Of a stretch of 64,000 nt of DNA, positions 1-64,000 are shown piece after piece (the stretch's first letter is position 1; each line of letters begins with the position of its first letter). Source of the DNA: Streptomyces uncialis (lineage in GTDB: Bacteria; Actinomycetota; Actinomycetes; Streptomycetales; Streptomycetaceae); the NCBI RefSeq assembly GCF_036250755.1, contig NZ_CP109583.1, positions 1,302,001 through 1,366,000 of the forward strand, in the 5' to 3' direction. The translations under genes and the position numbers were made by a program. A model generated the notes under the pieces. That model was not told the origin of the DNA. It did not search any database and saw only the letters and a program-made list of their open reading frames with translations.

Positions 1-36
1 CACCTGCTCACGCCCGGTGTGCATTCGAGTTACTAG
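1..36 (+). CDS. Possible C-terminal end of an upstream gene (partial)
   Basis: Frame 1 is open from the window edge to a TAG at 34-36 (last residues HLLTPGVHSSY), which leaves nine bases before the GTG of the condensation-domain gene. That spacing would suit an operon. Only eleven codons are visible, so the reading frame is a guess from position and no function can be given. Confidence 0.3.
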   Translation, partial: HLLTPGVHSSY

Positions 37-45
37 GGGACGGCC

Positions 46-1485
46 GTGGCTGAAACGATCCAGTGTGAAGTGGCCTTCACCGGCGGGCGGTTCGCCGCCG
101 GTCCGTCGACATGCGCGCAACGGCATATGTGGAATCTGATCCAGCAGCGGATGCCGGACTCCGCGTTCTACAACCAGATCCACTGGGCCGCTCTGCCGCC
201 CGGCGGCACGCTGTCCGATGTGCGCGAGGTGCTGGGCGAACTGGTCGGCCGCCATGAGTCGTTGCGTACGGTCTACCAGGTCGGCGGGGACGGCGGGCTG
301 CGCCAGCGGGTGATCCGGTCGGGGTCCTTCACGGTCGGGACCGTGAAGGCCGCCGACGAGGCGGATGTGTGGCGTGTCATCGACGCGTGGGGCGAGGACA
401 CCCGTCGCGTCGCGTTCGACCACGCCGTGGATCTGCCGTTCCGGGCCGCGATCGTGTGCCGGGACGGCGAACCGGTCCAGGTCGCCCTCTGTGTCTCCCA
501 TATGGCGGCGGACCTGATGGGGCTGCGGGTCCTCGAAGCGGAGATCGCACGGCTGTCGGCCGCCCGCGCGGAGGGCCGCGCCGCCGATCCGCCGCCCGAG
601 TTCCGGCAGCCCCTGGAACAGGCGGCGTTCGAGGGCTCCGAGCGGGGCCTGCGTCTGCTGGCACGTGCCGGTCGCTACTGGGACGAACAGCTGGCGGGGA
701 TGCCCGCGACGATGTTCCCCGGTGCGGCCGCGGTGCCGGAATCCGCTCTGCCGCCCTTCCACAGCGCTGTCCTGGAGTCACGGGCGGTCGCGCTGGCGCT
801 GCCGGTGCTCGCCGAGCGCTACCGGGCCGGCAGCTCGGCGGTGCTGCTCGCCGTGGTGTCGGTGCTCCTGGGGCGGCACGGCGGTCTTCGGCGGTGCGGG
901 CTGCGGCTCCTCGCGGCCAACCGCACCGAGGGAGTACTGCGCGGCACGGTGGCCAATCTGCATCAGGAGGTGCCCGTGACCGTCGACCTGAGCGGGGAGA
1001 CCGTCGCCGACGTGGTGCGCTCGGCGCGTGTCGCGGCGATGCGGGCGTACGCCAACGGTCTGTACGACCCCGACCAGGCCGAGCGTGTCGTCCAAGGGCA
1101 CGAACGCGCACGCGGCGAGCACATCGATCTGTCGTGCTGCTTCAACGACGCACGGGCCGTCCGGGAGGACCGGCCGGGGGCGAGTCCCGCGACACCGGCG
1201 GAGATCCGTGCGGCCATGGCCTTGAGCACGATCGAGGACGACGACCTCCACGAGGCGGAGCGCTTCTTCCTGGTGGTCCACGACGACGTGCCCGACCGCG
1301 TCCGGCTCGTCCTCGGCGCGCAGCCCCAGGTGCTGTCCCCGGACGACGTACGGGCCTTCCTCCTGGCCGTCGAACGGCTGCTCGTGTCCCTCGTCGCGGA
1401 CGAGATGTCGCTCGCGGACTGCGCCGCGGTCGCCGGGGCGGCCGTGGCGGACGACACCTGGCGCTCACCTCGTCTCCATGCGTAG
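46..1485 (+). CDS. Free-standing condensation-domain protein (NRPS C-domain superfamily)
   Basis: The 479-residue protein has the chloramphenicol-acetyltransferase-like fold pattern of NRPS condensation domains. The N-terminal part has the RHESLRT block (about residues 69-75) typical of C domains. The active-site HHxxxDG motif appears as SHMAADL (His152, Asp156): the catalytic second His and the Asp are kept, while the first His and the Gly are replaced. No adenylation or carrier domain is attached, so it would act on a carrier-bound or free partner in trans, forming an amide or ester bond. The GTG start at 46 follows GGGGA at 37-41. It overlaps the start region of the amidase gene and is followed by an ATP-grasp ligase, which supports a role in a small peptide-type pathway. 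The substrate is unknown, and it could instead be an acyltransferase of the same fold. Confidence 0.75.
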   Translation: MAETIQCEVAFTGGRFAAGPSTCAQRHMWNLIQQRMPDSAFYNQIHWAALPPGGTLSDVREVLGELVGRHESLRTVYQVGGDGGLRQRVIRSGSFTVGTVKAADEADVWRVIDAWGEDTRRVAFDHAVDLPFRAAIVCRDGEPVQVALCVSHMAADLMGLRVLEAEIARLSAARAEGRAADPPPEFRQPLEQAAFEGSERGLRLLARAGRYWDEQLAGMPATMFPGAAAVPESALPPFHSAVLESRAVALALPVLAERYRAGSSAVLLAVVSVLLGRHGGLRRCGLRLLAANRTEGVLRGTVANLHQEVPVTVDLSGETVADVVRSARVAAMRAYANGLYDPDQAERVVQGHERARGEHIDLSCCFNDARAVREDRPGASPATPAEIRAAMALSTIEDDDLHEAERFFLVVHDDVPDRVRLVLGAQPQVLSPDDVRAFLLAVERLLVSLVADEMSLADCAAVAGAAVADDTWRSPRLHA

Positions 1486-1582
1486 CGGGAGCCGGCCGGC
1501 TCCCCCTCGGGAGCCGTCGGGGGCGGACCGGCCGGTCCCAGGGCCCGGGGGCGGGGCCCCGACGACAAGAGGTGGTGGCGCG

Positions 1583-3067
1583 TTGGGCGTGGACGAGGAG
1601 CTGTGCTGGTGGCCGGCGGTCAGAGCCGCCAAGGCGATCGCCGCGCGGGAGGTCTCGGCGCGGGAGTACCTTGCGGCGCTCCTCGCCGCGGTCGAACGGC
1701 ACAACCCCGGGCTGGGGCTGGTCGTGACCCTGAGCGAGCAGGCGATGTCCGACGCGAAGGAGGCGGACGCGGCGACCGCGCGCGGTGATCTGCTGCCGCC
1801 CCTGCACGGTGTCCCCATGACGGTCAAGGACTGCTTCGCGACCGCCGGTCTGCGTACCACCGGCGGCGCCGCCGCGTTGTCCGGCCATGTGCCCGTCCGT
1901 GACGCCGACGCGGTGGCGGCGCTGCGCCGGGCGGGATGTGTCGTCTTCGGCAAGACGAATCTGCCAGAGTTCTCCGGCGATGTGCAGGCGTACAACGAGC
2001 TGTTCGGCACGGCGCGCAACCCATGGGGGACCGGCTTCTCCACGGGAGGTTCCTCAGGGGGGTCGGCGGGGGCGGTCGCCGCCGGGTTCACCCCGGTCGA
2101 GCTGGGCTCCGACGTCGCCGGTTCGATCCGTGTTCCCGCGTCGCACTGCGGTGTCTTCGGGCACAAACCGAGTTTCCGTACGGTGCCGACGTACGGGCAT
2201 GTCCCGCCGCTGCCGTTCGCCCATACGGTCCCCGATCTGACCGTCGTGGGTCCGCTCGCCCGTACCGCGGACGATCTGAGCGCCGTGTTCGACGCCGTCG
2301 CGGGGCCCGACTCCCATGACGCGCCCGCCTGGCGGCTCGAACTGCCGCCGGCCCGCCCGGTCAGGAGGGTGGCGGTCTGGTTCGACGACCCGTACTGCCC
2401 GGTGGACGCGGAGGTCCGCCGGGTGCTCGAAGACGTGGCGGACCGGTTGGCCGACACGGGTGCCGTGGTGGAGCGGGCCACCCCGAAGGGCATCCGGCTG
2501 GACGCGAGCGACCGGGTCTTCCGCGCGCTGCTCGCGCCGGTCGCGTTCGGCCGTTACTCGGTGCGCGACGCCGAGGGGATCGTCCGCGGCGAAGGGGTCC
2601 CGGGCGCGGATCTCGGTGCCGAGCACGTCGGGCAGACCCATCGGGCCTGGGCGGACGCCGATGCCGCCCGGGCCAGGATGCAGCTCCGCTGGGGGCGGTT
2701 CTTCGAGGAGTACGACGCGATCCTGCTTCCGGTGGCCCCGACCGCGGCGCAGCCGCACGACCACCGTCCCTTCGCCGAACGGGACATCCTGGTGAACGGC
2801 GGTCGCCGTCCCTACTGGGACCAGATCGTCTGGGCCGGGCTGACCGGTGTGTGCCATCTGCCCTCGACGGTGGTCCCCGCCGGGCGGACCGGCCGCGGAC
2901 TGCCGGTCGGTGTGGCGGTCGCCGGGCCGTATCTCGGTGACCGCACCACGCTCGCGCTCGCCAGGACCCTGGAACAGGCGCTGCCGCCCCTCGGCCGGCC
3001 CCCGGTCCTCGTACCCCTCTCGCGCAGTACGTCTGGGAAGGCGGAAGAGCATGCCCGAGACCATTGA
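1583..3067 (+). CDS. Amidase-signature family hydrolase
   Basis: This is a clear amidase-signature enzyme of about 494 residues. The Ser-cis-Ser-Lys triad is visible: Lys in PMTVKD (about residue 82), the GGSSGGSAGA loop (about 155-164) and the nucleophile Ser in GSDVAGSIRVPA (about 181). Family members hydrolyse or transfer amide bonds (amidases, GatA, fatty acid amide hydrolases). The frame is open back to 1478, but the first 35 codons are Pro/Gly-rich and overlap the previous gene. I prefer TTG 1583 or GTG 1589, which follow GAGGTGG at 1570-1576. The 3' end overlaps the ATP-grasp gene by 17 bases, so the two are probably translationally coupled. In this context it may trim or release a peptide or amide intermediate. 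That role is inference. Confidence 0.85.
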   Translation: MGVDEELCWWPAVRAAKAIAAREVSAREYLAALLAAVERHNPGLGLVVTLSEQAMSDAKEADAATARGDLLPPLHGVPMTVKDCFATAGLRTTGGAAALSGHVPVRDADAVAALRRAGCVVFGKTNLPEFSGDVQAYNELFGTARNPWGTGFSTGGSSGGSAGAVAAGFTPVELGSDVAGSIRVPASHCGVFGHKPSFRTVPTYGHVPPLPFAHTVPDLTVVGPLARTADDLSAVFDAVAGPDSHDAPAWRLELPPARPVRRVAVWFDDPYCPVDAEVRRVLEDVADRLADTGAVVERATPKGIRLDASDRVFRALLAPVAFGRYSVRDAEGIVRGEGVPGADLGAEHVGQTHRAWADADAARARMQLRWGRFFEEYDAILLPVAPTAAQPHDHRPFAERDILVNGGRRPYWDQIVWAGLTGVCHLPSTVVPAGRTGRGLPVGVAVAGPYLGDRTTLALARTLEQALPPLGRPPVLVPLSRSTSGKAEEHARDH

Positions 3068-4397
3068 CCTGGTCATCCCGAACATCGTCGAGTTCAATCT
3101 GAAACGCCCGCTCCTGGATCTCGACCCGGGGGTGGAACGCGACCTCCTGGAGCACGGTACGAACCTCGCCGACCAGTGCGTCTTCTGGAGCGACGAGAAC
3201 CGTGTGCTCGTGCTCCCGGCCGGCTACTCGCCGGAGTGGCTCGCCGATGTCCACGCCGGTCTCGGCGGCTCCGTTCCCCCGGTCGTCTCACCGGCGCCGA
3301 CCACCGGACGGCTGGTCCACGACCTCCTGGAGGACGACCGGGCACTCGCCGCGCTGTACGAGGCGACCAGCGGAGCGCGCGTGGTGCGGTTCGTGTCGTG
3401 GGGGGCGGCACCCGAGCTGTACGCGCTGGCCTCGGTGCTCCGCAGCCAGGGGCGGGAAGTCCTGCTGGACATCGCAGAATCCCGGCACTACTGGTCGTGC
3501 GAGTACCTGGAATCCAAGCTGAGCTGCACCGATCTCGCCACGCACATCCCGGGGTTCCGGGTGCCGCGGGGTATCTCGGTCGCCAGTTGGGACCAGCTCA
3601 AGGGCGCGGTCACGGCGATCGCGGGCGGCGGCGGGCGGGCCGTGGTGAAGAGCATGTACGGCGTCGGCGGCTACGGTTCCGCCCTCGCGCGGAGCGAGGG
3701 CGACGGGATGGCCCGCTTCTGGGAGACGATGAGACGCGAACCCTTCTTCGGCACCTTCCCGCTGACCGTGCAGGACTACGTCGAGCACGCGGCCGACTGT
3801 CCGGCGGTGGACATCCTCGTCGATGACGACGAGGAGCCGCGGCTGGAGTACAGCATGCTCGGCGTCGACGGACTGCGGTACCGCAGTCTGACCCTCGGCC
3901 CCGGTGTCCTCGAACCCGCTCTGGAGAAACGGCTCGCCGAGCTGAGCACCACCGTCCACGCGTTCGTCCGGTCCCTCGGGTACCGGGGCTGGTTCTCGCT
4001 CGACTGCCTGCTCGGTGCCGACGGAGAGCTCTACGTCACCGAGATCAACGCCCGCCGTACGGGTGCCATGCACGGGATCGCGCTCGCGGAGCGCTGGGCC
4101 GACGACAGCCCGGCCGTCTACAGCCATGACGCCCTGCCCCTGCGGCTCACCGGTATCGCCTCGTACACGGAACACATCCGCCCGGTGTTCGAGGAACTGT
4201 GGGCGAAGGGCGTCCGCGCCTATCCGACGACCGTCCGCGCGCTGGCCCGGCACCGGCCTTCGCTGGGCATCATCGTGTGCGCCGAGAGCGCGGCGGAGGC
4301 GGAGCGCGTCGGCAGCGAGGCGCACCGGGCCGTCAACGCCGCCATGGCCGAGGCCGGAGCCCCCTTCAGCAGGCCGACCGCGGGCAGCCGCTCGTAG
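3051..4397 (+). CDS. ATP-grasp ligase, probable peptide/amide-forming enzyme
   Basis: The 448-residue protein has an N-terminal pre-ATP-grasp region and a C-terminal ATP-grasp fold. Visible motifs are the nucleotide-binding VVKSMYGVGGYGSA stretch (about residues 200-213), the EYSMLGVDG strand and the metal-binding YVTEINARRTGAMHG motif (Glu/Asn/Arg, about 333-346). Such ligases activate a carboxylate as acyl phosphate and join it to an amine. The ATG at 3051 (MPETID) is preferred over the longer open frame because it has GGAAGGCGGAAGAG just upstream and lies 17 bases inside the end of the amidase gene. Together with the condensation-domain protein and amidase it suggests a small peptide product assembled partly without NRPS modules. 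The resemblance is to PGM1-like peptide ligases, but the partner substrate cannot be read from the sequence. Confidence 0.75.
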   Translation: MPETIDLVIPNIVEFNLKRPLLDLDPGVERDLLEHGTNLADQCVFWSDENRVLVLPAGYSPEWLADVHAGLGGSVPPVVSPAPTTGRLVHDLLEDDRALAALYEATSGARVVRFVSWGAAPELYALASVLRSQGREVLLDIAESRHYWSCEYLESKLSCTDLATHIPGFRVPRGISVASWDQLKGAVTAIAGGGGRAVVKSMYGVGGYGSALARSEGDGMARFWETMRREPFFGTFPLTVQDYVEHAADCPAVDILVDDDEEPRLEYSMLGVDGLRYRSLTLGPGVLEPALEKRLAELSTTVHAFVRSLGYRGWFSLDCLLGADGELYVTEINARRTGAMHGIALAERWADDSPAVYSHDALPLRLTGIASYTEHIRPVFEELWAKGVRAYPTTVRALARHRPSLGIIVCAESAAEAERVGSEAHRAVNAAMAEAGAPFSRPTAGSRS

Positions 4398-4435
4398 CGG
4401 CGGCGACCGGGGCGGCGCGGCTCGTGGTCGTCGCG

Positions 4436-4471
4436 GCTCGTGGGCTACGGGTCTCGTGGGCTACGGGTCTC
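4436..4471 (+). repeat. Two-copy direct repeat in the spacer after the ATP-grasp gene
   Basis: The motif CTCGTGGGCTACGGGT occurs twice in succession about 50 bases after the ATP-grasp stop codon. The 228-base spacer 4398-4625 holds nothing else I can interpret except the ribosome binding site of the next gene. Confidence 0.6.
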
Positions 4472-4625
4472 GCGTGGTCGAGGGGTCCCGGCCTGACGGC
4501 GGTGCCCCAGATCGTCGCGGGACGGGTTCCCTGACCCGGCGGCGTCGGCCGGGGTGTGGGAGGCGATCGGCCGGGTACCCGATCGTCTGTCACACGTTCG
4601 GAACGACGACGCAAAGGGAGCGATG

Positions 4626-5075
4626 ATGTCGAAGATCGAGGAATCCGTCGAGGTCGCCGTCCCGGTGAGCACGGCCTACAACCAGTGGACGCAGTTCGAG
4701 GAGTTCCCGCGATTCATGGACGCGGTGGAACGGATCGAGCAGCTCACGTCCACGCTGACGCACTGGGTCACCAAGGTGGACGGGGTGAGCCGGGAGTTCG
4801 ACGCGGAGATCACCGAGCAGCGGCCCGACGAGCGGGTCGCCTGGACCACGGTGGCGGGTGAGATCCGTCAGGCCGGGGTGGTCACCTTCCACCGGCTCGA
4901 CGACACCCGGACCAAGGTCATGCTCCAGCTCGACCACGATCCGCAGGGCATCACCGACACCGTCGGCGACAAGCTCGGCTTCGTCCGCCGCCAGGCCAAG
5001 GGCGATCTGAAGAACTTCAAGGAGTTCATCGAGGCGCGCGGCACCGAGACCGGCGCCTGGCGCGGCACCGCCTGA
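4626..5075 (+). CDS. SRPBCC (START-like) family protein
   Basis: This is a compact 149-residue protein with the cyclase/dehydrase-type SRPBCC pattern: IEESVEVAVPVSTAYNQWTQFEEFPRFM at the N-terminus, alternating beta strands and a long C-terminal helix (about residues 120-140, rich in Lys, Phe and Asn). The fold makes a hydrophobic cavity that binds small lipids or polyketides. Single-domain members of this subgroup are common in actinomycetes and are mostly uncharacterised. The second of two adjacent ATGs (4626) is chosen because AAGGGAG ends five bases before it; ATG 4623 is too close. It stands alone, facing the STAS gene across a strong hairpin. A polyketide cyclase role is unlikely without neighbouring PKS genes. 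Confidence 0.8.
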   Translation: MSKIEESVEVAVPVSTAYNQWTQFEEFPRFMDAVERIEQLTSTLTHWVTKVDGVSREFDAEITEQRPDERVAWTTVAGEIRQAGVVTFHRLDDTRTKVMLQLDHDPQGITDTVGDKLGFVRRQAKGDLKNFKEFIEARGTETGAWRGTA

Positions 5076-5124
5076 CCGCCTGACCCCGGCGGGGACACCG
5101 GTGAACGCCGCGTCCCCGCCCGGT

Positions 5125-5175
5125 CCTGAGGGCTCGGCCCGCCCCTTCCCCCGGGGGCGCGGCCGGGCCCTCAGG
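5125..5175. terminator. Long GC-rich hairpin between convergent genes
   Basis: A 15-base stem (5125-5139 with 5161-5175, one mismatch) encloses a second GCCCC/GGGGC stem. It lies between the convergent SRPBCC and STAS genes, so it could end transcription from both sides. There is no T-run, as is usual in this genus. Confidence 0.6.
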
Positions 5176-5255
5176 TGTGTGCCGTACGGGCGCGCGCCTC
5201 CCGGGGGCCGCCGTCCTGCGCCGTCCTCCGGTCGGCCTGCTCCGGCGGCCGTCCT

Positions 5256-5792
5256 TCAGTCGGCCTGGACCAGGGCGGCCACGAGGAGCGAACTGAGGAT
5301 GGTGCCACCGGCGACCGTGAGCATGGACATCCTCAGGACGCGTTCCCAGTAGCCGTGCAGCACCTCGCTCAGCCGGGCCCCGGCCGGGGCCGGGCCCCCG
5401 CGGATGCCGCAGTCGCCTCCTCCGGTGGCGGACAGCAGAGGGGAGCCCGTCAGCCGCATGAGCCGGTCGATGAGGGGCTGTCGGGTACCGCAGAGGGAGA
5501 AGGGCACGCCGGCCCGGGCCGCCGCTTCGGCCGCGCTCTCCAGGTGCCGCAGCCCGGCGCAGTCCATGAACCGCAGGGCGGTCAGGTCGACCCGGATACC
5601 CGCCGGACGGCAGGCCAGGTTGAGCTCGACCACGGTGTCGAACTCCGCACCCGATTCGAGGTCCAGTTCTCCCGACAGACGGATGGTGGCCCATTGCGCG
5701 TCCGCCGTCCGCCCCGGGGCGAATGTCGTCCGGTGCGCGAAGACCGGGCGCCGGATCACGCGTCCGCCCGGGTGCGGCGGGGACGGGTGCAC
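5256..5792 (-). CDS. STAS-domain protein, anti-sigma factor antagonist-like with altered phosphosite
   Basis: The 178-residue protein carries a STAS domain (about residues 33-120) with WATIRLSGELDLESG as the first strand and VDLTALRFMDCAGLRHL as the regulatory turn. In SpoIIAA/RsbV the turn is DSSGL and the second Ser is phosphorylated by the partner kinase; here it reads Asp77-Cys78-Ala79-Gly80, so the usual phosphoacceptor is missing. The last 30 residues are hydrophobic (SMLTVAGGTILSSLLVAAL) and may be an amphipathic or membrane helix, which is unusual for the family. The GTG at 5792 has no good ribosome binding site; a GTG near 5759 is an alternative. No anti-sigma kinase or sigma factor gene is adjacent, so the partner is unknown. 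Confidence 0.7.
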   Translation of the reverse strand: MHPSPPHPGGRVIRRPVFAHRTTFAPGRTADAQWATIRLSGELDLESGAEFDTVVELNLACRPAGIRVDLTALRFMDCAGLRHLESAAEAAARAGVPFSLCGTRQPLIDRLMRLTGSPLLSATGGGDCGIRGGPAPAGARLSEVLHGYWERVLRMSMLTVAGGTILSSLLVAALVQAD

Positions 5793-6174
5793 AGCGCGGC
5801 GCGGGGAGTTCTCATGGGGCCGGCTCCAGGCAGAACAGGGTCACGTTACGGGGGCAGGGTGAAGGGGAGCGCCTGTCGCGGTACGAGGGCTCGTCCGTTC
5901 ACCGGGCGGACCGTCCGGTCCGGCCCCGCAGGTGTGCCTGCTTTCCGAAGCACGTGTTCCGAATCTGCCCGGGTCCCACCCCGGCAAACCCATCCTCCCG
6001 TGGGTGCCCGGCGACCCCGCGGACGCCCTCGCACGCATCTCGGCCCGCTCCGCGCGCGTTTGGGTCGGGACGTTCCGGCCCATGCTTGGGAAACGGGGGA
6101 TTACCGTGGCAGGCTGCGCACTGGCCTCCGGCCGCGATGAAGAGTTGTCTTGCGTCCCGTGGAGCGACCGAGCT
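5793..6174. other. Intergenic region between STAS and ANTAR-GAF genes
   Basis: This 382-base divergent spacer must hold the promoters of both neighbours. The ANTAR-GAF reading frame stays open through its right half from 5932, but this part lacks recognisable protein features. I see no convincing -35/-10 pair. Confidence 0.4.
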
Positions 6175-7209
6175 ATGCATATGGAAATGCGGGAGAGCCC
6201 GCACAATCACCCCGCTGTTCCCGGTGTACCCGGTGTACCCGCAGTTGCCGCTGTTCCCGGTGTTGCCGCTGTTCCCGCGGATGAACAGCGGGATCAGCGG
6301 GACGGGACCGTTCAGCCCGCAGAGTCGGACGCCGGGTCACGGAACCGTCTGCTGGCCCGCGACGCGATATCGGCGGCGCAGGACGTCCTGCTGGAGCGTT
6401 ACCGTCTCGCCTCCGCGCAGACGGCGTTCGACCTGCTGCGGGAGACCTCGCAGCGCCTCAACATCAAGATGCATACCCTCGCCGACGCGGTGGTGCGCGT
6501 GCCCGGCCCCGGTCCCGGGGCGGATCTGTGGTTCCCCGGCCGGGGCCGGAGCGCCCCGCCGCCTCTGCCGCTGCTGGGGATCGACCAGGATCGTCCCGTG
6601 CGGCTGCCCGAGGTGCTGAAGGCCGCGATGCGGCGGGTCCTGGACGTCACGGAGACGGACATGGGCAATGTCCAGCTGGCGGCCGGGAACGGCGTCCTCA
6701 GACTGGAGAGGCACACCGGTCTGGACCGGCAGTTCACCGACTTCTTCGCCTTCGTCGGCAGTCCGAACTCGGCGACGTCCTGCGGGTACGCGGCGGAGCA
6801 GCGGCGGCAGGTCACCGTCCGCGATGTGAGCACCGCGGACCTGTTCGACGAGGAATCGCGGCGGGTCATCCTGCGGGCCGGGAGCCGCGCCTGTCACAGC
6901 GTCCCGCTGGTCGACCCCCATGGGGTCCCGCTGGGCATGATCTCCTCCCATCACGAGCGTCCGCTGAACGATTTCAGCGCGGCGCGCATCGGTGCCTTGC
7001 GGGAGACGGGTACGGCGGTGGGCCGGTGGCTGTCCTGGTACCGGCGCACCACCGTTCTGGACGCGCTGGAGGACCTGCACAGGAGAGCGAGCGGTGCGGC
7101 CTCCGCCGGGCCGCCGTCATCGGCGTCCTCCGGGGCCGCCCCGGGACCGGCGGCGGAGGACTCCGCCCGGCGCCGGACGGACGGCCGGACGGACGGCGTG
7201 CGGCCGTAG
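6175..7209 (+). CDS. ANTAR-GAF domain regulator (putative RNA-binding antiterminator)
   Basis: The 344-residue protein has a low-complexity Val-Pro-Ala-Gly N-terminus (about residues 14-34), then an ANTAR-type three-helix domain (about 58-108; AAQDVLLERYRLASAQTAFDLL is diagnostic), then a GAF sensor domain (about 140-290; SATSCGYAAEQRRQVTVRDV and ACHSVPLVD are typical). ANTAR domains bind paired RNA hairpins and prevent termination. GAF domains bind small ligands or sense redox state. Here the ANTAR domain precedes the GAF domain, the reverse of the common GAF-ANTAR order. Three in-frame ATGs lie at 6175, 6181 and 6187; 6175 has GGAG eleven bases upstream. The frame is open from 5932, so a longer form cannot be excluded. 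It ends facing a small acidic-protein gene across a hairpin. Confidence 0.75.
   Translation: MHMEMRESPHNHPAVPGVPGVPAVAAVPGVAAVPADEQRDQRDGTVQPAESDAGSRNRLLARDAISAAQDVLLERYRLASAQTAFDLLRETSQRLNIKMHTLADAVVRVPGPGPGADLWFPGRGRSAPPPLPLLGIDQDRPVRLPEVLKAAMRRVLDVTETDMGNVQLAAGNGVLRLERHTGLDRQFTDFFAFVGSPNSATSCGYAAEQRRQVTVRDVSTADLFDEESRRVILRAGSRACHSVPLVDPHGVPLGMISSHHERPLNDFSAARIGALRETGTAVGRWLSWYRRTTVLDALEDLHRRASGAASAGPPSSASSGAAPGPAAEDSARRRTDGRTDGVRP
6209..6280 (+). repeat. Short tandem repeat encoding Val-Pro-Gly/Ala runs
   Basis: Imperfect 9- to 12-base units based on GTTCCCGGTGTACCC encode PAVPGVPGVPAVAAVPGVAAVP at the N-terminus of the ANTAR-GAF protein. The length is likely variable between strains. Confidence 0.6.
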
Positions 7210-7222
7210 CGTCCGGCGCTGT

Positions 7223-7245
7223 GCCGCCCGCCGGGCGCGGGCGGC
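7223..7245. terminator. Hairpin between convergent genes
   Basis: GCCGCCCG (7223-7230) pairs perfectly with CGGGCGGC (7238-7245) around a seven-base loop. It lies between the converging ANTAR-GAF and acidic-protein genes. Confidence 0.5.
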
Positions 7246-7256
7246 GGTCCGGCGGG

Positions 7257-7526
7257 TCAGCCCGTCGGTTCGTCGGGAACGGGGTGCTCGGGGTGGACGC
7301 GGCCGTCCCGGGGGTCGTCCTCGGGTTCCGGGCCGGTTGCGTCGGTGCCGGGGGGGTCCTCGTCCTGCTCCGGTCCGTCGGGGGCGATGATCGCCAGCGG
7401 GTCGTCGTCGTGGTCGCCGTCCGCCTGCTGGTCCTCGGGGTCGCGGGGCAGCGGCACCTTCGGCTTGTCGCCCTCCGCCCGGTCGCTCGGCTCTTCCCGG
7501 TCGCTCGTCCGTTCCTGGTCGCTCAT
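7257..7526 (-). CDS. Small acidic hypothetical protein
   Basis: The 89-residue protein is rich in Asp, Glu and Pro, has no hydrophobic segment and no recognisable domain, and is probably intrinsically disordered (MSDQERTSDREEPSDRAEG start). The frame is open to 7664, but the ATG at 7526 is chosen because AGGAAGG lies about eight bases upstream of it. Similar small acidic proteins are common in streptomycetes and have no known role. Confidence 0.6.
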   Translation of the reverse strand: MSDQERTSDREEPSDRAEGDKPKVPLPRDPEDQQADGDHDDDPLAIIAPDGPEQDEDPPGTDATGPEPEDDPRDGRVHPEHPVPDEPTG

Positions 7527-7707
7527 GCGTGGGTCACCTTCCTGTGGCCCGGCCGACGGGCACCGCCGTGCCGATATGTACGGCGTCCCGGCCCCTGCGG
7601 GCGGGACCGGTCCCGAACGGCCGTTCTCCGTTCCGCCCCGCCTGCCCCGCTCCCCCTCGGCCATGCCTTCCGGTCCGGGTCGTTCCGGGGTGGCGGGTCA
7701 CGTGACC

Positions 7708-7764
7708 GGGCCGCGGGCCGCCGTCCGGGCCGCGGGCCGCCGTCCGGGCCGCGGGCCGCCGTCC
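7708..7764 (+). repeat. Three-copy 19-bp tandem repeat
   Basis: The unit GGGCCGCGGGCCGCCGTCC is present three times without a mismatch, immediately upstream of the AraC-family gene. The repeat lies within the upstream regulatory region of that gene. Confidence 0.8.
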
Positions 7765-7784
7765 GGCCGGGGCGGGAGCCGTCC

Positions 7785-7790
7785 TAGGGT
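7785..7790 (+). promoter_or_regulatory. Probable leaderless -10 element for the AraC gene
   Basis: TAGGGT ends six bases before ATG 7797, placing the likely transcript start at or next to the start codon. No clear -35 is visible, and no ribosome binding site precedes the ATG. Confidence 0.45.
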
Positions 7791-7796
7791 GTGGGG

Positions 7797-8723
7797 ATGC
7801 CGCTCCCCCGTCCTGAGGCCACGCCCTGTCCGGCCGCCGACGCGGTCCGCTCGCCGGACCCGGGGGCTCCCGAGCCGCCCGTGGCTCCCGGGCCGCGTGC
7901 GGGTGGCGGGCCGCGTGCGGGTGGCGGAGCCGGCGGGGCCGTCCCGGTGGCGGGCCCGGAGACGCGGTCGCTGCCGGTGGTCGCCGCGGGGGCGGTGGTG
8001 ATGCCGTTCGCCGTCCAGTCGTACGACGAGGTCGTCGCGCACGACACCACCTGGGGCGAGCACTCCCATCCGTTCCACGAGCTGCTGTGGAACGGGCGCG
8101 GCGCGTCGACCGCGGTGGTCGGGGCGCGGGTCTGGACGATCACTCCCGCGCTCGGTCTGTGGATGCCGGCGGGCACCCTGCACTCGGGTTCGGCGGTGGC
8201 GGGGACCTGGTTCCGGGCGAGCTTCTTCGGGTTCCACACCACACCGTCCATCTCCCCGGCGCCGGTGGCCGTGGAGATCACCCCGCTGCTGCGGCTGCTG
8301 CTGGAGCGGCTCGGCGCTCCCGGGCTCTCCGCCGCCTCACGGGCGACCACCGAGGCGATGGTGCTCGACGTGCTCGAACCGTCGCCGCGCGAACTGCTGG
8401 TCCAGGCGCCCGCGTCGGCGCTGCTGCGGCCGATCGCCGCGGCGCTGCGGGCAGATCCGGGCGACCGGCGCACCCTCGCGGACTGGGCAACACAGCTGGG
8501 GGTGAGCGGCCGGACCATCAGCCGTGCGTTCAACGCGGAGACGGGGACCAGCTTCGCGCGCTGGATCGCCTCGGTCCGGGCTCAGCACGCCGTCGCCCTG
8601 CTGAGCCGGGGCTGGGACGTGGAGGCGGTGGCCGAAGAGGTCGGGTACCGGTCGGCGAGCGCCTTCGGGGCGGCGTTCCGGCGGACGACGGGGCTCACCC
8701 CTGGCACGTTCCGGGTGCTCTGA
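7797..8723 (+). CDS. AraC-family transcriptional regulator with N-terminal cupin domain
   Basis: The 308-residue protein has a Pro/Gly-rich N-terminal tail with a duplicated GPRAGG unit, a cupin-type ligand domain (about residues 60-150; GEHSHPFHELLWNGRG and WMPAGTLHSG) and a C-terminal double helix-turn-helix (about 210-305; LADWATQLGVSGRTISRAF and VAEEVGYRSASAFGAAFRRTTGLTP). Cupin-AraC proteins usually control nearby or metabolic genes in response to a small ligand. ATG 7797 is chosen over GTG 7791 because of the leaderless -10 just upstream. It lies 244 bases upstream of and co-directional with the siderophore importer, so it may help regulate that operon, though the importer also has its own candidate iron box. 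Confidence 0.85.
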   Translation: MPLPRPEATPCPAADAVRSPDPGAPEPPVAPGPRAGGGPRAGGGAGGAVPVAGPETRSLPVVAAGAVVMPFAVQSYDEVVAHDTTWGEHSHPFHELLWNGRGASTAVVGARVWTITPALGLWMPAGTLHSGSAVAGTWFRASFFGFHTTPSISPAPVAVEITPLLRLLLERLGAPGLSAASRATTEAMVLDVLEPSPRELLVQAPASALLRPIAAALRADPGDRRTLADWATQLGVSGRTISRAFNAETGTSFARWIASVRAQHAVALLSRGWDVEAVAEEVGYRSASAFGAAFRRTTGLTPGTFRVL

Positions 8724-8844
8724 GGAGCGTTCCCCGACCACGGGCGGGTGCCTTGCCCCCGTACGCGCGGGCGGGCGTCCCGATCGCTACATCGGCTGTC
8801 CAAAAGGGCTGGTTGCGACACCGCGCGGCGTTCTCCTACAGTTC

Positions 8845-8863
8845 AAAGGCAAGCCTTACCTAA
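8845..8863 (+). promoter_or_regulatory. Candidate iron box (DmdR/IdeR operator)
   Basis: AAAGGCAAGCCTTACCTAA matches 13 of 19 positions of the DmdR1/IdeR consensus TTAGGTTAGGCTCACCTAA, with the right half ACCTAA intact. It lies about 105 bases before the substrate-binding protein start, where an iron-dependent repressor would be expected to act on the siderophore importer operon. Confidence 0.55.
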
Positions 8864-8967
8864 GTGCTTGCGTTCAGTTCGGTGCACACACTCCACGACG
8901 GCATCCCGGGACCCAGTACGTGCGAGGACCGGCACCTGGCATCCGGACAGTGGGGGTTCTCACCATC

Positions 8968-10041
8968 ATGCGTTCATACCGTCTGCGGCTGTTCAGCACG
9001 GCCGCCGCACTTCTGACCCTCGCGGCCTGCGGCGGTCCCACCGACGCCGGGGGCGACGGCGAGGACGGCGCGGAGAAGGACTCCACTTCGTCCGCCGAGT
9101 CGTCCGGGAAGTCCTCCGGCACGTTCCCGCTCACGGTCGAGCACGCGCTGGGCAAGGCCACCCTCAAGGAGAAGCCGAAGCGCGTCGCCACGGTGAACTG
9201 GGCCAACCACGAGGTGCCGCTGGCCCTCGGCGTCGTCCCGGTCGGCATGGCCTCGGCGGACTTCGGTGACGACGACGGCGACGGGGTGCTGCCCTGGGTG
9301 GAGAAGAAGCTGGACGAGCTGGGCGCCAAGACCCCCGTCCTGTTCGACGAGAACGACGGCATCGACTTCGAAGCCGTCGCGGACACCGACCCGGACGTCA
9401 TCCTCGCCTCCTATTCCGGTCTGACGAAGCAGGACTACGCCACCCTCAGCGAGATAGCCCCCGTGGTGGCGTACCCGGACGCCCCGTGGGCGACCCCGTG
9501 GCGGGAGATCGTGCGGAGCAACAGCAAGGCCATCGGGCTCGCCGACGAGGGCGAGAAGCTGATCGGGGAGCTGGAGGGCGACATCAGCCGGACCGTCGCC
9601 AAGTACCCGCAGCTCAAGGGCAAGTCGGCGATGTTCATGACCCATGTCGACCCCGGTGACGTCAGCAAGATCGGCTACTACACCGCGCACGACACCCGGA
9701 CGCTGTTCTTCGAGGACCTCGGGCTGAGGATCCCCGGCAGCGTCGCCAAGGCGTCGAAGGGCACGGACAAGTTCGCGCTGACGCGCAGCGCCGAGCAGGT
9801 CGACGTGTTCGACGACGTCGACATCATCACCGGCTACGGCGACGGCAAGGGCGCGCTGACGAAGACGCTGCGCGAGGACCCGCTGCTGTCGAAGATCCCC
9901 GCGGTCGAGCGCGGCTCGATGTATCTGCTGCCCGGCAGCTCGCCGCTGGCGACGGCGGCCAACCCGACGCCGCTGTCGATCTCGTGGGTGCTGGAGGACT
10001 ACGTGGCCGCGCTCGCCAAGGCCGCGGACAAGGTCAAGTGA
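8968..10041 (+). CDS. Iron-siderophore ABC transporter substrate-binding lipoprotein
   Basis: The 357-residue precursor has a lipoprotein signal (MRSYRLRLFSTAAALLTLAAC; lipobox Cys at about residue 21) followed by a charged Asp/Glu/Ser linker and a FepB/FecB-type periplasmic-binding fold (YAATLSE-like DYATLSEIAPVVAYPDAPW, about residues 155-175). It would capture a ferric siderophore outside the membrane and hand it to the two permeases encoded next. ATG 8968 is chosen because the signal peptide begins there; the in-frame start at 8920 adds an unlikely 16 residues. The stop overlaps the GTG of the next gene (GTGA), so the four genes form one operon, probably repressed by iron. Confidence 0.9.
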   Translation: MRSYRLRLFSTAAALLTLAACGGPTDAGGDGEDGAEKDSTSSAESSGKSSGTFPLTVEHALGKATLKEKPKRVATVNWANHEVPLALGVVPVGMASADFGDDDGDGVLPWVEKKLDELGAKTPVLFDENDGIDFEAVADTDPDVILASYSGLTKQDYATLSEIAPVVAYPDAPWATPWREIVRSNSKAIGLADEGEKLIGELEGDISRTVAKYPQLKGKSAMFMTHVDPGDVSKIGYYTAHDTRTLFFEDLGLRIPGSVAKASKGTDKFALTRSAEQVDVFDDVDIITGYGDGKGALTKTLREDPLLSKIPAVERGSMYLLPGSSPLATAANPTPLSISWVLEDYVAALAKAADKVK

Positions 10042-11081
10042 CGACCGTCCCCGCCCGTCGGACACCGGACGCCGCCGTGGTGCGGCGTCCGGTGCGTGCC
10101 CGGCCGCTGTGGCTCCTCGCGGCGGTCGTCGTGCTGGCCGCGCTGATGGTGGCCTCCGTCGCGTTCGGTTCCAGGGCCGTCGGCTGGTCCGACGTCTGGG
10201 CCGCGCTCGGCGGTTCGGACACGACCCTGGAGCAGGCCGCCGCCGTCAAGCGGATACCCCGCACGGTGCTCGCCGTGCTGATCGGGGCGGCGCTGGGTCT
10301 CGCGGGCGCCGTGATGCAGGGGGTGACACGCAATCCGCTGGCCGATCCGGGCATCCTGGGCGTCAACATGGGCGCGTCGCTCGCCGTGGTCACGGCGGTC
10401 GCGTTCTTCGGGCTCTCCTCCCCCGTCGGGTACATCTGGGTCGCGATGGCGGGGGCCGCGCTGTCGGCCGCGTTCGTGTACGGCGTCGGTTCGCTGGGCA
10501 GGGGCGGCGCCACCCCCCTGAAACTGGCGCTCTCCGGGGCGGCGACCTCGGCCGCGTTCGCCTCGCTGGTGACCGCCGTGGTGCTGCCGCGCAACGACAT
10601 CGCCGGGAGCTTCCGGCTCTGGCAGATCGGCGGGGTGGGCGGCGCCTCCTTCGACCGTATCGGGCAGGTGCTGCCGTTCCTCGTGGTGGGGTTCGTGATC
10701 TGTCTGGTGTCGGCCAAGGCGCTGAACTCGCTGGCGCTCGGTGAGGAACTCGCGGCGGGCCTCGGCGAGCGGGTCGCCCTGGCCCGGGGCACGGCCGCGC
10801 TCGGCGCCGTCGTGCTGTGCGGCGCGGCGACCGCGGTCGCCGGGCCGATCGCCTTCGTCGGTCTCGTCGTCCCGCACGCCTGCCGGCTGCTCGCCGGGGT
10901 GGACCACCGGTGGCTGCTGCCCTTCTCCGCGCTGCTGGGCGCGGCACTGCTCACGGCGGCCGATGTGGCCGGGCGGGTGGTCGCCCGGCCCGCCGAGGTC
11001 GATGTGGGCATCGTGACGGCGCTGATCGGCGCCCCGTTCTTCATCTGGATCGTCCGCCGGCAGAAAGTGCGTGCTCTGTGA
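10038..11081 (+). CDS. FecCD-family siderophore ABC permease, first subunit
   Basis: The 347-residue polytopic protein has FecCD features: KRIPRTVLAVLIGAALGLAGAVMQGVTRNPLADPGILGVNMGAS (about residues 70-115), several hydrophobic helices and the coupling-region motif GPIAFVGLVVPHACRLLAG. It forms half of the membrane channel with the following gene. The GTG at 10038 overlaps the stop of the binding-protein gene by the sequence GTGA, so translation is coupled. The longer open frame from 9984 lies inside that gene and is not used. Confidence 0.92.
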   Translation: MTTVPARRTPDAAVVRRPVRARPLWLLAAVVVLAALMVASVAFGSRAVGWSDVWAALGGSDTTLEQAAAVKRIPRTVLAVLIGAALGLAGAVMQGVTRNPLADPGILGVNMGASLAVVTAVAFFGLSSPVGYIWVAMAGAALSAAFVYGVGSLGRGGATPLKLALSGAATSAAFASLVTAVVLPRNDIAGSFRLWQIGGVGGASFDRIGQVLPFLVVGFVICLVSAKALNSLALGEELAAGLGERVALARGTAALGAVVLCGAATAVAGPIAFVGLVVPHACRLLAGVDHRWLLPFSALLGAALLTAADVAGRVVARPAEVDVGIVTALIGAPFFIWIVRRQKVRAL

Positions 11082-12133
11082 GCGCCGTCGTCCTCCCCCC
11101 ACCGCAGTCCTCCACCGCGGCCGTGGCACGCGGCCGGGCCCGCCGGGCGGTTCGCCGTCGCACGGTCACCCTGGTGCTGGCCGGGTCCGTGGCGGCCGTG
11201 TTCACGGTGACCCTGATGGTCGGGCGGACGTACTACCCGCTCGACGACGTGATCCGGGTGGTGCTCGGTGAGCGGGTGCCGGGGGCGTCGTTCACGGTCG
11301 GCCGGCTGCGGCTGCCGCGGGCGGTGCTCGCCGTGGTGGCGGGCCTGAGCTTCGGGCTGGCCGGTGTCACCTTCCAGACCATGCTCCGCAATCCGCTCGC
11401 CAGCCCCGATGTCATCGGCATCAGTTCGGGCGCGAGCGCGGCGGCGGCCGTCGCGATCGTCACGCTGTCCCTCGGGGGTTCGCAGGTGTCGGGCCTGGCG
11501 ATCGCCGCCGCCCTCGCCGTGGCGCTGCTCGTCTACACCCTGGCCTTCAAGGACGGGGTGGTGGGCACCCGGCTGATCCTCATCGGGATCGGTATCGCCG
11601 CGATGCTCGACAGCCTGATCGCGTATGTGCTCTCCCAGGCCGCCGAGTGGGATCTCCAGGAGGCGATGCGCTGGCTGACAGGCAGCCTCAACGGCACCAC
11701 GTGGAACGAGACCGTGCCCGCCGCCGCGGCGCTGGCGGTGCTGGCCCCCGTGCTGCTGTCGCGGGCGCGCGATCTGTCGTCGATGCAGCTCGGGGACGAC
11801 ACCGCCGCCGCCCTCGGGGTCCGCGTCGAACGCACCCGGATCACGGTGATCGTCGCCGCGGTCGGGCTGATCGCGTTCGCCACGGCGGCGGCCGGGCCGA
11901 TCGCCTTCGTCGCGTTCCTGTCCGGGCCCATCGCGGCGCGGATCACCGGGCCCGGCGGTTCGCCGCTGGTGCCCGCCGCGCTGGTCGGCGCGCTGCTGGT
12001 GCTGGTCGCCGATCTCACCGGTCAGTTCGCCTTCGACACCCGCTTCCCGGTCGGCGTCGTCACCGGTGTGCTCGGCGCTCCCTATCTCGTGTACCTGATC
12101 ATCCGCACCAACCGCGCGGGAGGCTCCCTGTGA
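11078..12133 (+). CDS. FecCD-family siderophore ABC permease, second subunit
   Basis: The 351-residue FecCD permease is paralogous to the preceding gene. It shows RLRLPRAVLAVVAGLSFGLAGVTFQTMLRNPLASPDVIGISSGAS and the GPIAFVAFLSGPIAARI coupling loop. The N-terminus carries about 30 basic residues before the first helix. The GTG at 11078 overlaps the previous stop codon (GTGA), as in the other genes of this operon. With the first permease it makes the heterodimeric channel of a ferric-siderophore importer. Confidence 0.92.
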   Translation: MSAVVLPPPQSSTAAVARGRARRAVRRRTVTLVLAGSVAAVFTVTLMVGRTYYPLDDVIRVVLGERVPGASFTVGRLRLPRAVLAVVAGLSFGLAGVTFQTMLRNPLASPDVIGISSGASAAAAVAIVTLSLGGSQVSGLAIAAALAVALLVYTLAFKDGVVGTRLILIGIGIAAMLDSLIAYVLSQAAEWDLQEAMRWLTGSLNGTTWNETVPAAAALAVLAPVLLSRARDLSSMQLGDDTAAALGVRVERTRITVIVAAVGLIAFATAAAGPIAFVAFLSGPIAARITGPGGSPLVPAALVGALLVLVADLTGQFAFDTRFPVGVVTGVLGAPYLVYLIIRTNRAGGSL

Positions 12134-13092
12134 CCACGACCCACTCCCTGGCGGCCGAGGGGCTCACCCTCGGCTACGGCGACCGCGTCGTCGTGGAGTC
12201 CCTGGACCTGCCGGTGCCGCCGGGCGGGATCACGGCGATCGTCGGTGCGAACGCCTGCGGCAAATCGACGCTCCTGCGGTCCATGTCCCGGCTGCTGGCG
12301 CCCCGCGCGGGCCGTGTCGTCCTGGACGGGAAGGAGGTGCACCGGCTGCCCGCGAAGGCACTCGCCCGCACGCTCGGGCTGCTGCCCCAGTCGCCGGTCG
12401 CGCCGGAGGGGATCACCGTCGGTGACCTCGTCGGCCGGGGACGCCATCCGCATCAGCGGGTGTTCTCGCGCTGGAACGCCGAGGACGACGCGGCCGTGGC
12501 GGCGGCGCTGGAGGCGACGGACACCACGGCCCTCGCCGACCGCTCCGTGGACGAACTGTCCGGCGGGCAGCGCCAGCGGGTGTGGATCGCGATGGCGCTC
12601 GCCCAGCAGACGGACATCCTGATGCTGGACGAGCCCACCACCTTCCTCGACGCGAGCCACCAGGTCGAGGTGCTGGACCTGCTGACGGATCTGAACCGCG
12701 TCCGGGGCACGACCGTCGTGATGGTCCTGCACGACCTCAACCTCGCCGCCCGGTACGCGGACCACATCGTCGCCCTCGCCGGGGGACGGCTGCACGCCGC
12801 CGGGACACCGGACGAGGTGCTGACGGAGGAGAACGTCCGCGCGGTGTTCGGTCTGCGCAGCCGCATCATCGAGGACCCGGTCTCCGGCCGGCCCCTGATG
12901 CTGCCCATCGGACGGCACGGCGTCAGGCCGGAGGGGCGGGAGGGACCGGTGCCCGCTCGCGCGGAGCGGGAGCGGGCGGTACCCGGTCCTGCCGAGGGCA
13001 AGCAGCCGGTACCCGGTCCGGCCGAGGGCGATCAGCCGGTACCCGCACCCGCGCAGGGCCATCGGCCGGTGCCCGCGGACAACTCCGGCTGA
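12130..13092 (+). CDS. Siderophore ABC transporter ATP-binding protein with repeat tail
   Basis: The 320-residue ATPase has Walker A GANACGKST (about residues 37-45), the signature LSGGQRQRV, Walker B ILMLDEPTTFLD and the switch His in VLHDLN, all standard for FecE/FepC-type importer ATPases. The start GTG 12130 overlaps the previous stop. The conserved part ends near residue 270. The last 47 residues are four imperfect ten-residue units (VPGPAEGKQP, VPGPAEGDQP, VPAPAQGHRP and a leading degenerate copy), an extension absent from ordinary family members. The tail is probably disordered and may have arisen by 30-bp repeat expansion. Confidence 0.92.
   Translation: MTTTHSLAAEGLTLGYGDRVVVESLDLPVPPGGITAIVGANACGKSTLLRSMSRLLAPRAGRVVLDGKEVHRLPAKALARTLGLLPQSPVAPEGITVGDLVGRGRHPHQRVFSRWNAEDDAAVAAALEATDTTALADRSVDELSGGQRQRVWIAMALAQQTDILMLDEPTTFLDASHQVEVLDLLTDLNRVRGTTVVMVLHDLNLAARYADHIVALAGGRLHAAGTPDEVLTEENVRAVFGLRSRIIEDPVSGRPLMLPIGRHGVRPEGREGPVPARAERERAVPGPAEGKQPVPGPAEGDQPVPAPAQGHRPVPADNSG
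12949..13089 (+). repeat. 30-bp in-frame tandem repeats at the 3' end of the ATPase gene
   Basis: Four imperfect 30-bp units encode ten-residue repeats of the type VPGPAEGxQP at the C-terminus. The short spacer just after the stop (13090-13127) also has a small GACGGCTT/GACGGCCT repeat. Confidence 0.7.
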
Positions 13093-13238
13093 CGGCTTGA
13101 CGGCCTGATGGCCTGACGGCTTGACGCGGCGCCGGGGTCCGAGCGCCGCACACCACGGCGCCCCGGTCACGGACACCGGGGCCACCCAGCTCACCCGCGC
13201 GGCCCGCGCACCCCTCACACCCACCACCGGGAGTCGAC

Positions 13239-13886
13239 TTGCCCAGCAGGACCGCCGCCATGACCGACGAGCACGACGCGGCCCCGTCCGCCGGGACGGC
13301 CGGTGTCCCGGCCGGAGCGGGCGGGACCGCGTGTCCCGTCGGCGCCCCTTCACCGGACGGGAGCGACTGCCGGTCCGGGTTCACCGAGGTGGGCTCGGCC
13401 GCGGAGCTGCGGGAGATCCTGGGCGAACCGCATCCGATCGTCATCGACAAGGTGCACACCCGGCTCGACGCGGACGACCTGGATGTCCTGGCCCGCTCCG
13501 CGTTCTGCCTGATAGCCACCTCCGACGCACACGGCTCCTGCGATGTCTCCCCGCGCGGCGACGTGCCCGGCTTCACCCATGTCGTGGCCCCCGGGACCCT
13601 GGCGCTGCCGGAGCGCCGGGGCAACCGGCGGGGCGACAGCCTCCACAACATCCTCGGCAATCCGCACGCCGGTCTGCTCTACCTCGTGCCCGGGAGCCAG
13701 GACGTCCTGCGGATCAACGGCAGGGCCCGGGTCCTGACCGACGCCCCGTTCTTCGACGCGATGGCCTCGCGCGGCCGGCGTCCCGACCTCGCCGTCCTGA
13801 TCGAGATCGACGAGGTCTACCGGCACTGCGCGGCGTCCCTGAACCGTTCGGGACTGTGGGACACCACGACCTGGGAGAGCGTCTGA
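13239..13886 (+). CDS. PPOX-type FMN-binding protein (pyridoxamine phosphate oxidase-like split barrel)
   Basis: The protein is 215 residues from TTG 13239, or 208 from ATG 13260. The fold signature lies in the middle: ARSAFCLIATSDAHGSCDVSPRGD, then LALPERRGNRRGDSLHNILGNPHAGLLYLVPG, then INGRARVL. These match the FMN-dependent pyridoxamine 5'-phosphate oxidase superfamily, especially the MSMEG_1061-like group. TTG 13239 has GGGAG with ideal five-base spacing; ATG 13260 has a weaker AGGA. Members reduce or bind flavin or F420-type cofactors, and the substrate here is unknown. It follows the siderophore operon by 146 bases but need not be co-transcribed. A role in siderophore handling would be speculation. 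Confidence 0.8.
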   Translation: MPSRTAAMTDEHDAAPSAGTAGVPAGAGGTACPVGAPSPDGSDCRSGFTEVGSAAELREILGEPHPIVIDKVHTRLDADDLDVLARSAFCLIATSDAHGSCDVSPRGDVPGFTHVVAPGTLALPERRGNRRGDSLHNILGNPHAGLLYLVPGSQDVLRINGRARVLTDAPFFDAMASRGRRPDLAVLIEIDEVYRHCAASLNRSGLWDTTTWESV

Positions 13887-13909
13887 CGCGGGACGCGCCG
13901 CCCGGGCCC

Positions 13910-13932
13910 GCCGCACCGGGGTCCGGTGCGGC
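13910..13932. terminator. Perfect 10-bp stem hairpin between convergent genes
   Basis: GCCGCACCGG and CCGGTGCGGC pair perfectly around a GGT loop, midway between the converging PPOX and VOC genes. It is a good bidirectional terminator candidate. Confidence 0.7.
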
Positions 13933-13949
13933 CCGTCGGACCGGGCCCG

Positions 13950-14360
13950 TTACGCCTTGGCCGCCTGCTGGATGCGCACCATGTTGCCCGAGGGGTCGCG
14001 GAACGCGCAGTCGCGCGGGCCCCAGGGCTGGTCGATGGGCTCCTGGAGCACCTCGGCGCCCGATGACCGGACCCGCTCGAAGGCCCCGTCGACATCGTCG
14101 GTGCTGAAGACGATGTTCGGCAGGACACCCTTGGTGAGCAGGGCCTGCATGGCGTCGCCGTCGGCCTGGGAACGGCCCGCGTGGGGTTCCGAGAGCACGA
14201 TCTCCAGATCCGGCTGGGTCGGGCTGCCGAGGGTGACCCAGCGGAATCCGCCGGAGGCGACGTCGTTGCGCGCTTCGAGGCCGAGCGCGTCCCGGTAGAA
14301 GGCGAGCGACTCGTCGGGGTCGTTCACGGTGATGTGGCAGTACTGGAGTGCGATGTTCAT
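13950..14360 (-). CDS. VOC (glyoxalase/dioxygenase superfamily) protein
   Basis: The 136-residue single-domain protein carries two beta-alpha-beta-beta-beta units of the vicinal oxygen chelate fold: ALQYCHITVNDPDESLAFYRDALGLEARND, GGFRWVTLGSP and the C-terminal DCAFRDPSGNMVRIQQ. Members bind a divalent metal with His/Glu side chains; His12 and the Glu of EIVLSE are candidates. The function could be a small-molecule lyase, dioxygenase or drug-binding protein. ATG 14360 is chosen because a leaderless-type -10 element sits seven bases upstream. The gene follows the AraC regulator by 10 bases, so the pair is probably functionally linked. Confidence 0.85.
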   Translation of the reverse strand: MNIALQYCHITVNDPDESLAFYRDALGLEARNDVASGGFRWVTLGSPTQPDLEIVLSEPHAGRSQADGDAMQALLTKGVLPNIVFSTDDVDGAFERVRSSGAEVLQEPIDQPWGPRDCAFRDPSGNMVRIQQAAKA

Positions 14361-14367
14361 GCCGACC

Positions 14368-14373
14368 ACGTTA
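14368..14373 (-). promoter_or_regulatory. Possible leaderless -10 for the VOC gene
   Basis: On the minus strand TAACGT ends seven bases before the VOC ATG and overlaps the TAA stop of the AraC gene. This would let the VOC gene be transcribed on its own as well as from upstream. Confidence 0.35.
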
Positions 14374-14811
14374 GGCAGCGGTGGCGTCGCCCGCTTCTCG
14401 AATCCTGCTCGGCGGATTCTTCGTCGGGCGGGTGCGCAGTTTCGCGACGCAGGCGGGCATCGCCGCCACCGCGCTGTGCTCCTGCCCCCGGTACGCGCTC
14501 GGCGGCTGCCCCACCAGCTCGGTGAACCGCGAGCTGAACGAGCCGAGCGAGGTACAGCCGACGGCCATGCACGCGTCGGTCACGCTCATACCGCCGCGCA
14601 GCAGCGCCATCGCCCGCTCGATCCGGCGGGTCATCAGATAGCTGTACGGGGTCTCGCCGTACGCCGCCCGGAACCGCCGCGAGAAGTGCGACGGCGACAT
14701 CAGCGCGTGGCGGGCCATCGTCGGCACGTCGAGCGGCCGCGCGTACTCGCGGTCCATGAGATCCCGGGCACGGCGCAGATAAGCGAGGTCGGCGAGCTCT
14801 TCCGGGGTCAT
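14371..14811 (-). CDS. Small AraC-family regulator (DNA-binding domain only)
   Basis: The 146-residue protein is essentially a double helix-turn-helix AraC domain (about residues 10-110; MARHALMSPSHFSRRFRAAYGETPYSYL and VTDACMAVGCTSLGSFSSRFTELVGQPPSAYR). It has no separate sensory domain, only a basic C-terminal tail. Such short AraC proteins often control the adjacent gene, here the VOC protein on the same strand. A TAGCGT -10 element sits seven bases before the ATG, suggesting a leaderless transcript. The inducer is unknown. Confidence 0.85.
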   Translation of the reverse strand: MTPEELADLAYLRRARDLMDREYARPLDVPTMARHALMSPSHFSRRFRAAYGETPYSYLMTRRIERAMALLRGGMSVTDACMAVGCTSLGSFSSRFTELVGQPPSAYRGQEHSAVAAMPACVAKLRTRPTKNPPSRIREAGDATAA

Positions 14812-14818
14812 GCGAACG

Positions 14819-14824
14819 ACGCTA
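14819..14824 (-). promoter_or_regulatory. Probable leaderless -10 for the small AraC gene
   Basis: TAGCGT on the minus strand ends seven bases before the ATG at 14811. No ribosome binding site precedes the start, in keeping with a leaderless mRNA. Confidence 0.4.
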
Positions 14825-14895
14825 TCACCGGGTCCCCGGGGGCGGCGGTACGACGGGTGAGCGGTGGCCGGGGCCGCGGACGTCGGCGGCTCGCG

Positions 14896-14983
14896 GGTCG
14901 TACGGGGAGGGGGCGCCGGTCGTAGGTGGCGGGGTGCCGGGTCGTACGTGGCGGGGCTACAGGTCGTACGTGGCGGGGCTCGG
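14896..14983 (+). repeat. Four-copy 22-bp tandem repeat in a gene-free region
   Basis: Four imperfect 22-bp units beginning GGTCGTACGTGGCGGGG follow one another without gaps. They lie in the 402-base spacer 14812-15213 between the AraC promoter and the end of the ABC permease gene. I see no gene in this spacer. Confidence 0.75.
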
Positions 14984-15213
14984 CGGGGTGTCGTTCCGTG
15001 CGGGGCGGACGACGTTTCCGGGCCGCCGCGGGGAGGTGGCGGGCCCTGGAGGGAAAACGCTTGTGCCGACGCCCGCCGAGGGGAGACGAACAGCGGGGGC
15101 GAAGGCTACCCTTACCCACGGTCGTCGGTGGTCAGGGGGTATGCCCGACCGGCGGCGGGGGAGGTCCCGGGCCCCGCGGGGGATGCGGGACCCGGGACGG
15201 CCCGTACGGCGGA

Positions 15214-16062
15214 TCAGGCGTCGCGGGTGCGCAGTACCCCGTAACCGACCGCGTTGGCGGCCAGGGCCCAGAAGCAGAGCAGCGCGACCGCGCCGGTGGT
15301 GCCGTACGCGTCGGACTCGGCGATGCCCATCAGGGTCATACCGGCCGGGCCGGGCAGATAGTCGGCCGTCCGCGCGAGGAACTCCACCGACAGGGTCTGG
15401 AGGGTCATGGGCAGGACCAGCAGCACGAGGAAGCCCACGGTGACCGTGCCCGCGACACTGCGCAGTGCCGTGCCGATGCCGATGACGATCACCCCGACCG
15501 CGCCGAGGTAACCGCCGACCGCCAGGGTCCGGCCCACGACCGCCCCGGCGGTGACTGGGTCCGCGGCGGCGCCGAGCGAGGCGACGGCCGCGGCCAGCGC
15601 GAGCGGGGTGAGGAGCAGACCGGTCACGAACAGCACCGGGAAGAGCACCAGGCTCTTGGACAGCAGCATGCGGTGACGGATCGGCACCCACTGGAGGGTG
15701 GTGCGGATGCCGCCGGTCGCGTACTCGGTCGCGATGACCATGGCCGCGAGGGCCAGCACCGCGAACTGCCCCATGAAGACCGCCCCGGTGGCGACATTGT
15801 CCAGCGGCGCGGTCGGCAGCGCGGTGCCGCTGTCCGGCGCGGACCGGGCCGAGACACCCGCGATCACCGTGTAGGTGATCAGCAGGGCGGCCGTGGCGGC
15901 CAGGCACACCCAGGTGGAGCGCACTCCCCAAAGTTTGGTCCACTCGGCGGCGACGGCTCCCGTCAGCCCGCCGCGGCTCCCGGTCCCGCCGGTACGCCGG
16001 CCCGCCTCGCGGGCCTTGCGGGCGTTCGTGGTGGTGGTCGTCGTGTCGTGCTCGGGTGTCAT
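15214..16062 (-). CDS. ABC-2 type transporter permease
   Basis: The 282-residue protein has a charged Thr-rich N-terminus, TEWTKL-like AAEWTKLWGVRSTW at about residues 38-51, and about six hydrophobic segments, as in ABC-2 permeases of actinomycete drug exporters. The segment RTTLQWVPIRHRMLLSK is the typical cytoplasmic coupling loop. It overlaps the end of the ATPase gene by four bases and is translated from the same message. The pair is divergent from a NarL-type two-component system, an arrangement common for exporters that respond to cell-envelope or antibiotic stress. The substrate is unknown. Confidence 0.88.
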   Translation of the reverse strand: MTPEHDTTTTTTNARKAREAGRRTGGTGSRGGLTGAVAAEWTKLWGVRSTWVCLAATAALLITYTVIAGVSARSAPDSGTALPTAPLDNVATGAVFMGQFAVLALAAMVIATEYATGGIRTTLQWVPIRHRMLLSKSLVLFPVLFVTGLLLTPLALAAAVASLGAAADPVTAGAVVGRTLAVGGYLGAVGVIVIGIGTALRSVAGTVTVGFLVLLVLPMTLQTLSVEFLARTADYLPGPAGMTLMGIAESDAYGTTGAVALLCFWALAANAVGYGVLRTRDA

Positions 16063-16994
16063 CGGTCAGTCCCGTCCGCGTTCCGGGGGGTGCCGTACTC
16101 GACACTGCCGGAGGTCAGTTCCATGTAGGCCTCTTCGAGCGAGGGCTCCTGGAGGCGCAGTTCGTGCAGCCGGGTCCCGCTCCGATGGGCGAGGTCACCT
16201 ATCTGCCCGGCCGTGGCGCCGTGCACCACGAGCGTGTCGCCGTCGGCGCTCTCCACGGCGAAACCCGCCGTGGTGATCATCGGCACCAGATCCGCCCGGC
16301 CCCGCGCGTCGGGGACCCGGACCCGGACGGTGCCCAGCGCGCTGCGTCCGATCAGCTCCGGGACCGGGGTGTCGGCGATCAGCCGTCCCCGGCCGATGAC
16401 AACGACCTGGTCGGCGGTCTGCTGGAGTTCGCTCATCAGATGGCTGGAGAGGAAAACGGTGCGGCCCTCGTCGGCGAGGGACCGGGAGGTGCGGCGTATC
16501 CAGCGCACCCCGTCGGGGTCGAGGCCGTTCACGGGTTCGTCGAAGATCAGCACTCCGGAGTCGCCGAGCAGGGCCCCGGCGACCCCCAGCCGCTGGCCCA
16601 TCCCGAGGGAGAACAGCCCGACCCGCCGTCCCGCGACGGCCGTCAGTCCGACCGCGTCGAGCACCTCGTCCACCCGTCGCCGGGGGATGCCGTTGCTGCG
16701 GGCCATGGCCAGCAGATGGTTGGCGGCGGTCCGTCCCGGGTGCATTGCCTTGGCGTCCAGGAGGGCGCCGACCTCCCGCAGGGGGCGGCGCAGATCCTCG
16801 TAGCGGCGTCCCGCGACCAGGGCGCGGCCCGCGGTCGGGCGGTCGAGGCCGAGGATCATCCGCATGGTGGTCGACTTCCCGGCGCCGTTGGGGCCGAGGA
16901 AGCCGGTCACCCGGCCGGGGTGGACGTCGAGGGTCAGTTCGTGCACGGCGTGGACCGTGCCGTAGGTCTTGGTGAGTCCGTGCAGGGTGATCAT
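16059..16994 (-). CDS. ABC transporter ATP-binding protein (drug-export type)
   Basis: The 311-residue ATPase has Walker A GPNGAGKST (about residues 35-43), a variant signature SLGMGQRLG, Walker B VLIFDEPVNGLD and the switch His in SSHLMSE, followed by a DUF4162-like C-terminal domain (about 215-300). This domain order fits DrrA-type exporters. It is the first gene of the two-gene exporter operon. The 291-base spacer to the divergent histidine kinase gene (16995-17285) must contain the promoters of both. Confidence 0.92.
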   Translation of the reverse strand: MITLHGLTKTYGTVHAVHELTLDVHPGRVTGFLGPNGAGKSTTMRMILGLDRPTAGRALVAGRRYEDLRRPLREVGALLDAKAMHPGRTAANHLLAMARSNGIPRRRVDEVLDAVGLTAVAGRRVGLFSLGMGQRLGVAGALLGDSGVLIFDEPVNGLDPDGVRWIRRTSRSLADEGRTVFLSSHLMSELQQTADQVVVIGRGRLIADTPVPELIGRSALGTVRVRVPDARGRADLVPMITTAGFAVESADGDTLVVHGATAGQIGDLAHRSGTRLHELRLQEPSLEEAYMELTSGSVEYGTPRNADGTDR

Positions 16995-17273
16995 GTCGCC
17001 GTCCCGTCGTGGCGCCGGTCCGCCGGGAGCGGGCCGCTCAAAGGCGTTGCCAGGGGCGGGTGTCGATGGCTACGCACCGGTGGTCACCGCCGTCCGTGGG
17101 TCGTGCGCGATGGCTGTCGTCCGTGTCATGGCAGCGAGTGTGGAAGGGCGGACCGGGCCGCCGCATCGGCGGGAAGTCCATGGCGGGACCGCACTTGGGC
17201 GCGGGCCGGTCTCCTCCTTGCGTGGGGGGTGGGGAGCGACTTCCGGCGGACGACCTGTGCCGCGCGACGCCCT

Positions 17274-17279
17274 TAGGCT
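17274..17279 (+). promoter_or_regulatory. Probable leaderless -10 for the histidine kinase gene
   Basis: TAGGCT ends six bases before GTG 17286, so the transcript would begin at the start codon. No Shine-Dalgarno sequence precedes this GTG. Confidence 0.4.
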
Positions 17280-17285
17280 CGGCGG

Positions 17286-18533
17286 GTGACCAGTCGATCC
17301 AGCACCGCCGCCGGCCCCCGACCGGGCACCCCGCTCCGGGGGCGCTCACGGGGGCGGTTCGGCCGCTGCGGCCCTTGGCCGTCGGCGGTGCTACTCATGG
17401 GCGGGGCGTTCGTCCCGGCCCAGGGCGGTCCGGTCCTCGGGGCGGGGCCGGGGATGTCCACCCCGTGGGGGCTTGTGCTGGCCGGAGCGGTCGGGGCGGG
17501 TTCGGCGCTCTCGGTCCTGGCGCTGCCCAGGCTTCGCTCGGCGCCGGTGACGCCGCTGGTGGTCGTGGGGTGCGCGGGGTGGGTAGTGGCGTCGGTCTGG
17601 ACGACGCTGTGCGCGGCCTCGTACCTCGTGGCCGCCACGGTGCGGGAGCCTGCGCGCCGGATCGCGTACGTGGCGGGGGCGGTCGTCCTCGTCCTGCTGC
17701 CGACGGCGGCCGGGCTCGCGTTCGCGAGGGCGGAGGTCAGCTGGGAGGATCTGCTGCCCGCGCTGGGTGGGGCCGCCCTGTTCGTGGGGCTGCCCTTCGC
17801 ACTCGGGCTGTGGAACCTGGCCCGCCGGGACGTGGTCGAGGGGCTGCGGGAACGCGCCGCGCAGCTGGAGCGCGAGCAGGCGGCCCGCGCCGCGCGGGCC
17901 CGGGTGCGCGAACGCACGCGGATCGCCCGGGACATGCACGACGTGGTCGCCCACCGGGTCTCGCTGATGGTGCTGCACGCCGGGGCGCTGGAGGTCAACG
18001 CGAAGGACCGGGCGACGGCGGACGGCGCGGAACTCATCCGGACCACGGGCCGTGAGGCACTGGCCCAGCTCCGGGACGTGCTCGGGGTGCTGCGGAGCTC
18101 GGACGGCGAGGAGCCCGCGGTCGGGCCGCCGCCGACGCTGGTGGACCTCGCACGACTCCTCGACGAGTCGAGGGCCGCCGGGATCATGGTCACCCGGCGC
18201 GACGAGGGCACCCCGCGGCAGTTGCCCCCGCTGGTCGGGCACGCGGCCTACCGGGTGGTGCGCGAAGCGCTCACCAATGTGCACAAGCACGCCCCAGGGG
18301 CCCGTACCGAGGTGCTGGTCCGCTATCACGGGACCGGGCTGGAGATCGCGGTCCGCAACGGCGCCGACAGCGCTGCCGAGCCGCTGCCGGGCAGTGGCAT
18401 GGGACTCGTCGCGCTGCGCGAGCGTGTCGAGCTGCTGGACGGCGAGTTCACCGCGGGCGCCCGCGCGGACGGCGGATTCGTCGTCCGCGCGCGGATGCCG
18501 CTCCCTCCGCCCCGGTCGGAGACACACGGATGA
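17286..18533 (+). CDS. NarL-type sensor histidine kinase
   Basis: The 415-residue protein has four to five hydrophobic segments (about residues 30-185), then a HisKA_3 dimerisation helix with phosphoacceptor His in RDMHDVVAHRVSLMV (about 218-221) and an HATPase_c domain with N-box REALTNVHKHA and G-box GSGMGLVALRERVE. Membrane sensing with little extracellular mass suggests an intramembrane stress sensor. It overlaps the response regulator by four bases (ATGA) and is divergent from the ABC-2 exporter, which is its likely target. Confidence 0.9.
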   Translation: MTSRSSTAAGPRPGTPLRGRSRGRFGRCGPWPSAVLLMGGAFVPAQGGPVLGAGPGMSTPWGLVLAGAVGAGSALSVLALPRLRSAPVTPLVVVGCAGWVVASVWTTLCAASYLVAATVREPARRIAYVAGAVVLVLLPTAAGLAFARAEVSWEDLLPALGGAALFVGLPFALGLWNLARRDVVEGLRERAAQLEREQAARAARARVRERTRIARDMHDVVAHRVSLMVLHAGALEVNAKDRATADGAELIRTTGREALAQLRDVLGVLRSSDGEEPAVGPPPTLVDLARLLDESRAAGIMVTRRDEGTPRQLPPLVGHAAYRVVREALTNVHKHAPGARTEVLVRYHGTGLEIAVRNGADSAAEPLPGSGMGLVALRERVELLDGEFTAGARADGGFVVRARMPLPPPRSETHG

Positions 18534-19177
18534 TCCGGGTCCTGATAGTCGACGACGAGGCGCTGGTACGCGCCGGGCTGCGCATGATCCTCGGACCGGC
18601 CGAGGGGATCGAGGTGGTCGGGGAGGCCGCCGACGGGAGCGGGGCGGTGGCCGCGGTGGCCGGGCACCGCCCGGACGTGGTGCTGATGGACGTACGGATG
18701 CCCGGGATGGACGGGCTGACCGCGCTCAAGGAGGTGCGTCGCGCGGCACATCCGCCGCATGTCGTCATGCTGACGACCTTCGACCTCGACGACCATGTGC
18801 ACACGGCGCTGCGCCACGGCGCCGCCGGGTTCCTCCTCAAGGACACCTCACCGCGTGATCTGGCCGCCGCGATCCGCACCGTCGCCGAGGGCAGCGCGAT
18901 GCTCGCACCCAGGGTCACCAAACGGCTGATCGACGTGTTCGCCGGGCTGGAGTCCGCCGACGCGGTCCACGCCCGGGAACGGCTGTCGGTGCTGACAGGC
19001 CGTGAGGAGGAGGTGGTACGGGCCCTCGCCCGGGGTCTGCCCAACGCCGGGATCGGGCGGGAACTCGCCATGGGGGAGAGCACGGTGAAGGCCCATGTGA
19101 GCAGCGCCCTGGCCAAGTTGGGCCTGTCGAACCGGGTACAGGTCGCGCTGCTCGCCCGGGACGCGGGGTGGGGCTGA
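18530..19177 (+). CDS. NarL/LuxR-family response regulator
   Basis: The 215-residue regulator has a receiver domain (acidic pair Asp10-Asp11 in VDDEA, phosphoacceptor Asp in VLMDVRMPGMDG near residue 54, Lys in LLKD) and a C-terminal LuxR helix-turn-helix (about 150-212; LTGREEEVVRALARGLPNAGIGRELAMGESTVKAHVSSALAKLG). It is translationally coupled to the histidine kinase. Likely targets are its own promoter and the divergent ABC exporter; no inverted repeat could be assigned confidently as its operator. Confidence 0.92.
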   Translation: MIRVLIVDDEALVRAGLRMILGPAEGIEVVGEAADGSGAVAAVAGHRPDVVLMDVRMPGMDGLTALKEVRRAAHPPHVVMLTTFDLDDHVHTALRHGAAGFLLKDTSPRDLAAAIRTVAEGSAMLAPRVTKRLIDVFAGLESADAVHARERLSVLTGREEEVVRALARGLPNAGIGRELAMGESTVKAHVSSALAKLGLSNRVQVALLARDAGWG

Positions 19178-19493
19178 GCGGACGGCTGCACGGCTGCCAC
19201 CTGGGGGTGAGGGTTCCGGGAGTGCCCAGTTCCCGCGGTGGGCCCGGAACCGCGCAGGGTTTCTCCCAGCTGGGTCCGGGTGCGGTGGCCGGGGTGTGGG
19301 CGGCTGCCGTCGGACGGTCCGGACGGGACGGGCAGGCCTGGCGCGGTCGGGATGCGTCCTTGCGGGTGAGGCGTCGGCTACCGGGGTTGCCGGTTCGGCA
19401 ACAACTGTCGCGTGGGGGGCGGGGTTCCGCCGATGATCGGGAGAGCGGGCGTCCGGCACGGGCGTCCGGAGGAGCGAGGGTCCTGGAGGATTC
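19178..19493. other. Gene-free spacer before the epoxide hydrolase gene
   Basis: This 316-base spacer contains one perfect inverted repeat (19386-19402) and the GGAGG ribosome binding site of the hydrolase gene. I see no open frame here with a plausible start and protein-like composition. Confidence 0.5.
19386..19402. promoter_or_regulatory. Perfect inverted repeat upstream of the epoxide hydrolase gene
   Basis: GTTGCCG and CGGCAAC pair perfectly around GTT, about 92 bases before the ATG. It could be an operator for an unlinked regulator or a small transcript hairpin. Confidence 0.4.
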
Positions 19494-20474
19494 ATGTCGC
19501 GGCAGGCCATGGACGTCACCCACCGGCTGGTCCCGTCGGGGGCGGGGCGGACGCATCTGGTGGAGCAGGGCAGCGGGCCGATGGTGCTGCTGGTGCACGG
19601 GTTCCCGGAGTCCTGGTACTCCTGGCGGCATCAGCTGCCGGCGCTGGCGGCGGCAGGTTACCGTGCCGTCGCCATGGACGTCCGGGGCTACGGGCGGTCC
19701 TCCCGGCCGGCCGCCACCGACGCGTACCGGATGCGGGAGCTGGTCGCGGACAGCGCGGCGGTGGTGCGCGCGCTGGGCGAGGAGTCCGCGGTGATCGTCG
19801 GGCACGACTGGGGGTCGGCCGTCGCGGCGAACTCCGCCCTGCTCAGGCCGGACGTGTTCCGCGCGGTGGGGCTGCTCGGCGTCCCGTACACACCGCGTGG
19901 CGGTCCGCGGCCCAGTGAGGTCTTCGCGGGGATGGGCGGGGCGGACGAGTTCTACGTCTCCTACTTCCAGGAGCCAGGCCGCGCCGAGGCCGAGATCGAG
20001 CCCGATGTGCGCGGCTGGCTCGCCGGTCTCTACGCGGCGCTGTCCGGCGGCACGATGCCGGGGCCCGGCGCCCCCGACCCGCACTTCGTGCGGCGTGGCG
20101 GGACGATGCGCGAGCGGTTCCCCGCCGGGCCGCTGCCCGGCTGGCTCAGCGACGCCGAACTCGACGTCTACGCGGCGGAGTTCGAGCGGACCGGGATGCG
20201 CGGGGCCCTCACGCGGTACCGGAACATGGACCGGGACTGGGAGGATCTCGCGGACCTCGACGGCGCCCCGGTCACCCAGCCGTCCCTCTTCATCGGCGGT
20301 GGCCTCGACGCCTCCCTGGTGTGGTCGGCCGAGGCGGTCGCGGCGTTCCCCACGACGCTGCCCGGTCTGCTCTCGTCCACCGTCCTCGACGGCTGCGGCC
20401 ACTGGGTCCAGCAGGAGCGGCCCGCCGAGGTCAACCGGCTGCTCACCGACTGGCTGGCCGCGCTGCCCGGGTGA
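19494..20474 (+). CDS. Alpha/beta hydrolase, epoxide hydrolase type
   Basis: The 326-residue enzyme has the oxyanion motif HGFPES (about residues 35-40), a nucleophile elbow GHDWGS with Asp105 as nucleophile, and a C-terminal His in GCGHWVQQERP. An Asp nucleophile together with a cap region containing conserved Tyr residues (DEFYVSYF) is the pattern of soluble epoxide hydrolases. The enzyme would open an epoxide to a diol, and the physiological substrate is unknown. ATG 19494 follows GGAGG at a five-base spacing. It is not clearly in an operon with either neighbour. Confidence 0.87.
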   Translation: MSRQAMDVTHRLVPSGAGRTHLVEQGSGPMVLLVHGFPESWYSWRHQLPALAAAGYRAVAMDVRGYGRSSRPAATDAYRMRELVADSAAVVRALGEESAVIVGHDWGSAVAANSALLRPDVFRAVGLLGVPYTPRGGPRPSEVFAGMGGADEFYVSYFQEPGRAEAEIEPDVRGWLAGLYAALSGGTMPGPGAPDPHFVRRGGTMRERFPAGPLPGWLSDAELDVYAAEFERTGMRGALTRYRNMDRDWEDLADLDGAPVTQPSLFIGGGLDASLVWSAEAVAAFPTTLPGLLSSTVLDGCGHWVQQERPAEVNRLLTDWLAALPG

Positions 20475-20583
20475 GCGGGGCCCGGAGGCCGGGTGAGCCA
20501 CGGGCCGGGGCGCGGGCGGGTTCCGGCCAGGGAGTGCCGCCACCGGGACGAAAACCGCTTGCCGCCGCGGCCGGGACCGGCGA

Positions 20584-20589
20584 TAGGTT
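20584..20589 (+). promoter_or_regulatory. Probable leaderless promoter of the AAC(3) gene
   Basis: TAGGTT ends seven bases before ATG 20597, with a TTGCCG -35-like box at 20559-20564 (19-base spacer). The transcript would start at the ATG. Confidence 0.45.
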
Positions 20590-20596
20590 CACGATC

Positions 20597-21445
20597 ATGG
20601 ATGAGACCACCCTGCTCGAAAGGTCCGGCGGTCCGGTCACCCGGCGGCGGATCGCCCAGGACCTGACCGCGCTCGGACTCGGTGCCGGGGACACCGTGAT
20701 GTTCCATACCAGGATGTCGGCGATCGGCTACGTGGCCGGTGGACCGCCCACCGTGATCAGTGCCCTGCTGGACGTGGTGGGCGCCCGGGGCACCCTGATG
20801 GTGACCTGCGGCTGGAACGACGCGCCGCCCTACGACTTCGTGACCTGGCCGCAGGAGTGGCAGGACGCCCTGCGCGCCGGACAGCCCGCCTACGACCCCG
20901 TGCTGAGCGAGGCCGACCACAACAACGGCCGGCTGCCGGAGGCGTTGCGCCGCTGGCCGGGGGCCGTCCGCAGCAGGCATCCCGACGCGAGCTTCGCCGC
21001 GCTGGGCGCGCGGGCGTCGGAGCTGACGGCCGACCACCCGTGGGACGGCCCGCACGGCCCGGGCAGTCCGCTGGCCCGGCTCGCCGCGCACGGCGGACGG
21101 GTGCTCCTGCTGGGCGCGCCCCTGGACACCATGACACTGCTGCACCACTCCGAGGCGCTGGCGAAGGCCCCGGGCAAGCGGTTCGTGGAGTACGAACAGC
21201 CGGTGCTGGCCGGCGGCGAGCGTGTGTGGCGCCGCTTCCACGACATCGACTCGGAGGAGGGCGCGTTCGACTACTCCCCCGCGGTTCCCGAGGACGCGGA
21301 GCCGTTCGAGGTCATCGCGCGGGACATGCTGGCCGCGGGGATCGGCCGCGAGGGGCGGGTGGGCGCGGCGCGGAGCTTCTTGTTCGAGGCCGCCGAGGTG
21401 GTGGACTTCGGGGTCTCGTGGATCGAGGAGAAGCTGAACGGGTAG
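20597..21445 (+). CDS. Aminoglycoside 3-N-acetyltransferase family protein, AAC(3)
   Basis: The 282-residue protein matches the AAC(3)/YokD family over its whole length: VMFHTRMSAIGYVAGGPPTVISALLDVVGARGTLMV, the LPEALRRWPGAVRSRHPDASFAALG block and LLLGAPLDTMTLLHHSEALA. Members transfer acetyl from acetyl-CoA to the 3-amino group of the deoxystreptamine ring and can confer aminoglycoside resistance. ATG 20597 is chosen because of the leaderless -10 and the family-length product. No aminoglycoside biosynthetic gene is in the window, so it looks like a stand-alone chromosomal resistance-type gene. Actual activity or spectrum cannot be read from the sequence. Confidence 0.88.
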   Translation: MDETTLLERSGGPVTRRRIAQDLTALGLGAGDTVMFHTRMSAIGYVAGGPPTVISALLDVVGARGTLMVTCGWNDAPPYDFVTWPQEWQDALRAGQPAYDPVLSEADHNNGRLPEALRRWPGAVRSRHPDASFAALGARASELTADHPWDGPHGPGSPLARLAAHGGRVLLLGAPLDTMTLLHHSEALAKAPGKRFVEYEQPVLAGGERVWRRFHDIDSEEGAFDYSPAVPEDAEPFEVIARDMLAAGIGREGRVGAARSFLFEAAEVVDFGVSWIEEKLNG

Positions 21446-21532
21446 CCGGGCGCGGGGCGTTCCGCCGGAGGCCACCGCTCCGGGGCCCGGCGTAGGCACC
21501 CGGCCCCGTCCCCCGGGTCCGGCTCCAGCTCC

Positions 21533-21570
21533 GACTCCGGGTCCGTCCTCGGGTCAGGGTCCGTCCTCGG
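21533..21570 (+). repeat. Two-copy direct repeat between AAC(3) and TetR genes
   Basis: GGGTCCGTCCTCGGGTCA is repeated twice with short spacing between the convergent AAC(3) and tetR genes. The 126-base spacer shows no strong hairpin. Confidence 0.5.
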
Positions 21571-21571
21571 G

Positions 21572-22279
21572 TCAGGGCAGGAGCTGGCGGGTGAGGAGGT
21601 CTGCGGCCCAGTGCTCCCAGCGGTCGGGGGACCAGCCCTGGGTGGTGACCAGCAGCCCGTAGGTCTCCGGGCCGAGGACCGTGAACATGATGTCGGCGGC
21701 GGACCGGGCGTCATGGCCGTCGCGCAGCGGGCCGCCGGGCTCGTCGGGCGTACCGGCCTCGGTGGGCTTGCCGGTCTCGGCCGTCTTGGCCGTCTCTGCG
21801 GTCAGGGCCGTCTCGGCCGCCTTGGCGGTCAGGGCGTGCGCGAAGTGGAGCTGTACGGTGTGCCGTTGCTCCAGATTGATCCGCCACAGCGCGGCGAGTT
21901 CCGGCTCGGCCGTGGCCGCCGTGCGGACCACCTCCAGGACGGGCGCGGCCCGTTCCAGCACCCGGCGGGCCCCGGCGGCCTGCCGGGCGAGCTGAGCGGC
22001 CGGGTCGGGTTCGGCGACGACCTCGCGGGCCCAGGGGCGGTCGAGGGTGGCGGCCGGGTCGGCGTCCCCGGCGATCGCGGTGTCGAGCACCTCCCCCAGC
22101 AGAGCGCGTTTGGTGCCGAAGGTGAAGTACACGGTCTGCACGCCCACTTCGGCGGCGCGGGCGATGTCCTCGACGGTGGCGCCCGTCCAGCCGCGCTCGA
22201 CGAAGAGCCGGGCGGCGGCGTCGAGCATGCGCCGCCGGGTGCGGCGGGTCTTCTCCGCGCGGGTGAGCGGTGCGGTCAT
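21572..22279 (-). CDS. TetR-family transcriptional regulator
   Basis: The 235-residue regulator has an N-terminal helix-turn-helix (about residues 10-55; ATVEDIARAAEVGVQTVYFTFGTKRALL). The C-terminal ligand domain carries a Thr-Ala-Glu-Lys-rich repeat (about 160-195; TAETAKTAETGKPTEAG) not expected in the fold and probably a disordered insertion. ATG 22279 is chosen over the longer frame because GGGAG lies six bases upstream. It is divergent from a saccharopine-dehydrogenase-like gene, and a perfect 17-bp inverted repeat overlaps the promoter of that gene, so it most likely represses that operon. Confidence 0.88.
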   Translation of the reverse strand: MTAPLTRAEKTRRTRRRMLDAAARLFVERGWTGATVEDIARAAEVGVQTVYFTFGTKRALLGEVLDTAIAGDADPAATLDRPWAREVVAEPDPAAQLARQAAGARRVLERAAPVLEVVRTAATAEPELAALWRINLEQRHTVQLHFAHALTAKAAETALTAETAKTAETGKPTEAGTPDEPGGPLRDGHDARSAADIMFTVLGPETYGLLVTTQGWSPDRWEHWAADLLTRQLLP

Positions 22280-22470
22280 CGGTGTCTCCCTCGGGCCTGC
22301 GGTCACGTCGGCGTGCGCCCGGGGCCGGGCGGGTGGCGCGGGACGGGGCGGGGCCCGGTCGCGGTGCGGTGACCTGGGGTGGGTGGCCCCGGAGCCAGGA
22401 GTGGGTGGCCCTGCGGGGCCGGGGTGGGTGGCCCTGGGGGCCGGGATGGATGCCCGGACCCCGCCTTTCG

Positions 22471-22487
22471 CTGTAGTGACACTACAG
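22471..22487. promoter_or_regulatory. Perfect TetR-type operator
   Basis: CTGTAGTGACACTACAG has two perfect 8-base arms around a central A. It sits 16 bases before ATG 22504 and within the divergent tetR promoter region, the usual place for autoregulation and repression of the target operon. A related GACTACAG half-site overlaps codons 2-3 of the target gene. Confidence 0.75.
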
Positions 22488-22503
22488 TGTGTTTCACTGG
22501 AGT

Positions 22504-23547
22504 ATGACTACAGCGAATCCCGGTGGTCCGGCCGGGCGAATTCTGGTTCCCGGCGGCTACGGAGCGGTCGGGGCGACGGTGACCAGCACGCTCCGCGACT
22601 GGTTCCCCGGCCGGGTGGTGCCCGGCGGACGGGATGCGGCAAAGGCGGAGCGGCACGGCGGGGTCCGGGTCGACGTGGGCGACCCGGCGGGGTTCGGCGC
22701 CGTCCTGGACGAACTCGGCGATGTGACGCTGGTGGTGCTGTGCGTCGAGCCCCCGGACCAGGGCATCGCGCGGGTGTGTCTGGAACGCGGTGCGGGGCTG
22801 GTCGACATCGGTGCCACCCGGCGGCTCCTCGACGGTGTCACCGCGCTGCGGGACATCGCGGTCGGCTCGGGCGCGGCGGCCGTCCTCAGTGTGGGGGTCG
22901 CGCCGGGGCTGACGAACCTCCTCGCGCGCCGCGCCCACGAGGAGGTCGGCGGGGCGGACCGGATCGACCTCACGGTGCTGCTCGGGTCGGGCGAACGGCA
23001 CGGCGCCGACGCCGTGCGCTGGACCGTGGACGGGCTCGCCGCGCCGACCGCCGCCCGCCCCCTGCGGATCTACCTGCCCGGCCACGGGACCAGGACCGCG
23101 TACCCGTTCCCGTTCTCCGACCAGCACACGCTGGCGCGGACCCTCGGGGTGGCGGAGGTGACCACCCGGCTGTCCCTCGATTCCCGGGCGCTCACCGCGC
23201 TGCTGTTCGCCCTGCGCCGCACCGGGGCGCTGCGCGCCGTCCGCCGGGCGGGACCGCGACGGCTGCTCACGGAGGCATTCCGCCGGGTGCGCCTGGGGGG
23301 TGACCGGTTCGTGGTGCGCGCCGACGCCCACCGGGGCGGCAGACATGCCGCGTGGGCCGCCACCGGCCGGGAACAGAGCCGGTTCACCGCGCTGATGGCC
23401 GCCCACGCGGCCCGGGAGGTGCTCAGCGGCGCCGTTCCCCCGGGCGTCCACCACATCGAGGAACTGCCGGTGTTCGCGAAGCTGCCCGAAGCGCTGACCG
23501 GTGCCGGGCTCACCGTCCGGCGGCTGCTGCCCGGGGACATCCGTTGA
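22504..23547 (+). CDS. Saccharopine dehydrogenase-like NAD(P)-binding protein
   Basis: The 347-residue protein starts with a Rossmann fold (ILVPGGYGAVGATV, about residues 13-26), followed by DVGDPAGFGAVLDELGDVTLVVLCVEPPDQGIARVCLERGAGLVDIGAT, as in saccharopine-dehydrogenase-like and trans-acting enoyl-reductase-type proteins. These reduce or rearrange diverse substrates, so the reaction is not assignable. The start may be ATG 22504, with almost no leader because the operator lies at 22471-22487; GTG 22489 is an alternative. The stop overlaps the TTG of the methyltransferase gene (TTGA), so the two form a TetR-controlled operon. Confidence 0.75.
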   Translation: MTTANPGGPAGRILVPGGYGAVGATVTSTLRDWFPGRVVPGGRDAAKAERHGGVRVDVGDPAGFGAVLDELGDVTLVVLCVEPPDQGIARVCLERGAGLVDIGATRRLLDGVTALRDIAVGSGAAAVLSVGVAPGLTNLLARRAHEEVGGADRIDLTVLLGSGERHGADAVRWTVDGLAAPTAARPLRIYLPGHGTRTAYPFPFSDQHTLARTLGVAEVTTRLSLDSRALTALLFALRRTGALRAVRRAGPRRLLTEAFRRVRLGGDRFVVRADAHRGGRHAAWAATGREQSRFTALMAAHAAREVLSGAVPPGVHHIEELPVFAKLPEALTGAGLTVRRLLPGDIR

Positions 23548-24656
23548 CCGCCGACCCGCGCGGCACGGCCGCGCACCACCGGGACGGCACCGGCCCTCGG
23601 ACCGGGACCGGGCAAGGTACCGGACCCACGCATCCGCACTGGCGGGACGGCGGCCCGCGCGCGTACACCGACGCGGGCGACGCCTGGGCACACGCGGCGG
23701 ACGACGTCATGGCGGTGGCCCTCGCGGAGTCGGTCGTACCGGGGGCCGTGGGAACGGGGGCGGCCGGCAGGAGGACCGCTGGTACGGGTACCGCCGGTGC
23801 GAGGGCGGCGCGAACAGAGGCCGCCGGTACGGGGACAGCGGATGCCTGCGCAACGGGTACGGGTCGCGGGACAGCCGACGCCGGACCGCCGGGCGCGGGC
23901 ACCGGGTCGGCGGCCGACGCCTGGGCGCACCGAGCGGGAGCCGGGGTGACGGGGTCGCGGGTCCTCGACGTGGGCACCGGCTCCGGCCCCGCCGCGCTGG
24001 CCGCCGCGCGCGCGGGCGCCACCGCTGTCGGGCTGGACCGCGAACCGGGGCTGCTGCGGCTCGCCGGGGACCGGGCCCGGGACACCGGGCTCGGCGGCCG
24101 GACCCGCTTCGTGGCGGGGGACGCGACGGCGTTGCCGTTCGCGACGGACAGCTTCGACGTGGTGGTGTCCACCTTCGGGGTGATGTTCGCACCGGACCCG
24201 GTCGGCTGCGCCGCCGAACTGGTCCGGGTCTGCCGTCCCGGCGGGCTGGTGGCGGTCGCGTCCTGGACCCCTGACGGTGTGATGGGCCGTATCGCGCCCA
24301 CCGTCACCCGCCGGCTCCCGGCGCCCCCGTCCGGTCCGGTCCCCACCCGCTGGGGCGACCCCGAGCACGTCCGCCCCTGGTTCGCCCCGCTGTCGGTGAC
24401 CGTTCGTACCCGGGTGTGCGGTGTCCGGGTCGCCTACCCCTCCGTCGCGGCGGCCGTCCGTGTCTTCGAGAACAAGCCCGGCCCGCTGCGCGCGCACCGG
24501 GCCGCCCTGGAGGCGGCGGGCCGGTGGACGGCGGCACGGGCCGCGCTGTCGTCCCTGTTCGCCGAGCACAACACGGCCACCGACGGCCGCCTGGTGTGGG
24601 ACGTCCCCTACCTGTTGGTTCTCGCGCGGGTGGGCGGTACGGCTCCCCGTGCGTGA
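23544..24656 (+). CDS. Class I SAM-dependent methyltransferase with low-complexity insertion
   Basis: The 370-residue protein contains a standard class I methyltransferase core (about residues 135-260): motif I VLDVGTGSGPAALAAARAGA, GLDREPGLL, and motif II DSFDVVVSTFGVMFAPDP. Before it, after a short TDAGDAWAHAADD segment, lies a run of about 70 residues made almost only of Gly, Ala, Thr and Arg (GTGTAGARAARTEAAGTGT). A second DAWAH copy follows this run, which suggests that the run arose by repeat expansion between two copies of one motif. The TTG 23544 start overlaps the previous stop. The substrate is probably the product of the coupled dehydrogenase-like enzyme, by inference. Confidence 0.78.
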   Translation: MTADPRGTAAHHRDGTGPRTGTGQGTGPTHPHWRDGGPRAYTDAGDAWAHAADDVMAVALAESVVPGAVGTGAAGRRTAGTGTAGARAARTEAAGTGTADACATGTGRGTADAGPPGAGTGSAADAWAHRAGAGVTGSRVLDVGTGSGPAALAAARAGATAVGLDREPGLLRLAGDRARDTGLGGRTRFVAGDATALPFATDSFDVVVSTFGVMFAPDPVGCAAELVRVCRPGGLVAVASWTPDGVMGRIAPTVTRRLPAPPSGPVPTRWGDPEHVRPWFAPLSVTVRTRVCGVRVAYPSVAAAVRVFENKPGPLRAHRAALEAAGRWTAARAALSSLFAEHNTATDGRLVWDVPYLLVLARVGGTAPRA

Positions 24657-24668
24657 ACCGTCATGGGG

Positions 24669-24721
24669 GTCCTGGCCGTCCGGGTCGTCCCGGTCCTGAA
24701 GCAGACGGCCAGGACGACCCG
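24669..24721. terminator. Overlapping alternative hairpins between convergent genes
   Basis: Arm A (24669-24680) pairs with A' (24704-24715) over 12 bases, and arm B (24681-24689) pairs with B' (24713-24721) over 9. The order A-B-A'-B' and the three-base overlap mean that both stems cannot form fully at once. It lies between the converging methyltransferase and CcdA genes. Confidence 0.5.
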
Positions 24722-24799
24722 GGTCAGGTCCCCTCACGACCCGTCCGGACCCCGGGCCGAGTGGGTCGCCGGACGCCGACCGAGCGCCGACCGGACGCC

Positions 24800-25798
24800 C
24801 TACGGCACCGCCCGTCCGACAGGCTCCGACGACGTGCCGGTCCCCGGCGTACCGGCCGGGCCGGACGCCCCCGCCGGGTCCGGGGCATCCGTCGGAACCG
24901 GCACACCCGCGAGGTCCGGGACGCCCGCCGACCCCGGGGCATCCGCCGCGCCCGGGTCGCCGGAACGGGTACGGGAGCCGCCCGCCCCCGGCCGGAGGAA
25001 CAGCATCAGCGCCGTCACCACGGCCACCGCCGACACCCCGAACAGCAGGGTCCGGTCCGACACCGCGCCACCGATCCGGGAGACCTGGCCCTCCAGCGCG
25101 ACCTCGGTCCCCGTCCCCAGCAGCGACGGCAGGGCCGACGTCCCGTCGAACAGCAGGAAGAGGGTGCCCAGCGCGATGAAGAACACCCCGCCGGCCAGGG
25201 ACGTCGAGTGCACGGTGAACGGACCGGCCACCAGGGGCCGACCGCGCAGCCAGCGCTTGCGGCCGAGGTCGAAGCGGTCCCACAGCAGCGCCAGGACGAA
25301 CAGCGGCAGCGCCATGCCCAGGGCGTACACGGCCAGCAGCAGACCGCCGTGCAGCGGGCTGCCGCCGATCGCCGCGACGGTCAGGATGCCGCCGAGGATC
25401 GGGCCCGCGCAGAACCCGGCCAGCCCGTACACCGCGCCCAGGACCACCACCGACAGCGCCGAGCCCGAACGCTGCTCCCCCGCCACCCGCTGGAGCCTGC
25501 GGGCGCCGAAGCCGAGCCCGAGGATCTGCGCGGCGCCGAGGGCGATGACCGTCCAGCCGCCGACGGCGACGAGCGTGTCGCGGTGTCCGTAGAACAGTCT
25601 GCTCGCGAAGGACCCGGCGACGCCCAGCGGGACGAGCGTCGCGCAGAGCCCCGCGTAGAACAGCGCGGTGCGGACGACGAGCCGGGTGCGGGTGGTGAAG
25701 GAGTACGCGAAGAAGGCGGGGAGCAGCAGCGCGCTGCACGGGCTCAGCAGGGCGAGAAGACCGCCGAGGAAGGCGGCCGTGTGCGTGATCCCGTTCAT
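24800..25798 (-). CDS. CcdA/DsbD-type transmembrane thiol electron transporter
   Basis: The 332-residue membrane protein has six to eight hydrophobic segments with the paired redox cysteines of the family: Cys21 in LLSPCSALLLPAF and Cys130 in GLAGFCAGPILGG. CcdA/DsbD proteins pass electrons from cytoplasmic thioredoxin to extracytoplasmic thiol proteins, for example for cytochrome c maturation. The C-terminal 65 residues are a Pro/Ala/Asp-rich repeat tail (PGSAGVPDLAGVPVPTDAP) outside the fold. ATG 25798 overlaps the stop of the DsbA-like gene by four bases, so the two probably form a redox relay. Confidence 0.85.
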   Translation of the reverse strand: MNGITHTAAFLGGLLALLSPCSALLLPAFFAYSFTTRTRLVVRTALFYAGLCATLVPLGVAGSFASRLFYGHRDTLVAVGGWTVIALGAAQILGLGFGARRLQRVAGEQRSGSALSVVVLGAVYGLAGFCAGPILGGILTVAAIGGSPLHGGLLLAVYALGMALPLFVLALLWDRFDLGRKRWLRGRPLVAGPFTVHSTSLAGGVFFIALGTLFLLFDGTSALPSLLGTGTEVALEGQVSRIGGAVSDRTLLFGVSAVAVVTALMLFLRPGAGGSRTRSGDPGAADAPGSAGVPDLAGVPVPTDAPDPAGASGPAGTPGTGTSSEPVGRAVP

Positions 25799-26928
25799 CG
25801 CCCGGTCGACTCCCGCTCCGTGGTGGCGCCGGAGGGCGTCGGCCCCGCGGCGGCGCGTGCCGCGTCGAGCGCCTTCTCGACGGCCTGCTCGAAGGACTCG
25901 GCGGGCTGGGCGCCCAGTACCGGGATGTCGTTGACCAGGAACGCGGGTGTGCTGGAGACACCGAGGGCGTATCCCTCCTCCTTGTCGCGCTCCACGGCCC
26001 GCTTCGCCCCGGGCGAGTCGAGGTCCCTGGCGAAGCGGGCCGCGTCGGGGACGCCCGCCTCCTTCGCCATGGCGATCACCTTGCCCCGGGCGTAGGCGCC
26101 CTGGTTGCGGGGGCGTTCCTCGCCGAAGGCCGTGTCGTGGAACTCCCAGAACTTCCCTTGCTGTCCGGCGGCCCAGGTGGCCCGGGCCGCGCGCTCGGAC
26201 TCCTCGCCGAAGAGCGGGAAGTTGCGCCATTCGATGCGCAGCAGCCCCTTGTCCACGTACCGGCTGATGAGTCCGGGTTCGGTGCCGCGTGCGAACTCGC
26301 GGCAGAAGGGGCACTGGAAGTCCGAGTACTCGATCATGACGACCGGCGCGTCGACCCGGCCGATCGCCAGCCGGTCGTCCGCGTCCCGCCGTGCGAGACC
26401 GAGGAGTTCGGTGTTCCGCGGGTCCGGTTCCACCGGTTCGACGGACCCGGCGGCGGCCGGGGCGGAGGGCGCGGACCGGGCGCCGCTACGGTCCCGGTCG
26501 GACTCCTCACCGCCGAGGCTGAGCGCGAAGGCGGCGGTGCCGAGACCCAGCGCCAGGACGAGGAAGGCCGCGGCCTTGCGCCGCCGGGTCGCGTCCGGGG
26601 GTACGGGGAGAGAGGAGCGCGGGGCGGTGCCGGAGGCCGTGTCGGGGGTGGTCTGAGCGGGGGTGGCCTGACCGGGGGTTACCGGGTCGAGGCTTGTCGG
26701 CTCGGGGGTGGCCTTGCCGGAGGCCGCCTTGTCGGTGGGCGCGGGGCCGGCCGGGGTGAGCGGGGCGGGCGGAGCCGGGGGGCCGTCGGGGGTGTCGGCC
26801 GGGGTGTCGGCGGGGGCGGCCTTGTCCGTGGAATCAGTCTTGTCCTGGGCGGCCGGGGCTGTGGGATCGGTCGGCGTGCCCGTCGGTTCGGGGGACGGGC
26901 CGGTCGGGTCAGGGGTCTGGGACGGCAT
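25795..26928 (-). CDS. Membrane-anchored DsbA-like thioredoxin-fold protein
   Basis: The 377-residue protein has a long Pro/Thr/Ala/Lys cytoplasmic tail (about residues 1-110), one membrane helix (about 119-139; AAFLVLALGLGTAAFAL), a short linker and an extracytoplasmic thioredoxin fold with the active site CPFC (Cys206, Cys209) and cis-Pro in SSTPAFLVND. The layout resembles actinobacterial DsbA/MdbA-type oxidoreductases. ATG 26928 follows GAGG at good spacing; the frame upstream to 27138 is basic and unlikely. It is coupled to the CcdA-type gene, which would reduce it, or keep it in balance, across the membrane. Confidence 0.85.
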   Translation of the reverse strand: MPSQTPDPTGPSPEPTGTPTDPTAPAAQDKTDSTDKAAPADTPADTPDGPPAPPAPLTPAGPAPTDKAASGKATPEPTSLDPVTPGQATPAQTTPDTASGTAPRSSLPVPPDATRRRKAAAFLVLALGLGTAAFALSLGGEESDRDRSGARSAPSAPAAAGSVEPVEPDPRNTELLGLARRDADDRLAIGRVDAPVVMIEYSDFQCPFCREFARGTEPGLISRYVDKGLLRIEWRNFPLFGEESERAARATWAAGQQGKFWEFHDTAFGEERPRNQGAYARGKVIAMAKEAGVPDAARFARDLDSPGAKRAVERDKEEGYALGVSSTPAFLVNDIPVLGAQPAESFEQAVEKALDAARAAAGPTPSGATTERESTGR

Positions 26929-27184
26929 GGGTACCTCTTGGATCGGTGCGTACGGCGTGAGGGGCGCACAGGGTGCGCGAAGGGAACGCGGGCGAGCGGC
27001 GCGCCGGACCGTGCGCCGTCGCTCGGGGCGTCCGGGAACGGCGTGCGCCGGGTTCCGCACCGCGCGTGCGGGCGTCAGGACCCTGGGGTACGGCGTGCGG
27101 CGACGGGAGCTGACACGGGGTCGGCGGCGGGCGCGCACCGGGGCGGTACTCGGCGGACGGCCGCCGGGCCCGGTCGGTCGCGGC

Positions 27185-27637
27185 CTACACCCTCAGCACG
27201 GAGAGCACCGACAGCGGTATCGGTGGCGCGAGTCCGGAGAAACGGTCGCCGCCGCCCGTACCGAGGTGCGGTACCCGTACCAGGTCCGCCGGAAGGGCCA
27301 GGGAGGACGGGAGCGCCGGGGGCGGCAGCGGGACACGGGTCGACGAGGGCGGTTCGGGTACGGACTGCTTGCCGCAGGGGCGGGTGAGGTCGGAGACCGT
27401 GCCGGACGCCGTGGCGGGAGCGCCGACGGCGACGGGGCCGGACGGAAGGGCGGTACGGGCCGGGGCCGGTCCGGGGACGAGGCCCGCGGCGCGGGTCGGG
27501 GACGCGGTGTCATGGGCCGGGACCGGCATGGTGACCGTGCCGTCGGCGCGGGCGAGGGAGCACAGCCAGGTGGTCAGCAGGAGGAGCAGCGCGAGCACGG
27601 CGCCGACCGTGGCCCGCGGAGTCCTCACCCGCTCCAT
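27185..27637 (-). CDS. Hypothetical secreted or membrane-anchored protein, Pro-rich
   Basis: The 150-residue product begins with a clear signal-type segment (MERVRTPRATVGAVLALLLLLTTWLCSLARADG) followed by a Pro/Ala/Val-rich region without a recognisable domain. It contains two cysteines, one at the end of the hydrophobic helix and one in TRPCGK. ATG 27637 has GGAGG at seven bases, supporting a real gene. It lies 256 bases upstream of the DsbA-like gene on the same strand, so it may share that transcript or be a substrate of the redox pair. No homologue is recognised. Confidence 0.6.
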   Translation of the reverse strand: MERVRTPRATVGAVLALLLLLTTWLCSLARADGTVTMPVPAHDTASPTRAAGLVPGPAPARTALPSGPVAVGAPATASGTVSDLTRPCGKQSVPEPPSSTRVPLPPPALPSSLALPADLVRVPHLGTGGGDRFSGLAPPIPLSVLSVLRV

Positions 27638-27679
27638 ACCGATTCCTCCGCCGCCGTTCGTCCGCGCTTGTCCGCGCCT

Positions 27680-27721
27680 GTACGTGTACCTGTCCGTGCC
27701 GTACGTGTACCTGTTCGTGCC
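27680..27721 (+). repeat. Two-copy 21-bp direct repeat
   Basis: Two adjacent 21-bp copies start with GTACGTGTACCTGTCCGTG and differ at one base. They lie upstream of the start of the secreted-protein gene on the minus strand, where its promoter would be expected. Confidence 0.7.
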
Positions 27722-27830
27722 TGTTCATACCGGTCAGGGGGCCTGTCCGTGGGTCGCGCCCGTCCGACGGCCCGTGGCGCGCGTCCTGCCCGCTGTGTTC
27801 GCCGCTCGCCCTGCCCCGCGCGTTCACCGG

Positions 27831-27885
27831 GTCCGACCGGTTCGCGGGCAGCCGTCACGTCGGTTCCTTCGCCCGGTCGCCGTCC
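27831..27885 (-). pseudogene. Diverged copy of the 3' end of the ABC exporter gene
   Basis: These 55 bases align with 28076-28131, the stop codon and last codons of the neighbouring ABC exporter gene plus its flank, with about six substitutions and one gap. On the minus strand the copy still reads DGDRAKEPT then TGA, against GGDRTKELT then TGA in the gene. It is either the relic of a deleted second exporter gene or a local duplication. Confidence 0.55.
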
Positions 27886-28100
27886 GGGTGGACAGCGGGC
27901 CGGCCGGGAGGCCACGCCCACGATAGATCATGCTGGTCGGCCCCGTCCGAGGCCGGTACGGGTCGCCGCGAGGTCCCGTACGCGGGGCGGTGCGGGTGGC
28001 GCGGCCGGTACCGCCGGGTGAAGTGGCGCACAACGGCGGACGGACCGCCGTCCGGAGGAATCCGGAGGGCGGTCCGTCGGACCGGTGCGGCGGGCAGCCG

Positions 28101-30035
28101 TCACGTCAGCTCCTTCGTCCGGTCGCCGCCCAGGGTCCGTACGGCGGGCAGCACCCGGTCGTAGGCGCGCTCCTCGCGGCTGTCGGCGAACTGGGTGCGG
28201 TAGAGCTGCGCGTAGCGGCCGTCGAGGGCGAGCAGGGTCTCGTGGGTGCCGCGTTCGACGATCCGGCCGTCCTCCACCACGAGGATCTGGTCGGCGCCGC
28301 GGACCGTGGACAGCCGGTGGGCGATGACCACGGCGGTGCGGTCGGCGAGGGCCTCGTCGAGGGCCGCCTGGACGGCCGCCTCGGAGGTGTTGTCGAGGTG
28401 GGCGGTCGCCTCGTCGAGGATCACCACGCGCTGGCGGGCCAGCAGCAACCGGGCGATGGTCATCCGCTGGCGCTCGCCGCCGGACAGCCGGTAGCCGCGC
28501 TCGCCGACGACGGTGTCGAGCTCCTCGGGCAGCGACCGGACCAGCTCGTCGAGACGGGCCCGGCGCAGGGCGTCCCACAGCTCGTCCTCGGTGGCGCCGG
28601 GCCGGGCGAGCAGGAGGTTGGCGCGGACAGACTCGTGGAAGAGATGGCCGTCCTGGGTGACCATGCCGACGGTGGCGCGCAGCGACTCGGTGGAGAGGTC
28701 CCGTACGTCGGTGCCGCCGACGCGGACCGTTCCGGAGTCGGCGTCGTAGAGGCGGGGCAGCAGGGACGCGACGGTCGACTTGCCGGCGCCGGACGAGCCG
28801 ACGAGGGCGACGGTCTGGCCGGGTTCGGCGCGGAAGGACATCCCGCGCAGCACCTCTCCGCTGTCGCGGCTGTCCAGGGTGGCGACCTCCTCCAGGGAGG
28901 CGAGGGACACCTTGTCGGCGGCGGGGTAGCCGAAGCGCACATCGGTGAACTCGACGGCGACCGGCCCCTCGGGGACCTCATCGGCGTCGGGGCGTTCCTC
29001 GATCAGCGGCTTCAGGTCGAGGACCTCGAAGACCCGCTCGAAGCTGACGAGTGCGCTCATCACCTCGACCCGGGCGCCGGCCAGGGCGGTGAGCGGGGCG
29101 TACAGCCGGGTGAGCAGCAGGGCGAGGGCGACGACGGCGCCGGGCTCCAGGGTGCCGTTCAGCGCGAACCAGCCGCCGAGTCCGTAGACCAGGGCGAGTG
29201 CGAGGGCGGAGACCAGGGTCAGCGCGGTCATGAAGGTGTACTGGGACATCGCGGTCCGCACCCCGATGTCGCGGACCCGCTGGGCGCGGGCGGAGAACTC
29301 GGCCGACTCCTGCTCGGGCCGTCCGAAGAGCTTGACGAGGGTGGCGCCGGGGGCCGAGAAGCGCTCGGTCATCCGGGTGGCCATGGCGGCGTTGAGCTGG
29401 GTCGCCTCGCGCTGGAGTCCGGCCATCCGGGCGCCCATGCGGCGGGCGGGGAGGACGAACACGGGGAGCAGCAGCAGCGCGAGGAGGGTGATCTGCCACG
29501 ACAGGGTGATCATCACGGCGAGGGTGAGCACCAGGGTGACGACATGGCCGACGACCCCGGCCAGCGTGCTGCTGAAGGCGCGCTGGGCGCCGATGACGTC
29601 GTTGTTGAGGCGGCTGACGAGGGCGCCGGTGCGGGTGCGGGTGAAGAAGGCGACGGGCATCCGCTGGACATGGTCGAAGACGGCCCGCCGCAGATCGAGG
29701 ATCAGGTTCTCGCCGAGGGTCGAGGACAGCCGCCGCTCCATCAGTCCGAGTCCCGCCTCGGCGACGGCGATCAGGGCGATCAGCAGGGCGAGCCGGACCA
29801 CGGTGCCCGGCGGCCCGTTCGACACGATCGCGTCGACGACGCGTCCGGCGAGCAGCGGGGTGGCCACGGCGAGGAACGCGGTGACGACGCTGAGCAGGAG
29901 GAAGCGGATGATCCGGGTGCGGTGGGGGCGGGCGAAGGTGGCGATACGGCCGAGGGTGGCGCGGTTGAAGGGGCGGCGGTCCTGCGCGTGGAGCAGTCCG
30001 TTGAGCTGGCTCCACGCTGTCGTCTCCATGTCCAT
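28101..30035 (-). CDS. ABC exporter half-transporter (fused permease-ATPase)
   Basis: The 644-residue protein is a type IV ABC exporter: six membrane helices (about residues 30-310) followed by an ATPase domain with Walker A VGSSGAGKST, signature LSGGERQRMTIARLLL, Walker B VVILDEATAHLD and switch His in VIAHRLSTV. It would act as a homodimer exporting a hydrophobic compound. Starts at 30035 (MDMETT) and 30029 (METT) are both possible; the promoter just upstream leaves almost no leader. A MerR/SoxR-type promoter precedes it. In S. coelicolor an ABC transporter gene (SCO7008) is part of the SoxR regulon, so redox-active antibiotics may be the signal here too. No regulator gene is adjacent. Confidence 0.9.
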   Translation of the reverse strand: MDMETTAWSQLNGLLHAQDRRPFNRATLGRIATFARPHRTRIIRFLLLSVVTAFLAVATPLLAGRVVDAIVSNGPPGTVVRLALLIALIAVAEAGLGLMERRLSSTLGENLILDLRRAVFDHVQRMPVAFFTRTRTGALVSRLNNDVIGAQRAFSSTLAGVVGHVVTLVLTLAVMITLSWQITLLALLLLPVFVLPARRMGARMAGLQREATQLNAAMATRMTERFSAPGATLVKLFGRPEQESAEFSARAQRVRDIGVRTAMSQYTFMTALTLVSALALALVYGLGGWFALNGTLEPGAVVALALLLTRLYAPLTALAGARVEVMSALVSFERVFEVLDLKPLIEERPDADEVPEGPVAVEFTDVRFGYPAADKVSLASLEEVATLDSRDSGEVLRGMSFRAEPGQTVALVGSSGAGKSTVASLLPRLYDADSGTVRVGGTDVRDLSTESLRATVGMVTQDGHLFHESVRANLLLARPGATEDELWDALRRARLDELVRSLPEELDTVVGERGYRLSGGERQRMTIARLLLARQRVVILDEATAHLDNTSEAAVQAALDEALADRTAVVIAHRLSTVRGADQILVVEDGRIVERGTHETLLALDGRYAQLYRTQFADSREERAYDRVLPAVRTLGGDRTKELT

Positions 30036-30041
30036 GCCCTG

Positions 30042-30072
30042 ACGGTAGAACCTCAAGCAATGCTGAGGTCAA
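30042..30072 (-). promoter_or_regulatory. MerR/SoxR-type promoter-operator of the ABC exporter gene
   Basis: Read on the minus strand: -35 TTGACC (30072-30067), an over-long 19-base spacer, then -10 TACCGT (30047-30042). The spacer holds an 18-bp inverted repeat with CCTCA/TGAGG arms (30051-30068), close to the SoxR box CCTCAAGTTAACTTGAGG. A 19-base spacer with a centred palindrome is the hallmark of promoters activated by DNA distortion by MerR-family proteins. Confidence 0.65.
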
Positions 30073-30125
30073 GCCCTGGCCCGGAATTCGACGCCAAGTT
30101 CCCTCCGTAGGAGAGGGGTCGGCGG

Positions 30126-31499
30126 TCAGGGAGTGTCCGTTCCCCCGTCCGCGGCGGGGGGTTCGGTCGGGGTCGGGGTCCCGCCGGTCGTGCCGAGCAC
30201 CGTGATCCGGACCGGTCCGCCGTCCGGGTCGACGTCCCGTACCCAGGCGGCGGACATCCCGACGGTGCGGTTGGGCACCGCGGTCCCCCGCAGCCGCTCG
30301 TGGTGCAGTACGCGGCCGTCCTGGGCCACTTGGAGCACCGGCCGGTCGAGGAACCGCGCCGTGCGCAGCACGAACGGCTGCCGTGCCGTGGCGGTGGCGA
30401 GGAGGTTCGGGGCGATCCAGCGCAGCGGGGCGTCGACCCGGACGGGCACCGGGGCAGCCCGGTGCGTGCCGGGGACGGCCGCGAGATGGGCGAGGACCGG
30501 TACGGCGGCGAGCACGCCCTCCCGGGCCGCGGTCCCGGCGGGTTCGGCGGCGTGCAGCAGGCTTCCCACGGCGAAGACCCCGTCGCGGGTGGTCCGGAAG
30601 GACATGTCGACGGCGGGTCCAAGGGTGCCCGGGTCCAGTACGAGGCCGCCGTCGCGGGCGAGTTCGTGTTCGGGGACGAAGTCACCGGTGAAGACGGCGG
30701 TGTCGCAGGCGAGGGTGGTGGTGCGGCCGTCGGAGTGCCGCAGCCGGACGCCGGCGAGCCGTCCGTGGCCGACGAGGGCGGTGACGGTGGTACGGGTCAG
30801 CAGCGGGACCCCGTACCGCAGCCGGGCGGCCGTGGCGTGCGCCGGGGACGCCTGGTGGCGCTCGTACTCCGTGACCATGGCGACGGGTGCGACGCCGGCG
30901 CGGCGCAGGGTGTCCACGGCGTGGTACGAGACCTGTTCGGCGCCCACGACGACGGCCCGCCGTCCCACGTCCTGCCGGTACAGGTACACGGACTGCTGCA
31001 ACTCGCCGGTGGTGAACACCCCGGCGGGCCGTGTCCCGGGCACGAGCCGGGCGGCGCGCGGCCGTTCACGCGCGCCGGTGGCGAGGACGACGGCCCGCGC
31101 GCTCACCTCGGCGGGCCCGTCGGGTCCGGTGGTGGCGAGGGTCAGCGGGCCCGTCCAGCCGAGGGCGGTGACCCCGGTGCGCAGCCGGACTCCGGCGCGT
31201 TCGGCGGCGGCGGTCCAGCGCCCGACGTAGGCGGGTCCGTCGACGCTCTCGGCGCCGGTGCCGAAGCCCCGGTGGAAGCAGTGGCGCGGTACACCGCCCG
31301 GTTCGCGTTCGCGTTCCAGGATCTCGACCCGGCCCGCGCCGAGCGCGGCGAGACGCGCGGCTGCGGCGAGCCCGGCGGGCCCGGCTCCGACGACGAGGAC
31401 ATCGACGTCACGGTGGGTGCCGCCGGTTCCGCCGGATCTGCCGCTGGGGCTGTCACTGGTGCTGTCGTTCGTGTCGGTGCTGGTGCTGGATGTGTTCAT
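30126..31499 (-). CDS. FAD/NAD(P)-dependent pyridine nucleotide-disulfide-type oxidoreductase
   Basis: The 457-residue protein starts with a Ser/Thr/Asp tail and then a dinucleotide-binding motif DVLVVGAGPAGLAAAARLAALG (about residues 33-54); a second nucleotide-binding site and the ATGARERP motif follow. There is no redox CxxC. It resembles the smaller flavoprotein subunit of multi-subunit amine/opine/proline or glycerol-3-phosphate-type dehydrogenases. ATG 31499 follows GAGGAA and overlaps the stop of the upstream flavoprotein gene (ATGA). As the last gene of a kinase plus two flavoprotein operon it probably forms a complex with the Fe-S flavoprotein encoded before it. Confidence 0.8.
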   Translation of the reverse strand: MNTSSTSTDTNDSTSDSPSGRSGGTGGTHRDVDVLVVGAGPAGLAAAARLAALGAGRVEILEREREPGGVPRHCFHRGFGTGAESVDGPAYVGRWTAAAERAGVRLRTGVTALGWTGPLTLATTGPDGPAEVSARAVVLATGARERPRAARLVPGTRPAGVFTTGELQQSVYLYRQDVGRRAVVVGAEQVSYHAVDTLRRAGVAPVAMVTEYERHQASPAHATAARLRYGVPLLTRTTVTALVGHGRLAGVRLRHSDGRTTTLACDTAVFTGDFVPEHELARDGGLVLDPGTLGPAVDMSFRTTRDGVFAVGSLLHAAEPAGTAAREGVLAAVPVLAHLAAVPGTHRAAPVPVRVDAPLRWIAPNLLATATARQPFVLRTARFLDRPVLQVAQDGRVLHHERLRGTAVPNRTVGMSAAWVRDVDPDGGPVRITVLGTTGGTPTPTEPPAADGGTDTP

Positions 31500-33079
31500 G
31501 TGGGGGTTCCTCCCGCCCGCCGGAGCAGGTCGCGGACGGCGGCTCCGCAGTGGGAGCCCTGACATCGGCCGCCGCGGGCCCGGGTGCGGCGGCGCAGACC
31601 GTCCGGGGTGACGGGCGGGACGGTGGAGTCGAGCGCGTCCCGGATCTCGCCCAGGGACACCCGTTCGCAGTGGCAGACGAGCGTGCCGTACGCGGGGTCG
31701 CGCGCGATCAGGTCGGCCCGGACGCAGGGGCGTTCGGCCGTGCGGCCGAGGTCCGGCACCCGGATCGGCGGCAGCGCGGCGGACGGGCCGGGATCGAGTC
31801 CCGCGCCGGTGAGCAGGTCCAGGGTGTGGGCGGCGAGGGCCAGGGAGGCGCTGAGCCCGGTGGAGCGGACACCGCCGAGGGTGACGTACCGCTGGGCGGG
31901 GTGGGCGCGGACCCGGTAGTCCTCGTGTCCGGTGGCGGCGCGCAGCCCCGCGTACGCGGCGGTGACCTCCGCGCCGAGGAGCGCGGGCACGATCCGGGCG
32001 CCCTGGGCCCGCAGCCCCTCCAGCCCTTCGGCGGTCGTCGCCGTGTCGTCCTTGGCGTCCGGCCCGTCGAGATCCTCGGCGGTGGGGCCGACCAGGACGT
32101 TGCCGTGCACGGTCGGGGTGACGAGGACACCCTTGCCGAGGGCGGTGGGCACCGGCAGCAGGATGTGGCGGACGAGATCGCGGGCCGGGGTGTCGAGAAC
32201 GAGGAGCTGGCCCCGGCGCGGGCGGACCGTGAAGTCCCGGTGACCGAGCAGCAGATCGAACTCGTCGGCGCGCAGCCCGGCGGCGTTCACCAGCCAGCGG
32301 GTACGCAGGGTGCCCCGGTCCGTGGTCAGGACATGGTGCCCGGCGGCCCCGGTCACCTGGTCCACCCGGGCCACCCGGCAGTTCAGATGGAGGTCGGTTC
32401 CGGCGCGCACGGCCTGGGTGGCGTAGGCGAGGGTGGTGCTCCAGGGGCAGACGACGCTTTCGCCGGGGACGGCGAGGGCTCCCAGCGCGCCGGGCCCCAG
32501 ACGGGGTTCGCGGGCGCGTACTTCGGCGGCGTCGAGGAGGACGGTGTCGTCGTATCCGTTGCGCCGGGCCTTCGCGGCGAGTGCCGGGAGGGCCGCGAGT
32601 TGCTCCTCGTCCCAGGCGACGAGGAGCGCGCCCACCCGTTCGAGGGGGATGCCGCAGTCGGCGGCGTACGCGGCGAGCAGCCGTGATCCGTCCCGTACGA
32701 GGCGGGACTCCAGCGAGCCCGGGACGGCGTCGAAACCGGTGTGCAGGATCGCGGTGTTGGCCTTGGAGGTGCCGTCCCCCACGTCGTCGCGGGCGTCGAC
32801 CAGCGCGGTCCGCAGGGCCGGGTACCGGGCCAGCTCACGGGCGACGGCACTGCCGACGACCCCGGCGCCGACGACCGTGATGTCGTAGACGGCCGCCGGT
32901 AGGTCACCGCCGCGGGTGACGGCGCCGTACGTGGCCGACGGTACGGCGGGCGCCGGTACGCCATGTGCTGGGACGGCGTGCCGGTCGGGGGGCGGGACGT
33001 GGGCGGACCGGGCGGGCCGGTTCCGCGAGTCCTGTACCGCCGGGACCTGGGCGGAGGTGTGCGCGTGCGGGGCGTTCAC
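31496..33079 (-). CDS. FAD-dependent oxidoreductase with C-terminal BFD-like [2Fe-2S] domain (GlpA-like)
   Basis: The 527-residue protein has a DAO-type flavin domain (about residues 50-410; VYDITVVGAGVVGSAVARELARYP, DGTSKANTAILHTGFDA) and a C-terminal bacterioferritin-associated-ferredoxin-like domain with four cysteines, CHCERVSLGEIRDAL and RCQGSHC. This architecture is that of GlpA of the anaerobic glycerol-3-phosphate dehydrogenase and of related dehydrogenases. The GTG 33079 start overlaps the kinase stop (GTGA). With a glycerol-kinase-like gene first in the operon, oxidation of a phosphorylated polyol is the simplest reading, though the substrate is unproven. Confidence 0.85.
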   Translation of the reverse strand: MNAPHAHTSAQVPAVQDSRNRPARSAHVPPPDRHAVPAHGVPAPAVPSATYGAVTRGGDLPAAVYDITVVGAGVVGSAVARELARYPALRTALVDARDDVGDGTSKANTAILHTGFDAVPGSLESRLVRDGSRLLAAYAADCGIPLERVGALLVAWDEEQLAALPALAAKARRNGYDDTVLLDAAEVRAREPRLGPGALGALAVPGESVVCPWSTTLAYATQAVRAGTDLHLNCRVARVDQVTGAAGHHVLTTDRGTLRTRWLVNAAGLRADEFDLLLGHRDFTVRPRRGQLLVLDTPARDLVRHILLPVPTALGKGVLVTPTVHGNVLVGPTAEDLDGPDAKDDTATTAEGLEGLRAQGARIVPALLGAEVTAAYAGLRAATGHEDYRVRAHPAQRYVTLGGVRSTGLSASLALAAHTLDLLTGAGLDPGPSAALPPIRVPDLGRTAERPCVRADLIARDPAYGTLVCHCERVSLGEIRDALDSTVPPVTPDGLRRRTRARGGRCQGSHCGAAVRDLLRRAGGTPT

Positions 33080-34713
33080 CGGTCGGTCCCCGCCGCCCGT
33101 TCCGCACCGCCGGTCGGACGTGCCCCGGCCGCGCGCTCTGTATCCGCTGCCGCGTGTGTATCCGCTTCGGCTTCCGTGTCCGCTTCCGTGTCCGCTGCCG
33201 TCCGCGCCGGACGGGGCGCCGGGAGCGGGGCGCTTTCCCGTGCGGTGTGTTCCGTCCGGTCCGTACGTTCGAGTTCCGCGGTGACCGCCGCGTGGAAGAC
33301 GGCGAGCCGTTCGGCCGCCTCGTCCGCGTCGATCCGGGGTTCGTAGACGGTGCGCGGGCGCCAGTGGGGCACGGCCTCGTCGATGGTCAGGCCCGGTTCC
33401 TGGCCCAGCCTCGCCACCGCGCCGATGCCGAGCGCGGTGGCATCGGGCAGCGCGGACACCTCGACGGGCAGCTGGAGCAGATCCGCCTGGGTCTGCATCA
33501 GCAGCGCGGAGCGGGTGAGGCCGCCGTCGACGCGCAGTACGGTCAACGGCCGTCCGAGGTCCCGGGCGGTGGCGTCGGCGAGGGCGGTGACCTGCGCGGC
33601 GAGGCCCTCGCACAGGGCGCGCACCAGATGTCCGGGCCGGGTGCCGAGACCGAGACCGGTGAGGGAACCGCGCGCCTCGCCCCGCCACCAGGGCGCGGCG
33701 AGACCGGCGAGGGCGGGGACGAACGTCACCCCGCCGCTGTCTGGGACGGACCCGCCGACCGGATCGAGGTCCGCCGCGCCGGAGACGACCCCGAGGCCGG
33801 TGAGCCAGCGGACCGCCGACGCGGCCGTGTACACCTGCCCGTCGAGGCAGTAGCTCGTCTCCCCGGACAGCCGCCAGGCCACACAGCTCACCAGCCCGGA
33901 GTCCCCCCGGCGGGGCTGCGGGCCGGTCTGGGCGAGGAGGAACGCGCCGGTGCCGTAGGTGCATTTGGCGGTGCCCGGTTCGGTGACCCGCTGGGCGAGC
34001 AGCGCCGCCTGCTGGTCCACCAGGAGTCCGGTGAGCGGGAGTTCGGGGCCGAACGCGGTGGTCGTGCCGACCGGGGTGTCGCAGTCCACGATCTCCGGCA
34101 GGTCCTCGCCGTCGAGCCCGAAGATCCCGAGGGCGGTCCCGGACCACGCGACCCGATCCAGATCGAGGAGCTGGGTGCGTCCGGCGGTGGCCGCGTCGGT
34201 GACATAGGCGCCGGTGAGCCGGTGCACCAGCCAGACGTCGCTGGTGGTGACGGTGCCCTCGCGGGTGAGGTGGCGGCGCAGCCAGGTCATCTTGGGGGCG
34301 GCGAAGTACGGGTCGAGCGGAAGTCCGGTGAGTTGGCGTAACGCTTCCGCGTGCGGGGCGAGTTCGGCGCAGACGGACGCGGCGCGCCGGTCCTGCCACA
34401 CCAGCGCCGGGGTCAGGGGGCGTCCCGTCGCCCGGTCCCAGGCGAGTACGGTCTCCCCCTGGTTGGCGAGGCCGACGGCGGCCACCGGTTCCCCCGCTTC
34501 GGCGAGGGCCTGCCGCCCGGCGCGGACCACGGACCCGTACAACTCGGCGGGGTCCACCTCGACCAGGCCGCCGGGGCCCTCGCGGGGGTGCACGGGGGCG
34601 CTGCCGCTGCCGATGACCCCGCGCCGCGGGCACAGGACGAGGGCCTTGGTGCCGGAGGTGCCCTGGTCGACGGCGAGCACGGGCCGGGCGGCGGAACGGG
34701 TACCGGCCGTCAT
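33076..34713 (-). CDS. glpK-like: FGGY-family kinase, glycerol kinase-like
   Basis: The 545-residue protein has the actin-like FGGY kinase layout: N-terminal phosphate motif AVDQGTSGTKALVL (about residues 13-26), YGTGAFLLAQTG in the middle and the adenosine motif VDGGLTRSALLMQTQADLLQLPVEV near residue 415, the last very close to glycerol kinase. The C-terminal 60 residues form an Asp/Glu/Thr/Ala-rich tail (TEADTEAEADTHAAADTERAA) not present in GlpK. It is the first gene of a three-gene operon with two flavoproteins and is divergent from an APC permease across a 259-base spacer. The expected reaction is ATP-dependent phosphorylation of glycerol or a related polyol. Confidence 0.82.
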   Translation of the reverse strand: MTAGTRSAARPVLAVDQGTSGTKALVLCPRRGVIGSGSAPVHPREGPGGLVEVDPAELYGSVVRAGRQALAEAGEPVAAVGLANQGETVLAWDRATGRPLTPALVWQDRRAASVCAELAPHAEALRQLTGLPLDPYFAAPKMTWLRRHLTREGTVTTSDVWLVHRLTGAYVTDAATAGRTQLLDLDRVAWSGTALGIFGLDGEDLPEIVDCDTPVGTTTAFGPELPLTGLLVDQQAALLAQRVTEPGTAKCTYGTGAFLLAQTGPQPRRGDSGLVSCVAWRLSGETSYCLDGQVYTAASAVRWLTGLGVVSGAADLDPVGGSVPDSGGVTFVPALAGLAAPWWRGEARGSLTGLGLGTRPGHLVRALCEGLAAQVTALADATARDLGRPLTVLRVDGGLTRSALLMQTQADLLQLPVEVSALPDATALGIGAVARLGQEPGLTIDEAVPHWRPRTVYEPRIDADEAAERLAVFHAAVTAELERTDRTEHTARESAPLPAPRPARTAADTEADTEAEADTHAAADTERAAGARPTGGAERAAGTDR

Positions 34714-34972
34714 GTGTCCTCCTCCGGTGCGCCGTGCGGCGTGTCCGCCGGTGTCCGGCGCCGGGCACTCCGGCGGCGGGTGATCACCGCGCCAGCGTCC
34801 AGCACATACCGGCGCCGGTCAAGCCCGCCTCATCGCAGCTCAACGCACCTACGCTGGAGGCGACTTGTCCGAATCACCGGCTCCCCCACGGCCGCCGCAC
34901 CGCACCGCCCGTCACCGAAGGCGCGGACGCCGCCCGGACGGCGTCCGCCCCCGTACCCCACGGAGGTCCCGC

Positions 34973-36532
34973 GTGTCCCATGACCGTCGCCCGGTCCCCG
35001 CACCCCGGGCGGACCGGAAGGAAGCGCCGCCGCTCGACGAGGAACAACGGCTGCGGGAGCTGGGCTACCGCCCCGAACTCGCCCGCCGGATGGGCGGCTT
35101 CGGCAACTTCGCGATCAGCTTCTCCGTGATCTCCGTGCTGTCCGGCTGTATGACCCTGTACGGATTCGGGATGGGCACGGGCGGTCCCGCCGTGATGATC
35201 TGGGGGTGGGTGGGCGTCGGGTTCTTCGTGCTGTGCGTGGGGATGGCGCTCGCGGAGGTCACCAGCGCGTATCCCACCTCGGGCGCGCTGTACTTCATGG
35301 CCGACAAGCTGGGCGGCAGACGCTGGGGCTGGTACACGGGCTGGCTGAACCTGCTGGGGCTGCTCGGGGCGATCGCGGGCATCGACTACGGCGCCGCCCT
35401 GTTCACCGGCGCGTTCCTGAACCTCCGCTTCGGCTTCGAGCCGACCCCCGGTTCCACCATGCTGATCTTCGTCGCGATCCTGCTGCTGCACGCCACCCTG
35501 AACCTGTTCGGCGTCCGGCTGGTGAGCGTCCTCAACACGATCAGCGTGTGGTGGCACCTCGCGGGCGTCGCGCTGATCGTCGGCGCGCTGTGGATCGTGC
35601 CGGACCAGCACCGGTCGCCGTCGTTCGTGTTCACCGAGTTCGTCAACGACACCGGCTGGGCCAATCCGTTCTATGTGGCGGCGGTCGGGCTGCTGCTCGC
35701 CCAGTACACGTTCTCCGGGTACGACGCCTCCGCGCATCTGTCGGAGGAGACCTCCCGCGCCTCGGTCGCGGCGGCGAAGGGGATCGTGCGGGCGATCTGG
35801 GTGTCGTGGATCGCCGGGTTCGCGCTGCTCACCGGACTCACCTTCGCCATCCAGGACTACAGCGGCACCCAGGACAGCGCGACGGGTGTGCCGCCCGCGC
35901 AGATCTTCCTCGACGCGCTCGGGACCGGCGGGGCGAGCGCGCTGCTCCTGGTGGTGATCGGGGCGCAGTTGTTCTGCGGCAACGCCGAGGTGGCCGCCGC
36001 CAGCCGGATGGTGTTCGCGTTCAGCAGGGACAACGCCCTGCCGGGTTCCGCGCTCTGGCGCCGGGTCAGTACCCGTACGCGCACCCCGGTCCCGGCGGTA
36101 TGGCTGTCGGTGGGGGTCGCGGGTCTCCTCGCGCTGCCGTCGCTGTACTCGGCGACGGCGTACGGCGCGGTGACGGCGATCAACGTCATCGGGATCACCC
36201 CGGCGTACGCGATCCCGGTGTATCTGCGACTGCGCGCGGGCGACCGGTTCCGGCGCGGCCCGTGGCACCTGGGGCACTGGAGCCGTCCGGTCGGATGGGT
36301 CGCGGTGGGGTGGGTCGCGGTGGTGACGGTGCTGTTCCTGCTGCCGCAGTCGTCACCGGTCACCGTCGGGACGATGAACTACGCGTCGGTGGCGCTGCTG
36401 ACGGTCCTGCTGCTGGCGACCGTCTGGTGGTACGTGGCACGCGACTCGTACGGGACACCGGAGCCGCCCCCGGCCGACGAGGTGCGGGCGGTACCGCCCG
36501 AGGACGCGGTACCCGGTACGGCGGACCGGTAA
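34973..36532 (+). CDS. APC-family amino acid/amine permease
   Basis: The 519-residue membrane protein has about twelve helices and the N-terminal pattern of the APC superfamily (ELARRMGGFGNFAISFSVISVLSGCMTLYGFGMGTGGPAVMIWGW, about residues 30-74), with a conserved Glu-containing helix GMALAEVTSAYPTSGALYFM. The closest relatives by eye are GABA/choline/amino-acid permeases. GTG 34973 has GGAGG six bases upstream; the longer frame from 34865 lacks a ribosome binding site. It faces away from the kinase-flavoprotein operon. If co-regulated, the imported compound may be an amine or amino acid rather than glycerol. Confidence 0.87.
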   Translation: MSHDRRPVPAPRADRKEAPPLDEEQRLRELGYRPELARRMGGFGNFAISFSVISVLSGCMTLYGFGMGTGGPAVMIWGWVGVGFFVLCVGMALAEVTSAYPTSGALYFMADKLGGRRWGWYTGWLNLLGLLGAIAGIDYGAALFTGAFLNLRFGFEPTPGSTMLIFVAILLLHATLNLFGVRLVSVLNTISVWWHLAGVALIVGALWIVPDQHRSPSFVFTEFVNDTGWANPFYVAAVGLLLAQYTFSGYDASAHLSEETSRASVAAAKGIVRAIWVSWIAGFALLTGLTFAIQDYSGTQDSATGVPPAQIFLDALGTGGASALLLVVIGAQLFCGNAEVAAASRMVFAFSRDNALPGSALWRRVSTRTRTPVPAVWLSVGVAGLLALPSLYSATAYGAVTAINVIGITPAYAIPVYLRLRAGDRFRRGPWHLGHWSRPVGWVAVGWVAVVTVLFLLPQSSPVTVGTMNYASVALLTVLLLATVWWYVARDSYGTPEPPPADEVRAVPPEDAVPGTADR

Positions 36533-36554
36533 CCGGCTTTCGACCGACAGCTGA

Positions 36555-36583
36555 CCGGTCGGCTGCCACCGGCAGCCGACCGG
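36555..36583. terminator. Perfect 13-bp stem terminator after the permease gene
   Basis: CCGGTCGGCTGCC (36555-36567) and GGCAGCCGACCGG (36571-36583) pair perfectly around ACC, starting 22 bases after the permease stop codon. Confidence 0.75.
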
Positions 36584-36752
36584 GCCGCGCGGCGACCTGA
36601 CCGGCGGGTTCTCAGCGGCGGCCGGATGTGCGAGAGTCCTGGTCGGTCGGGTGCGACGGGTACGAAGGGTGGGACGGCTCCACGGGACCTGCCGGGGGCC
36701 GGGGCCGCCCGGACTGCCGGGGGCGCACCACACGAACCGGAACGCGCCACGC

Positions 36753-36839
36753 AGGCCGCACAGGCCGCACAGGCCGCACAGGCCGCACAGGCCGCACAGG
36801 CCGCACAGGCCGCACAGGCCGCACAGGCCGCACAGGCCG
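36753..36839 (+). repeat. 9-bp minisatellite (about 9.7 copies)
   Basis: AGGCCGCAC is repeated nine times perfectly with a partial tenth copy, ending 32 bases before the Gfo/Idh start codon. Because the unit is a multiple of three with no stop, all frames through it are open: QAA, GRT or RPH repeats on the plus strand and repeats such as VRP on the minus. The 339-base spacer 36533-36871 otherwise holds only the terminator. A 73-codon frame (36626-36847) ending in the QAA repeat has no good start and is probably not a gene. Confidence 0.9.
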
Positions 36840-36871
36840 CCGAATGATGCCGAACGAAGGGGCGCAGCGCA

Positions 36872-38038
36872 GTGACAGAGCCGGTGAGCGGGACAGCGGG
36901 GCCCACCGGGCCGCGCGACCTCGTCGTGGGGCTGCTCGGCGCGGGCGCCATGGCGCGCGCGCATCTGCCCGCCTGGCTCGCGCTGGGCGCGCGGGTCACC
37001 GTACTGTCCGCGAGCGGCCGGGCGGCGGAGCTGGCGCGCCCGTACCGGGACCGGGGTGTCACCGTGGCCCGGGACCTCGGCGAACTGCTCGGCGGCTGCG
37101 ACGTCGTCGACATCTGCACCCCGACACCGAGCCACCGGGAACTGGCGCTCGCCGCGATCGCGGCGGGCCGTCCGGTGGTGTGCGAGAAGCCACTGGCGCT
37201 GACCACCGAGGACGCCGCTCTGGTCGCGCGGACCGCCGAGGCGGCGGGGGTGCCGCTGTTCCCGGCGCATGTCGTGCGGTACTTCCCGGCGTACGCGGCG
37301 GCGGCCCGGGCGGTCGCCGCGGGACGGATCGGGACTCCGTCGGCGCTGCGGTTCACCCGGGCCGGGGCGTACCCGGTGTGGGCGCCGTGGTTCGCGGACC
37401 CGGCGCTGTCCGGGGGCATCCTGGTCGACCAGATGATCCATGACATGGACTTCGCCCGGCTGCTGGCGGGCGAGGTGGTCCGCGTCCACGCGCGGGTCCG
37501 CGTCGGCCGATTCACCGACGGGGACGGCCCGGACCGCCTCGGGCACCCGACGGCGTCCGGCACGGCCCTGCTCACCCACGCCTCGGGAGCGGTGAGCCGT
37601 CTGCTGGGGGTATGGGGTCGGCCCGCTCTGCCCTTCCGTACGACGTTCCGGGTGAGCGGTCCGGACGGGGTGCTGGAGCACGATTCGACGGCGGGTGCCG
37701 CAGGGGCAGCGAACGCCGTGGGGCGTCCGGGCGGCGCGCGCGCCGGGCGTACGGGCTCCGCGCCCGGGGACGTGACGGCGGCAGGCGCCGCAGGGGCACC
37801 GGCGGGCGATCGGGACGTGGAGGCACCGGCGGGCGGTTCCGACGTGGAGGCTCCCGGGGGCGCGTTGCCGGAGAGTCCGTATCTGACGCAGTTGCGGGAG
37901 TTCGCGGCGGCCGTCGCGGGTGGTCCGCCGCCCGGGGTGAGCGCGTGGGACGGAGTGGCCGCGGTGCGGATCGCGACGGCCGCGGCGGAGTCGGCGCGGA
38001 CCGGGAAGCCGGTGGAGCTGTCCGGACCGCTCGGGTAG
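36872..38038 (+). CDS. Gfo/Idh/MocA-family oxidoreductase
   Basis: The 388-residue protein has an N-terminal Rossmann fold (VVGLLGAGAMARAHLPAWLALGARV, about residues 13-37), the cofactor/substrate motif CEKPLALT and the catalytic-region helix GGILVDQMIHDMDFARLLAGE with the usual His-Asp pair. Near residues 270-330 the C-terminal domain carries an Ala/Gly/Pro/Asp-rich insertion with a repeated VEAPAGGSDVEAPGG unit. Family members oxidise or reduce sugars, inositols or similar alcohols with NAD(P). The substrate is not indicated by its neighbours. The GTG start follows AAGGGGCG. Confidence 0.83.
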   Translation: MTEPVSGTAGPTGPRDLVVGLLGAGAMARAHLPAWLALGARVTVLSASGRAAELARPYRDRGVTVARDLGELLGGCDVVDICTPTPSHRELALAAIAAGRPVVCEKPLALTTEDAALVARTAEAAGVPLFPAHVVRYFPAYAAAARAVAAGRIGTPSALRFTRAGAYPVWAPWFADPALSGGILVDQMIHDMDFARLLAGEVVRVHARVRVGRFTDGDGPDRLGHPTASGTALLTHASGAVSRLLGVWGRPALPFRTTFRVSGPDGVLEHDSTAGAAGAANAVGRPGGARAGRTGSAPGDVTAAGAAGAPAGDRDVEAPAGGSDVEAPGGALPESPYLTQLREFAAAVAGGPPPGVSAWDGVAAVRIATAAAESARTGKPVELSGPLG

Positions 38039-38129
38039 ACGGACCGTCGCGGGTGCCCGGCCGATCCGCCGACCGGGCGCGCGGCCCGGCGAGGGTGTCC
38101 CAGGCTCCGGCGTGCGGTGGACGGCGGTC

Positions 38130-38185
38130 CCGTCGGCTACGCCGGTTCCGACGGCCCCACCAGGTCCGAGAGCTGCGCCAGGCCC
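38130..38185 (-). repeat. Partial echo of the 3' end of the SUKH gene
   Basis: GCTACGCCGG(T/G)TCCGAC and a CCACCAGGTCC block occur both at the 3' end of the SUKH gene (from 38199) and again about 60 bases beyond its stop. On the minus strand the outer copy reads LSDLVGPSEPA then TAG against LSELSDPA then TAG. The similarity is short, so a chance match is possible. Confidence 0.35.
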
Positions 38186-38199
38186 GTCCGGCCCCACAG

Positions 38200-38970
38200 C
38201 TACGCCGGGTCCGACAACTCCGACAGCCCCGAAAGCCACGCCACCAGGTCCCCGGTGACCCGTTCACCGGTGGCCGCGACATCGCCGTCGAGCGCTCCGA
38301 GGTCCGCGCGGTACACGGATGTCCGGTCCCGTCCGTGGTGCCGGGTGAGATAGCCGTGACCGGCGCCGTCGTCCCCGACGAGGGTCCAGTGCGGGGAGCG
38401 GTCCCGGACGCGGTGGGCCGTGTTGCGCGCGGTCAGGAGGTGCGGGCCGTACACGGTGGTGCCGTTGTCGAGGCGGACGCCCGGTACGCTCCGCCAGAGC
38501 CGGGCGAGGTCGGGGACGGGACCGTCGCGGAACCCCGACTCCCGTGCGGCGGAGACCGTGAGGAATCCCGCGAAGGTGTCCGCGAACGGCTCCTCGTCGC
38601 CCGTCCACGGATCACGCCGCACGATCTGGTACTCCGCGCCGCGCGGCCGGTCCAGCGCGAAGCCGTACCGGTCCCCGCCGCCGTCGGACTCCGCGCAGAA
38701 CCACAACCGGTCCTGGTCCGCGCGCCGCCACCCGGCGGTGATGTCCTCCACGGTGTCGTCGTGGTGCGGGGGCGGCGCGACATCCGCGAGGACGCCCACC
38801 CCGACCCGGCCCGCCCGGTACGTGCCCAGCCACCACCGGTACGAGGCGGGCAGCGGGCCCAGGGTTGCCTCCGCCGCCGCGATCCACTCCCCCGGAACGC
38901 CGCCCGGGAGGCCGTCGATCAGCGGCGACGCGTCGATCAGCGCTCGCAGCAGCAGGGGGTCGGGTGTCAT
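38200..38970 (-). CDS. SMI1/KNR4 (SUKH) family protein
   Basis: The 256-residue protein has the SUKH-type N-terminal domain (WIAAAEATLGPLPASYRWWLGTYRAGRVGVGVLADV, about residues 29-64, and the later ESDGGGDRYGFALDRPRGAEYQIVRRDP and FADTFAGFLTV). A C-terminal region with YGPHLLTARNTAHRV follows. SUKH proteins often serve as immunity proteins against contact-dependent or polymorphic toxins, but many are stand-alone. No toxin gene or secretion gene is adjacent, so an orphan immunity role is possible but unproven. The start ATG 38970 lacks a strong ribosome binding site and may be leaderless. Confidence 0.75.
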   Translation of the reverse strand: MTPDPLLLRALIDASPLIDGLPGGVPGEWIAAAEATLGPLPASYRWWLGTYRAGRVGVGVLADVAPPPHHDDTVEDITAGWRRADQDRLWFCAESDGGGDRYGFALDRPRGAEYQIVRRDPWTGDEEPFADTFAGFLTVSAARESGFRDGPVPDLARLWRSVPGVRLDNGTTVYGPHLLTARNTAHRVRDRSPHWTLVGDDGAGHGYLTRHHGRDRTSVYRADLGALDGDVAATGERVTGDLVAWLSGLSELSDPA

Positions 38971-39024
38971 CGGGGAAGTGTGGCACGCCCCCGGCGAAGG
39001 CCTTCGGCCACGGGTGCGGAGGTC

Positions 39025-40266
39025 TCAGCCTCGGGTGACGAAGTCCAGGAGCAGCGACCGGTACCGTGCGGGCCGGTCCCTCGGGAGGGCGTGTCCCGCG
39101 CCCTCGACGGCCACGAACCGGGTGTCCGGCAGGGTCGTCACGTACTCACGGGCCACCTCCGGCGCCAGATAGTCGCAGTCGCCGCGCAGCACCAGGGCCG
39201 GTACGTGCGCGGTGCGGAGCGCGGGCCGGGGGTCGGGGATCTCCTCGAAGTCGGTGGAGGTCAGCTGGTTGGCGTAGAAGCCGAGCGGGTTGTGGTGCGC
39301 GGGTGCGGGGGCGGCGCCGGGGCAGGAACCGCCGTCCTTGCCGGTCAGGGCCGTCTCCCGCATCCAGTGGTCGGCCTCGCGGTCACCGACGAGGGCGTGC
39401 GCGGCCCGGGGGTTGACGCGCAGCAGCAGGCTCGCCGCCAGGATGCGCGGTTCACCGGCCAGTTCCTCGCGGCGTTCGCGCTGCGCGGGGGTGAGCCGCT
39501 TCCAGGGGTCACCCGCCTCGCTGCCGGGCCGGGTGCGGCCCCACAGCGCGCCCGGGGAGGTGAACACGGCACGGGCCACCCGGTTCCCGTGCGCGGCGAG
39601 GTACTGGGCGGCCAGCGAGGCGCCCCAGGACTGGCCCACGAGGATCACCCGTTCCGCGCCGATCGCCCGGCGCACCGTTTCGAGGTCGGCGACGTGCCGG
39701 GCGACCGTGTAGTCGCGTACGTCGCGGAGCCGGGTGGAGCGTCCGGAGCCGGTCTGGTCGTAGGCGTACACGTCGAACCCGGCCGCCGCGAGGGCCTGTC
39801 CGGCGCGGGGAACGCCCTCACCGGGGGTGCCCGGCCCGCCGTGCAGGAAGATCACCGGCGTGGGGCGGGGGGTGCCCGCGGCGCGCTGGTGGACGTACGC
39901 GAGCCGGTCCCCGGCCGGGGTCCGCCAGTACTGGACACCCTGCGGGACGGGTCCCGCGTCGGGCGCGGGCATGGGCCGGAACACCGTGACGGACCCGAGG
40001 ACCGCGACGCACGTGGTGAGCCCGGCCGCGAACAGCGCGGTGGCGCGACGGCGCCGCGTGGTCACCCCGAACAGCGTGAACGCCGCCCGGCCGAGCAGCG
40101 ATCCGACGGCGAGCGCGGTGGTGAGGGCCGCGCCCGCGAGCAGCGGTATCCACGCGCTGACCAGGGCGAGCGCGAGGAACGCGGCGACAGCGGCGGCGGG
40201 GGCCAGCGCGAGGGCGGCGGCCAGCAGGAAGGCGCCGAAGAGCCTGCGGGGAAGGGTGGTTGCCAT
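39025..40266 (-). CDS. Membrane-anchored alpha/beta hydrolase (S33 prolyl aminopeptidase-like)
   Basis: The 413-residue protein has three hydrophobic segments in the first 100 residues, then an alpha/beta hydrolase domain with HGGPGTPGEG (the S33 oxyanion motif), nucleophile elbow GQSWGAS, acid Asp in LRGDCDYLAPE and His in VEGAGHALP. The HGGPG motif and cap resemble proline iminopeptidases and related hydrolases. The N-terminal helices would tether the catalytic domain to the membrane. A TAGCCT -10 lies seven bases before the ATG (leaderless). The substrate is unknown; peptide trimming outside the cell is one option. Confidence 0.82.
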   Translation of the reverse strand: MATTLPRRLFGAFLLAAALALAPAAAVAAFLALALVSAWIPLLAGAALTTALAVGSLLGRAAFTLFGVTTRRRRATALFAAGLTTCVAVLGSVTVFRPMPAPDAGPVPQGVQYWRTPAGDRLAYVHQRAAGTPRPTPVIFLHGGPGTPGEGVPRAGQALAAAGFDVYAYDQTGSGRSTRLRDVRDYTVARHVADLETVRRAIGAERVILVGQSWGASLAAQYLAAHGNRVARAVFTSPGALWGRTRPGSEAGDPWKRLTPAQRERREELAGEPRILAASLLLRVNPRAAHALVGDREADHWMRETALTGKDGGSCPGAAPAPAHHNPLGFYANQLTSTDFEEIPDPRPALRTAHVPALVLRGDCDYLAPEVAREYVTTLPDTRFVAVEGAGHALPRDRPARYRSLLLDFVTRG

Positions 40267-40273
40267 ACGTTCG

Positions 40274-40279
40274 AGGCTA
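40274..40279 (-). promoter_or_regulatory. Probable leaderless -10 for the S33-type hydrolase gene
   Basis: TAGCCT on the minus strand ends seven bases before ATG 40266, with no Shine-Dalgarno sequence between. Confidence 0.4.
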
Positions 40280-40355
40280 GGAACGGAACGGCGCGCGACC
40301 GTCGGACGAGGGAACGATTCCCCGGGCCCCGGATGTCCGCCCCCGGGGCGGCGGG

Positions 40356-40375
40356 CCCCCGCCGCGCGGCGGGGG
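40356..40375. terminator. 20-bp perfect palindrome upstream of the hydrolase gene
   Basis: CCCCCGCCGCGCGGCGGGGG is its own reverse complement. It lies between the end of the two-component operon and the hydrolase promoter, so it may stop read-through from the response regulator gene. Confidence 0.5.
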
Positions 40376-40386
40376 TGGACCTCGCC

Positions 40387-40535
40387 CATGCGGCACGGGG
40401 AAACCGACAGCCACGTGCGACGGCCGAGCGGCACGGGAACCCGATGGCCGCGTGCGACGGCCCAGCGGCACGGGAACCCGACAGCCACGTGCGACGGCCG
40501 AGCGGCACCTGGACCCACGCACCCGCGCGCGACCC
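40387..40535 (+). repeat. 37-bp tandem repeat, three copies plus a degenerate fourth
   Basis: Units at 40387-40424 (38 bp), 40425-40461, 40462-40498 and a diverged 40499-40535 share GCGGCACGGGAACCCGA and CGTGCGACGGC. They occupy most of the 369-base spacer 40267-40635. No ORF here looks like a gene; the long antisense frames reflect the repeat composition. Confidence 0.8.
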
Positions 40536-40635
40536 GCACGCGGACGAGTACGTCCAGGGGTGCCCCAGGGTCGCGAGCAGCGTCAGCCCCCGTACCGGAA
40601 CCGGTGGGTGGGCCCGCAGGGCAGGGAGCCGCAGG

Positions 40636-41313
40636 TCAGCGCACTCCCGGGCGGATCAGCCCCGTCTCGTACGCCGCGATCGTCGCCTGGACCCGGTTGG
40701 CGACGGACAACTTGCCTAGGATCACGCCGACATGGTCCTTGACGGTGGCGGGGCTGATGCCGAGCTGCCCGGCGATGTCCGCGTTGGACAGTCCACGCGC
40801 GAGCTGCCGCAGGACATCCGTCTCACGCGGGGTGAGCCGGCCGAGGAGCGTGGGGTCGGCGGGTTCCGTGGTGGCGGCGAACCGGTCGATGAGGCGGCGG
40901 GTGACAGCCGGGTCGAGCAGGGCGGCTCCGCCCGCGATGACCCGGATCGCGTCGGCGACCCGTTCCGGTTCCGCGTCCTTGAGGAGGAACCCGGCGGCGC
41001 CCGCGCGCAGCGCCGCGTACACGTATTCGTCCAGGTCGAAGGTGGTGAGGACGAGGACCCGGCTGGCGGGCGCCCGCCGGGTGAGCCGGGCGGTCGCGGC
41101 GAGTCCGTCCAGGCCGGGCATCCGGACGTCCATCAGGACGACATCGGGGCGCAGCCGCAGCGTGAGGTCCACCGCGCCGTCACCGTCCGCCGCCTCACCG
41201 ACGACGGTGAGCCCCGGTTCCGCGTCGAGGACCGCGGCGATCCCGGCGCGCACGACGGCCTGGTCGTCGGCGACGATCACTCGGATCGGGATGGGAACAC
41301 CTCCGGCAGCCAT
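40636..41313 (-). CDS. NarL/LuxR-family response regulator
   Basis: The 225-residue regulator has a receiver domain (IRVIVADDQ, phosphoacceptor Asp in VVLMDVRMPGLDG, Lys in FLLKDAEP) and a LuxR helix-turn-helix (about residues 158-220; LTPRETDVLRQLARGLSNADIAGQLGISPATVKDHVGVILGKL). ATG 41313 keeps the complete first beta strand and overlaps the kinase gene by 37 bases. GTG 41280, which overlaps the kinase stop as GTGA, would cut into that strand and is less likely. It is the cognate partner of the double histidine kinase. Confidence 0.9.
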   Translation of the reverse strand: MAAGGVPIPIRVIVADDQAVVRAGIAAVLDAEPGLTVVGEAADGDGAVDLTLRLRPDVVLMDVRMPGLDGLAATARLTRRAPASRVLVLTTFDLDEYVYAALRAGAAGFLLKDAEPERVADAIRVIAGGAALLDPAVTRRLIDRFAATTEPADPTLLGRLTPRETDVLRQLARGLSNADIAGQLGISPATVKDHVGVILGKLSVANRVQATIAAYETGLIRPGVR

Positions 41314-44162
41314 ACCCGGACCGACCCGTCGCCGGCCGCCCAGAGCGTACCGCCCGCGCGGTCGGCGGCCGTTCGCAGTCCGCGCACCGTGCGACGCGGC
41401 GGGGCGGGGGCGTGCAGTTCGAGACCGTTGTCGAGACAGCGGAGGGTGAGGGTCGTCCCGCCGGTCATCAGCATCGCGGCACACCGGTAGGCGGCGACCT
41501 CGACGGCGACGGGCAGGGGTCGGCGGGGTCCGTGGTGGCGGAGGGTGACCCCGTACCGGACGGCGAGGGCGGCCATCCCGGCGAGCGTGGGCGGCGGGGT
41601 GTCGTCGCTCACGGGACGGTCCGCGGCCCCGGGGCCGTACGTGCTCGCGGGACGTTCCGTGCCGCCGGGACGGTTCACGTGGTCGAGGCCGTGCGTGCTG
41701 CCGGGGCGGTCCGTGGTCCCTGAACCGCCCGCACACCCGGGGCCGTCCGCGACCCCGGGGCCGTCCGCGACCCTGGGGCGGTCCGTGCTGCCGGGACCTT
41801 CCGCGGCCCCGGGGTCGTACCTGTTGCCGGGACGGTCCGCGATCCCGGGGCCGTACGCGCTGCCGAGGCCGTGCACGCATCCGGGGCCGTGCACGCATCC
41901 GGGGCCGTCGGGCACTCGGTTCGGTGGCACCGGCGCGGGCCGGGGGACGGGCGACGAGGGGGCGGTGAACGGGGGTGCGAGATGCGGGGACTCGGGGTGC
42001 GAGCGCTCGGAGTGCGGGCGTTCGGAGTGCGTGGGCGCAGGACGTGGTGGTGCGGGGCACGAGGGCACCCGCGTCGGCACAGCCGCTGACCCGGACGGAC
42101 TCGCGGATGACGGCCCGTCCGGCGGCGCGGCAGGCGGCTCGACCGGCTCCCCGAGCGGTGCCGGAAGCCACCCCGTGAACGCCGCTCCCGGTGACCCCCC
42201 GGACCTCGGCCCGGACACCGGCTCAGGCAGTCCCCCGGGCGCCGGGCCAGACACCGGCCCGGCCATCCATCCGGCCGCCGCCCCCGACCCCGACCCCGCC
42301 CGGAGTTCCACGAGCAGGTCCCGCAGGGCCGTCAGCGCGGCGCGGGCCTCGCTGCGGGCGGCTGCGAGGTCCCCGGCGTCCGCCGCCTCCGCGACCGCGT
42401 GGGCGTGCCGCCGGGCGGTGTCCCGCAGCCCGGCGGCGAACCGTTCGCGCTGTGCGCGGACGGCCGCGCCGGTCTCCCGTGCCCGCAGCTCCCGTCGCCG
42501 GTCGGCGTCGGCGCGGCGGACCGCGCGGCGCCGGGCCGCCCGGCGGCCTGCGGCCCAGACGAGCAGCGCGGGGACGGCGAGCAGCGCGGACAGCACGGCC
42601 CAGGCCGCCACACGGTCACCGCTGACCCCCGTACCGCGGGCGAGGGCGAGGCCGCCGACGGCGGCGACCGCGGTGACGGCCGCGAGGCCGCGTCCCCGGT
42701 CCAGCCGCTCCCCCGCCGAGCGGACGAAGGCGAGTTCGACCCACCAGTGGACGAGCAGGACGTCACCGGCGGGCGGTCCGCCCCAGTCGGCGAGGTCGCA
42801 GCCGAGCCACAGGAGCAGGGCCAGCAGGACGGCGGCCAGGCCCCGTTCCGGTGCCCTGCGCCGCACGGCGAGCGGTGCGGCGTGCAGCGCCGACAGGGCG
42901 ACGAAAGCCGACGCGGACGCGGGACCGTCGAAGGAGTCCGGCGCACCGGTGGCGAGGAGGGCGACCCCGAGGGACAGGGCGGTCGCGAGGCCGACGAGGG
43001 CCCAGTCGCGGGCGGCGGGGCCGGGCCAGGCGGGCCAGCGGCGGGTGGGCAGCGGGGCGGTGAGCGGGAGTTCGGCGCGTACGGTCCAGCCGGGGCCGGA
43101 GGGTCCGGCGGTGAGGGTGCCTCCGGCGGCGCCGACGGCGGACCGCAGGCCCGGGATGCCGAGTCCGCCGCCGAGGCCGGGGGCGGACCGCTCACCGCCG
43201 CCGTCCGTGACGGTCACGACGAGGAGGCGGCCGGTGTCCCGTGCCGTGACCGCCACCCGTACCGGGGCGCCGGACGCGTACCGCTGGGCGTTGGTGAGGG
43301 CTTCGCGGACCACGCGGTGGGCGGTGTGCGCGGTCGCGGGCGGGGCGGTGTCCAGGGTGCGGGTGTGGTCGGCGCCGTGGCGGGCGGCGAGGGTGTCGAT
43401 GTCGGCGAGGTTGATCCCGCCGGGGCGGGTGTCGGGCGCGGTGAGCCGGTCGATTTCGGCGACCGTGCCGCGGCCCGCGGCGGCGGCGTGGCGCAGGGCG
43501 TCCCGGGTGAGGTCGGGGCGGTCGAGCCGCAGGGCCGCCGCGCAGGACACCACGACGCCGGTCAGCCGGTGGGCGGCGGCGTCGTGCAGTTCGGCGGCGA
43601 ACCGCTCCCGTTCGGCGAGGACTTCGTACCGTACGGCCGCCCCGGACGCGGCCCGGTGCGCCCGGACGGCTTCCCGGTCGGCGGCGCGGCGGCGCCGGGA
43701 CCGGCCCGCCGCCCAGAGCACCGCCCCGCATCCGGCGACGACGACCGCCGTCCCGGCGGTGTGCCGCGGCGGGCTTCCCGTCAGCGCGGCGGCGAGGGCG
43801 GCTGCCAGTGCCGTGGCGGCCACCCCGGACACGGCGGTCCCGGCGGTGCCGTGGACGGCGAGGGCGTACAGGGCGAGGGCCACGGCGACCGGCGGGCCTA
43901 CGGTGTCGGCGGGTGCTCCGGCCAAGGCGGCGGCGAGGGCCGCGGCGAGGACGGCCGCGAGCGTCCCGGCGAGGGCGGCGAGCGGCCGGGTGCGGCGGCC
44001 GAGGAGGGCCGCGCAGCCGAGCGCGGTGGCCGCCAGGGCGGGCGGGCCCGCCGGGGGGCCGCCGCTGACCGTCACGCACATCTGTACGACGGCGGGCGTC
44101 AGCGCGGGAAAGGCCGCCGCTCCGGCCCGCGTCAACCTCTCGCCCACGCACCGCCGCGTCAT
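41277..44162 (-). CDS. Tandem double histidine kinase with degenerate second kinase module
   Basis: The 961-residue protein contains two NarL-type kinase modules. Module 1: membrane helices (about 35-150), HisKA_3 helix with His193 in AAELHDAAAHRL, HATPase with N-box REALTNAQRYA (Asn291) and G-box LGGGLGIPGLR. Module 2: more membrane helices (about 385-540), then a HisKA_3-like helix FAAGLRDTARRHAHAV in which Arg580 replaces the phosphoacceptor His, a 230-residue Pro/Gly linker (about 623-850) and a C-terminal remnant of an HATPase (about 865-961) lacking the N- and G-boxes. Module 2 therefore looks like a pseudokinase that may sense and modulate module 1. ATG 44162 has GGAGGAGAGG just upstream. 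Ordinary family members are about 400 residues. A fusion of two adjacent kinase genes is likely. Confidence 0.85.
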   Translation of the reverse strand: MTRRCVGERLTRAGAAAFPALTPAVVQMCVTVSGGPPAGPPALAATALGCAALLGRRTRPLAALAGTLAAVLAAALAAALAGAPADTVGPPVAVALALYALAVHGTAGTAVSGVAATALAAALAAALTGSPPRHTAGTAVVVAGCGAVLWAAGRSRRRRAADREAVRAHRAASGAAVRYEVLAERERFAAELHDAAAHRLTGVVVSCAAALRLDRPDLTRDALRHAAAAGRGTVAEIDRLTAPDTRPGGINLADIDTLAARHGADHTRTLDTAPPATAHTAHRVVREALTNAQRYASGAPVRVAVTARDTGRLLVVTVTDGGGERSAPGLGGGLGIPGLRSAVGAAGGTLTAGPSGPGWTVRAELPLTAPLPTRRWPAWPGPAARDWALVGLATALSLGVALLATGAPDSFDGPASASAFVALSALHAAPLAVRRRAPERGLAAVLLALLLWLGCDLADWGGPPAGDVLLVHWWVELAFVRSAGERLDRGRGLAAVTAVAAVGGLALARGTGVSGDRVAAWAVLSALLAVPALLVWAAGRRAARRRAVRRADADRRRELRARETGAAVRAQRERFAAGLRDTARRHAHAVAEAADAGDLAAARSEARAALTALRDLLVELRAGSGSGAAAGWMAGPVSGPAPGGLPEPVSGPRSGGSPGAAFTGWLPAPLGEPVEPPAAPPDGPSSASPSGSAAVPTRVPSCPAPPRPAPTHSERPHSERSHPESPHLAPPFTAPSSPVPRPAPVPPNRVPDGPGCVHGPGCVHGLGSAYGPGIADRPGNRYDPGAAEGPGSTDRPRVADGPGVADGPGCAGGSGTTDRPGSTHGLDHVNRPGGTERPASTYGPGAADRPVSDDTPPPTLAGMAALAVRYGVTLRHHGPRRPLPVAVEVAAYRCAAMLMTGGTTLTLRCLDNGLELHAPAPPRRTVRGLRTAADRAGGTLWAAGDGSVRVWLPEVFPSRSE
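41601..41906 (-). repeat. 18-bp tandem repeats encoding a (G/R)PGxxD hexapeptide array
   Basis: About 17 imperfect 18-bp units encode hexapeptides such as GPGCVH, GPGIAD, GPGSTD, GPGVAD and RPGSTH (residues 753-854 of the double histidine kinase). The array lies in the linker between the degenerate histidine helix and the degenerate ATPase. Confidence 0.85.
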
Positions 44163-44383
44163 AGGGCCCTCTCCTCCGGGCTCATACGGCCCCCCTCCCC
44201 CGCGTCCGGACGCAGGACCGCCCCGACCTGGTGTTCCGTCGTCCGGCACGGTACCGGTCGGGGCGTACGGGCGCCGTCCGGCCGGGCGCCCCGGTTAACG
44301 GGCGCGCGGAACCAGCGCGTGAAGTCCCATGCCACTTACGGCGATCGTGCCGCGTCCGCCCTGGCGACCGTCCCGCGTCCGCT

Positions 44384-44412
44384 TTGTCAATCGTGCCGCC
44401 CGCGTCCAGGAT
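44384..44412 (+). promoter_or_regulatory. Vegetative-type promoter of the WD40 kinase gene
   Basis: TTGTCA (44384-44389), a 17-base spacer and CAGGAT (44407-44412) lie just before ATG 44421, giving a transcript start at or next to the ATG. The 258-base divergent spacer 44163-44420 also serves the double histidine kinase gene. Confidence 0.45.
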
Positions 44413-44420
44413 GTGTCGCC

Positions 44421-47400
44421 ATGGCGGTAGGGAACTGGCGGCGCGGTGAGATCGTGCTGGGGCGGTACGAGGTGCTGGACGTCCTCGACAACGGGGGCAT
44501 GGGGCTGGTGTTCCGGGTCCGGCACCGTGACTGGCAGACGGATCTGGCGCTGAAGGTGCCCCGTCCCGAGCTGCTGAGGGTTCCGGCGGACGGGGACGCG
44601 TTCGCCGCCGAGGCCGGCACCTGGGCGGGGCTGGACCCGCATCCGCATGTCGTGAACTGTGTGTACGTGCGGCGGATCGACGGCTCGCCGTGCGTGTTCG
44701 CGGAGTGGGTGGACGGCGGGAACCTCGCGGAGCGGGTGCGGGGGCGCCGTCCGCAAGGCGGCGGGGAGACGGCCCGGTTGCTGGATCTGGCGGTGCAGAT
44801 CGCCTGGGGGATCGCGCACGCGCACCGGGGCGGGGTGGTGCATCAGGACATCAAACCGGCCAATGTGATGGTGACCGGGGACGGGATCGCGAAGGTCTCC
44901 GACTTCGGGCTGGCGAACGCGCGGGCGGCGGCGGGCGAGAGCGCTGTCGCGCCGCCCGGGGTGAGCCTGTTCGCCGGGTACGGCGGGATGACGCCCGCGT
45001 ACTGCTCGCCGGAGCAGGCGGAGGCCCGGGCCGGGGCGCGGCTGGCGATGACGCGGGCGACGGACGTGTGGTCGTGGGCGCTGTGCGTGCTGGAGATGTT
45101 CACGGGCGGTCCGCCGTGCCGGCTGGGGCAGAGCGCGCCGGAGGTGTTCGAGGTGCTGGTGGAGGCCGCGTCGCGGGGGTCGGGCGTGGCCGCGATGCCC
45201 CGGGCGCTGGTGGACCTGCTGCGCCGGTGTTTCACGCTCGACCCGGCGGCCCGCCCGCACGACCTGGACGGACTCGCGGCCGAGGTCGCCGCGATCCACG
45301 CGGACACGGTCGGTGAACCGTACCCGCGGGCCCGTCCGGCCGGGACGCGGCTGCTCGCGGACGGGCTGTCCAACCGGGCGCTGTCGCTGCTGGATCTGGG
45401 CCGCGAGGAGGAGGCGGAGCTGATGTGGCGGGAGGCGGCCGGTGTCGACCCGCACCATCCGTCGGCCGTCCACAACTGGGCTCTGTACCGCTGGCGGCGG
45501 GGGCGGATCGGCGACACGGAGGTGGTGTCGGCGCTGCGGGCGGCCCGGACGGTGCGGGGCGGCCGGTGGGACGGGGACCCGCTGCTGGGCCTGGCGCAGC
45601 TGGAGCGCGGCGCGGACGACGAGGCCCGCGCGCTGCTGGCGGACGCTCCCGGGACGCCCGAGTTCGAGGCCGGGCGGCGGGAGTTGGCGCGTCGGCCGGC
45701 GGCCGTGGCGCCGCTGCGGGTGAGCGGCCACCGGGGCGGGGTGTCGGCGCTCGCGGTGGACGGCGCGGGGACGGTGGCGCTGAGCGGTGGTGCCGAGGGC
45801 TGCGTCCGGGTGTGGGACCTGCCGGGCGGGCGGTGCCGTCATGAGCTGTCGGGGGCGCGTGGCGGCCGGATCGTGTCGGTCGCGGTGAGCGCGGACGGCC
45901 GGTACGGGGTGGTGGCACGCCGGGACGGGCCGGTCGAGTGGTGGGATCTCGCGACGGGGACGCCGCGGTACCGGCTGACGGACCGTCCGGCCCGGTTCAC
46001 CGCGGTGGCGGTGACCTCCCGGGGGGTGTGCTTCCTCGGTGACGAGCAGGGGCTGGTGGGCCGGTGGGAGCCGGGGGCGGGCCCGGCGGTGCGGGAGCTG
46101 GGGCGGCACGGCGGGACCCGTACGGTGGCGGCCGGGACGGCGCCGGACCCGTGCGCGGTCACCCATGTCGCGGCCGGACAGGACGGCGCGGTCGTGGTGT
46201 CCGTGGCGGAGCGGGGCGGGCTGACGTCGGTGTACGTGTGGGACACCGCGCTCGGGCGGGTGCGGCACCGGCTGGAGCGGTCGGCGGATTTGCGTTTGAC
46301 GGGCCTGGACCGGGTGGCGCTGAGCCCGGACGGCGGGTACGCGCTGCTGACCGGGCGTTTCGGGAGCGAGGCCCGGATCTGGGCGGCCCATGACGACCGG
46401 GTGCGCGACACGGTGCCGGACTCCATCGACCCGCATGTCGCCGTCGCGTTGAGCGCGGACGGCACGATCGCGGTGTCCGGCGGGACGGGCGGTCACACGG
46501 CACGGGTCTGGGAGACCGGGAGCGGGCGCTGTCTTCGGACGTTCGCCCTTCCGTCCGGCGGGAGCACTCCCGGGGGCATGGTGTCGCGCGGCCGGGTGGC
46601 CGTCAGCGGCGACGCCTCCACGGCGGTGGTGGCCGATCAGGACGGCGGTCTGTGGGTGCACCGGCTGCCACCGACCGGGTTCCGTGCGGCGTGGAGCTAC
46701 GCCCGCCCCCGGTCGGCCGCCGATCTCGGTGACACCGCGTCCCAGTTCCGTGAGCTGCTGGACGGTGCCGAGCGGCGGGTGGCGGACGGCCGGACGGCGG
46801 ACGCGGCACGTCTGCTCCGGACGGCGCGGTCCCTACCGGGCTTCGAACGGCACCCGGAACTGCGCGCCGCGTGGGCCGCGTTGGGCCGGGGCCGGGAGCG
46901 GACCGGGGTGCTCGCTGTGCTGCGGCGGTACGACATGCGGGGCGGCACCTGGACGTTCACCCCGCGGGTGACGCTCGCGGTCGAGTCGGACGGCGATGTG
47001 ATGATCACCGGGGGCGGCGACGGAGCGCTGCGGGTGTGGGAACTCCAGTCCGGCCGGGGCATGTTCGTGTTCCCCGACCGCGCCGGGAAACCGCACACCG
47101 TGCTGATCGCCGACGACGAGCCCACCGCCGTCACCGCCGACTGGTCCGGTACGGCGTTCGTCTGGGACCTGGAGGGCGGGGTCCGGCGGGACGCGCTGCT
47201 CGGCAAGCACGGCCGGGTGAAGTGCGTCGCGATGTCCGCCGACGGCCGGTACGCACTGGTCGGGGACGAGGGCGGGGCACTGGTCCTGTGGCGGCTGCGG
47301 CCGGCCGCGGCGGTGCGGGTGACTGCGGCCCATACGGGGCCGGTGTCCCGGGTCGCCCTGAGCCGGGACGGCCGGTACGCGGTGTCGACCGGCCATCAGG

Positions 47401-47954
47401 ACCGGATCGCGCGGGTGTGGCGGACGGCGACCGGCGAGGAGCTGTTCTCGTTCCCGCTCGGGACGATGCCGGTGGGGCCGCGCGGGATGCGCTTCAGCCC
47501 CGACGGCGAACGGCTGTACGTCAACGCCCAGCCCGTGATGACCTGCTGGGAGGTGCCCACCGGCCGCGGGCTGTTCTCGGTCGAGGTGTCGTACCGGGAC
47601 ACCCTGGCGATGAGCGCGGACTGCCGGGTCGGGGTGACGTCCGGGGTCGGCTGTCTGGTGGTGTGGGACGCGGTGCGGGGCCGGACGATCCGTGAACTGC
47701 CGGACCCGGCGGTCGCGTTCGACATCAGCCCGGACGGCGGGTACGTGCTGAGCGCCGGGTACGACCACACACCGCGGCTGTGGGACGTGCGTACGGGGCG
47801 CTGCGCGCATGTGCTGGACGGCCATCCGAGGCGCATCATGGACGTGCTGTTCACCGCCGACGGACGCAACGCGCTGTCCACCGACGCCCGGCCCGCCATC
47901 CGGCTCTGGGAGTTCGACTGGGACCACGACTTCGGTCCGGCGGCCGCCCCATGA
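44421..47954 (+). CDS. WD40-repeat Ser/Thr protein kinase
   Basis: The 1177-residue protein has an N-terminal Hanks-type kinase domain (about residues 15-290): Gly loop DNGGMGLVF, Lys45 in ALKV, catalytic loop VVHQDIKPANVM (HQD in place of HRD, Asp143 kept), DFG at 161-163 and an unusually long activation segment ending in TPAYCSPEQA. A TPR-like helical part (about 300-420) and two blocks of WD40 repeats follow (about 425-750 and 845-1177; repeated VRVWDL, ARIWAA, LRVWEL, LRLWDV). The WD40 blocks would form one or two propellers for protein binding. No membrane helix is seen, so the kinase is cytoplasmic. The stop overlaps the next kinase gene by ATGA. The long frame upstream of 44421 is antisense to the divergent kinase gene and not real. 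Confidence 0.9.
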   Translation: MAVGNWRRGEIVLGRYEVLDVLDNGGMGLVFRVRHRDWQTDLALKVPRPELLRVPADGDAFAAEAGTWAGLDPHPHVVNCVYVRRIDGSPCVFAEWVDGGNLAERVRGRRPQGGGETARLLDLAVQIAWGIAHAHRGGVVHQDIKPANVMVTGDGIAKVSDFGLANARAAAGESAVAPPGVSLFAGYGGMTPAYCSPEQAEARAGARLAMTRATDVWSWALCVLEMFTGGPPCRLGQSAPEVFEVLVEAASRGSGVAAMPRALVDLLRRCFTLDPAARPHDLDGLAAEVAAIHADTVGEPYPRARPAGTRLLADGLSNRALSLLDLGREEEAELMWREAAGVDPHHPSAVHNWALYRWRRGRIGDTEVVSALRAARTVRGGRWDGDPLLGLAQLERGADDEARALLADAPGTPEFEAGRRELARRPAAVAPLRVSGHRGGVSALAVDGAGTVALSGGAEGCVRVWDLPGGRCRHELSGARGGRIVSVAVSADGRYGVVARRDGPVEWWDLATGTPRYRLTDRPARFTAVAVTSRGVCFLGDEQGLVGRWEPGAGPAVRELGRHGGTRTVAAGTAPDPCAVTHVAAGQDGAVVVSVAERGGLTSVYVWDTALGRVRHRLERSADLRLTGLDRVALSPDGGYALLTGRFGSEARIWAAHDDRVRDTVPDSIDPHVAVALSADGTIAVSGGTGGHTARVWETGSGRCLRTFALPSGGSTPGGMVSRGRVAVSGDASTAVVADQDGGLWVHRLPPTGFRAAWSYARPRSAADLGDTASQFRELLDGAERRVADGRTADAARLLRTARSLPGFERHPELRAAWAALGRGRERTGVLAVLRRYDMRGGTWTFTPRVTLAVESDGDVMITGGGDGALRVWELQSGRGMFVFPDRAGKPHTVLIADDEPTAVTADWSGTAFVWDLEGGVRRDALLGKHGRVKCVAMSADGRYALVGDEGGALVLWRLRPAAAVRVTAAHTGPVSRVALSRDGRYAVSTGHQDRIARVWRTATGEELFSFPLGTMPVGPRGMRFSPDGERLYVNAQPVMTCWEVPTGRGLFSVEVSYRDTLAMSADCRVGVTSGVGCLVVWDAVRGRTIRELPDPAVAFDISPDGGYVLSAGYDHTPRLWDVRTGRCAHVLDGHPRRIMDVLFTADGRNALSTDARPAIRLWEFDWDHDFGPAAAP

Positions 47955-49201
47955 GCGTGACGGTCGTCCTCACGGTGCCGGGCCCGCCGCCCGCGGAGTA
48001 CGTGTACGGGGAGCCGTTCAGCGTGGTGGTGGGCCGCGCCGCGGAGTGCGGCATCCGGATCGGGGCGGGGCACCGCGGTGTGTCGCGGCGGCACTGCCGG
48101 ATCGAGAACGCGCCCCCGCCGCTGCGGATCTCGGACCTGGGGAGCAGCTTCGGTACGGAGGTGAACGGCGTACGGCTGGACCGGCTCACCGAGCGGCCCC
48201 TGGTGGACGGCGACGAGATCCGGGTGGGCGATGTCGTGCTGCGGGTGGGGGTGCGCGCGGCCCCGGCCGCCGCGCCGCCCGCCGCGCCGGAGCACGGCGA
48301 CGCGCTGCCCGCGGCGCCGCCGGGGTATGAGCTGCTGCGGGAGCTGGGGCGCGGGGCGCAGGGGGTGGTGTATCTGGCCCGGGACCGGTCGAGCGGGGCG
48401 CTGGTGGCCCTGAAGCGGGTGCTGGCGTCGGGGGAGGTCGACGGTGCGGCGCGGTTCGCGTTCCGCCGTGAGTTCGGGAGTCTGCGGGCGCTGCGGCATC
48501 CGAACATCGTGGCGTTCCGGGGTGGTCACGACCGGGGCAGCGCGTTCTGGTTCGCGTGCGAGTACTGTCCCGGCGGCAGTCTGGTGGATCTGCTCGGCGG
48601 ACGGGGCGGGCGGCCCCTGTCGGCGGCGCGGGCCGTGCCGCTGACCCTGGGCATGCTCGCCGGACTGCACCACGCGCACCGGGCGGAGGTCCCGGCGCCC
48701 CGGCAGGCCGACGGTGCGGTGGTGACGGCCCGGGGGCTGGTGCACCGGGACGTGAAACCGGCCAATGTGCTGCTCGTGGGTGAAGCGGGCGGCCCCGGAC
48801 CGGTGGTGAAGCTCGCGGACTTCGGGCTGGCGAAGGCGTTCGAGCACGCCGGGCTGTCCGGTCACACCCGGTCGGGGGCGCTCGGCGGCACGCTGCCGTT
48901 CACGGCCCGCGCGCAGCTCGTCGACTACAAGTACGCGGGCCCCGAGGTCGATGTGTGGGCGACGGCCGCGTGTCTGTACTGGCTGCTGACCGGGACGACG
49001 CCCCGCGACTATCCGCCGGACCGTGATCCGGTGGCGGTGAGCCTGCGGGCTCCGGTGGTGCCGGTACGGGAGCGGGACCGGTCGGTGCCGCCGGGGCTCG
49101 CGGAGGTCCTGGACGAGGCGCTGGTGGACACGCCCGCGATCCGGGTCACCACGGCGGCGGGCCTGGCGCGGGCGCTGGTTGCGGCCACGCCGGGGCGGTG
49201 A
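47951..49201 (+). CDS. FHA-domain Ser/Thr protein kinase
   Basis: The 416-residue protein has an N-terminal FHA domain (about residues 20-100; Gly28-Arg29, SRRH at 45-48, Asn72-Gly73) that binds phosphothreonine, then a Hanks-type kinase (about 125-410): GRGAQGVV, Lys155 in ALKRV, HRDVKPANVLL at 265-275, DFG at 290-292. It lacks a membrane helix. It is translationally coupled (ATGA) to the WD40 kinase, so one kinase may phosphorylate the other and the FHA domain may read that mark. FHA domains fused directly to the N-terminus of a kinase are less common than separate FHA proteins. Confidence 0.9.
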   Translation: MSVTVVLTVPGPPPAEYVYGEPFSVVVGRAAECGIRIGAGHRGVSRRHCRIENAPPPLRISDLGSSFGTEVNGVRLDRLTERPLVDGDEIRVGDVVLRVGVRAAPAAAPPAAPEHGDALPAAPPGYELLRELGRGAQGVVYLARDRSSGALVALKRVLASGEVDGAARFAFRREFGSLRALRHPNIVAFRGGHDRGSAFWFACEYCPGGSLVDLLGGRGGRPLSAARAVPLTLGMLAGLHHAHRAEVPAPRQADGAVVTARGLVHRDVKPANVLLVGEAGGPGPVVKLADFGLAKAFEHAGLSGHTRSGALGGTLPFTARAQLVDYKYAGPEVDVWATAACLYWLLTGTTPRDYPPDRDPVAVSLRAPVVPVRERDRSVPPGLAEVLDEALVDTPAIRVTTAAGLARALVAATPGR

Positions 49202-49328
49202 CCGGCTCCGGAACTGCGGCTGCCGGTGCGGCCGTTGGGCGCCGGTCCGGGCCGCGTCCGCCGCCCCGCGCCGACCCGGTCCGCGTGTGCCGTTCCGGTC
49301 TGCCGAGTGCGGGTCCGGTCTGCCGCTG

Positions 49329-50027
49329 TCAGTCCGCGAGGGCGACGTACAGCGGGGTGCCGAGCAGGACCGTCCGGTCGCCGTGCAGTTCGGGGTAGGG
49401 GCTGGGGCCGCTGAGGAGGCGCTTGGCGAGAAACTCGACGTGCTGGGCGGGGCCGCGCAGCGTGGAGTTGGCCTGGGCGACGGTGGCCAGCGCGTCGGTG
49501 TCGGCGGCGGCGAGGGCGTCCTGGGGGCCGGGGGCGGCGGGGCGCAGGACGAAGTCGTCGTCGGCCGGGGTCGCGATGCGGTGCAGGAGCACCGGGAGCA
49601 GGGAGGCGCTGAGCCGGTCCGGGGCGGGTGGCGGCGGGGCGCCCGCGTCGGCGGCGGCCCGGGTGGCGGCGCCGAGGACATGGGCGCTGGCGCCGCCGAG
49701 GCCGAGGATCGTGCGGCGGGTGCGGCCGCCGAAGTACACCGTGTCGTCGTCGCCGACAAGTCCCCACTGCATCGGCAGCAGGCCCCCGAAGTACTGGCCG
49801 GGTTCGTCCACATCGCCGATGTCGCCGTGGTCCTGGAGGAAGCGGACCACCCGTTCGAGGCGGGCGACGCGGTCGGCGGAGGCGGACTCGACGCTGCGTC
49901 TGGCGGTGACGACCTTGAGGTCCAGGCCCACCTCGGAGGTCCGCTTGCGGGCCCAGCCCGGGTCGGTCTGCGAGAGCAGCATGTCGACCTTGGCGTCGCT
50001 GATGTAGAGGTAGTAGCGGAACGACAC
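49329..50027 (-). CDS. Hypothetical protein resembling the SAVMC3_10250/DUF7019 family
   Basis: The 232-residue soluble protein begins MSFRYYLYISDAKVDMLLSQ and contains YFGGLLPMQWGLVGDDDTVYFGG and a C-terminal HVEFLAKRLLSG...TVLLGTPLYVALAD. These phrases recall a streptomycete family annotated as SAVMC3_10250 or DUF7019, whose function is unknown; the assignment is from memory and needs a profile search. It converges on the FHA kinase gene with a 127-base spacer. No catalytic motif is apparent. Families of this type are sometimes found beside kinases or conflict-system genes, so a link to the two kinases is possible but not shown. Confidence 0.55.
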   Translation of the reverse strand: MSFRYYLYISDAKVDMLLSQTDPGWARKRTSEVGLDLKVVTARRSVESASADRVARLERVVRFLQDHGDIGDVDEPGQYFGGLLPMQWGLVGDDDTVYFGGRTRRTILGLGGASAHVLGAATRAAADAGAPPPPAPDRLSASLLPVLLHRIATPADDDFVLRPAAPGPQDALAAADTDALATVAQANSTLRGPAQHVEFLAKRLLSGPSPYPELHGDRTVLLGTPLYVALAD

Positions 50028-50194
50028 GTGGACCTCCCGTGCTGCGGCCCCGGTCGCGGTGCCGTCGGTGCCCCGGCCCCCGTCGCGGTGCCGTCGGCGC
50101 GCGGTGATCCTACCGGGCGGTCGGACCCGCCCCCGACGCCGTCGGGACGGGGCGGCGGGAGCGGCGGGCTCCGGCCGTGGAGCAGCCGGCGTGG

Positions 50195-50674
50195 TCAGCG
50201 GGCGGGTGCTCCGTGGGCGAGGGGTTCGCGGACGGGGGTTCCGTGGGCGAGGGGTTCGCGGGCGAGTGCTCCGTCGGCGACGGGTTCGCGGGCGGGCTCG
50301 GGCGGGCCGGAACCGTCGTATCCGCGGACCGCGTCGAGGTACTCGGCGATGGCGTCCCGGTTGCGGATCAGACAGGTGACGCGCTCCGTCATCCGGTCCC
50401 GCTCGTGCTCCAGGGTGGCGATCATCTCCGCGGTGGCGTCGGGGAAATAGATAGTGCGGGGCTTGTCGAGGCAGGGCAGGATCTGTTTGATGATCCGGGT
50501 GGGCAGTCCCGCGTCGAGCAGACCGCGGATCTGGAGGATCCGGTCCACGAAACGTTCGTCGTACTTGCGGTAGCCGTTCGGGGTGCGCTGGGACACGATG
50601 AGCCCCTGCTCCTCGTAGTAGCGCAGCAGACGGCGGGGGGTGCCGGTGCGCTCCGACAGCTCTCCGATACGCAT
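50195..50674 (-). CDS. MerR-family transcriptional regulator
   Basis: The 159-residue regulator has an N-terminal MerR winged helix (MRIGELSERTGTPRRLLRYYEEQGLIVSQRTPNGYRKYDE), then a coiled-coil dimer helix (about residues 75-118). The last 30 residues form three ten-residue units of the type REPLAHGTPV, an extension with no role in the fold. There is no metal-binding cysteine cluster, so an organic ligand is more likely than a metal. ATG 50674 has GAGG nine bases upstream. It is divergent from an MFS transporter gene with a MerR-type promoter between them, so control of that transporter is likely. Confidence 0.88.
   Translation of the reverse strand: MRIGELSERTGTPRRLLRYYEEQGLIVSQRTPNGYRKYDERFVDRILQIRGLLDAGLPTRIIKQILPCLDKPRTIYFPDATAEMIATLEHERDRMTERVTCLIRNRDAIAEYLDAVRGYDGSGPPEPAREPVADGALAREPLAHGTPVREPLAHGAPAR
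50198..50290 (-). repeat. 30-bp in-frame repeats at the 3' end of the merR gene
   Basis: Three imperfect 30-bp units encode REPLAHGTPV-type decapeptides at the C-terminus. The unit length matches the repeat tail of the siderophore ATPase, though the sequence differs. Confidence 0.7.
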
Positions 50675-50689
50675 GTGATGCACCTCACA
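50674..50689. promoter_or_regulatory. Second TGTGA-N6-TCACA site at the merR start codon
   Basis: TGTGA (50674-50678) and TCACA (50685-50689) form an inverted repeat that overlaps the merR start codon and ribosome binding site. It shares half-sites with the main operator, so it may serve autoregulation. Confidence 0.5.
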
Positions 50690-50699
50690 TCGAGCCGGA

Positions 50700-50725
50700 T
50701 TGACCTTCACATATGTGTGAGGGTT
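50700..50725 (+). promoter_or_regulatory. MerR-type promoter-operator of the MFS gene
   Basis: TTGACC (50700-50705) is followed by a palindrome TCACA-TATG-TGTGA (50707-50720), extended by ACC/GGT flanks to 50703-50724. The palindrome fills the spacer where a MerR protein would bind. The -10 is weak, with a TTGAGC or GAGCAT candidate after a 19- to 21-base spacer. Confidence 0.65.
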
Positions 50726-50739
50726 TGAGCATACCCATC

Positions 50740-51960
50740 ATGTCGATCCGCGATACAGAGATCCCAGTTGACACCCCGTCACCTGCCAAGGACAAGAAAC
50801 TCCCCCTGGCGGCGCTGCTCGCGCTGGCCACCGCCGTCTTCATCACCAGCCTCACCGAGACCCTGCCCGCCGGCGTACTGCCCTCCATGAGCGGCGACCT
50901 GGGCGTCAGCGAGTCCGCGATGGGCCAGTCGGTGACGATCTACGCGATCGGCACCGCGCTCACCGCCATCCCGCTCACCGCCGCCACCGCCGCCTGGCAC
51001 CGCAAGCGGCTGCTGCTCACCGCGATGGCCGGGTTCGCCGTCGCCAACACCGTGACGGCCGTGTCGTCCGACTACCCGGTCACCATGGTCGCCCGCTTCC
51101 TCGCGGGGGTCGCCGCGGGCCTCGCCTGGGCCCTGCTCGCCGGATACGCCCGCCGGATGGCGCCCGTCCACCTCCAGGGCAAGGCCATCGCCATCGCCAT
51201 GGCCGGTATCCCCGTCGCCCTGTCGCTGGGCGTGCCCGCCGGGACCTTCATCGGCGGCGCCCTCGGCTGGCGGGTCGCCTTCCTCATCATGACCGGGCTC
51301 ACCGTCGTCCTCCTCGGCTGGATCGTCGCCGTGGTCCCCGAGTACCCCGGCCAGCGCGCCGGGAGCCGGACGCCCATGCTGCGCGCGCTGCGGGTGCCGG
51401 GGGTCGCCCCGGTGCTGTTCGTGACCCTGGTCTTCGTCCTCGCGCACACGATCCTCTACACGTACATCGCCACATTCCTCGACCGGCTCGGGATGGAGGA
51501 CTCCACCGATGTGGTGCTGCTCGTCTTCGGCGGCGCGTCGCTGCTCAGTATCTGGATCGTCGCGACGCAGATCCACCGGCGGCTGCGCGGACTCACCGTC
51601 GCCAGCACCCTGCTCGTCGCCGTCGCCGCGACCCTGCTCGCGCTGCTCTCGGACAGCACCGCGCTGGTGTACGTCGCGGTGACGCTGTGGGGGCTGGGCT
51701 GGGGCGGTATCCCCACCCTGCTCCAGACCGCGGTGGGCGACGCGGGCGGCGAACAGGCGGACTCGGCGCAGGCCATGCTCGTCACGCTGTGGAACGTGGC
51801 GATGGCCGCGGGCGGCGTCGCGGGCGGTGTCCTGCTCGACCGGGTCGGTTCCGAATCCTTCCCCTGGAGCGTGCTGCTCCTGATGCTGCCGGTGCTCGCG
51901 GTGGTGGTGGCCGCGCGGGTGCACGGCTTCCCGGCGAAGCGCCCCGGCGCGACCGTCTGA
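50740..51960 (+). CDS. MFS transporter, DHA1-type drug efflux protein
   Basis: The 406-residue membrane protein has twelve predicted helices. The early part is typical of DHA1 efflux pumps (FITSLTETLPAGVLPSMSGDLGVSESAMGQSVTIYAIGTALTAIPLTA, about residues 30-75), with a motif-A-like HRKRLLLTAM loop and LAGVAAGLAWALLAGYARRM. It probably exports a small drug-like compound by proton antiport. It is divergent from a MerR regulator and sits next to the LysW operon, so it could export that operon's product or give self-resistance. Two strong hairpins separate the two units, so this is only a positional hint. Confidence 0.88.
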   Translation: MSIRDTEIPVDTPSPAKDKKLPLAALLALATAVFITSLTETLPAGVLPSMSGDLGVSESAMGQSVTIYAIGTALTAIPLTAATAAWHRKRLLLTAMAGFAVANTVTAVSSDYPVTMVARFLAGVAAGLAWALLAGYARRMAPVHLQGKAIAIAMAGIPVALSLGVPAGTFIGGALGWRVAFLIMTGLTVVLLGWIVAVVPEYPGQRAGSRTPMLRALRVPGVAPVLFVTLVFVLAHTILYTYIATFLDRLGMEDSTDVVLLVFGGASLLSIWIVATQIHRRLRGLTVASTLLVAVAATLLALLSDSTALVYVAVTLWGLGWGGIPTLLQTAVGDAGGEQADSAQAMLVTLWNVAMAAGGVAGGVLLDRVGSESFPWSVLLLMLPVLAVVVAARVHGFPAKRPGATV

Positions 51961-51970
51961 GCGTGACCGG

Positions 51971-52026
51971 CCGGGGCCCGGCCCGTTCCCCGTCCCGCAG
52001 AGGACAGGGGAACGGCCGGGCCCCGG
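51971..52026. terminator. Long hairpin after the MFS gene
   Basis: CCGGGGCCCGGCCCGTTCCCC (51971-51991) pairs with GGGGAACGGCCGGGCCCCGG (52007-52026) with one bulge around a 15-base loop. It starts ten bases after the MFS stop codon. Confidence 0.75.
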
Positions 52027-52115
52027 TCGGCGGTGCGCGGACCCCGGGCGGGACCTCGGTGGCGGCGAGGGACCAGTGCCTGCGGAGTGCGTCCACCGGG
52101 ACCCGCACGGACACG

Positions 52116-52158
52116 CCTGGGCAGGGCCCCGGTGTTCGTGACCGGGGCCCTGCCCAGG
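52116..52158. terminator. Perfect 18-bp stem hairpin before the end of the LysW operon
   Basis: CCTGGGCAGGGCCCCGGT and ACCGGGGCCCTGCCCAGG pair perfectly around GTTCGTG. It lies 27 bases beyond the last gene of the LysW operon and probably ends that transcript. Confidence 0.8.
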
Positions 52159-52185
52159 GGCGGTGCTCGGGTGGGACGGGCCGGG

Positions 52186-53082
52186 TCAGGGGGTCGCGGG
52201 CGGGGTCCCGTACGCGATGGGGTTGCTGAGGACCACGCCGTGGCTCTTGACGTCGATGGTCACCCGGTCGCCGTCCGCGATACGGAATCCGTCGTGGAAG
52301 CTGGCCTGGTCGGCGCCGAGCAGGACGTAGTTGACCAGTCCGGGTCGCCGTACCGCGGGGAAGGTGAACAGATGGTCCACCATGTCGCGCACCGGGTGGT
52401 ACAGGGCGTCCGCGCCGCAGTCGAAGTTCCCCTCCCACGCGACCGCGCCGTCGCGTTCGATGGTGACCCGGCCGGTCACCGTCGCGGGCGGCTCCCCGAG
52501 GAACAGCCACGGGGACACCGCGGTGTCGCAGAGCTTGCAGTACGGGTTGTAGCCGGGGTCCTGACGGTGCAGCCCGATGTCGCAGAGGTCGTTGCCGAAG
52601 GTGTACCCGGCGTAACGCGGCTCGCCCCGGGCGTCGTTGACGTACACCAGGAGCACCTCGGGCTCCTCGATCAGCGCGACCGGCTCGGCCGGGACGGTGA
52701 GCGTCTCGTCCGGCAGCCGCAGCCAGGAACCGAAGCCCTTGAAGAACCACTTGGGCGGCACGAACGGCGCCCCCGCCGGGGCGCTCTCCCCGCCGAACTT
52801 GGACTTGTGGGTGCCCATGAACCCGCTGAGCAGGGCGTCGCCGGACACCGTGGGCAGCAGCGGCGGCAGCGGGCGCAGTTGCGGGTCCCCGGGTTCGACG
52901 GTGACGGCCCCGCCGGCCGCGCGGATGTCCGCGACGGCCCGCGCGAGGTCACCGCCACCGGCGACGGCCTCCCGCAACTGCCCCTCCCCCACCGGGTACA
53001 GGGTCAGCGGCTCACCGGGGCCGGGACGTTCGAAAGCCGCGTGGCGGCGGCCCTGGTACTCGCTCTCGAAGACGACGGACAT
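52186..53082 (-). CDS. Fumarylacetoacetate hydrolase (FAH)-fold protein
   Basis: The 298-residue protein has FAH-family features in its second half: EEPEVLLVYVNDARGE (about residues 139-154, acidic metal ligands Glu140 and Glu142), YAGYTFGNDLCDIGLH, YCKLCDTAVSPWLFLGE and a C-terminal DHLFTFPAVRRPGLVNYVLLGADQASFHDGFRIADGDRVTIDV. FAH-fold enzymes hydrolyse C-C bonds in beta-diketo acids, decarboxylate or hydrate 2-oxo acids, or isomerise. As the last gene of the LysW operon it may tailor a 2-oxo acid intermediate. Reaction and substrate cannot be specified. Confidence 0.75.
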   Translation of the reverse strand: MSVVFESEYQGRRHAAFERPGPGEPLTLYPVGEGQLREAVAGGGDLARAVADIRAAGGAVTVEPGDPQLRPLPPLLPTVSGDALLSGFMGTHKSKFGGESAPAGAPFVPPKWFFKGFGSWLRLPDETLTVPAEPVALIEEPEVLLVYVNDARGEPRYAGYTFGNDLCDIGLHRQDPGYNPYCKLCDTAVSPWLFLGEPPATVTGRVTIERDGAVAWEGNFDCGADALYHPVRDMVDHLFTFPAVRRPGLVNYVLLGADQASFHDGFRIADGDRVTIDVKSHGVVLSNPIAYGTPPATP

Positions 53083-53214
53083 GGTGCGGGCTCCTCGGAG
53101 GGTCGGACGTACGGGCCGGGCGGGACGCCCGACCCGGTGGCGCGCGGGCGGTGAGCGGGGTGGAGGCGGGTGAGCGGGGTGGGGGCCGGGGCACCGGCGG
53201 GACAGGGCAGAGCG

Positions 53215-53322
53215 CTTCAACGGGGCGGAGCGGTTCAGCCGGGCGGGGCGCTTCAACGGGGCGGAGCGGTTCAGCCGGGCGGAGCGCTTCAGCCGGGCGG
53301 AGCGGTTCAGCCGGGCGGGGCG
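53215..53322 (+). repeat. Six-copy 18-bp tandem repeat running into the aminotransferase stop
   Basis: Six adjacent 18-bp units alternate (C/G)TTCAGCCGGGCGGAGCG and (C/G)TTCAACGGGGCGGAGCG. The last unit contains the stop codon and final codons of the aminotransferase gene, so the array probably began at the gene end and grew outward into the 224-base spacer 53083-53306. Confidence 0.88.
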
Positions 53323-54584
53323 GTCACCTGGGTGAGGACCTCCTCGATCCGGTCCAGCGAGGCGCGTACCCAGGGCAGTCGGAGCGGATCGGACACCGTG
53401 AGCGCGCGCTCCCGCCGTTCGGCCGTGTCACCGTAGAGACGGCTGGTCGCGACCCTGATCCGCAGGCTCCCGGCGGGTTCCCCGAAGGCGCTGCCCGGCA
53501 GGACCCCCACCCCGTACCGGTCGAGCAGCAGCCGGGTCAGGGCGTCACCGTCGCCCACCCCGTGGCGGCGCTCCAGCCGCTCCCGCAGCGGGGCGAAGTC
53601 CGGGTACAGGTAGCAGGTCGCCCGGATCGGGGTGAGTTCGGCGCCGGTGGCGGCGAACCGGGCGGCGACCGCGCGGACGACCACCTCGTGCAGGGCCCGG
53701 GAGCCGGCGATCCGGGCGGTCACCTGGGGCGGCTCGTCGAAGGCGTACGCTGCCGCCGCCTGGACAGGGGCCGGGGGGCTGGACCAGATCTGGCTGGCGA
53801 CGGAGACCAGCCGGGTGGTCAGCTCCCGTCCGGCCGGGCTGTCGGGGAGCCGGGCGACCCCCGTGCGCCAGCCGCCGAGCGCGAGGCTCTTGGTGAGGCC
53901 GGTGGTGACCACGGTGCGCTCGGGGGCGAGGACCGCCGGGGACACGGCGGGGCGCGCCGCGTCGTACACCAGGTCGCCGTAGATCTCGTCGGAGACGACG
54001 ATCAGGTCGAGGTCCCGGACCGCCGCGGCGAACCGGCGCAGGGTGTCCGGTCCGGCGACGGTCCCGGTCGGGTTGTCGGGGACCGTGACGACCACGGCCC
54101 TCGGGTCGTGTCCGGCGGCGCGGGCCAGGGTGACGGCCTCCCGCAGCCGGTCGGGGTCGGGCACACCGCCCTCGCCCGGCGCGGTCGGCACGGTGATCGG
54201 GCGCACCCCGGCGAGCCGCGCGTGGGCCGCGTAGCTGACCCAGCCGGGTACGGGGATGACGACGTCCCCGCCGATGGCCAGGAGCAGCGCGTAGAGCAGG
54301 GACTTGCTGCCGGGACCGGCGACCACCAGGTCAGGATCGGTGGCCCGGCCCCGGCGGCCCCAGTACCCGGCCGCGGCGTTGCGCAGGGCGGTGGAACCGG
54401 CGACGGGTCCGTAGGCGCCGAGGTCCGCGGCGGCGGCGAGCCGCTCGCGCAGCGCGGGCAGGACGGGCAGGCCGATCTCCCCGCTGGTGAGGGGGAGGAC
54501 CTGTTCCCCGGCCTGTTGTCGGCGGGCCAGCAGCGCGTCGGCCGCGAGGGTCGCCGACATGGTCACCGGTGGGGGCTCGGGCAT
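53307..54584 (-). CDS. Class I/II (fold-type I) PLP aminotransferase
   Basis: The 425-residue enzyme is an aspartate-aminotransferase-like PLP enzyme: Asn171 in VPDNPTG, Asp199 and Tyr202 in VVSDEIYGDLVYD, PLP Lys232 in TTGLTKSLALGGWRTG with Arg240, and the C-terminal substrate Arg in LRIRVATS. It would move an amino group between an amino acid and a keto acid. In lysine and arginine pathways through LysW a class III aminotransferase (LysJ) follows LysY; here the only aminotransferase is of class I/II. ATG 54584 has GGAG seven bases upstream. It follows the AMP-forming ligase gene by about 200 bases. Confidence 0.87.
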   Translation of the reverse strand: MPEPPPVTMSATLAADALLARRQQAGEQVLPLTSGEIGLPVLPALRERLAAAADLGAYGPVAGSTALRNAAAGYWGRRGRATDPDLVVAGPGSKSLLYALLLAIGGDVVIPVPGWVSYAAHARLAGVRPITVPTAPGEGGVPDPDRLREAVTLARAAGHDPRAVVVTVPDNPTGTVAGPDTLRRFAAAVRDLDLIVVSDEIYGDLVYDAARPAVSPAVLAPERTVVTTGLTKSLALGGWRTGVARLPDSPAGRELTTRLVSVASQIWSSPPAPVQAAAAYAFDEPPQVTARIAGSRALHEVVVRAVAARFAATGAELTPIRATCYLYPDFAPLRERLERRHGVGDGDALTRLLLDRYGVGVLPGSAFGEPAGSLRIRVATSRLYGDTAERRERALTVSDPLRLPWVRASLDRIEEVLTQVTAPPG

Positions 54585-54700
54585 CAGGGACTCCAGCGGT
54601 CACGGGAAGCGGGGACGGGAAGCGGGGGCGGTGGTGGTGGGTGGGTGCGCGTCGGTCGGCCGGGGCGGCGGGACGCGGCGGACCGGGACCGGCGGGCCAG

Positions 54701-54738
54701 GGCCGGTGTGGCAGGGCCGGTGTGGCAGGGCCGGTGGC
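54701..54738 (+). repeat. 15-bp repeat in the ligase-aminotransferase spacer
   Basis: GGGCCGGTGTGGCA is repeated 2-3 times in the 196-base spacer 54585-54780. Nothing else recognisable is present there. Confidence 0.6.
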
Positions 54739-54780
54739 CCGGGATCGGTGGTGGGCCGCGTCCGGGGCGGGGGGCGGCGG

Positions 54781-56433
54781 TCATGCCCCGGTCCAGCGGG
54801 CGCGCAGTTCGGCCTTGCGGACCTTGCCGGTGAGGGTCTTGGGCAGGGCGGTCACCACCTCCAGCCGCTCGGGGAGGAACCGCCGGTCCAGTCCGGCGCG
54901 TTCGACGTGGGCGCGCAGTTCGTCCAGTGCGGGGTGGCCGGTGCCGCTGGGGACGACCACGGCGCACAGGGTGTCCCCGCCGGGGCCGGGCAGACCGACC
55001 AGCGCGGCCTCGGTGACGGTGGGGTGGCCGCCGATGACGGCTTCCAGTTCGGTCATGGGGGCGACGGTGCCGTCGCGGACGACGGCGTCCCGGGCGCGGC
55101 CGACGATCCGGATGCCGCCGTCCCCGTCGGCGCGGGCCAGGTCCCCGGTGTCGAACCAGCCGTCGGCGCCGAACTCGGCCGCGTAGACGTCGTCGCGTTT
55201 GTGGTAGCCGAGGGCGAGCGAGGCGCCCCGCACCCGCAGCCGGCCCACCCCGTCCAGGGTGCCGTCCGGCCCGGCGGGGTCGATGCGGACCTCCATCGCG
55301 TCGATGGGGCCGCCGTTGCTGTGGGCGGCCCAGTCCTCGGGCTGGCCGGGCCGGGTGATGGTGACGGGGCCGTTCTCGGACATGCCCCACAGCGAGTGGG
55401 CGCGGGCTCCGAGGGTGTCGCGGATGTCGGCCGCGAGGTCCGCGAGGACGGGCGCCGATCCGATGACGGCGTGCCGCAGGGTGCTGGTGTCGCGGGGATC
55501 GGCGCGCTGCGAGGCGGTGACATCGGCGAGGGTGGCGGGCGGGCCGTACAGAAGGGTGGCCCCGTACCGTTCGACGAGGTCGAGGAGGGCTTCGTTGCGC
55601 CGGACGTCCTGGAAGGCGACGGTGCCGCCCAGCAGGACGCCCGCGAGGATGCCCTGGGCGAAGCCGGAGTAGTGGCACAGGGGGGTGGAGACGGCGGCCA
55701 CCAGTCCGGGTCCGAGTCCGAAGGTGTCGACGTAGCCGCGGATGGCGGAGTGGACGGTGTTCTGGCTGTGCAGCACGCCCTTGGACTCACCGGTGGTGCC
55801 CGAGGTGAAGAGCACCACGAACGGGTCGTCGGGGCCGAGTTCCCGGCCTTCGGGGACCGCCCCGGTGCGGCCCACCCGGTCGGGGTCGGGGTCGACGAAG
55901 TGGTCGTGGAAGTCGCGGGCGCCGTCCGGTACGGGGCCCCCGACCACGAACACCTTCTCCAGGGTGGCGAGTTCCCCGCTCAGCGCGGTGACGGTCGACG
56001 CGAGCGGTGATCCCGCCCAGCCGGGGATCGTGACACAGACGCGGGCCTCGGTGAGGGCGAGGCGGTGGCGCAGTTCGTCCTCGGGGCAGACCGGCGAGAT
56101 GGGGCAGATCACCGCGCCGACGCGGGCACAGGCGAAGATCAGCGGCACCATCTCCCAGCGGTTGGGGAGCTGGACGGCGACGAAGTCGCCGCGCCGGACA
56201 CCGAGTCCGGCGAGGGCGCGTGCGAAGCGTTCGGTGAGCTGGAGGAGTTCGGCGTAGTCGAGGGTGTCGGTGCGGGCCTCGGCGACCCGGCGGCCCGCGA
56301 TGGCGAGATGGTGCGGCCGGTGGCGGGCCTGGCGGCGGAGGTCGTCCAGGAAGGTCTCGTCCCGCCACCAGCCCCGGCGCCGGTACTCGTCGGCGCGTAC
56401 CCGCCGTGGATCGACGGGCGCGGGGGCGCTCAC
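54781..56433 (-). CDS. AMP-forming acyl/aryl-CoA ligase-like enzyme
   Basis: The 550-residue ANL-superfamily protein has the P-loop LFTSGTTGESKG (about residues 208-219), the GMSENG core motif, YxxGDL-type WFDTGDLARADGDGGIRIVGRARD near residue 425 and the catalytic C-terminal Lys in LPKTLTGKVRK (Lys537). It would adenylate a carboxylic acid and pass it to CoA, a carrier or an amine. The GTG 56433 start overlaps the end of the Glu/Leu dehydrogenase-like gene, so it is in the LysW operon. Whether it acts on the LysW product or on an acyl side chain is unknown. Confidence 0.86.
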   Translation of the reverse strand: MSAPAPVDPRRVRADEYRRRGWWRDETFLDDLRRQARHRPHHLAIAGRRVAEARTDTLDYAELLQLTERFARALAGLGVRRGDFVAVQLPNRWEMVPLIFACARVGAVICPISPVCPEDELRHRLALTEARVCVTIPGWAGSPLASTVTALSGELATLEKVFVVGGPVPDGARDFHDHFVDPDPDRVGRTGAVPEGRELGPDDPFVVLFTSGTTGESKGVLHSQNTVHSAIRGYVDTFGLGPGLVAAVSTPLCHYSGFAQGILAGVLLGGTVAFQDVRRNEALLDLVERYGATLLYGPPATLADVTASQRADPRDTSTLRHAVIGSAPVLADLAADIRDTLGARAHSLWGMSENGPVTITRPGQPEDWAAHSNGGPIDAMEVRIDPAGPDGTLDGVGRLRVRGASLALGYHKRDDVYAAEFGADGWFDTGDLARADGDGGIRIVGRARDAVVRDGTVAPMTELEAVIGGHPTVTEAALVGLPGPGGDTLCAVVVPSGTGHPALDELRAHVERAGLDRRFLPERLEVVTALPKTLTGKVRKAELRARWTGA

Positions 56434-57566
56434 CGGCGCTCCGCGCGGCGCGCGGCGAGCAGTTCGGGCAGCGGGTCGCCGACGCTGGCGGCGGCGATCT
56501 CCAGCAGGGCGCGGGTGTTGTCGCGGACCCGGGTGGCCACCCAGTCGAAGACCCAGTCCTTGCGGGGTCCGGCGGCGAGCTCGAAGGGCACGGTCCGGGT
56601 GAGGGCGAGTCCGGCGGCGGCGGCTCCGCCGACATTGGCGACGACATCGGGGACCAGGGTGGCACCGGAGGCGATGATCTTCTGCTTGGCCTCGGCGCTG
56701 GAGGTGAGGTTGCCGCCCTCCACGATCAGCGGGGGGCGCAGCCGGTGGACGTTGGCGGCGTTGACGGCGTCCTTCTGCGCGGCGAGGACGAGCAGGTCGG
56801 CGTCGACCCCCAGCCAGGCCTCGCGCTCCGGGTCGACGGTGACGCCCTGCGGCAGCCGGGTGCGGTCGATCCGGCCGAGGTCGTCGGTGATGGCGACGAG
56901 GTCGTCCACGGGCAGCCGGTCGGCGGTGATGGTGCCGTCGATGTCGGCGACGGCGACGACGCGGTGGCCGCGTTCCTCCAGGAAGCGGGCGACGGCGCGG
57001 CCGACCGCGCCGAAGCCCTGGACGACGACCCGGGCGGCCTTGTCGCGGTGGGCGGCTTCCAGGGCGGTGACGGCGGCGACCCCGACGCCGTGTCCGGTGC
57101 AGTCGATCAGTGGTTCGTAGTAGGTGCGCCAGTCGTACGGCATGTCCACGGCGCGGGCCTTGCGGCGCGGGTCGTAGCCCGCCTCGGCGAAGAAGGTGGC
57201 GCGGTCGGCGGGGGTGACCCCGAGGTCGATGCCGAGATGGATGCCGCCGTGCAGCAGCGGGGCGACGGTACGGCCGAAGGTGCGAAAGGTCTCCTCGCGG
57301 TCGCGGCCGTCGGAGACGATGCCCGCTTTGGCGCCGCCGACGCGCAGACCCACGAGGGTGAGCTTCTCGGTCATCCCCCGGGCGAGACCGGCGACCTCGT
57401 CCTCGGTGACGGCGGCGGTCATCCGGGTGCCGCCCATGGCGAGCGAGTCGACCAGGGAGTCGACGACGACCCAGCCCTTCAGGGGGCCGCCGCTGCCGTT
57501 GAGCTTCACCGAGAAGGCGGGTTCCTGGGTGTCGGTGGTACGGAGGCGGGCGTGCGGAGCGGTCAT
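56430..57566 (-). CDS. Glu/Leu/Phe/Val dehydrogenase-family protein
   Basis: The 378-residue protein has the ELFV dehydrogenase signature: MTEKLTLVGLRVGGAKAGI with Lys68 and Lys80, catalytic Asp114 in GIDLGVT, and a Rossmann domain with VVQGFGAVGRAVARFLEERG (about residues 180-199). It would catalyse NAD(P)-dependent reductive amination of a 2-oxo acid, or the reverse. ATG 57566 is chosen because GAGGT precedes it; the frame continues upstream without features. In this operon it may aminate the 2-oxo acid made by the synthase-like first gene, or supply glutamate for loading. Confidence 0.85.
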   Translation of the reverse strand: MTAPHARLRTTDTQEPAFSVKLNGSGGPLKGWVVVDSLVDSLAMGGTRMTAAVTEDEVAGLARGMTEKLTLVGLRVGGAKAGIVSDGRDREETFRTFGRTVAPLLHGGIHLGIDLGVTPADRATFFAEAGYDPRRKARAVDMPYDWRTYYEPLIDCTGHGVGVAAVTALEAAHRDKAARVVVQGFGAVGRAVARFLEERGHRVVAVADIDGTITADRLPVDDLVAITDDLGRIDRTRLPQGVTVDPEREAWLGVDADLLVLAAQKDAVNAANVHRLRPPLIVEGGNLTSSAEAKQKIIASGATLVPDVVANVGGAAAAGLALTRTVPFELAAGPRKDWVFDWVATRVRDNTRALLEIAAASVGDPLPELLAARRAERR

Positions 57567-57709
57567 GTCCGGGACCTCACTTCGGTGTCGTTGCGATGGG
57601 GTGCGGTGTGTCGCGTGGGGTGCGGTGGAGTGCCGCCGGACCGGCGCGGGCGGGAGCGCGGCCGGTGGGACGGGAGCGGGGCCGAGGCGGACCCGGCGGT
57701 CGGACCGGT

Positions 57710-58273
57710 TCACTTCCACAGGTCGGTGAACCCGCGGAGGATCTCCTTGCCGTCCCGGCGGAATTCGAGGTGGGCCTGCGAGCCGTGGATACGGCCGTCG
57801 TCGGAGCGCAGGAACTCGACGGGGGCGTGCTCGGAGCGTCCGATGGAGCGGAAGCCCGGGGGCGCCTGCCGCAGATAGAGGGTGTGGCGGTGGAACACCG
57901 TGACGGTCGGTCCGACATGGGCGAACAGGGCTTCGCCCGGGTCGACACGGGCCTGGTGGCCGCCGACCCGCTGGGGTCCCTCCGCGAGACCGCCGCCCGC
58001 GGCGACACCGATGATCTGCATACCGCCGCAGATCCCGAACACGGGGACGTCGGTGGTCATCACCAGATCGATCAGCGGCCGGTAGTGGTCGCTGTCGTAG
58101 GCGCGGACCTTGGTGCCGCTCAGCACGATCGCCTGGTAGCGGTCGCCGGCCTTCGCGGGGACGTGGGCGGCCTCGACGGTGTCGGTGGCCGAGCCGAGTT
58201 CCGCGAAGCGGTCACGGAGCTGTTTCAGGGACAGGGTCCCGTTGTTCACGACCAGGACCCGGGAGGTCGCCAT
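57710..58273 (-). CDS. Class I glutamine amidotransferase (stand-alone GATase1 domain)
   Basis: The 187-residue protein is a complete GATase1 domain with triad Cys82 (FGICGGMQ), His168 and Glu170 (SQAHLEF), as in the glutaminase part of GMP synthase and anthranilate synthase. No synthase domain is attached. It sits in the LysW operon between the LysZ and Glu dehydrogenase-like genes. Usual roles are hydrolysis of free Gln to supply ammonia or removal of gamma-glutamyl groups. Because the LysW homologue ends in Gln, action on that protein-bound gamma-amide is an attractive but untested alternative. Confidence 0.82.
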   Translation of the reverse strand: MATSRVLVVNNGTLSLKQLRDRFAELGSATDTVEAAHVPAKAGDRYQAIVLSGTKVRAYDSDHYRPLIDLVMTTDVPVFGICGGMQIIGVAAGGGLAEGPQRVGGHQARVDPGEALFAHVGPTVTVFHRHTLYLRQAPPGFRSIGRSEHAPVEFLRSDDGRIHGSQAHLEFRRDGKEILRGFTDLWK

Positions 58274-58334
58274 GGGCCGTGGACTCCTTTCAGGGGCGCG
58301 GTGGCCGGTCCCGGGGCGGGGACCGGCCGGAGGG

Positions 58335-58440
58335 GTGACCGGCCGTGGGGGTGACCGGCCGTGGGGGTGACCGGCCGTGGCGGTCCGGCCGGGAGGGGCC
58401 GGCCGTGGGTGACCGGCCGTGGGGGTCCGGCCGTGGGGGT
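58335..58440 (+). repeat. 16-bp tandem repeats in the LysZ-GATase spacer
   Basis: GTGACCGGCCGTGGGG occurs in three direct copies, followed by diverged GTCCGGCCGTGGGG copies, filling most of the 171-base spacer 58274-58444. Confidence 0.8.
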
Positions 58441-58444
58441 CCGA

Positions 58445-59233
58445 TCAGCCGGGGGTGATCACCGTTCCGGTGCGTTCGGCGAGGAGTTCCGACACGGGGG
58501 CGCTGCCGATGACGACCCGGCCGACGCCCCGGTCGAGGGCCTCACCCGCGGCCCGCAGCTTCTTGCGCATCCCGCCGGTGGCGCCGTTGTCGCGGAACGC
58601 GGCGGCGGCCTCCGCGGTGATCCGGTGCACCGGCCGGCCGTCGACGAGGAGATGGGTGACGTCGGTGACCAGGGTGAGATCGGGTGCGCCGGTGGCGCCC
58701 GCGAGGGCGGCGGCGGCCCGGTCGGCGTCGGTGTTGACCTCCCGCCCGTCGGGCCCGAGGGCCAGCGGGGTGACGAGCAGACAGTGGCCGGGGGCGAGGT
58801 TCTTCAGCCGTGACGGGTCGATCCGGGCGACGGGTCCGACCAGGTTGTCGATCTCCACGAGCTGTTTGCGGTGCCACCACCAGCGTTCACCCTGGGCCGC
58901 CTCGATCAGACCGTCGCTGCCGATGACCCGTTCGGTGGTGACGCCGCGTTCGGCGAGCCGGGCGACGACGTCCCGTCCGAGAGCCGCGCTGACGGTCTTG
59001 ATGTCCTCGATCACCTGCGGGGTGGTCCAGCGGCTCTGGTTGCCGAACCGGTCGCGCAGCACCGCGGACGGCTCGCTGTAGCGGGGGCTGAGGCGTTTGA
59101 GCGGCTTGGACCAGCCGTGCACCAGGATCAGCGGGTGCGCGCGGCCGTGCCGGGCGAGGTCGTCCCACCAGTGGGCGGACACCTCGTCCAGGACGCTGCC
59201 GCCGAGTTTGACGACGGTGGGGACCGCGCTCAC
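58445..59233 (-). CDS. lysZ-like: LysZ-like kinase (acetylglutamate kinase family)
   Basis: The 262-residue amino-acid-kinase-family protein has Lys9 in VVKLGGS and the LysZ-type RDRFGNQSRWTTPQVIEDIKTVSAALGRDVVARL segment rather than the ArgB equivalent, so it is predicted to phosphorylate the side-chain carboxylate of an amino acid carried on LysW. The second glycine loop, normally HGGG or HGGS, reads HGWS at 39-42, a non-standard change near the phosphoryl-transfer site. The GTG 59233 start overlaps the LysY stop (GTGA). Its product would be reduced by the LysY homologue. Confidence 0.83.
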   Translation of the reverse strand: MSAVPTVVKLGGSVLDEVSAHWWDDLARHGRAHPLILVHGWSKPLKRLSPRYSEPSAVLRDRFGNQSRWTTPQVIEDIKTVSAALGRDVVARLAERGVTTERVIGSDGLIEAAQGERWWWHRKQLVEIDNLVGPVARIDPSRLKNLAPGHCLLVTPLALGPDGREVNTDADRAAAALAGATGAPDLTLVTDVTHLLVDGRPVHRITAEAAAAFRDNGATGGMRKKLRAAGEALDRGVGRVVIGSAPVSELLAERTGTVITPG

Positions 59234-60315
59234 GCGGGCATCACGGGCTGCATGGTCAGTCCTTCCTCCTCCGGCAGGCCGAAGCGGATGTTGAGGGCCT
59301 GGACGGCCTGTCCCGCGGCGCCCTTGACGAGGTTGTCCAGGGCGGCGAGGACGACGATCCGGTCGCCGTCGGGGTCGTGCTCCACCGCGATGTCGCAGTA
59401 GTTGGAGCCGAGGACCGCCTGGGGGTCAGGGACGGGGATCAGGGTCTCGGTGTGCCGGCGCACCCGGACGAAGCGGTGGCCCTTGTAGAAGCGCAGATAG
59501 GCGCGGTGCAGGGTGCGGGCGTCCGGTGTGTCGCCGTCGGTGAAGACGTAGGAGCTGGTGAGCAGTCCGCGGACATGGGAGACGCCGTACGCGGACATGG
59601 ACAGGGAGGCGATCCGGCCGGGTTCGGCGCGTTCCAGGAAGTCCCCGACCTCGGCGGCGTGCCGGTGCCCGGTGGGGGCGTACGGGGCGATGGCCCCGCT
59701 GCGGAAGGGGTGCAGATCGGGGGTGCGCAGCTGGAGGCCGCCGCCGCTGGAGCCGCTCTTGCCGTCCACGACGACGGTCCGCAGTTCGAGGCCGAGTCCG
59801 AGGACGAGCGGGGCGAGGCCCAGGGTGATGGCGGTGGCGTAGCAGCCGGGCAGCGAGATCAGGGGCGCGCCGGCGAGCCGTTCGCCGATCAGCTCCGGGA
59901 CGCCGTACACGAACCGTTCGGCGAGTTCGGGGCTGCGGGACACCTTGGGGTACCAGCGGTCGTGGAGCGCGGGGGTGCGGATACGGAAGGCGCCGCTGAG
60001 GTCGATGACACAGGGGACGCGGTCGGCGAGGCGGGCCGCGAGTTCGGCGGAGGCCGGTGCCGGGGTGGACAGGAACACCACGTCGCAGCGTTCGGCGAGC
60101 GCGTCCGGGTCGTCGGGGACCGCTTCGACGCTGACGCCGAGGTCCTGGCGCAGTCCGGGGTGGAGTTCGCTGGGGCGGCGGCCGACGCTGGAGGAGCCGC
60201 CGAGGAAGGTGAGCCGGAGCCGGGGGTGCTGGACGACGAGCCGGATCAGATCGCCGCCGGCGAGCCCGGAGGCGCCGATGATCCCCACCCGGACGGGCGG
60301 TGCGCCGCCCGTCAT
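59230..60315 (-). CDS. lysY-like: LysY-like N-acetyl-gamma-glutamyl-phosphate/LysW-aminoadipyl-phosphate reductase
   Basis: The 361-residue protein has a Rossmann domain (VGIIGASGLAGGDLIRL, residues 10-25), the catalytic Cys158 in SLPGCYATA and the substrate segment GKSGSSGGG, as in ArgC and LysY. It would reduce the acyl phosphate on the LysW-bound amino acid to a semialdehyde with NADPH. The ATG 60315 overlaps the LysX stop (ATGA), placing it tightly in the carrier pathway. ArgC of general arginine synthesis is the alternative, but the LysX/LysW/LysZ neighbours argue against it. Confidence 0.87.
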   Translation of the reverse strand: MTGGAPPVRVGIIGASGLAGGDLIRLVVQHPRLRLTFLGGSSSVGRRPSELHPGLRQDLGVSVEAVPDDPDALAERCDVVFLSTPAPASAELAARLADRVPCVIDLSGAFRIRTPALHDRWYPKVSRSPELAERFVYGVPELIGERLAGAPLISLPGCYATAITLGLAPLVLGLGLELRTVVVDGKSGSSGGGLQLRTPDLHPFRSGAIAPYAPTGHRHAAEVGDFLERAEPGRIASLSMSAYGVSHVRGLLTSSYVFTDGDTPDARTLHRAYLRFYKGHRFVRVRRHTETLIPVPDPQAVLGSNYCDIAVEHDPDGDRIVVLAALDNLVKGAAGQAVQALNIRFGLPEEEGLTMQPVMPA

Positions 60316-61160
60316 CCGAGGATCTCCCGGACATGGCGGCCGATCGCGGCGGGGATGTCGGCCCCGGTGGCGGAGGCGACCGCGCGGAAGCCGGGGGCGT
60401 GGTTGACCTCGTTGACGAGGTGGCCGTCGGGCGTCTCGAAGAGGTCGACACCGTAGATCCCGGCGCCCAGCAGGTCGACCACCCGGCCGACGATGTCCCG
60501 GACCTCGTGGTCGAGGGCCACCGCCTCGTTGCGGTTGCCGAGTGCGGCGTTGTTGCGCCAGTCGGTCCCGCCGCTCTCGAAGCGGGCCGCGGCGACGAGT
60601 TCCTCGCCCACCACCAGGCAGCGCACCGAGCTCCCGCCGAGGTAGGGCTCCACGAGGCACGCCTGCTCGAAGGCGTGGCCGAGGTCCTCGACGTAGTCGT
60701 AGACGGAGTGGGCGGTGTCCCGGGTGCGCAGCAGGGTGACGCGTTTGCCCATCCCGCCGAAGACGGGCTTGAGGACGACGGGCAGGGGGAGTTCGTCGAG
60801 TGCCTTCTCGAAGTCCTTGCGGGAGACGACGAGCCGGAAGTCGGGCACCGGTATCCCGGCGGTGCGCAGCAGGGCGCGCAGCACGAGTTTGTTCTCGCAG
60901 CTCTGGATCGCGTGGGTGGTGTTGAGGGTGGGGATGCCGGACGCCTGTGCGGCGGCGGCGAGCAGTCCGCCGCGGGTGTAGCTGCGGCTGCGGATGAGGA
61001 GGGTGTCGTACGCGGTGATCGACGGTGCGTCCGGGTGCCCGAGGCACAGGGACTCGTCGTTCACCCAGTCGATGTGCAGGCCGAGGTCCGGCGCGGTCCG
61101 GATGAGCTGGCGTTCCTCCCAGCCGATCCGGTCCGCGACGATGGCCACTTTGCCGCCCAT
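60312..61160 (-). CDS. lysX-like: LysX-like ATP-grasp ligase loading the LysW carrier
   Basis: The 282-residue RimK-type ATP-grasp enzyme has Lys131 in LPVVLKP, the flexible loop GGMGKRV (135-141), FESGGTDWRNNAALG and the Mg-binding Glu251/Asn253 in VNEVNHAPGF. LysX enzymes join the alpha-amino group of glutamate or aminoadipate to the gamma-carboxylate of the last Glu of LysW. In this window the carrier ends in Gln, so the ligase would need an unmasked Glu or another attachment site. The gene follows lysW by 29 bases. Confidence 0.87.
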   Translation of the reverse strand: MGGKVAIVADRIGWEERQLIRTAPDLGLHIDWVNDESLCLGHPDAPSITAYDTLLIRSRSYTRGGLLAAAAQASGIPTLNTTHAIQSCENKLVLRALLRTAGIPVPDFRLVVSRKDFEKALDELPLPVVLKPVFGGMGKRVTLLRTRDTAHSVYDYVEDLGHAFEQACLVEPYLGGSSVRCLVVGEELVAAARFESGGTDWRNNAALGNRNEAVALDHEVRDIVGRVVDLLGAGIYGVDLFETPDGHLVNEVNHAPGFRAVASATGADIPAAIGRHVREILG

Positions 61161-61189
61161 GGATGGACTCCTTCGTGTGAGCGCGTCGG

Positions 61190-61369
61190 CTACTGGCCCC
61201 AGTCGCGGAGCTGGACCTCGATCATCTGGAGCGAGAGGGTGCCGTCCTGGATGCCGTCGACCCGCAGGGTGAGCAGGCATTCGGGGCACGACAGGGTTTC
61301 GCCCTCGATCAGCGGAGGTGTCGTCAGATCGGTCTCGCACTCGGGGCAGGCACCGGTGAGCGTGGGCAT
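61190..61369 (-). CDS. lysW-like: LysW-like amino-group carrier protein with C-terminal Gln
   Basis: A short gene encodes 59 residues: start MPTLTGACPEC, a second zinc knuckle at SCPEC and the end VQLRDWGQ. Cysteines 8, 11, 28 and 31 form the zinc site of the LysW fold. The family's C-terminal tail is EDWGE, and the last Glu carries the substrate; here it reads RDWGQ, the last codon being CAG just before TAG at 61190-61192. A GAG-to-CAG change would be enough to cause this. GGAG lies about seven bases before ATG 61369. The position between the synthase-like gene and LysX, with LysY and LysZ downstream, supports a carrier role in a specialised pathway, as in the vazabitide-type AmCP systems. 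Confidence 0.85.
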   Translation of the reverse strand: MPTLTGACPECETDLTTPPLIEGETLSCPECLLTLRVDGIQDGTLSLQMIEVQLRDWGQ

Positions 61370-61528
61370 GGGTGTCTCCTGGCAGGGGTGGCGACTCCGG
61401 CCCCGGGCGGGGGTCGGAGCGGGGGTACGTAGGGGTACGAAGGGCGCTGAGGGTTCGGCGGGTACGTGGGGGTACGGGGGGCGCGGCGGGTACGTGGGGG
61501 TACCGGGGCCGGGGCCGGGTGGTGGGGG
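61370..61528 (+). repeat. GGGTACGTGGGGGTAC-type repeats between synthase-like gene and lysW
   Basis: The 159-base spacer contains three to four imperfect copies of a GGGTACGTGGGGGTAC unit at about 61422-61505. It also holds the lysW ribosome binding site. I see no gene here. Confidence 0.65.
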
Positions 61529-62692
61529 TCAGGTGCCGGGGAACTCGACGGCGGCCTTGCGGATGGCGTCGCGGTCCAGCAGCGGGGCGCCGCGCTCGGT
61601 CTGCCGGCGCACCAGCCACTCGGTGAAGCCGGGGACGTCGATGTCGGTGCCGGAGTCGGCGAGCGCCCAGGTCACCAGCGGCGGGGTGAGGCGGGAACGG
61701 ACCCGCAGTTCACGGGAGTTGCCGACGGTCTCGGCGGGCAGGGTCTCGTACGCCTCGGGGTGGGTGAGCTGGCCGGGCAGTTCGTAGGCGAAGGCGTGCG
61801 AGGTGGTGGGTCCGGGCTGGAAGGCGGTGCCGAGCCCGGAGCCCTTCAGGGCGAGGGCGGACAGCTCGGTGAGATGCGACAGGTCGAAGCGGGTGTCGCC
61901 GTGGATCACCCGCAGGGAGGTGAGCAGTTCGGCGAGGGGCGCGTTGCCGCCGCGTTCCCCGATGCCGCCGACGGTCGCGGAGATCCAGCGGGCACCCGCG
62001 CGGTAGGCGGCCAGCGAGTTGGCGACGGCCATACCGAGCATGTTGTGGGAGTGGATCTCGATCTCGGCGCCGTCGATCGCGGTGAGGTCGCCGATCACCC
62101 GTTCCATCTGCCAGGGCGACAGACAGGCCACGGTCTCCGCGAGCCGGAACCGGTCGGCCCCGGCGGCGAACCCGGCGGTGACGTAGGGGACGAGCCGTTC
62201 CCGTGGGGTGCGGGCGCCGTCCTCGCCGCTGAAGGTGACATGGAAGCCGCGTTCCTTGGCCTGCTCGATGGCGGCGCGGGCGACGGCGATGAGGTACTTG
62301 GTGCTGCTGGAGCCGAGTTTCAGCGCGGCGTGCTGCTCCGAGGTGGGGATGGAGAACATCACCGACCGCACCCCGAGGCGCAGGGCCTCGTCCAGGGCGC
62401 GCGCGCTCTGGCGCCGGTCGCGGACCACAACCAGGCTGAGGCTGCGTTCGGGGCCGACCGCGTCATGGGTGGCGTCGATGAGGGGGGCGTCCTTGGACGC
62501 CGGTCCGGAGATCATGCCGACCTCGACCAGTTCGACCCCGGACCGCACCAGGAGCCCGGCGATCCGGCCGGCGTCCGCCGGGCCGAATTCCACCCCCGCC
62601 ATATGGGCGGAGTCACGCAGGGTGGCGTCGGAGATACGAGGGAGTGGGCGTGCTCCGTTCGGAGGGCCGGCGTCCTTTTCTGTCACTGCCAT
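61529..62692 (-). CDS. Homocitrate/isopropylmalate synthase-like enzyme (DRE-TIM family)
   Basis: The 387-residue protein is a DRE-TIM metallolyase-type condensing enzyme or lyase: DATLRDSAHMAGVEF (Arg26, Asp27), FSGEDGARTP, the metal ligands His214 and His216 with Asn217 in IEIHSHNMLGMAVANSLAAYRAGA, and GGIGERGGNAPLAEL. Relatives condense acetyl-CoA with a 2-oxo acid (homocitrate, isopropylmalate, citramalate synthases) or cleave such products. ATG 62692 has AAGGAG nine bases upstream; MKESN at 62710 contains that site and is not used. As the first gene of the LysW operon it could make a chain-extended acid. No aconitase-like or decarboxylating dehydrogenase gene follows in the window. Confidence 0.83.
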   Translation of the reverse strand: MAVTEKDAGPPNGARPLPRISDATLRDSAHMAGVEFGPADAGRIAGLLVRSGVELVEVGMISGPASKDAPLIDATHDAVGPERSLSLVVVRDRRQSARALDEALRLGVRSVMFSIPTSEQHAALKLGSSSTKYLIAVARAAIEQAKERGFHVTFSGEDGARTPRERLVPYVTAGFAAGADRFRLAETVACLSPWQMERVIGDLTAIDGAEIEIHSHNMLGMAVANSLAAYRAGARWISATVGGIGERGGNAPLAELLTSLRVIHGDTRFDLSHLTELSALALKGSGLGTAFQPGPTTSHAFAYELPGQLTHPEAYETLPAETVGNSRELRVRSRLTPPLVTWALADSGTDIDVPGFTEWLVRRQTERGAPLLDRDAIRKAAVEFPGT

Positions 62693-63042
62693 GGCGTTCG
62701 ACTCCTTCATCGCGCCGCTTGTGGGGGCGGCGTCCTCGAAACAGCGCCAGGAATATGCCGCGGACCCGGAAGGGTCCGGTCGGAATGGGGAGGGCGATCG
62801 CGGCCGGAGGGGGGAGCCGCGATCACCGGTGTCCAGCCTCCGGGGGGCGGGTACGCGCCGTCAAGATTTCGCGCCTCAGACGATTGTCAGGGATTGTCAC
62901 GGGAGTTCAGGTCAGGAAAGGAAAGGACGGGCCGGGGCAGAAGTCGGGTAATTGACTTCGCCGGACGGCGGTGGCCGGAGAATTCCCGGCTATGGTGGCC
63001 GCGTTCCGTTCGGCGTGGGTACGGCAGAAGGGTGGTCATCGC
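62693..63042. other. Divergent control region of the LysW operon
   Basis: This 350-base spacer separates the synthase-like gene from the racemase-family gene and must contain both promoters. A direct repeat (62882-62899) and a TTGACT box (62952-62957) are the only signals I can point to. Confidence 0.5.
62882..62899 (+). promoter_or_regulatory. Direct GATTGTCA repeat with 10-bp period
   Basis: GATTGTCA occurs at 62882-62889 and 62892-62899, exactly one helical turn apart, about 190 bases upstream of the operon start. Such spacing suits binding of a regulator to one face of the DNA. Confidence 0.45.
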
Positions 63043-63789
63043 ATGGATCTGTTCTCCCTCCCTCGGCTCGGGGTGGTCGTCCCACCCGAGAACCCCACGG
63101 CCGAGCCGGAGTTCCACCGGCTCGTGGGCGGGGCGCTGAACGTCTACACCTCCCGCTTCCCGGTGCTGCCGGGGCTGGGCCTGCGGGACATGCTGGAGCG
63201 GTACAACGCCGTGCTGGCGGACACCCTCGCGGGCTTCGGCGGGATGCGGCTGGACGCGGCGGTGGTCGCGTGCAGCGCGTCGCACTATCTGCTCGCGCCC
63301 GCGGGCGACCGCGCGTTCTGCGAGCGGCTGAGCGAGCGGGCCGGGTTCCCGGTGCGTTCCTCGACGCAGGCGATCCTCGCGGCGTGCGAGGCGTTCGGGG
63401 CGGACGGGCTGACGCTGGTGTCGCCGTACGAGCCGTGGCTGACGGACACCTCGCGGGACTTCTGGCGGCGGGCGGGACTGCGGGTCGACGAGGTGGTGCT
63501 CGTCCCGGCGGGCGACCGCTTCGACCCGTACGCGGTGACCCGCGCCGAGATACTGGACCGGCTGTACGGCCGGCCGCTGCCGGGGGACGGCGCGCTGCTG
63601 TTCACCGGTACGGGGATGGCCACGCTGGCGGCGCTGGAGACCCTGGCGCGGGACACGGACCGGCTGCTGCTCACGTCCAATCTGGCGTCGGCGTGGTGGG
63701 CGCTGCGTGAGGTGGGCGCCTGGGGTCCGGGGACCGCCGCGGCCCATCCGCTGCTGGCGCGGCTGGCCCAGGTACCGGAGGCCGCCTGA
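63043..63789 (+). CDS. Asp/Glu racemase superfamily protein (maleate isomerase/arylmalonate decarboxylase-like)
   Basis: The 248-residue protein begins RLGVVVPPENPTAEPEFHRL, the opening of maleate isomerases and arylmalonate decarboxylases. The first active-site Cys is present (Cys77 in VVACSASHY). The second, which racemases and isomerases need, is not seen at the equivalent FTGTGMATL position, where Thr is found. A single-Cys enzyme points to decarboxylation or a non-racemising reaction, although the known decarboxylase keeps the other Cys. ATG 63043 (MDLFSLP) fits the family start. It is divergent from the LysW operon and may belong to the same pathway. Confidence 0.78.
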   Translation: MDLFSLPRLGVVVPPENPTAEPEFHRLVGGALNVYTSRFPVLPGLGLRDMLERYNAVLADTLAGFGGMRLDAAVVACSASHYLLAPAGDRAFCERLSERAGFPVRSSTQAILAACEAFGADGLTLVSPYEPWLTDTSRDFWRRAGLRVDEVVLVPAGDRFDPYAVTRAEILDRLYGRPLPGDGALLFTGTGMATLAALETLARDTDRLLLTSNLASAWWALREVGAWGPGTAAAHPLLARLAQVPEAA

Positions 63790-63882
63790 ACCGCCCGCGC
63801 CGCCGGTGGGGTGGGCGGCGGGCGGGACGGTACTGCCGGGCGGACAGGGCGGGGGTGCGCCCCGGCCGACGCGGGGTGGGGG

Positions 63883-64000
63883 TCAGCCCCGGCCGATGCG
63901 GTAGCCGACCCCTCGTACGGTGATGATCCAGCCGCCCGCGCCGAGTTTGCCGCGCAGGCTGCTGACGTGGGTGTCGAGGGTGCGGCTGGACTGGGCCCAG
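63883..64000 (-). CDS. OmpR/PhoB-type response regulator, C-terminal part (partial)
   Basis: The frame runs off the window edge and ends in VSSLRGKLGAGGWIITVRGVGYRIGRG then stop. This is the last helix and wing of a Trans_reg_C winged helix (SRTLDTHVSSLR recognition helix). The receiver domain lies outside the window. Its kinase would be expected nearby. Confidence 0.85.
   Translation of the reverse strand, partial: WAQSSRTLDTHVSSLRGKLGAGGWIITVRGVGYRIGRG

What the first reader, a model, noticed from the sequence alone, without database searches (positions are those of the whole stretch)
61190..61369. LysW-type carrier whose C-terminal attachment residue is Gln instead of Glu
The 59-residue protein has both CPEC zinc knuckles of LysW and the xDWGx tail, but ends RDWGQ. 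In known LysW/AmCP proteins the tail is EDWGE, and LysX links the substrate to the gamma-carboxylate of that last Glu. A Gln has no free gamma-carboxylate. Either the carrier is stored as a masked amide and deamidated, or the substrate is attached by amide exchange, or the family uses another site.
Basis: partly seen in the sequence, partly recalled or inferred. Interest (0 to 1): 0.85.

Follow-up and report, generated by a model that had tools for sequence, protein, structure and literature searches.

The report
LysW-like carrier encoded with Gln tail
A small bacterial carrier protein that should end in the amino acid to which its cargo is attached is instead encoded, in nearly all the relatives examined, with the blocked (amide) form of that amino acid, which suggests it must be unmasked or used in an unusual way before it can work.

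Summary
The 59-residue LysW-like protein at 61190-61369 (minus strand) ends RDWGQ (codon CAG). It is not a sequencing error: of 127 listed homologues read, 122 end in Gln, 5 in Glu, none in anything else, whereas 120 of 120 listed homologues of an ordinary Streptomyces carrier end DWGE. The gene sits in a conserved actinobacterial cluster (HMGL/IPMS-like, LysW, RimK/LysX, ArgC, ArgB, class-I glutamine-amidotransferase-like enzyme, dehydrogenase, AMP ligase, aminotransferase) that agrees in gene content with the published iso-maleimycin cluster, where replacing lysW-rimK abolished the product (PMC12022981, passages). LysX differs in the motif reported to read the carrier tail: GSWGR in 30 of 30 canonical sequences, GG[ML]G[KR] in 74 of 74 here. 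In 295 Streptomyces genomes this amidotransferase-like enzyme occurs in exactly the 13 with an RDWGQ carrier. Best reading: the Gln is a masked attachment residue, hydrolysed to Glu before loading, probably by the neighbouring enzyme, the same logic as PupQ/Dop. None of this is shown biochemically. Clusters of this kind with Glu-tailed carriers also keep the enzyme, so it must have another role too. New variant of a known kind.

The parts
61190..61369 (-). LysW-like carrier, 59 aa, ends RDWGQ; Gln codon CAG at 61193-61195
   Evidence: NF041070 36.7 bits (cut-off 75) and PF21344 19.2 bits (cut-off 27), both under the cut-off; phmmer to solved LysW 3wwl E 0.0029 over residues 5-59
60312..61160 (-). 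RimK/LysX-like ATP-grasp ligase, the presumed loading enzyme; GGMGK where canonical LysX has GSWGR
   Evidence: PF08443 RimK and PF22626 LysX_preATP_grasp above cut-off; best solved match 3vpd E 2.9e-35; motif counts
59230..60315 (-). ArgC/LysY-like semialdehyde dehydrogenase
   Evidence: TIGR01850 324.9 bits, above cut-off 233.6 (run on 59230-60324); start taken at the first ATG by inspection
58445..59233 (-). ArgB/LysZ-like amino acid kinase
   Evidence: PF00696 above cut-off; best NCBIfam hit [LysW]-aminoadipate kinase, under its cut-off
57710..58273 (-). Class-I glutamine-amidotransferase-like enzyme (also matches peptidase C26), candidate tail amidase
   Evidence: PF00117 69 bits and PF07722 37.9 bits, above cut-off; Cys82, His168, Glu170 present in 77 of 77 rows; model mean pLDDT 91.8 with GMP-synthetase GATase fold
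56430..57566 (-). Glu/Leu/Phe/Val dehydrogenase-like protein
   Evidence: PF00208 and PF02812 (run on 56430-57668); start chosen by inspection
54781..56433 (-). AMP-forming acyl ligase
   Evidence: PF00501 and PF13193
53307..54584 (-). PLP-dependent aminotransferase class I/II
   Evidence: PF00155
52186..53082 (-). Conserved cluster protein, named FAA hydrolase in a relative's annotation
   Evidence: No Pfam match; annotated so in L008
61529..62710 (-). HMGL-like / isopropylmalate-homocitrate synthase-like enzyme, first gene of the row
   Evidence: PF00682; nifV_homocitr E 2e-57, under its cut-off
50195..50671 (-). MerR-type regulator, present in part of the relatives
   Evidence: PF13411
50713..51960 (+). 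MFS transporter, often found with the cluster
   Evidence: PF07690
62971..63789 (+). Arylmalonate decarboxylase / maleate isomerase-like protein, often found with the cluster
   Evidence: PF17645 38.6 bits, above cut-off

Best explanation
The protein is an amino-group-carrier-like protein made in a masked form. The terminal Gln is first hydrolysed to Glu; the RimK/LysX-like ligase then joins the amino group of a pathway intermediate to the freed gamma-carboxylate; the ArgB-like kinase and ArgC-like reductase act on the bound intermediate; an amidase frees it and leaves a Glu-ended carrier for further rounds. The most likely amidase is the adjacent class-I amidotransferase-like enzyme, which would both unmask the tail (Gln to Glu) and release the product, as Dop does for Pup. 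Shown here: the conserved Gln, the gene order, the conserved catalytic-type triad, the altered LysX motif. From a paper: lysW-rimK are needed for iso-maleimycin in a related strain. Inferred: deamidation, its enzyme, the attachment site and the release step.
Against: Clusters of this type whose carrier already ends in Glu (L009, L075, L080) keep the same enzyme with its triad, so it cannot serve deamidation alone. Its presence is tied to the whole cluster, so the 13 of 13 match is not independent proof. Its nearest solved relatives are ammonia-supplying GMP synthetase subunits, not isopeptidases. M20 was also undetected in 27 of 33 canonical loci, and the four strong canonical hits were in the profile's own seed, so its absence says little. 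Some partner columns do separate the tail types: amidotransferase position 105 (Gly in 70 of 74 Gln-tailed; Asn, Asn, Ser in the three Glu-tailed) and 135 (Asp in all three, never in the others), and ArgB positions 141 (Glu in all three) and 147 (Ser in all three); with two of the three rows near-copies I read these as chance, but that was not tested. Why a mask would be useful is unexplained. No biochemistry was done.
Confidence: 0.45

Rival explanations
1. The tail runs the other way: the amidotransferase-like enzyme feeds ammonia to the ATP-grasp LysX-like ligase, which keeps the carrier in the Gln form. The carrier's amide nitrogen is then acylated by the AMP-ligase-activated acid and ends up as the imide nitrogen of a maleimide-type product. 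The carrier would be a nitrogen (amide) carrier rather than a protecting group.
For: Ligase and amidotransferase-like enzyme belong to the same gene row: the latter follows ArgB in 76 of 77 loci and a LysX-like gene is held in 73 of 77. LysX has lost the invariant Glu of the second motif: EF in 30 of 30 canonical, [GA][FW] in 74 of 74 here. Glu and Gln tails would interconvert in the cycle, fitting both tails. The known product of the related cluster is iso-maleimycin (PMC12022981 passages), from recalled chemistry a cyclic imide. ATP-grasp plus class-I GATase pairs occur in carbamoyl phosphate synthetase (recalled).
Against: No acyl transfer to a Gln side-chain amide in a carrier is known to me. 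A dehydrogenase and an aminotransferase in the cluster suggest an amino acid intermediate, the normal AmCP cargo. Not tested.
Confidence: 0.13
2. The substrate is attached elsewhere, most likely at the alpha-carboxylate of the terminal residue, as RimK is held to do on ribosomal protein S6 (recalled), so the side chain need not be Glu.
For: The ligase is RimK-family, and its tail-reading motif and the second motif differ from canonical LysX in 74 of 74. From recalled sequence, its NHAPGF resembles the NxSPGL stretch of RimK.
Against: If the side chain were irrelevant other residues should occur; only Gln or Glu does, in 127 of 127 read. LysX is closer to solved LysX-type ligases than to S6 ligase: E 2.9e-35 against 4.6e-20.
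Confidence: 0.15
3. Direct amide exchange: the amidotransferase-like enzyme forms a gamma-glutamyl thioester with the Gln tail and passes it to the substrate amine, so no free Glu or ATP is needed for the first loading.
For: Class-I amidotransferases use a gamma-glutamyl-Cys intermediate (recalled; a gamma-Glu intermediate structure of gamma-glutamyl peptidase 1 is listed). The triad is present.
Against: A LysX-like ATP-grasp ligase is kept in the cluster: held in 73 of 77 loci, and the 4 without it (L037, L045, L054, L056) are second-carrier ends of clusters whose other locus (L035, L055, L050, L024) has it. Glu-tailed relatives could not use this route.
Confidence: 0.1
4. The Gln is deamidated, but by an enzyme elsewhere in the genome (for example Dop) or spontaneously; the cluster's amidotransferase-like enzyme only supplies ammonia for the product.
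For: The genome encodes a Pup ending in Gln, so it presumably has a deamidase for a small Gln-ended protein (Dop itself was not searched for); the nearest fold matches of the cluster enzyme are ammonia suppliers.
Against: Dop reads Pup-specific features (recalled). Not tested.
Confidence: 0.12

Closest known systems
LysW/ArgW/AmCP carriers (Thermus, archaea, vazabitide-type Streptomyces clusters)
   Same: Small protein with two CxxC knuckles and a DWG tail, encoded beside RimK/LysX-, ArgC/LysY- and ArgB/LysZ-like enzymes
   Different: Tail RDWGQ instead of EDWGE; LysX motif GG[ML]G[KR] instead of GSWGR; amidotransferase-like gene present in the row, no M20 peptidase match in the loci read
iso-maleimycin BGC23a of Streptomyces sp. 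QL37 and the putative maleimycin cluster of S. showdoensis (PMC12022981, passages seen)
   Same: IPMS-like, lysW, rimK and AMP ligase genes; S. filamentosus, S. shenzhenensis and Streptomyces sp. SM11, named there as carrying similar clusters, are among the Gln-tailed loci here (L061, L012, L018; strains of the first two not checked to be the same)
   Different: The passages seen do not mention the carrier's last residue; the QL37 and S. showdoensis sequences were not seen by me
Pup with PafA/Dop
   Same: Small protein encoded with terminal Gln or Glu; in the Gln form an amidase that also cleaves the isopeptide bond makes the Glu form
   Different: No sequence relation tested or claimed; Pup tags proteins; Dop belongs to the glutamine-synthetase-like enzymes, not the class-I amidotransferases; deamidation is reported for Pup, only inferred here
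GMP synthetase GATase subunit, gamma-glutamyl peptidase 1, peptidase C26
   Same: Fold and Cys-His-Glu triad of the neighbouring enzyme
   Different: No synthetase domain on the same chain; substrate unknown

Membership tests
LysW/AmCP carrier | Two CxxC zinc knuckles in a protein of about 55-60 aa | tested here: met
   CPEC at residues 8-11 and 28-31, invariant in 128 of 128 rows; zinc binding itself not testable
LysW/AmCP carrier | Score above the curated family cut-off | tested here: not met
   NF041070 36.7 of 75 bits, PF21344 19.2 of 27; the NF041070 cut-off also excludes every Streptomyces match, 0 of 295 genomes over it
LysW/AmCP carrier | C-terminal Glu in an EDWGE tail | tested here: not met
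   RDWGQ
LysW/AmCP carrier | Encoded beside LysX-, LysY- and LysZ-like enzymes | tested here: met
LysW/AmCP carrier | Partner LysX with the GSWGR motif that reads the tail | tested here: not met
   GGMGK; GG[ML]G[KR] in 74 of 74 relatives, window included, against GSWGR in 30 of 30 canonical; role of the motif from PMC10433800 passages
LysW/AmCP carrier | Amino group of the cargo joined to the terminal gamma-carboxylate | not testable with these tools
   Needs mass spectrometry
iso-maleimycin-type cluster | IPMS-like, lysW, rimK and AMP ligase genes together | tested here: met
   against the description in PMC12022981
iso-maleimycin-type cluster | Makes iso-maleimycin or maleimycin | not testable with these tools
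   Product of this strain unknown
Class-I glutamine amidotransferase | Fold and Cys-His-Glu triad | tested here: met
Class-I glutamine amidotransferase | Hydrolyses free glutamine for a partner synthetase | not testable with these tools
   No assay
Pup | Pup sequence family and attachment to proteins | not tested
   Only the end-residue logic is compared; the true Pup is a separate gene in this genome

The most novel reading that the evidence does not exclude
The carrier is not a protecting group but a nitrogen carrier: its terminal Gln amide is the working form, remade by the LysX-like ATP-grasp ligase with ammonia from the neighbouring amidotransferase-like enzyme, and its amide nitrogen is acylated and handed over as the imide nitrogen of a maleimide-type product.
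Probability: 0.1. Interest if true: 0.92.

Novelty: new variant of a known kind. Interest (0 to 1): 0.66.

Why it matters
If the Gln is unmasked before loading, carrier-based amino acid chemistry has arrived at the same amidase-controlled activation as Pup, with a different class of enzyme, in a cluster family spread across many actinobacterial genera. If instead the amide itself is used, a new way of building an imide would be in hand. Either way a mass measurement on a 59-residue protein goes far to separate the possibilities, and a cluster of this type with a known product (iso-maleimycin) already exists for the test.

Tried and rejected
Sequencing error: rejected, a near-identical assembly and over 100 homologues agree. 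Local oddity of one strain: rejected. A Glu/Gln switch in the partner enzymes: searched column by column in nine cluster proteins; 31 columns separate the three Glu-tailed loci from the others, mostly at variable positions; two of the three Glu-tailed loci are near-copies (Rhodococcus). In LysX (3 columns) and ArgC (1) nothing stood out; amidotransferase positions 105 and 135 and ArgB positions 141 and 147 are the ones worth a later look. Tree of the 59-residue carrier alone: too few columns, 6 changes, starred branches force only 1. M20 absence as evidence for a replaced release enzyme: weak, since 27 of 33 canonical loci also gave none and the 4 strong hits were seed rows; the loci read are pieces of about 8 to 28 kb. 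Phylum-wide census with the Gln-type profile: 1 of 396 genomes matched, the window's own, with at most 16 candidates scored per genome, so I rely instead. Structure of the amidotransferase-like enzyme confirmed the fold but did not separate amidase from ammonia supplier. Papers: nine searches, some with capped lists (20 of 24, 15 of 122, 20 of 70, 25 of 566), gave no listing or passage that mentions a Gln-ended LysW. Two AmCP papers tried by id are not held, and the Hasebe 2016 and Matsuda 2017 papers cited in PMC12022981 did not appear in the lists, so prior description cannot be excluded. Flank beyond the window (L161): of 7 frames scanned 1 had a Pfam match, a subtilase-type protein, so no further cluster gene was identified there.

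Dropped rows: four loci (L037, L045, L054, L056) lacked a LysX hit in the stretch held and were left out of the tree; 7 of 63 LysW-profile places in Streptomyces gave no readable tail and are counted as such; LysX rows with identical cores were merged before the motif counts, and one of the 30 canonical rows (L158) has no carrier tail read beside it. That none of the other genomes has the amidotransferase-like gene assumes that, both 295 genomes of the genus, drew the same set; their handles agree where listed.

Full report
What is there. The minus-strand ORF 61190-61369 encodes 59 residues with two CPEC knuckles and the tail LRDWGQ; the last codon is CAG at 61193-61195, followed by TAG. It resembles LysW weakly by curated models, below their cut-offs, and matches solved LysW along residues 5-59 (3wwl, E 0.0029).

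Is the Gln real? Yes. A 98%-identical carrier in Streptomyces uncialis DCA2648 has the same codon (L079). The first homologue search listed 82 proteins, 81 ending RDWGQ and 1 RDWGE. With a profile search added (266 matched, 120 listed), the 127 proteins read end in Gln 122 times and in Glu 5 times. A control search from a canonical Streptomyces carrier (529 matched, 120 listed) gave DWGE in 120 of 120. Of 73 loci found in named genomes, 71 end in Gln and 2 in Glu; the Gln-tailed ones include Streptomyces, Kitasatospora, Kutzneria, Lentzea, Saccharothrix, Amycolatopsis, Nocardia, Kribbella, Actinoplanes, Nocardiopsis, Streptomonospora, Glycomyces and Brevibacterium. In 128 aligned rows LRDWG is invariant while the last column is Q 123, E 5.

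Surroundings. On the same strand lie an HMGL/isopropylmalate-synthase-like enzyme, the carrier, a RimK/LysX-like ligase, ArgC-like and ArgB-like enzymes, a class-I glutamine-amidotransferase-like enzyme, an ELFV dehydrogenase-like protein, an AMP ligase, an aminotransferase and a conserved protein. The same row, with some rearrangement, appears in the relatives. Its gene content agrees with the description of the iso-maleimycin cluster BGC23a of Streptomyces sp. QL37 (passages of PMC12022981): IPMS, lysW, rimK, AMP ligase. There, replacing lysW and rimK together abolished iso-maleimycin. Three organisms that the paper names as holding similar clusters, S. shenzhenensis, S. filamentosus and Streptomyces sp. 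SM11, are L012, L061 and L018 here, all Gln-tailed; strain identity was not checked for the first two, and the QL37 LysW itself was not seen.

Comparison with canonical carriers. Among 295 Streptomyces genomes, 63 places matched the LysW profile; 42 end EDWGE (38 genomes), 14 end RDWGQ (13 genomes), and 7 gave no readable tail. The amidotransferase-like enzyme (E up to 1e-20) occurs in 13 of 295, and these are exactly the 13 with an RDWGQ carrier, 2.7-2.9 kb away by the coordinates; none of the 37 genomes with only EDWGE carriers has it. This match is confounded with the cluster as a whole. The LysX motif GSWGR, reported to recognise EDWGE (PMC10433800 passages), is GSWGR in 30 of 30 distinct canonical LysX and GG[ML]G[KR] in 74 of 74 here (71 beside Gln tails, 3 beside Glu tails); a second motif is EF in 30 of 30 and [GA][FW] in 74 of 74. 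So the ligase has changed with the cluster type, not with the last residue.

Glu-tailed relatives. Rhodococcus (L009, L080) and Actinopolyspora alba (L075) have the same cluster type with RDWGE. On a tree of 85 concatenated LysX, ArgC and ArgB rows the tail needs three changes, read as canonical against this type plus two Gln-to-Glu reversions; the method was 'quick', long branches (L081, Rhodococcus) meet, and counts of changes do not by themselves give direction. In nine cluster proteins 31 scattered columns separate Glu-tailed from Gln-tailed loci; the more notable are amidotransferase positions 105 and 135 and ArgB positions 141 and 147. On balance Glu replaces Gln without evident rebuilding of the partners, which fits a path in which both become Glu.

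What speaks against it, and the rivals. No enzyme was assayed. The nearest folds are ammonia suppliers, and an ATP-grasp ligase in one row with an amidotransferase could equally run in the amidating direction, making Gln the working form; a cyclic imide product would suit that. Attachment at the alpha-carboxylate would suit a RimK-family ligase, but then residues other than Gln and Glu should appear, and none does in the 127 read.

Novelty. Nine searches of the held papers (some lists capped) showed no listing or passage that mentions a Gln-ended LysW; key AmCP papers are not held or did not appear, so this is not proof of absence. I call it a new variant of a known kind.

Noticed in passing
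Loci L023 (with G016: L002, L007), L024/L056, L035/L037, L045/L055, L050/L054: Five Streptomyces clusters carry a second LysW-like gene beside the aminotransferase, facing the other way from the main row; both copies end RDWGQ.
   Followed up: partly
window 61423-61524: Three imperfect 37-base direct repeats beginning GGGTACGT lie between the synthase and carrier genes; function unknown.
   Followed up: no
G000:C1:7480365-7480571 (L091): The genome's Pup ends GGQ, so it is a species with a Gln-ended Pup.
   Followed up: yes
L008, L009 and the other plasmid hits: The carrier gene is found on 9 plasmid records (6 Streptomyces, 3 Rhodococcus); the full row was viewed in two of them. Horizontal movement is an inference.
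   Followed up: partly
window 49329-50027 and 47939-49201: A DUF7019 protein and, on the other strand, a protein kinase with an FHA domain, with no visible link to the cluster.
   Followed up: no
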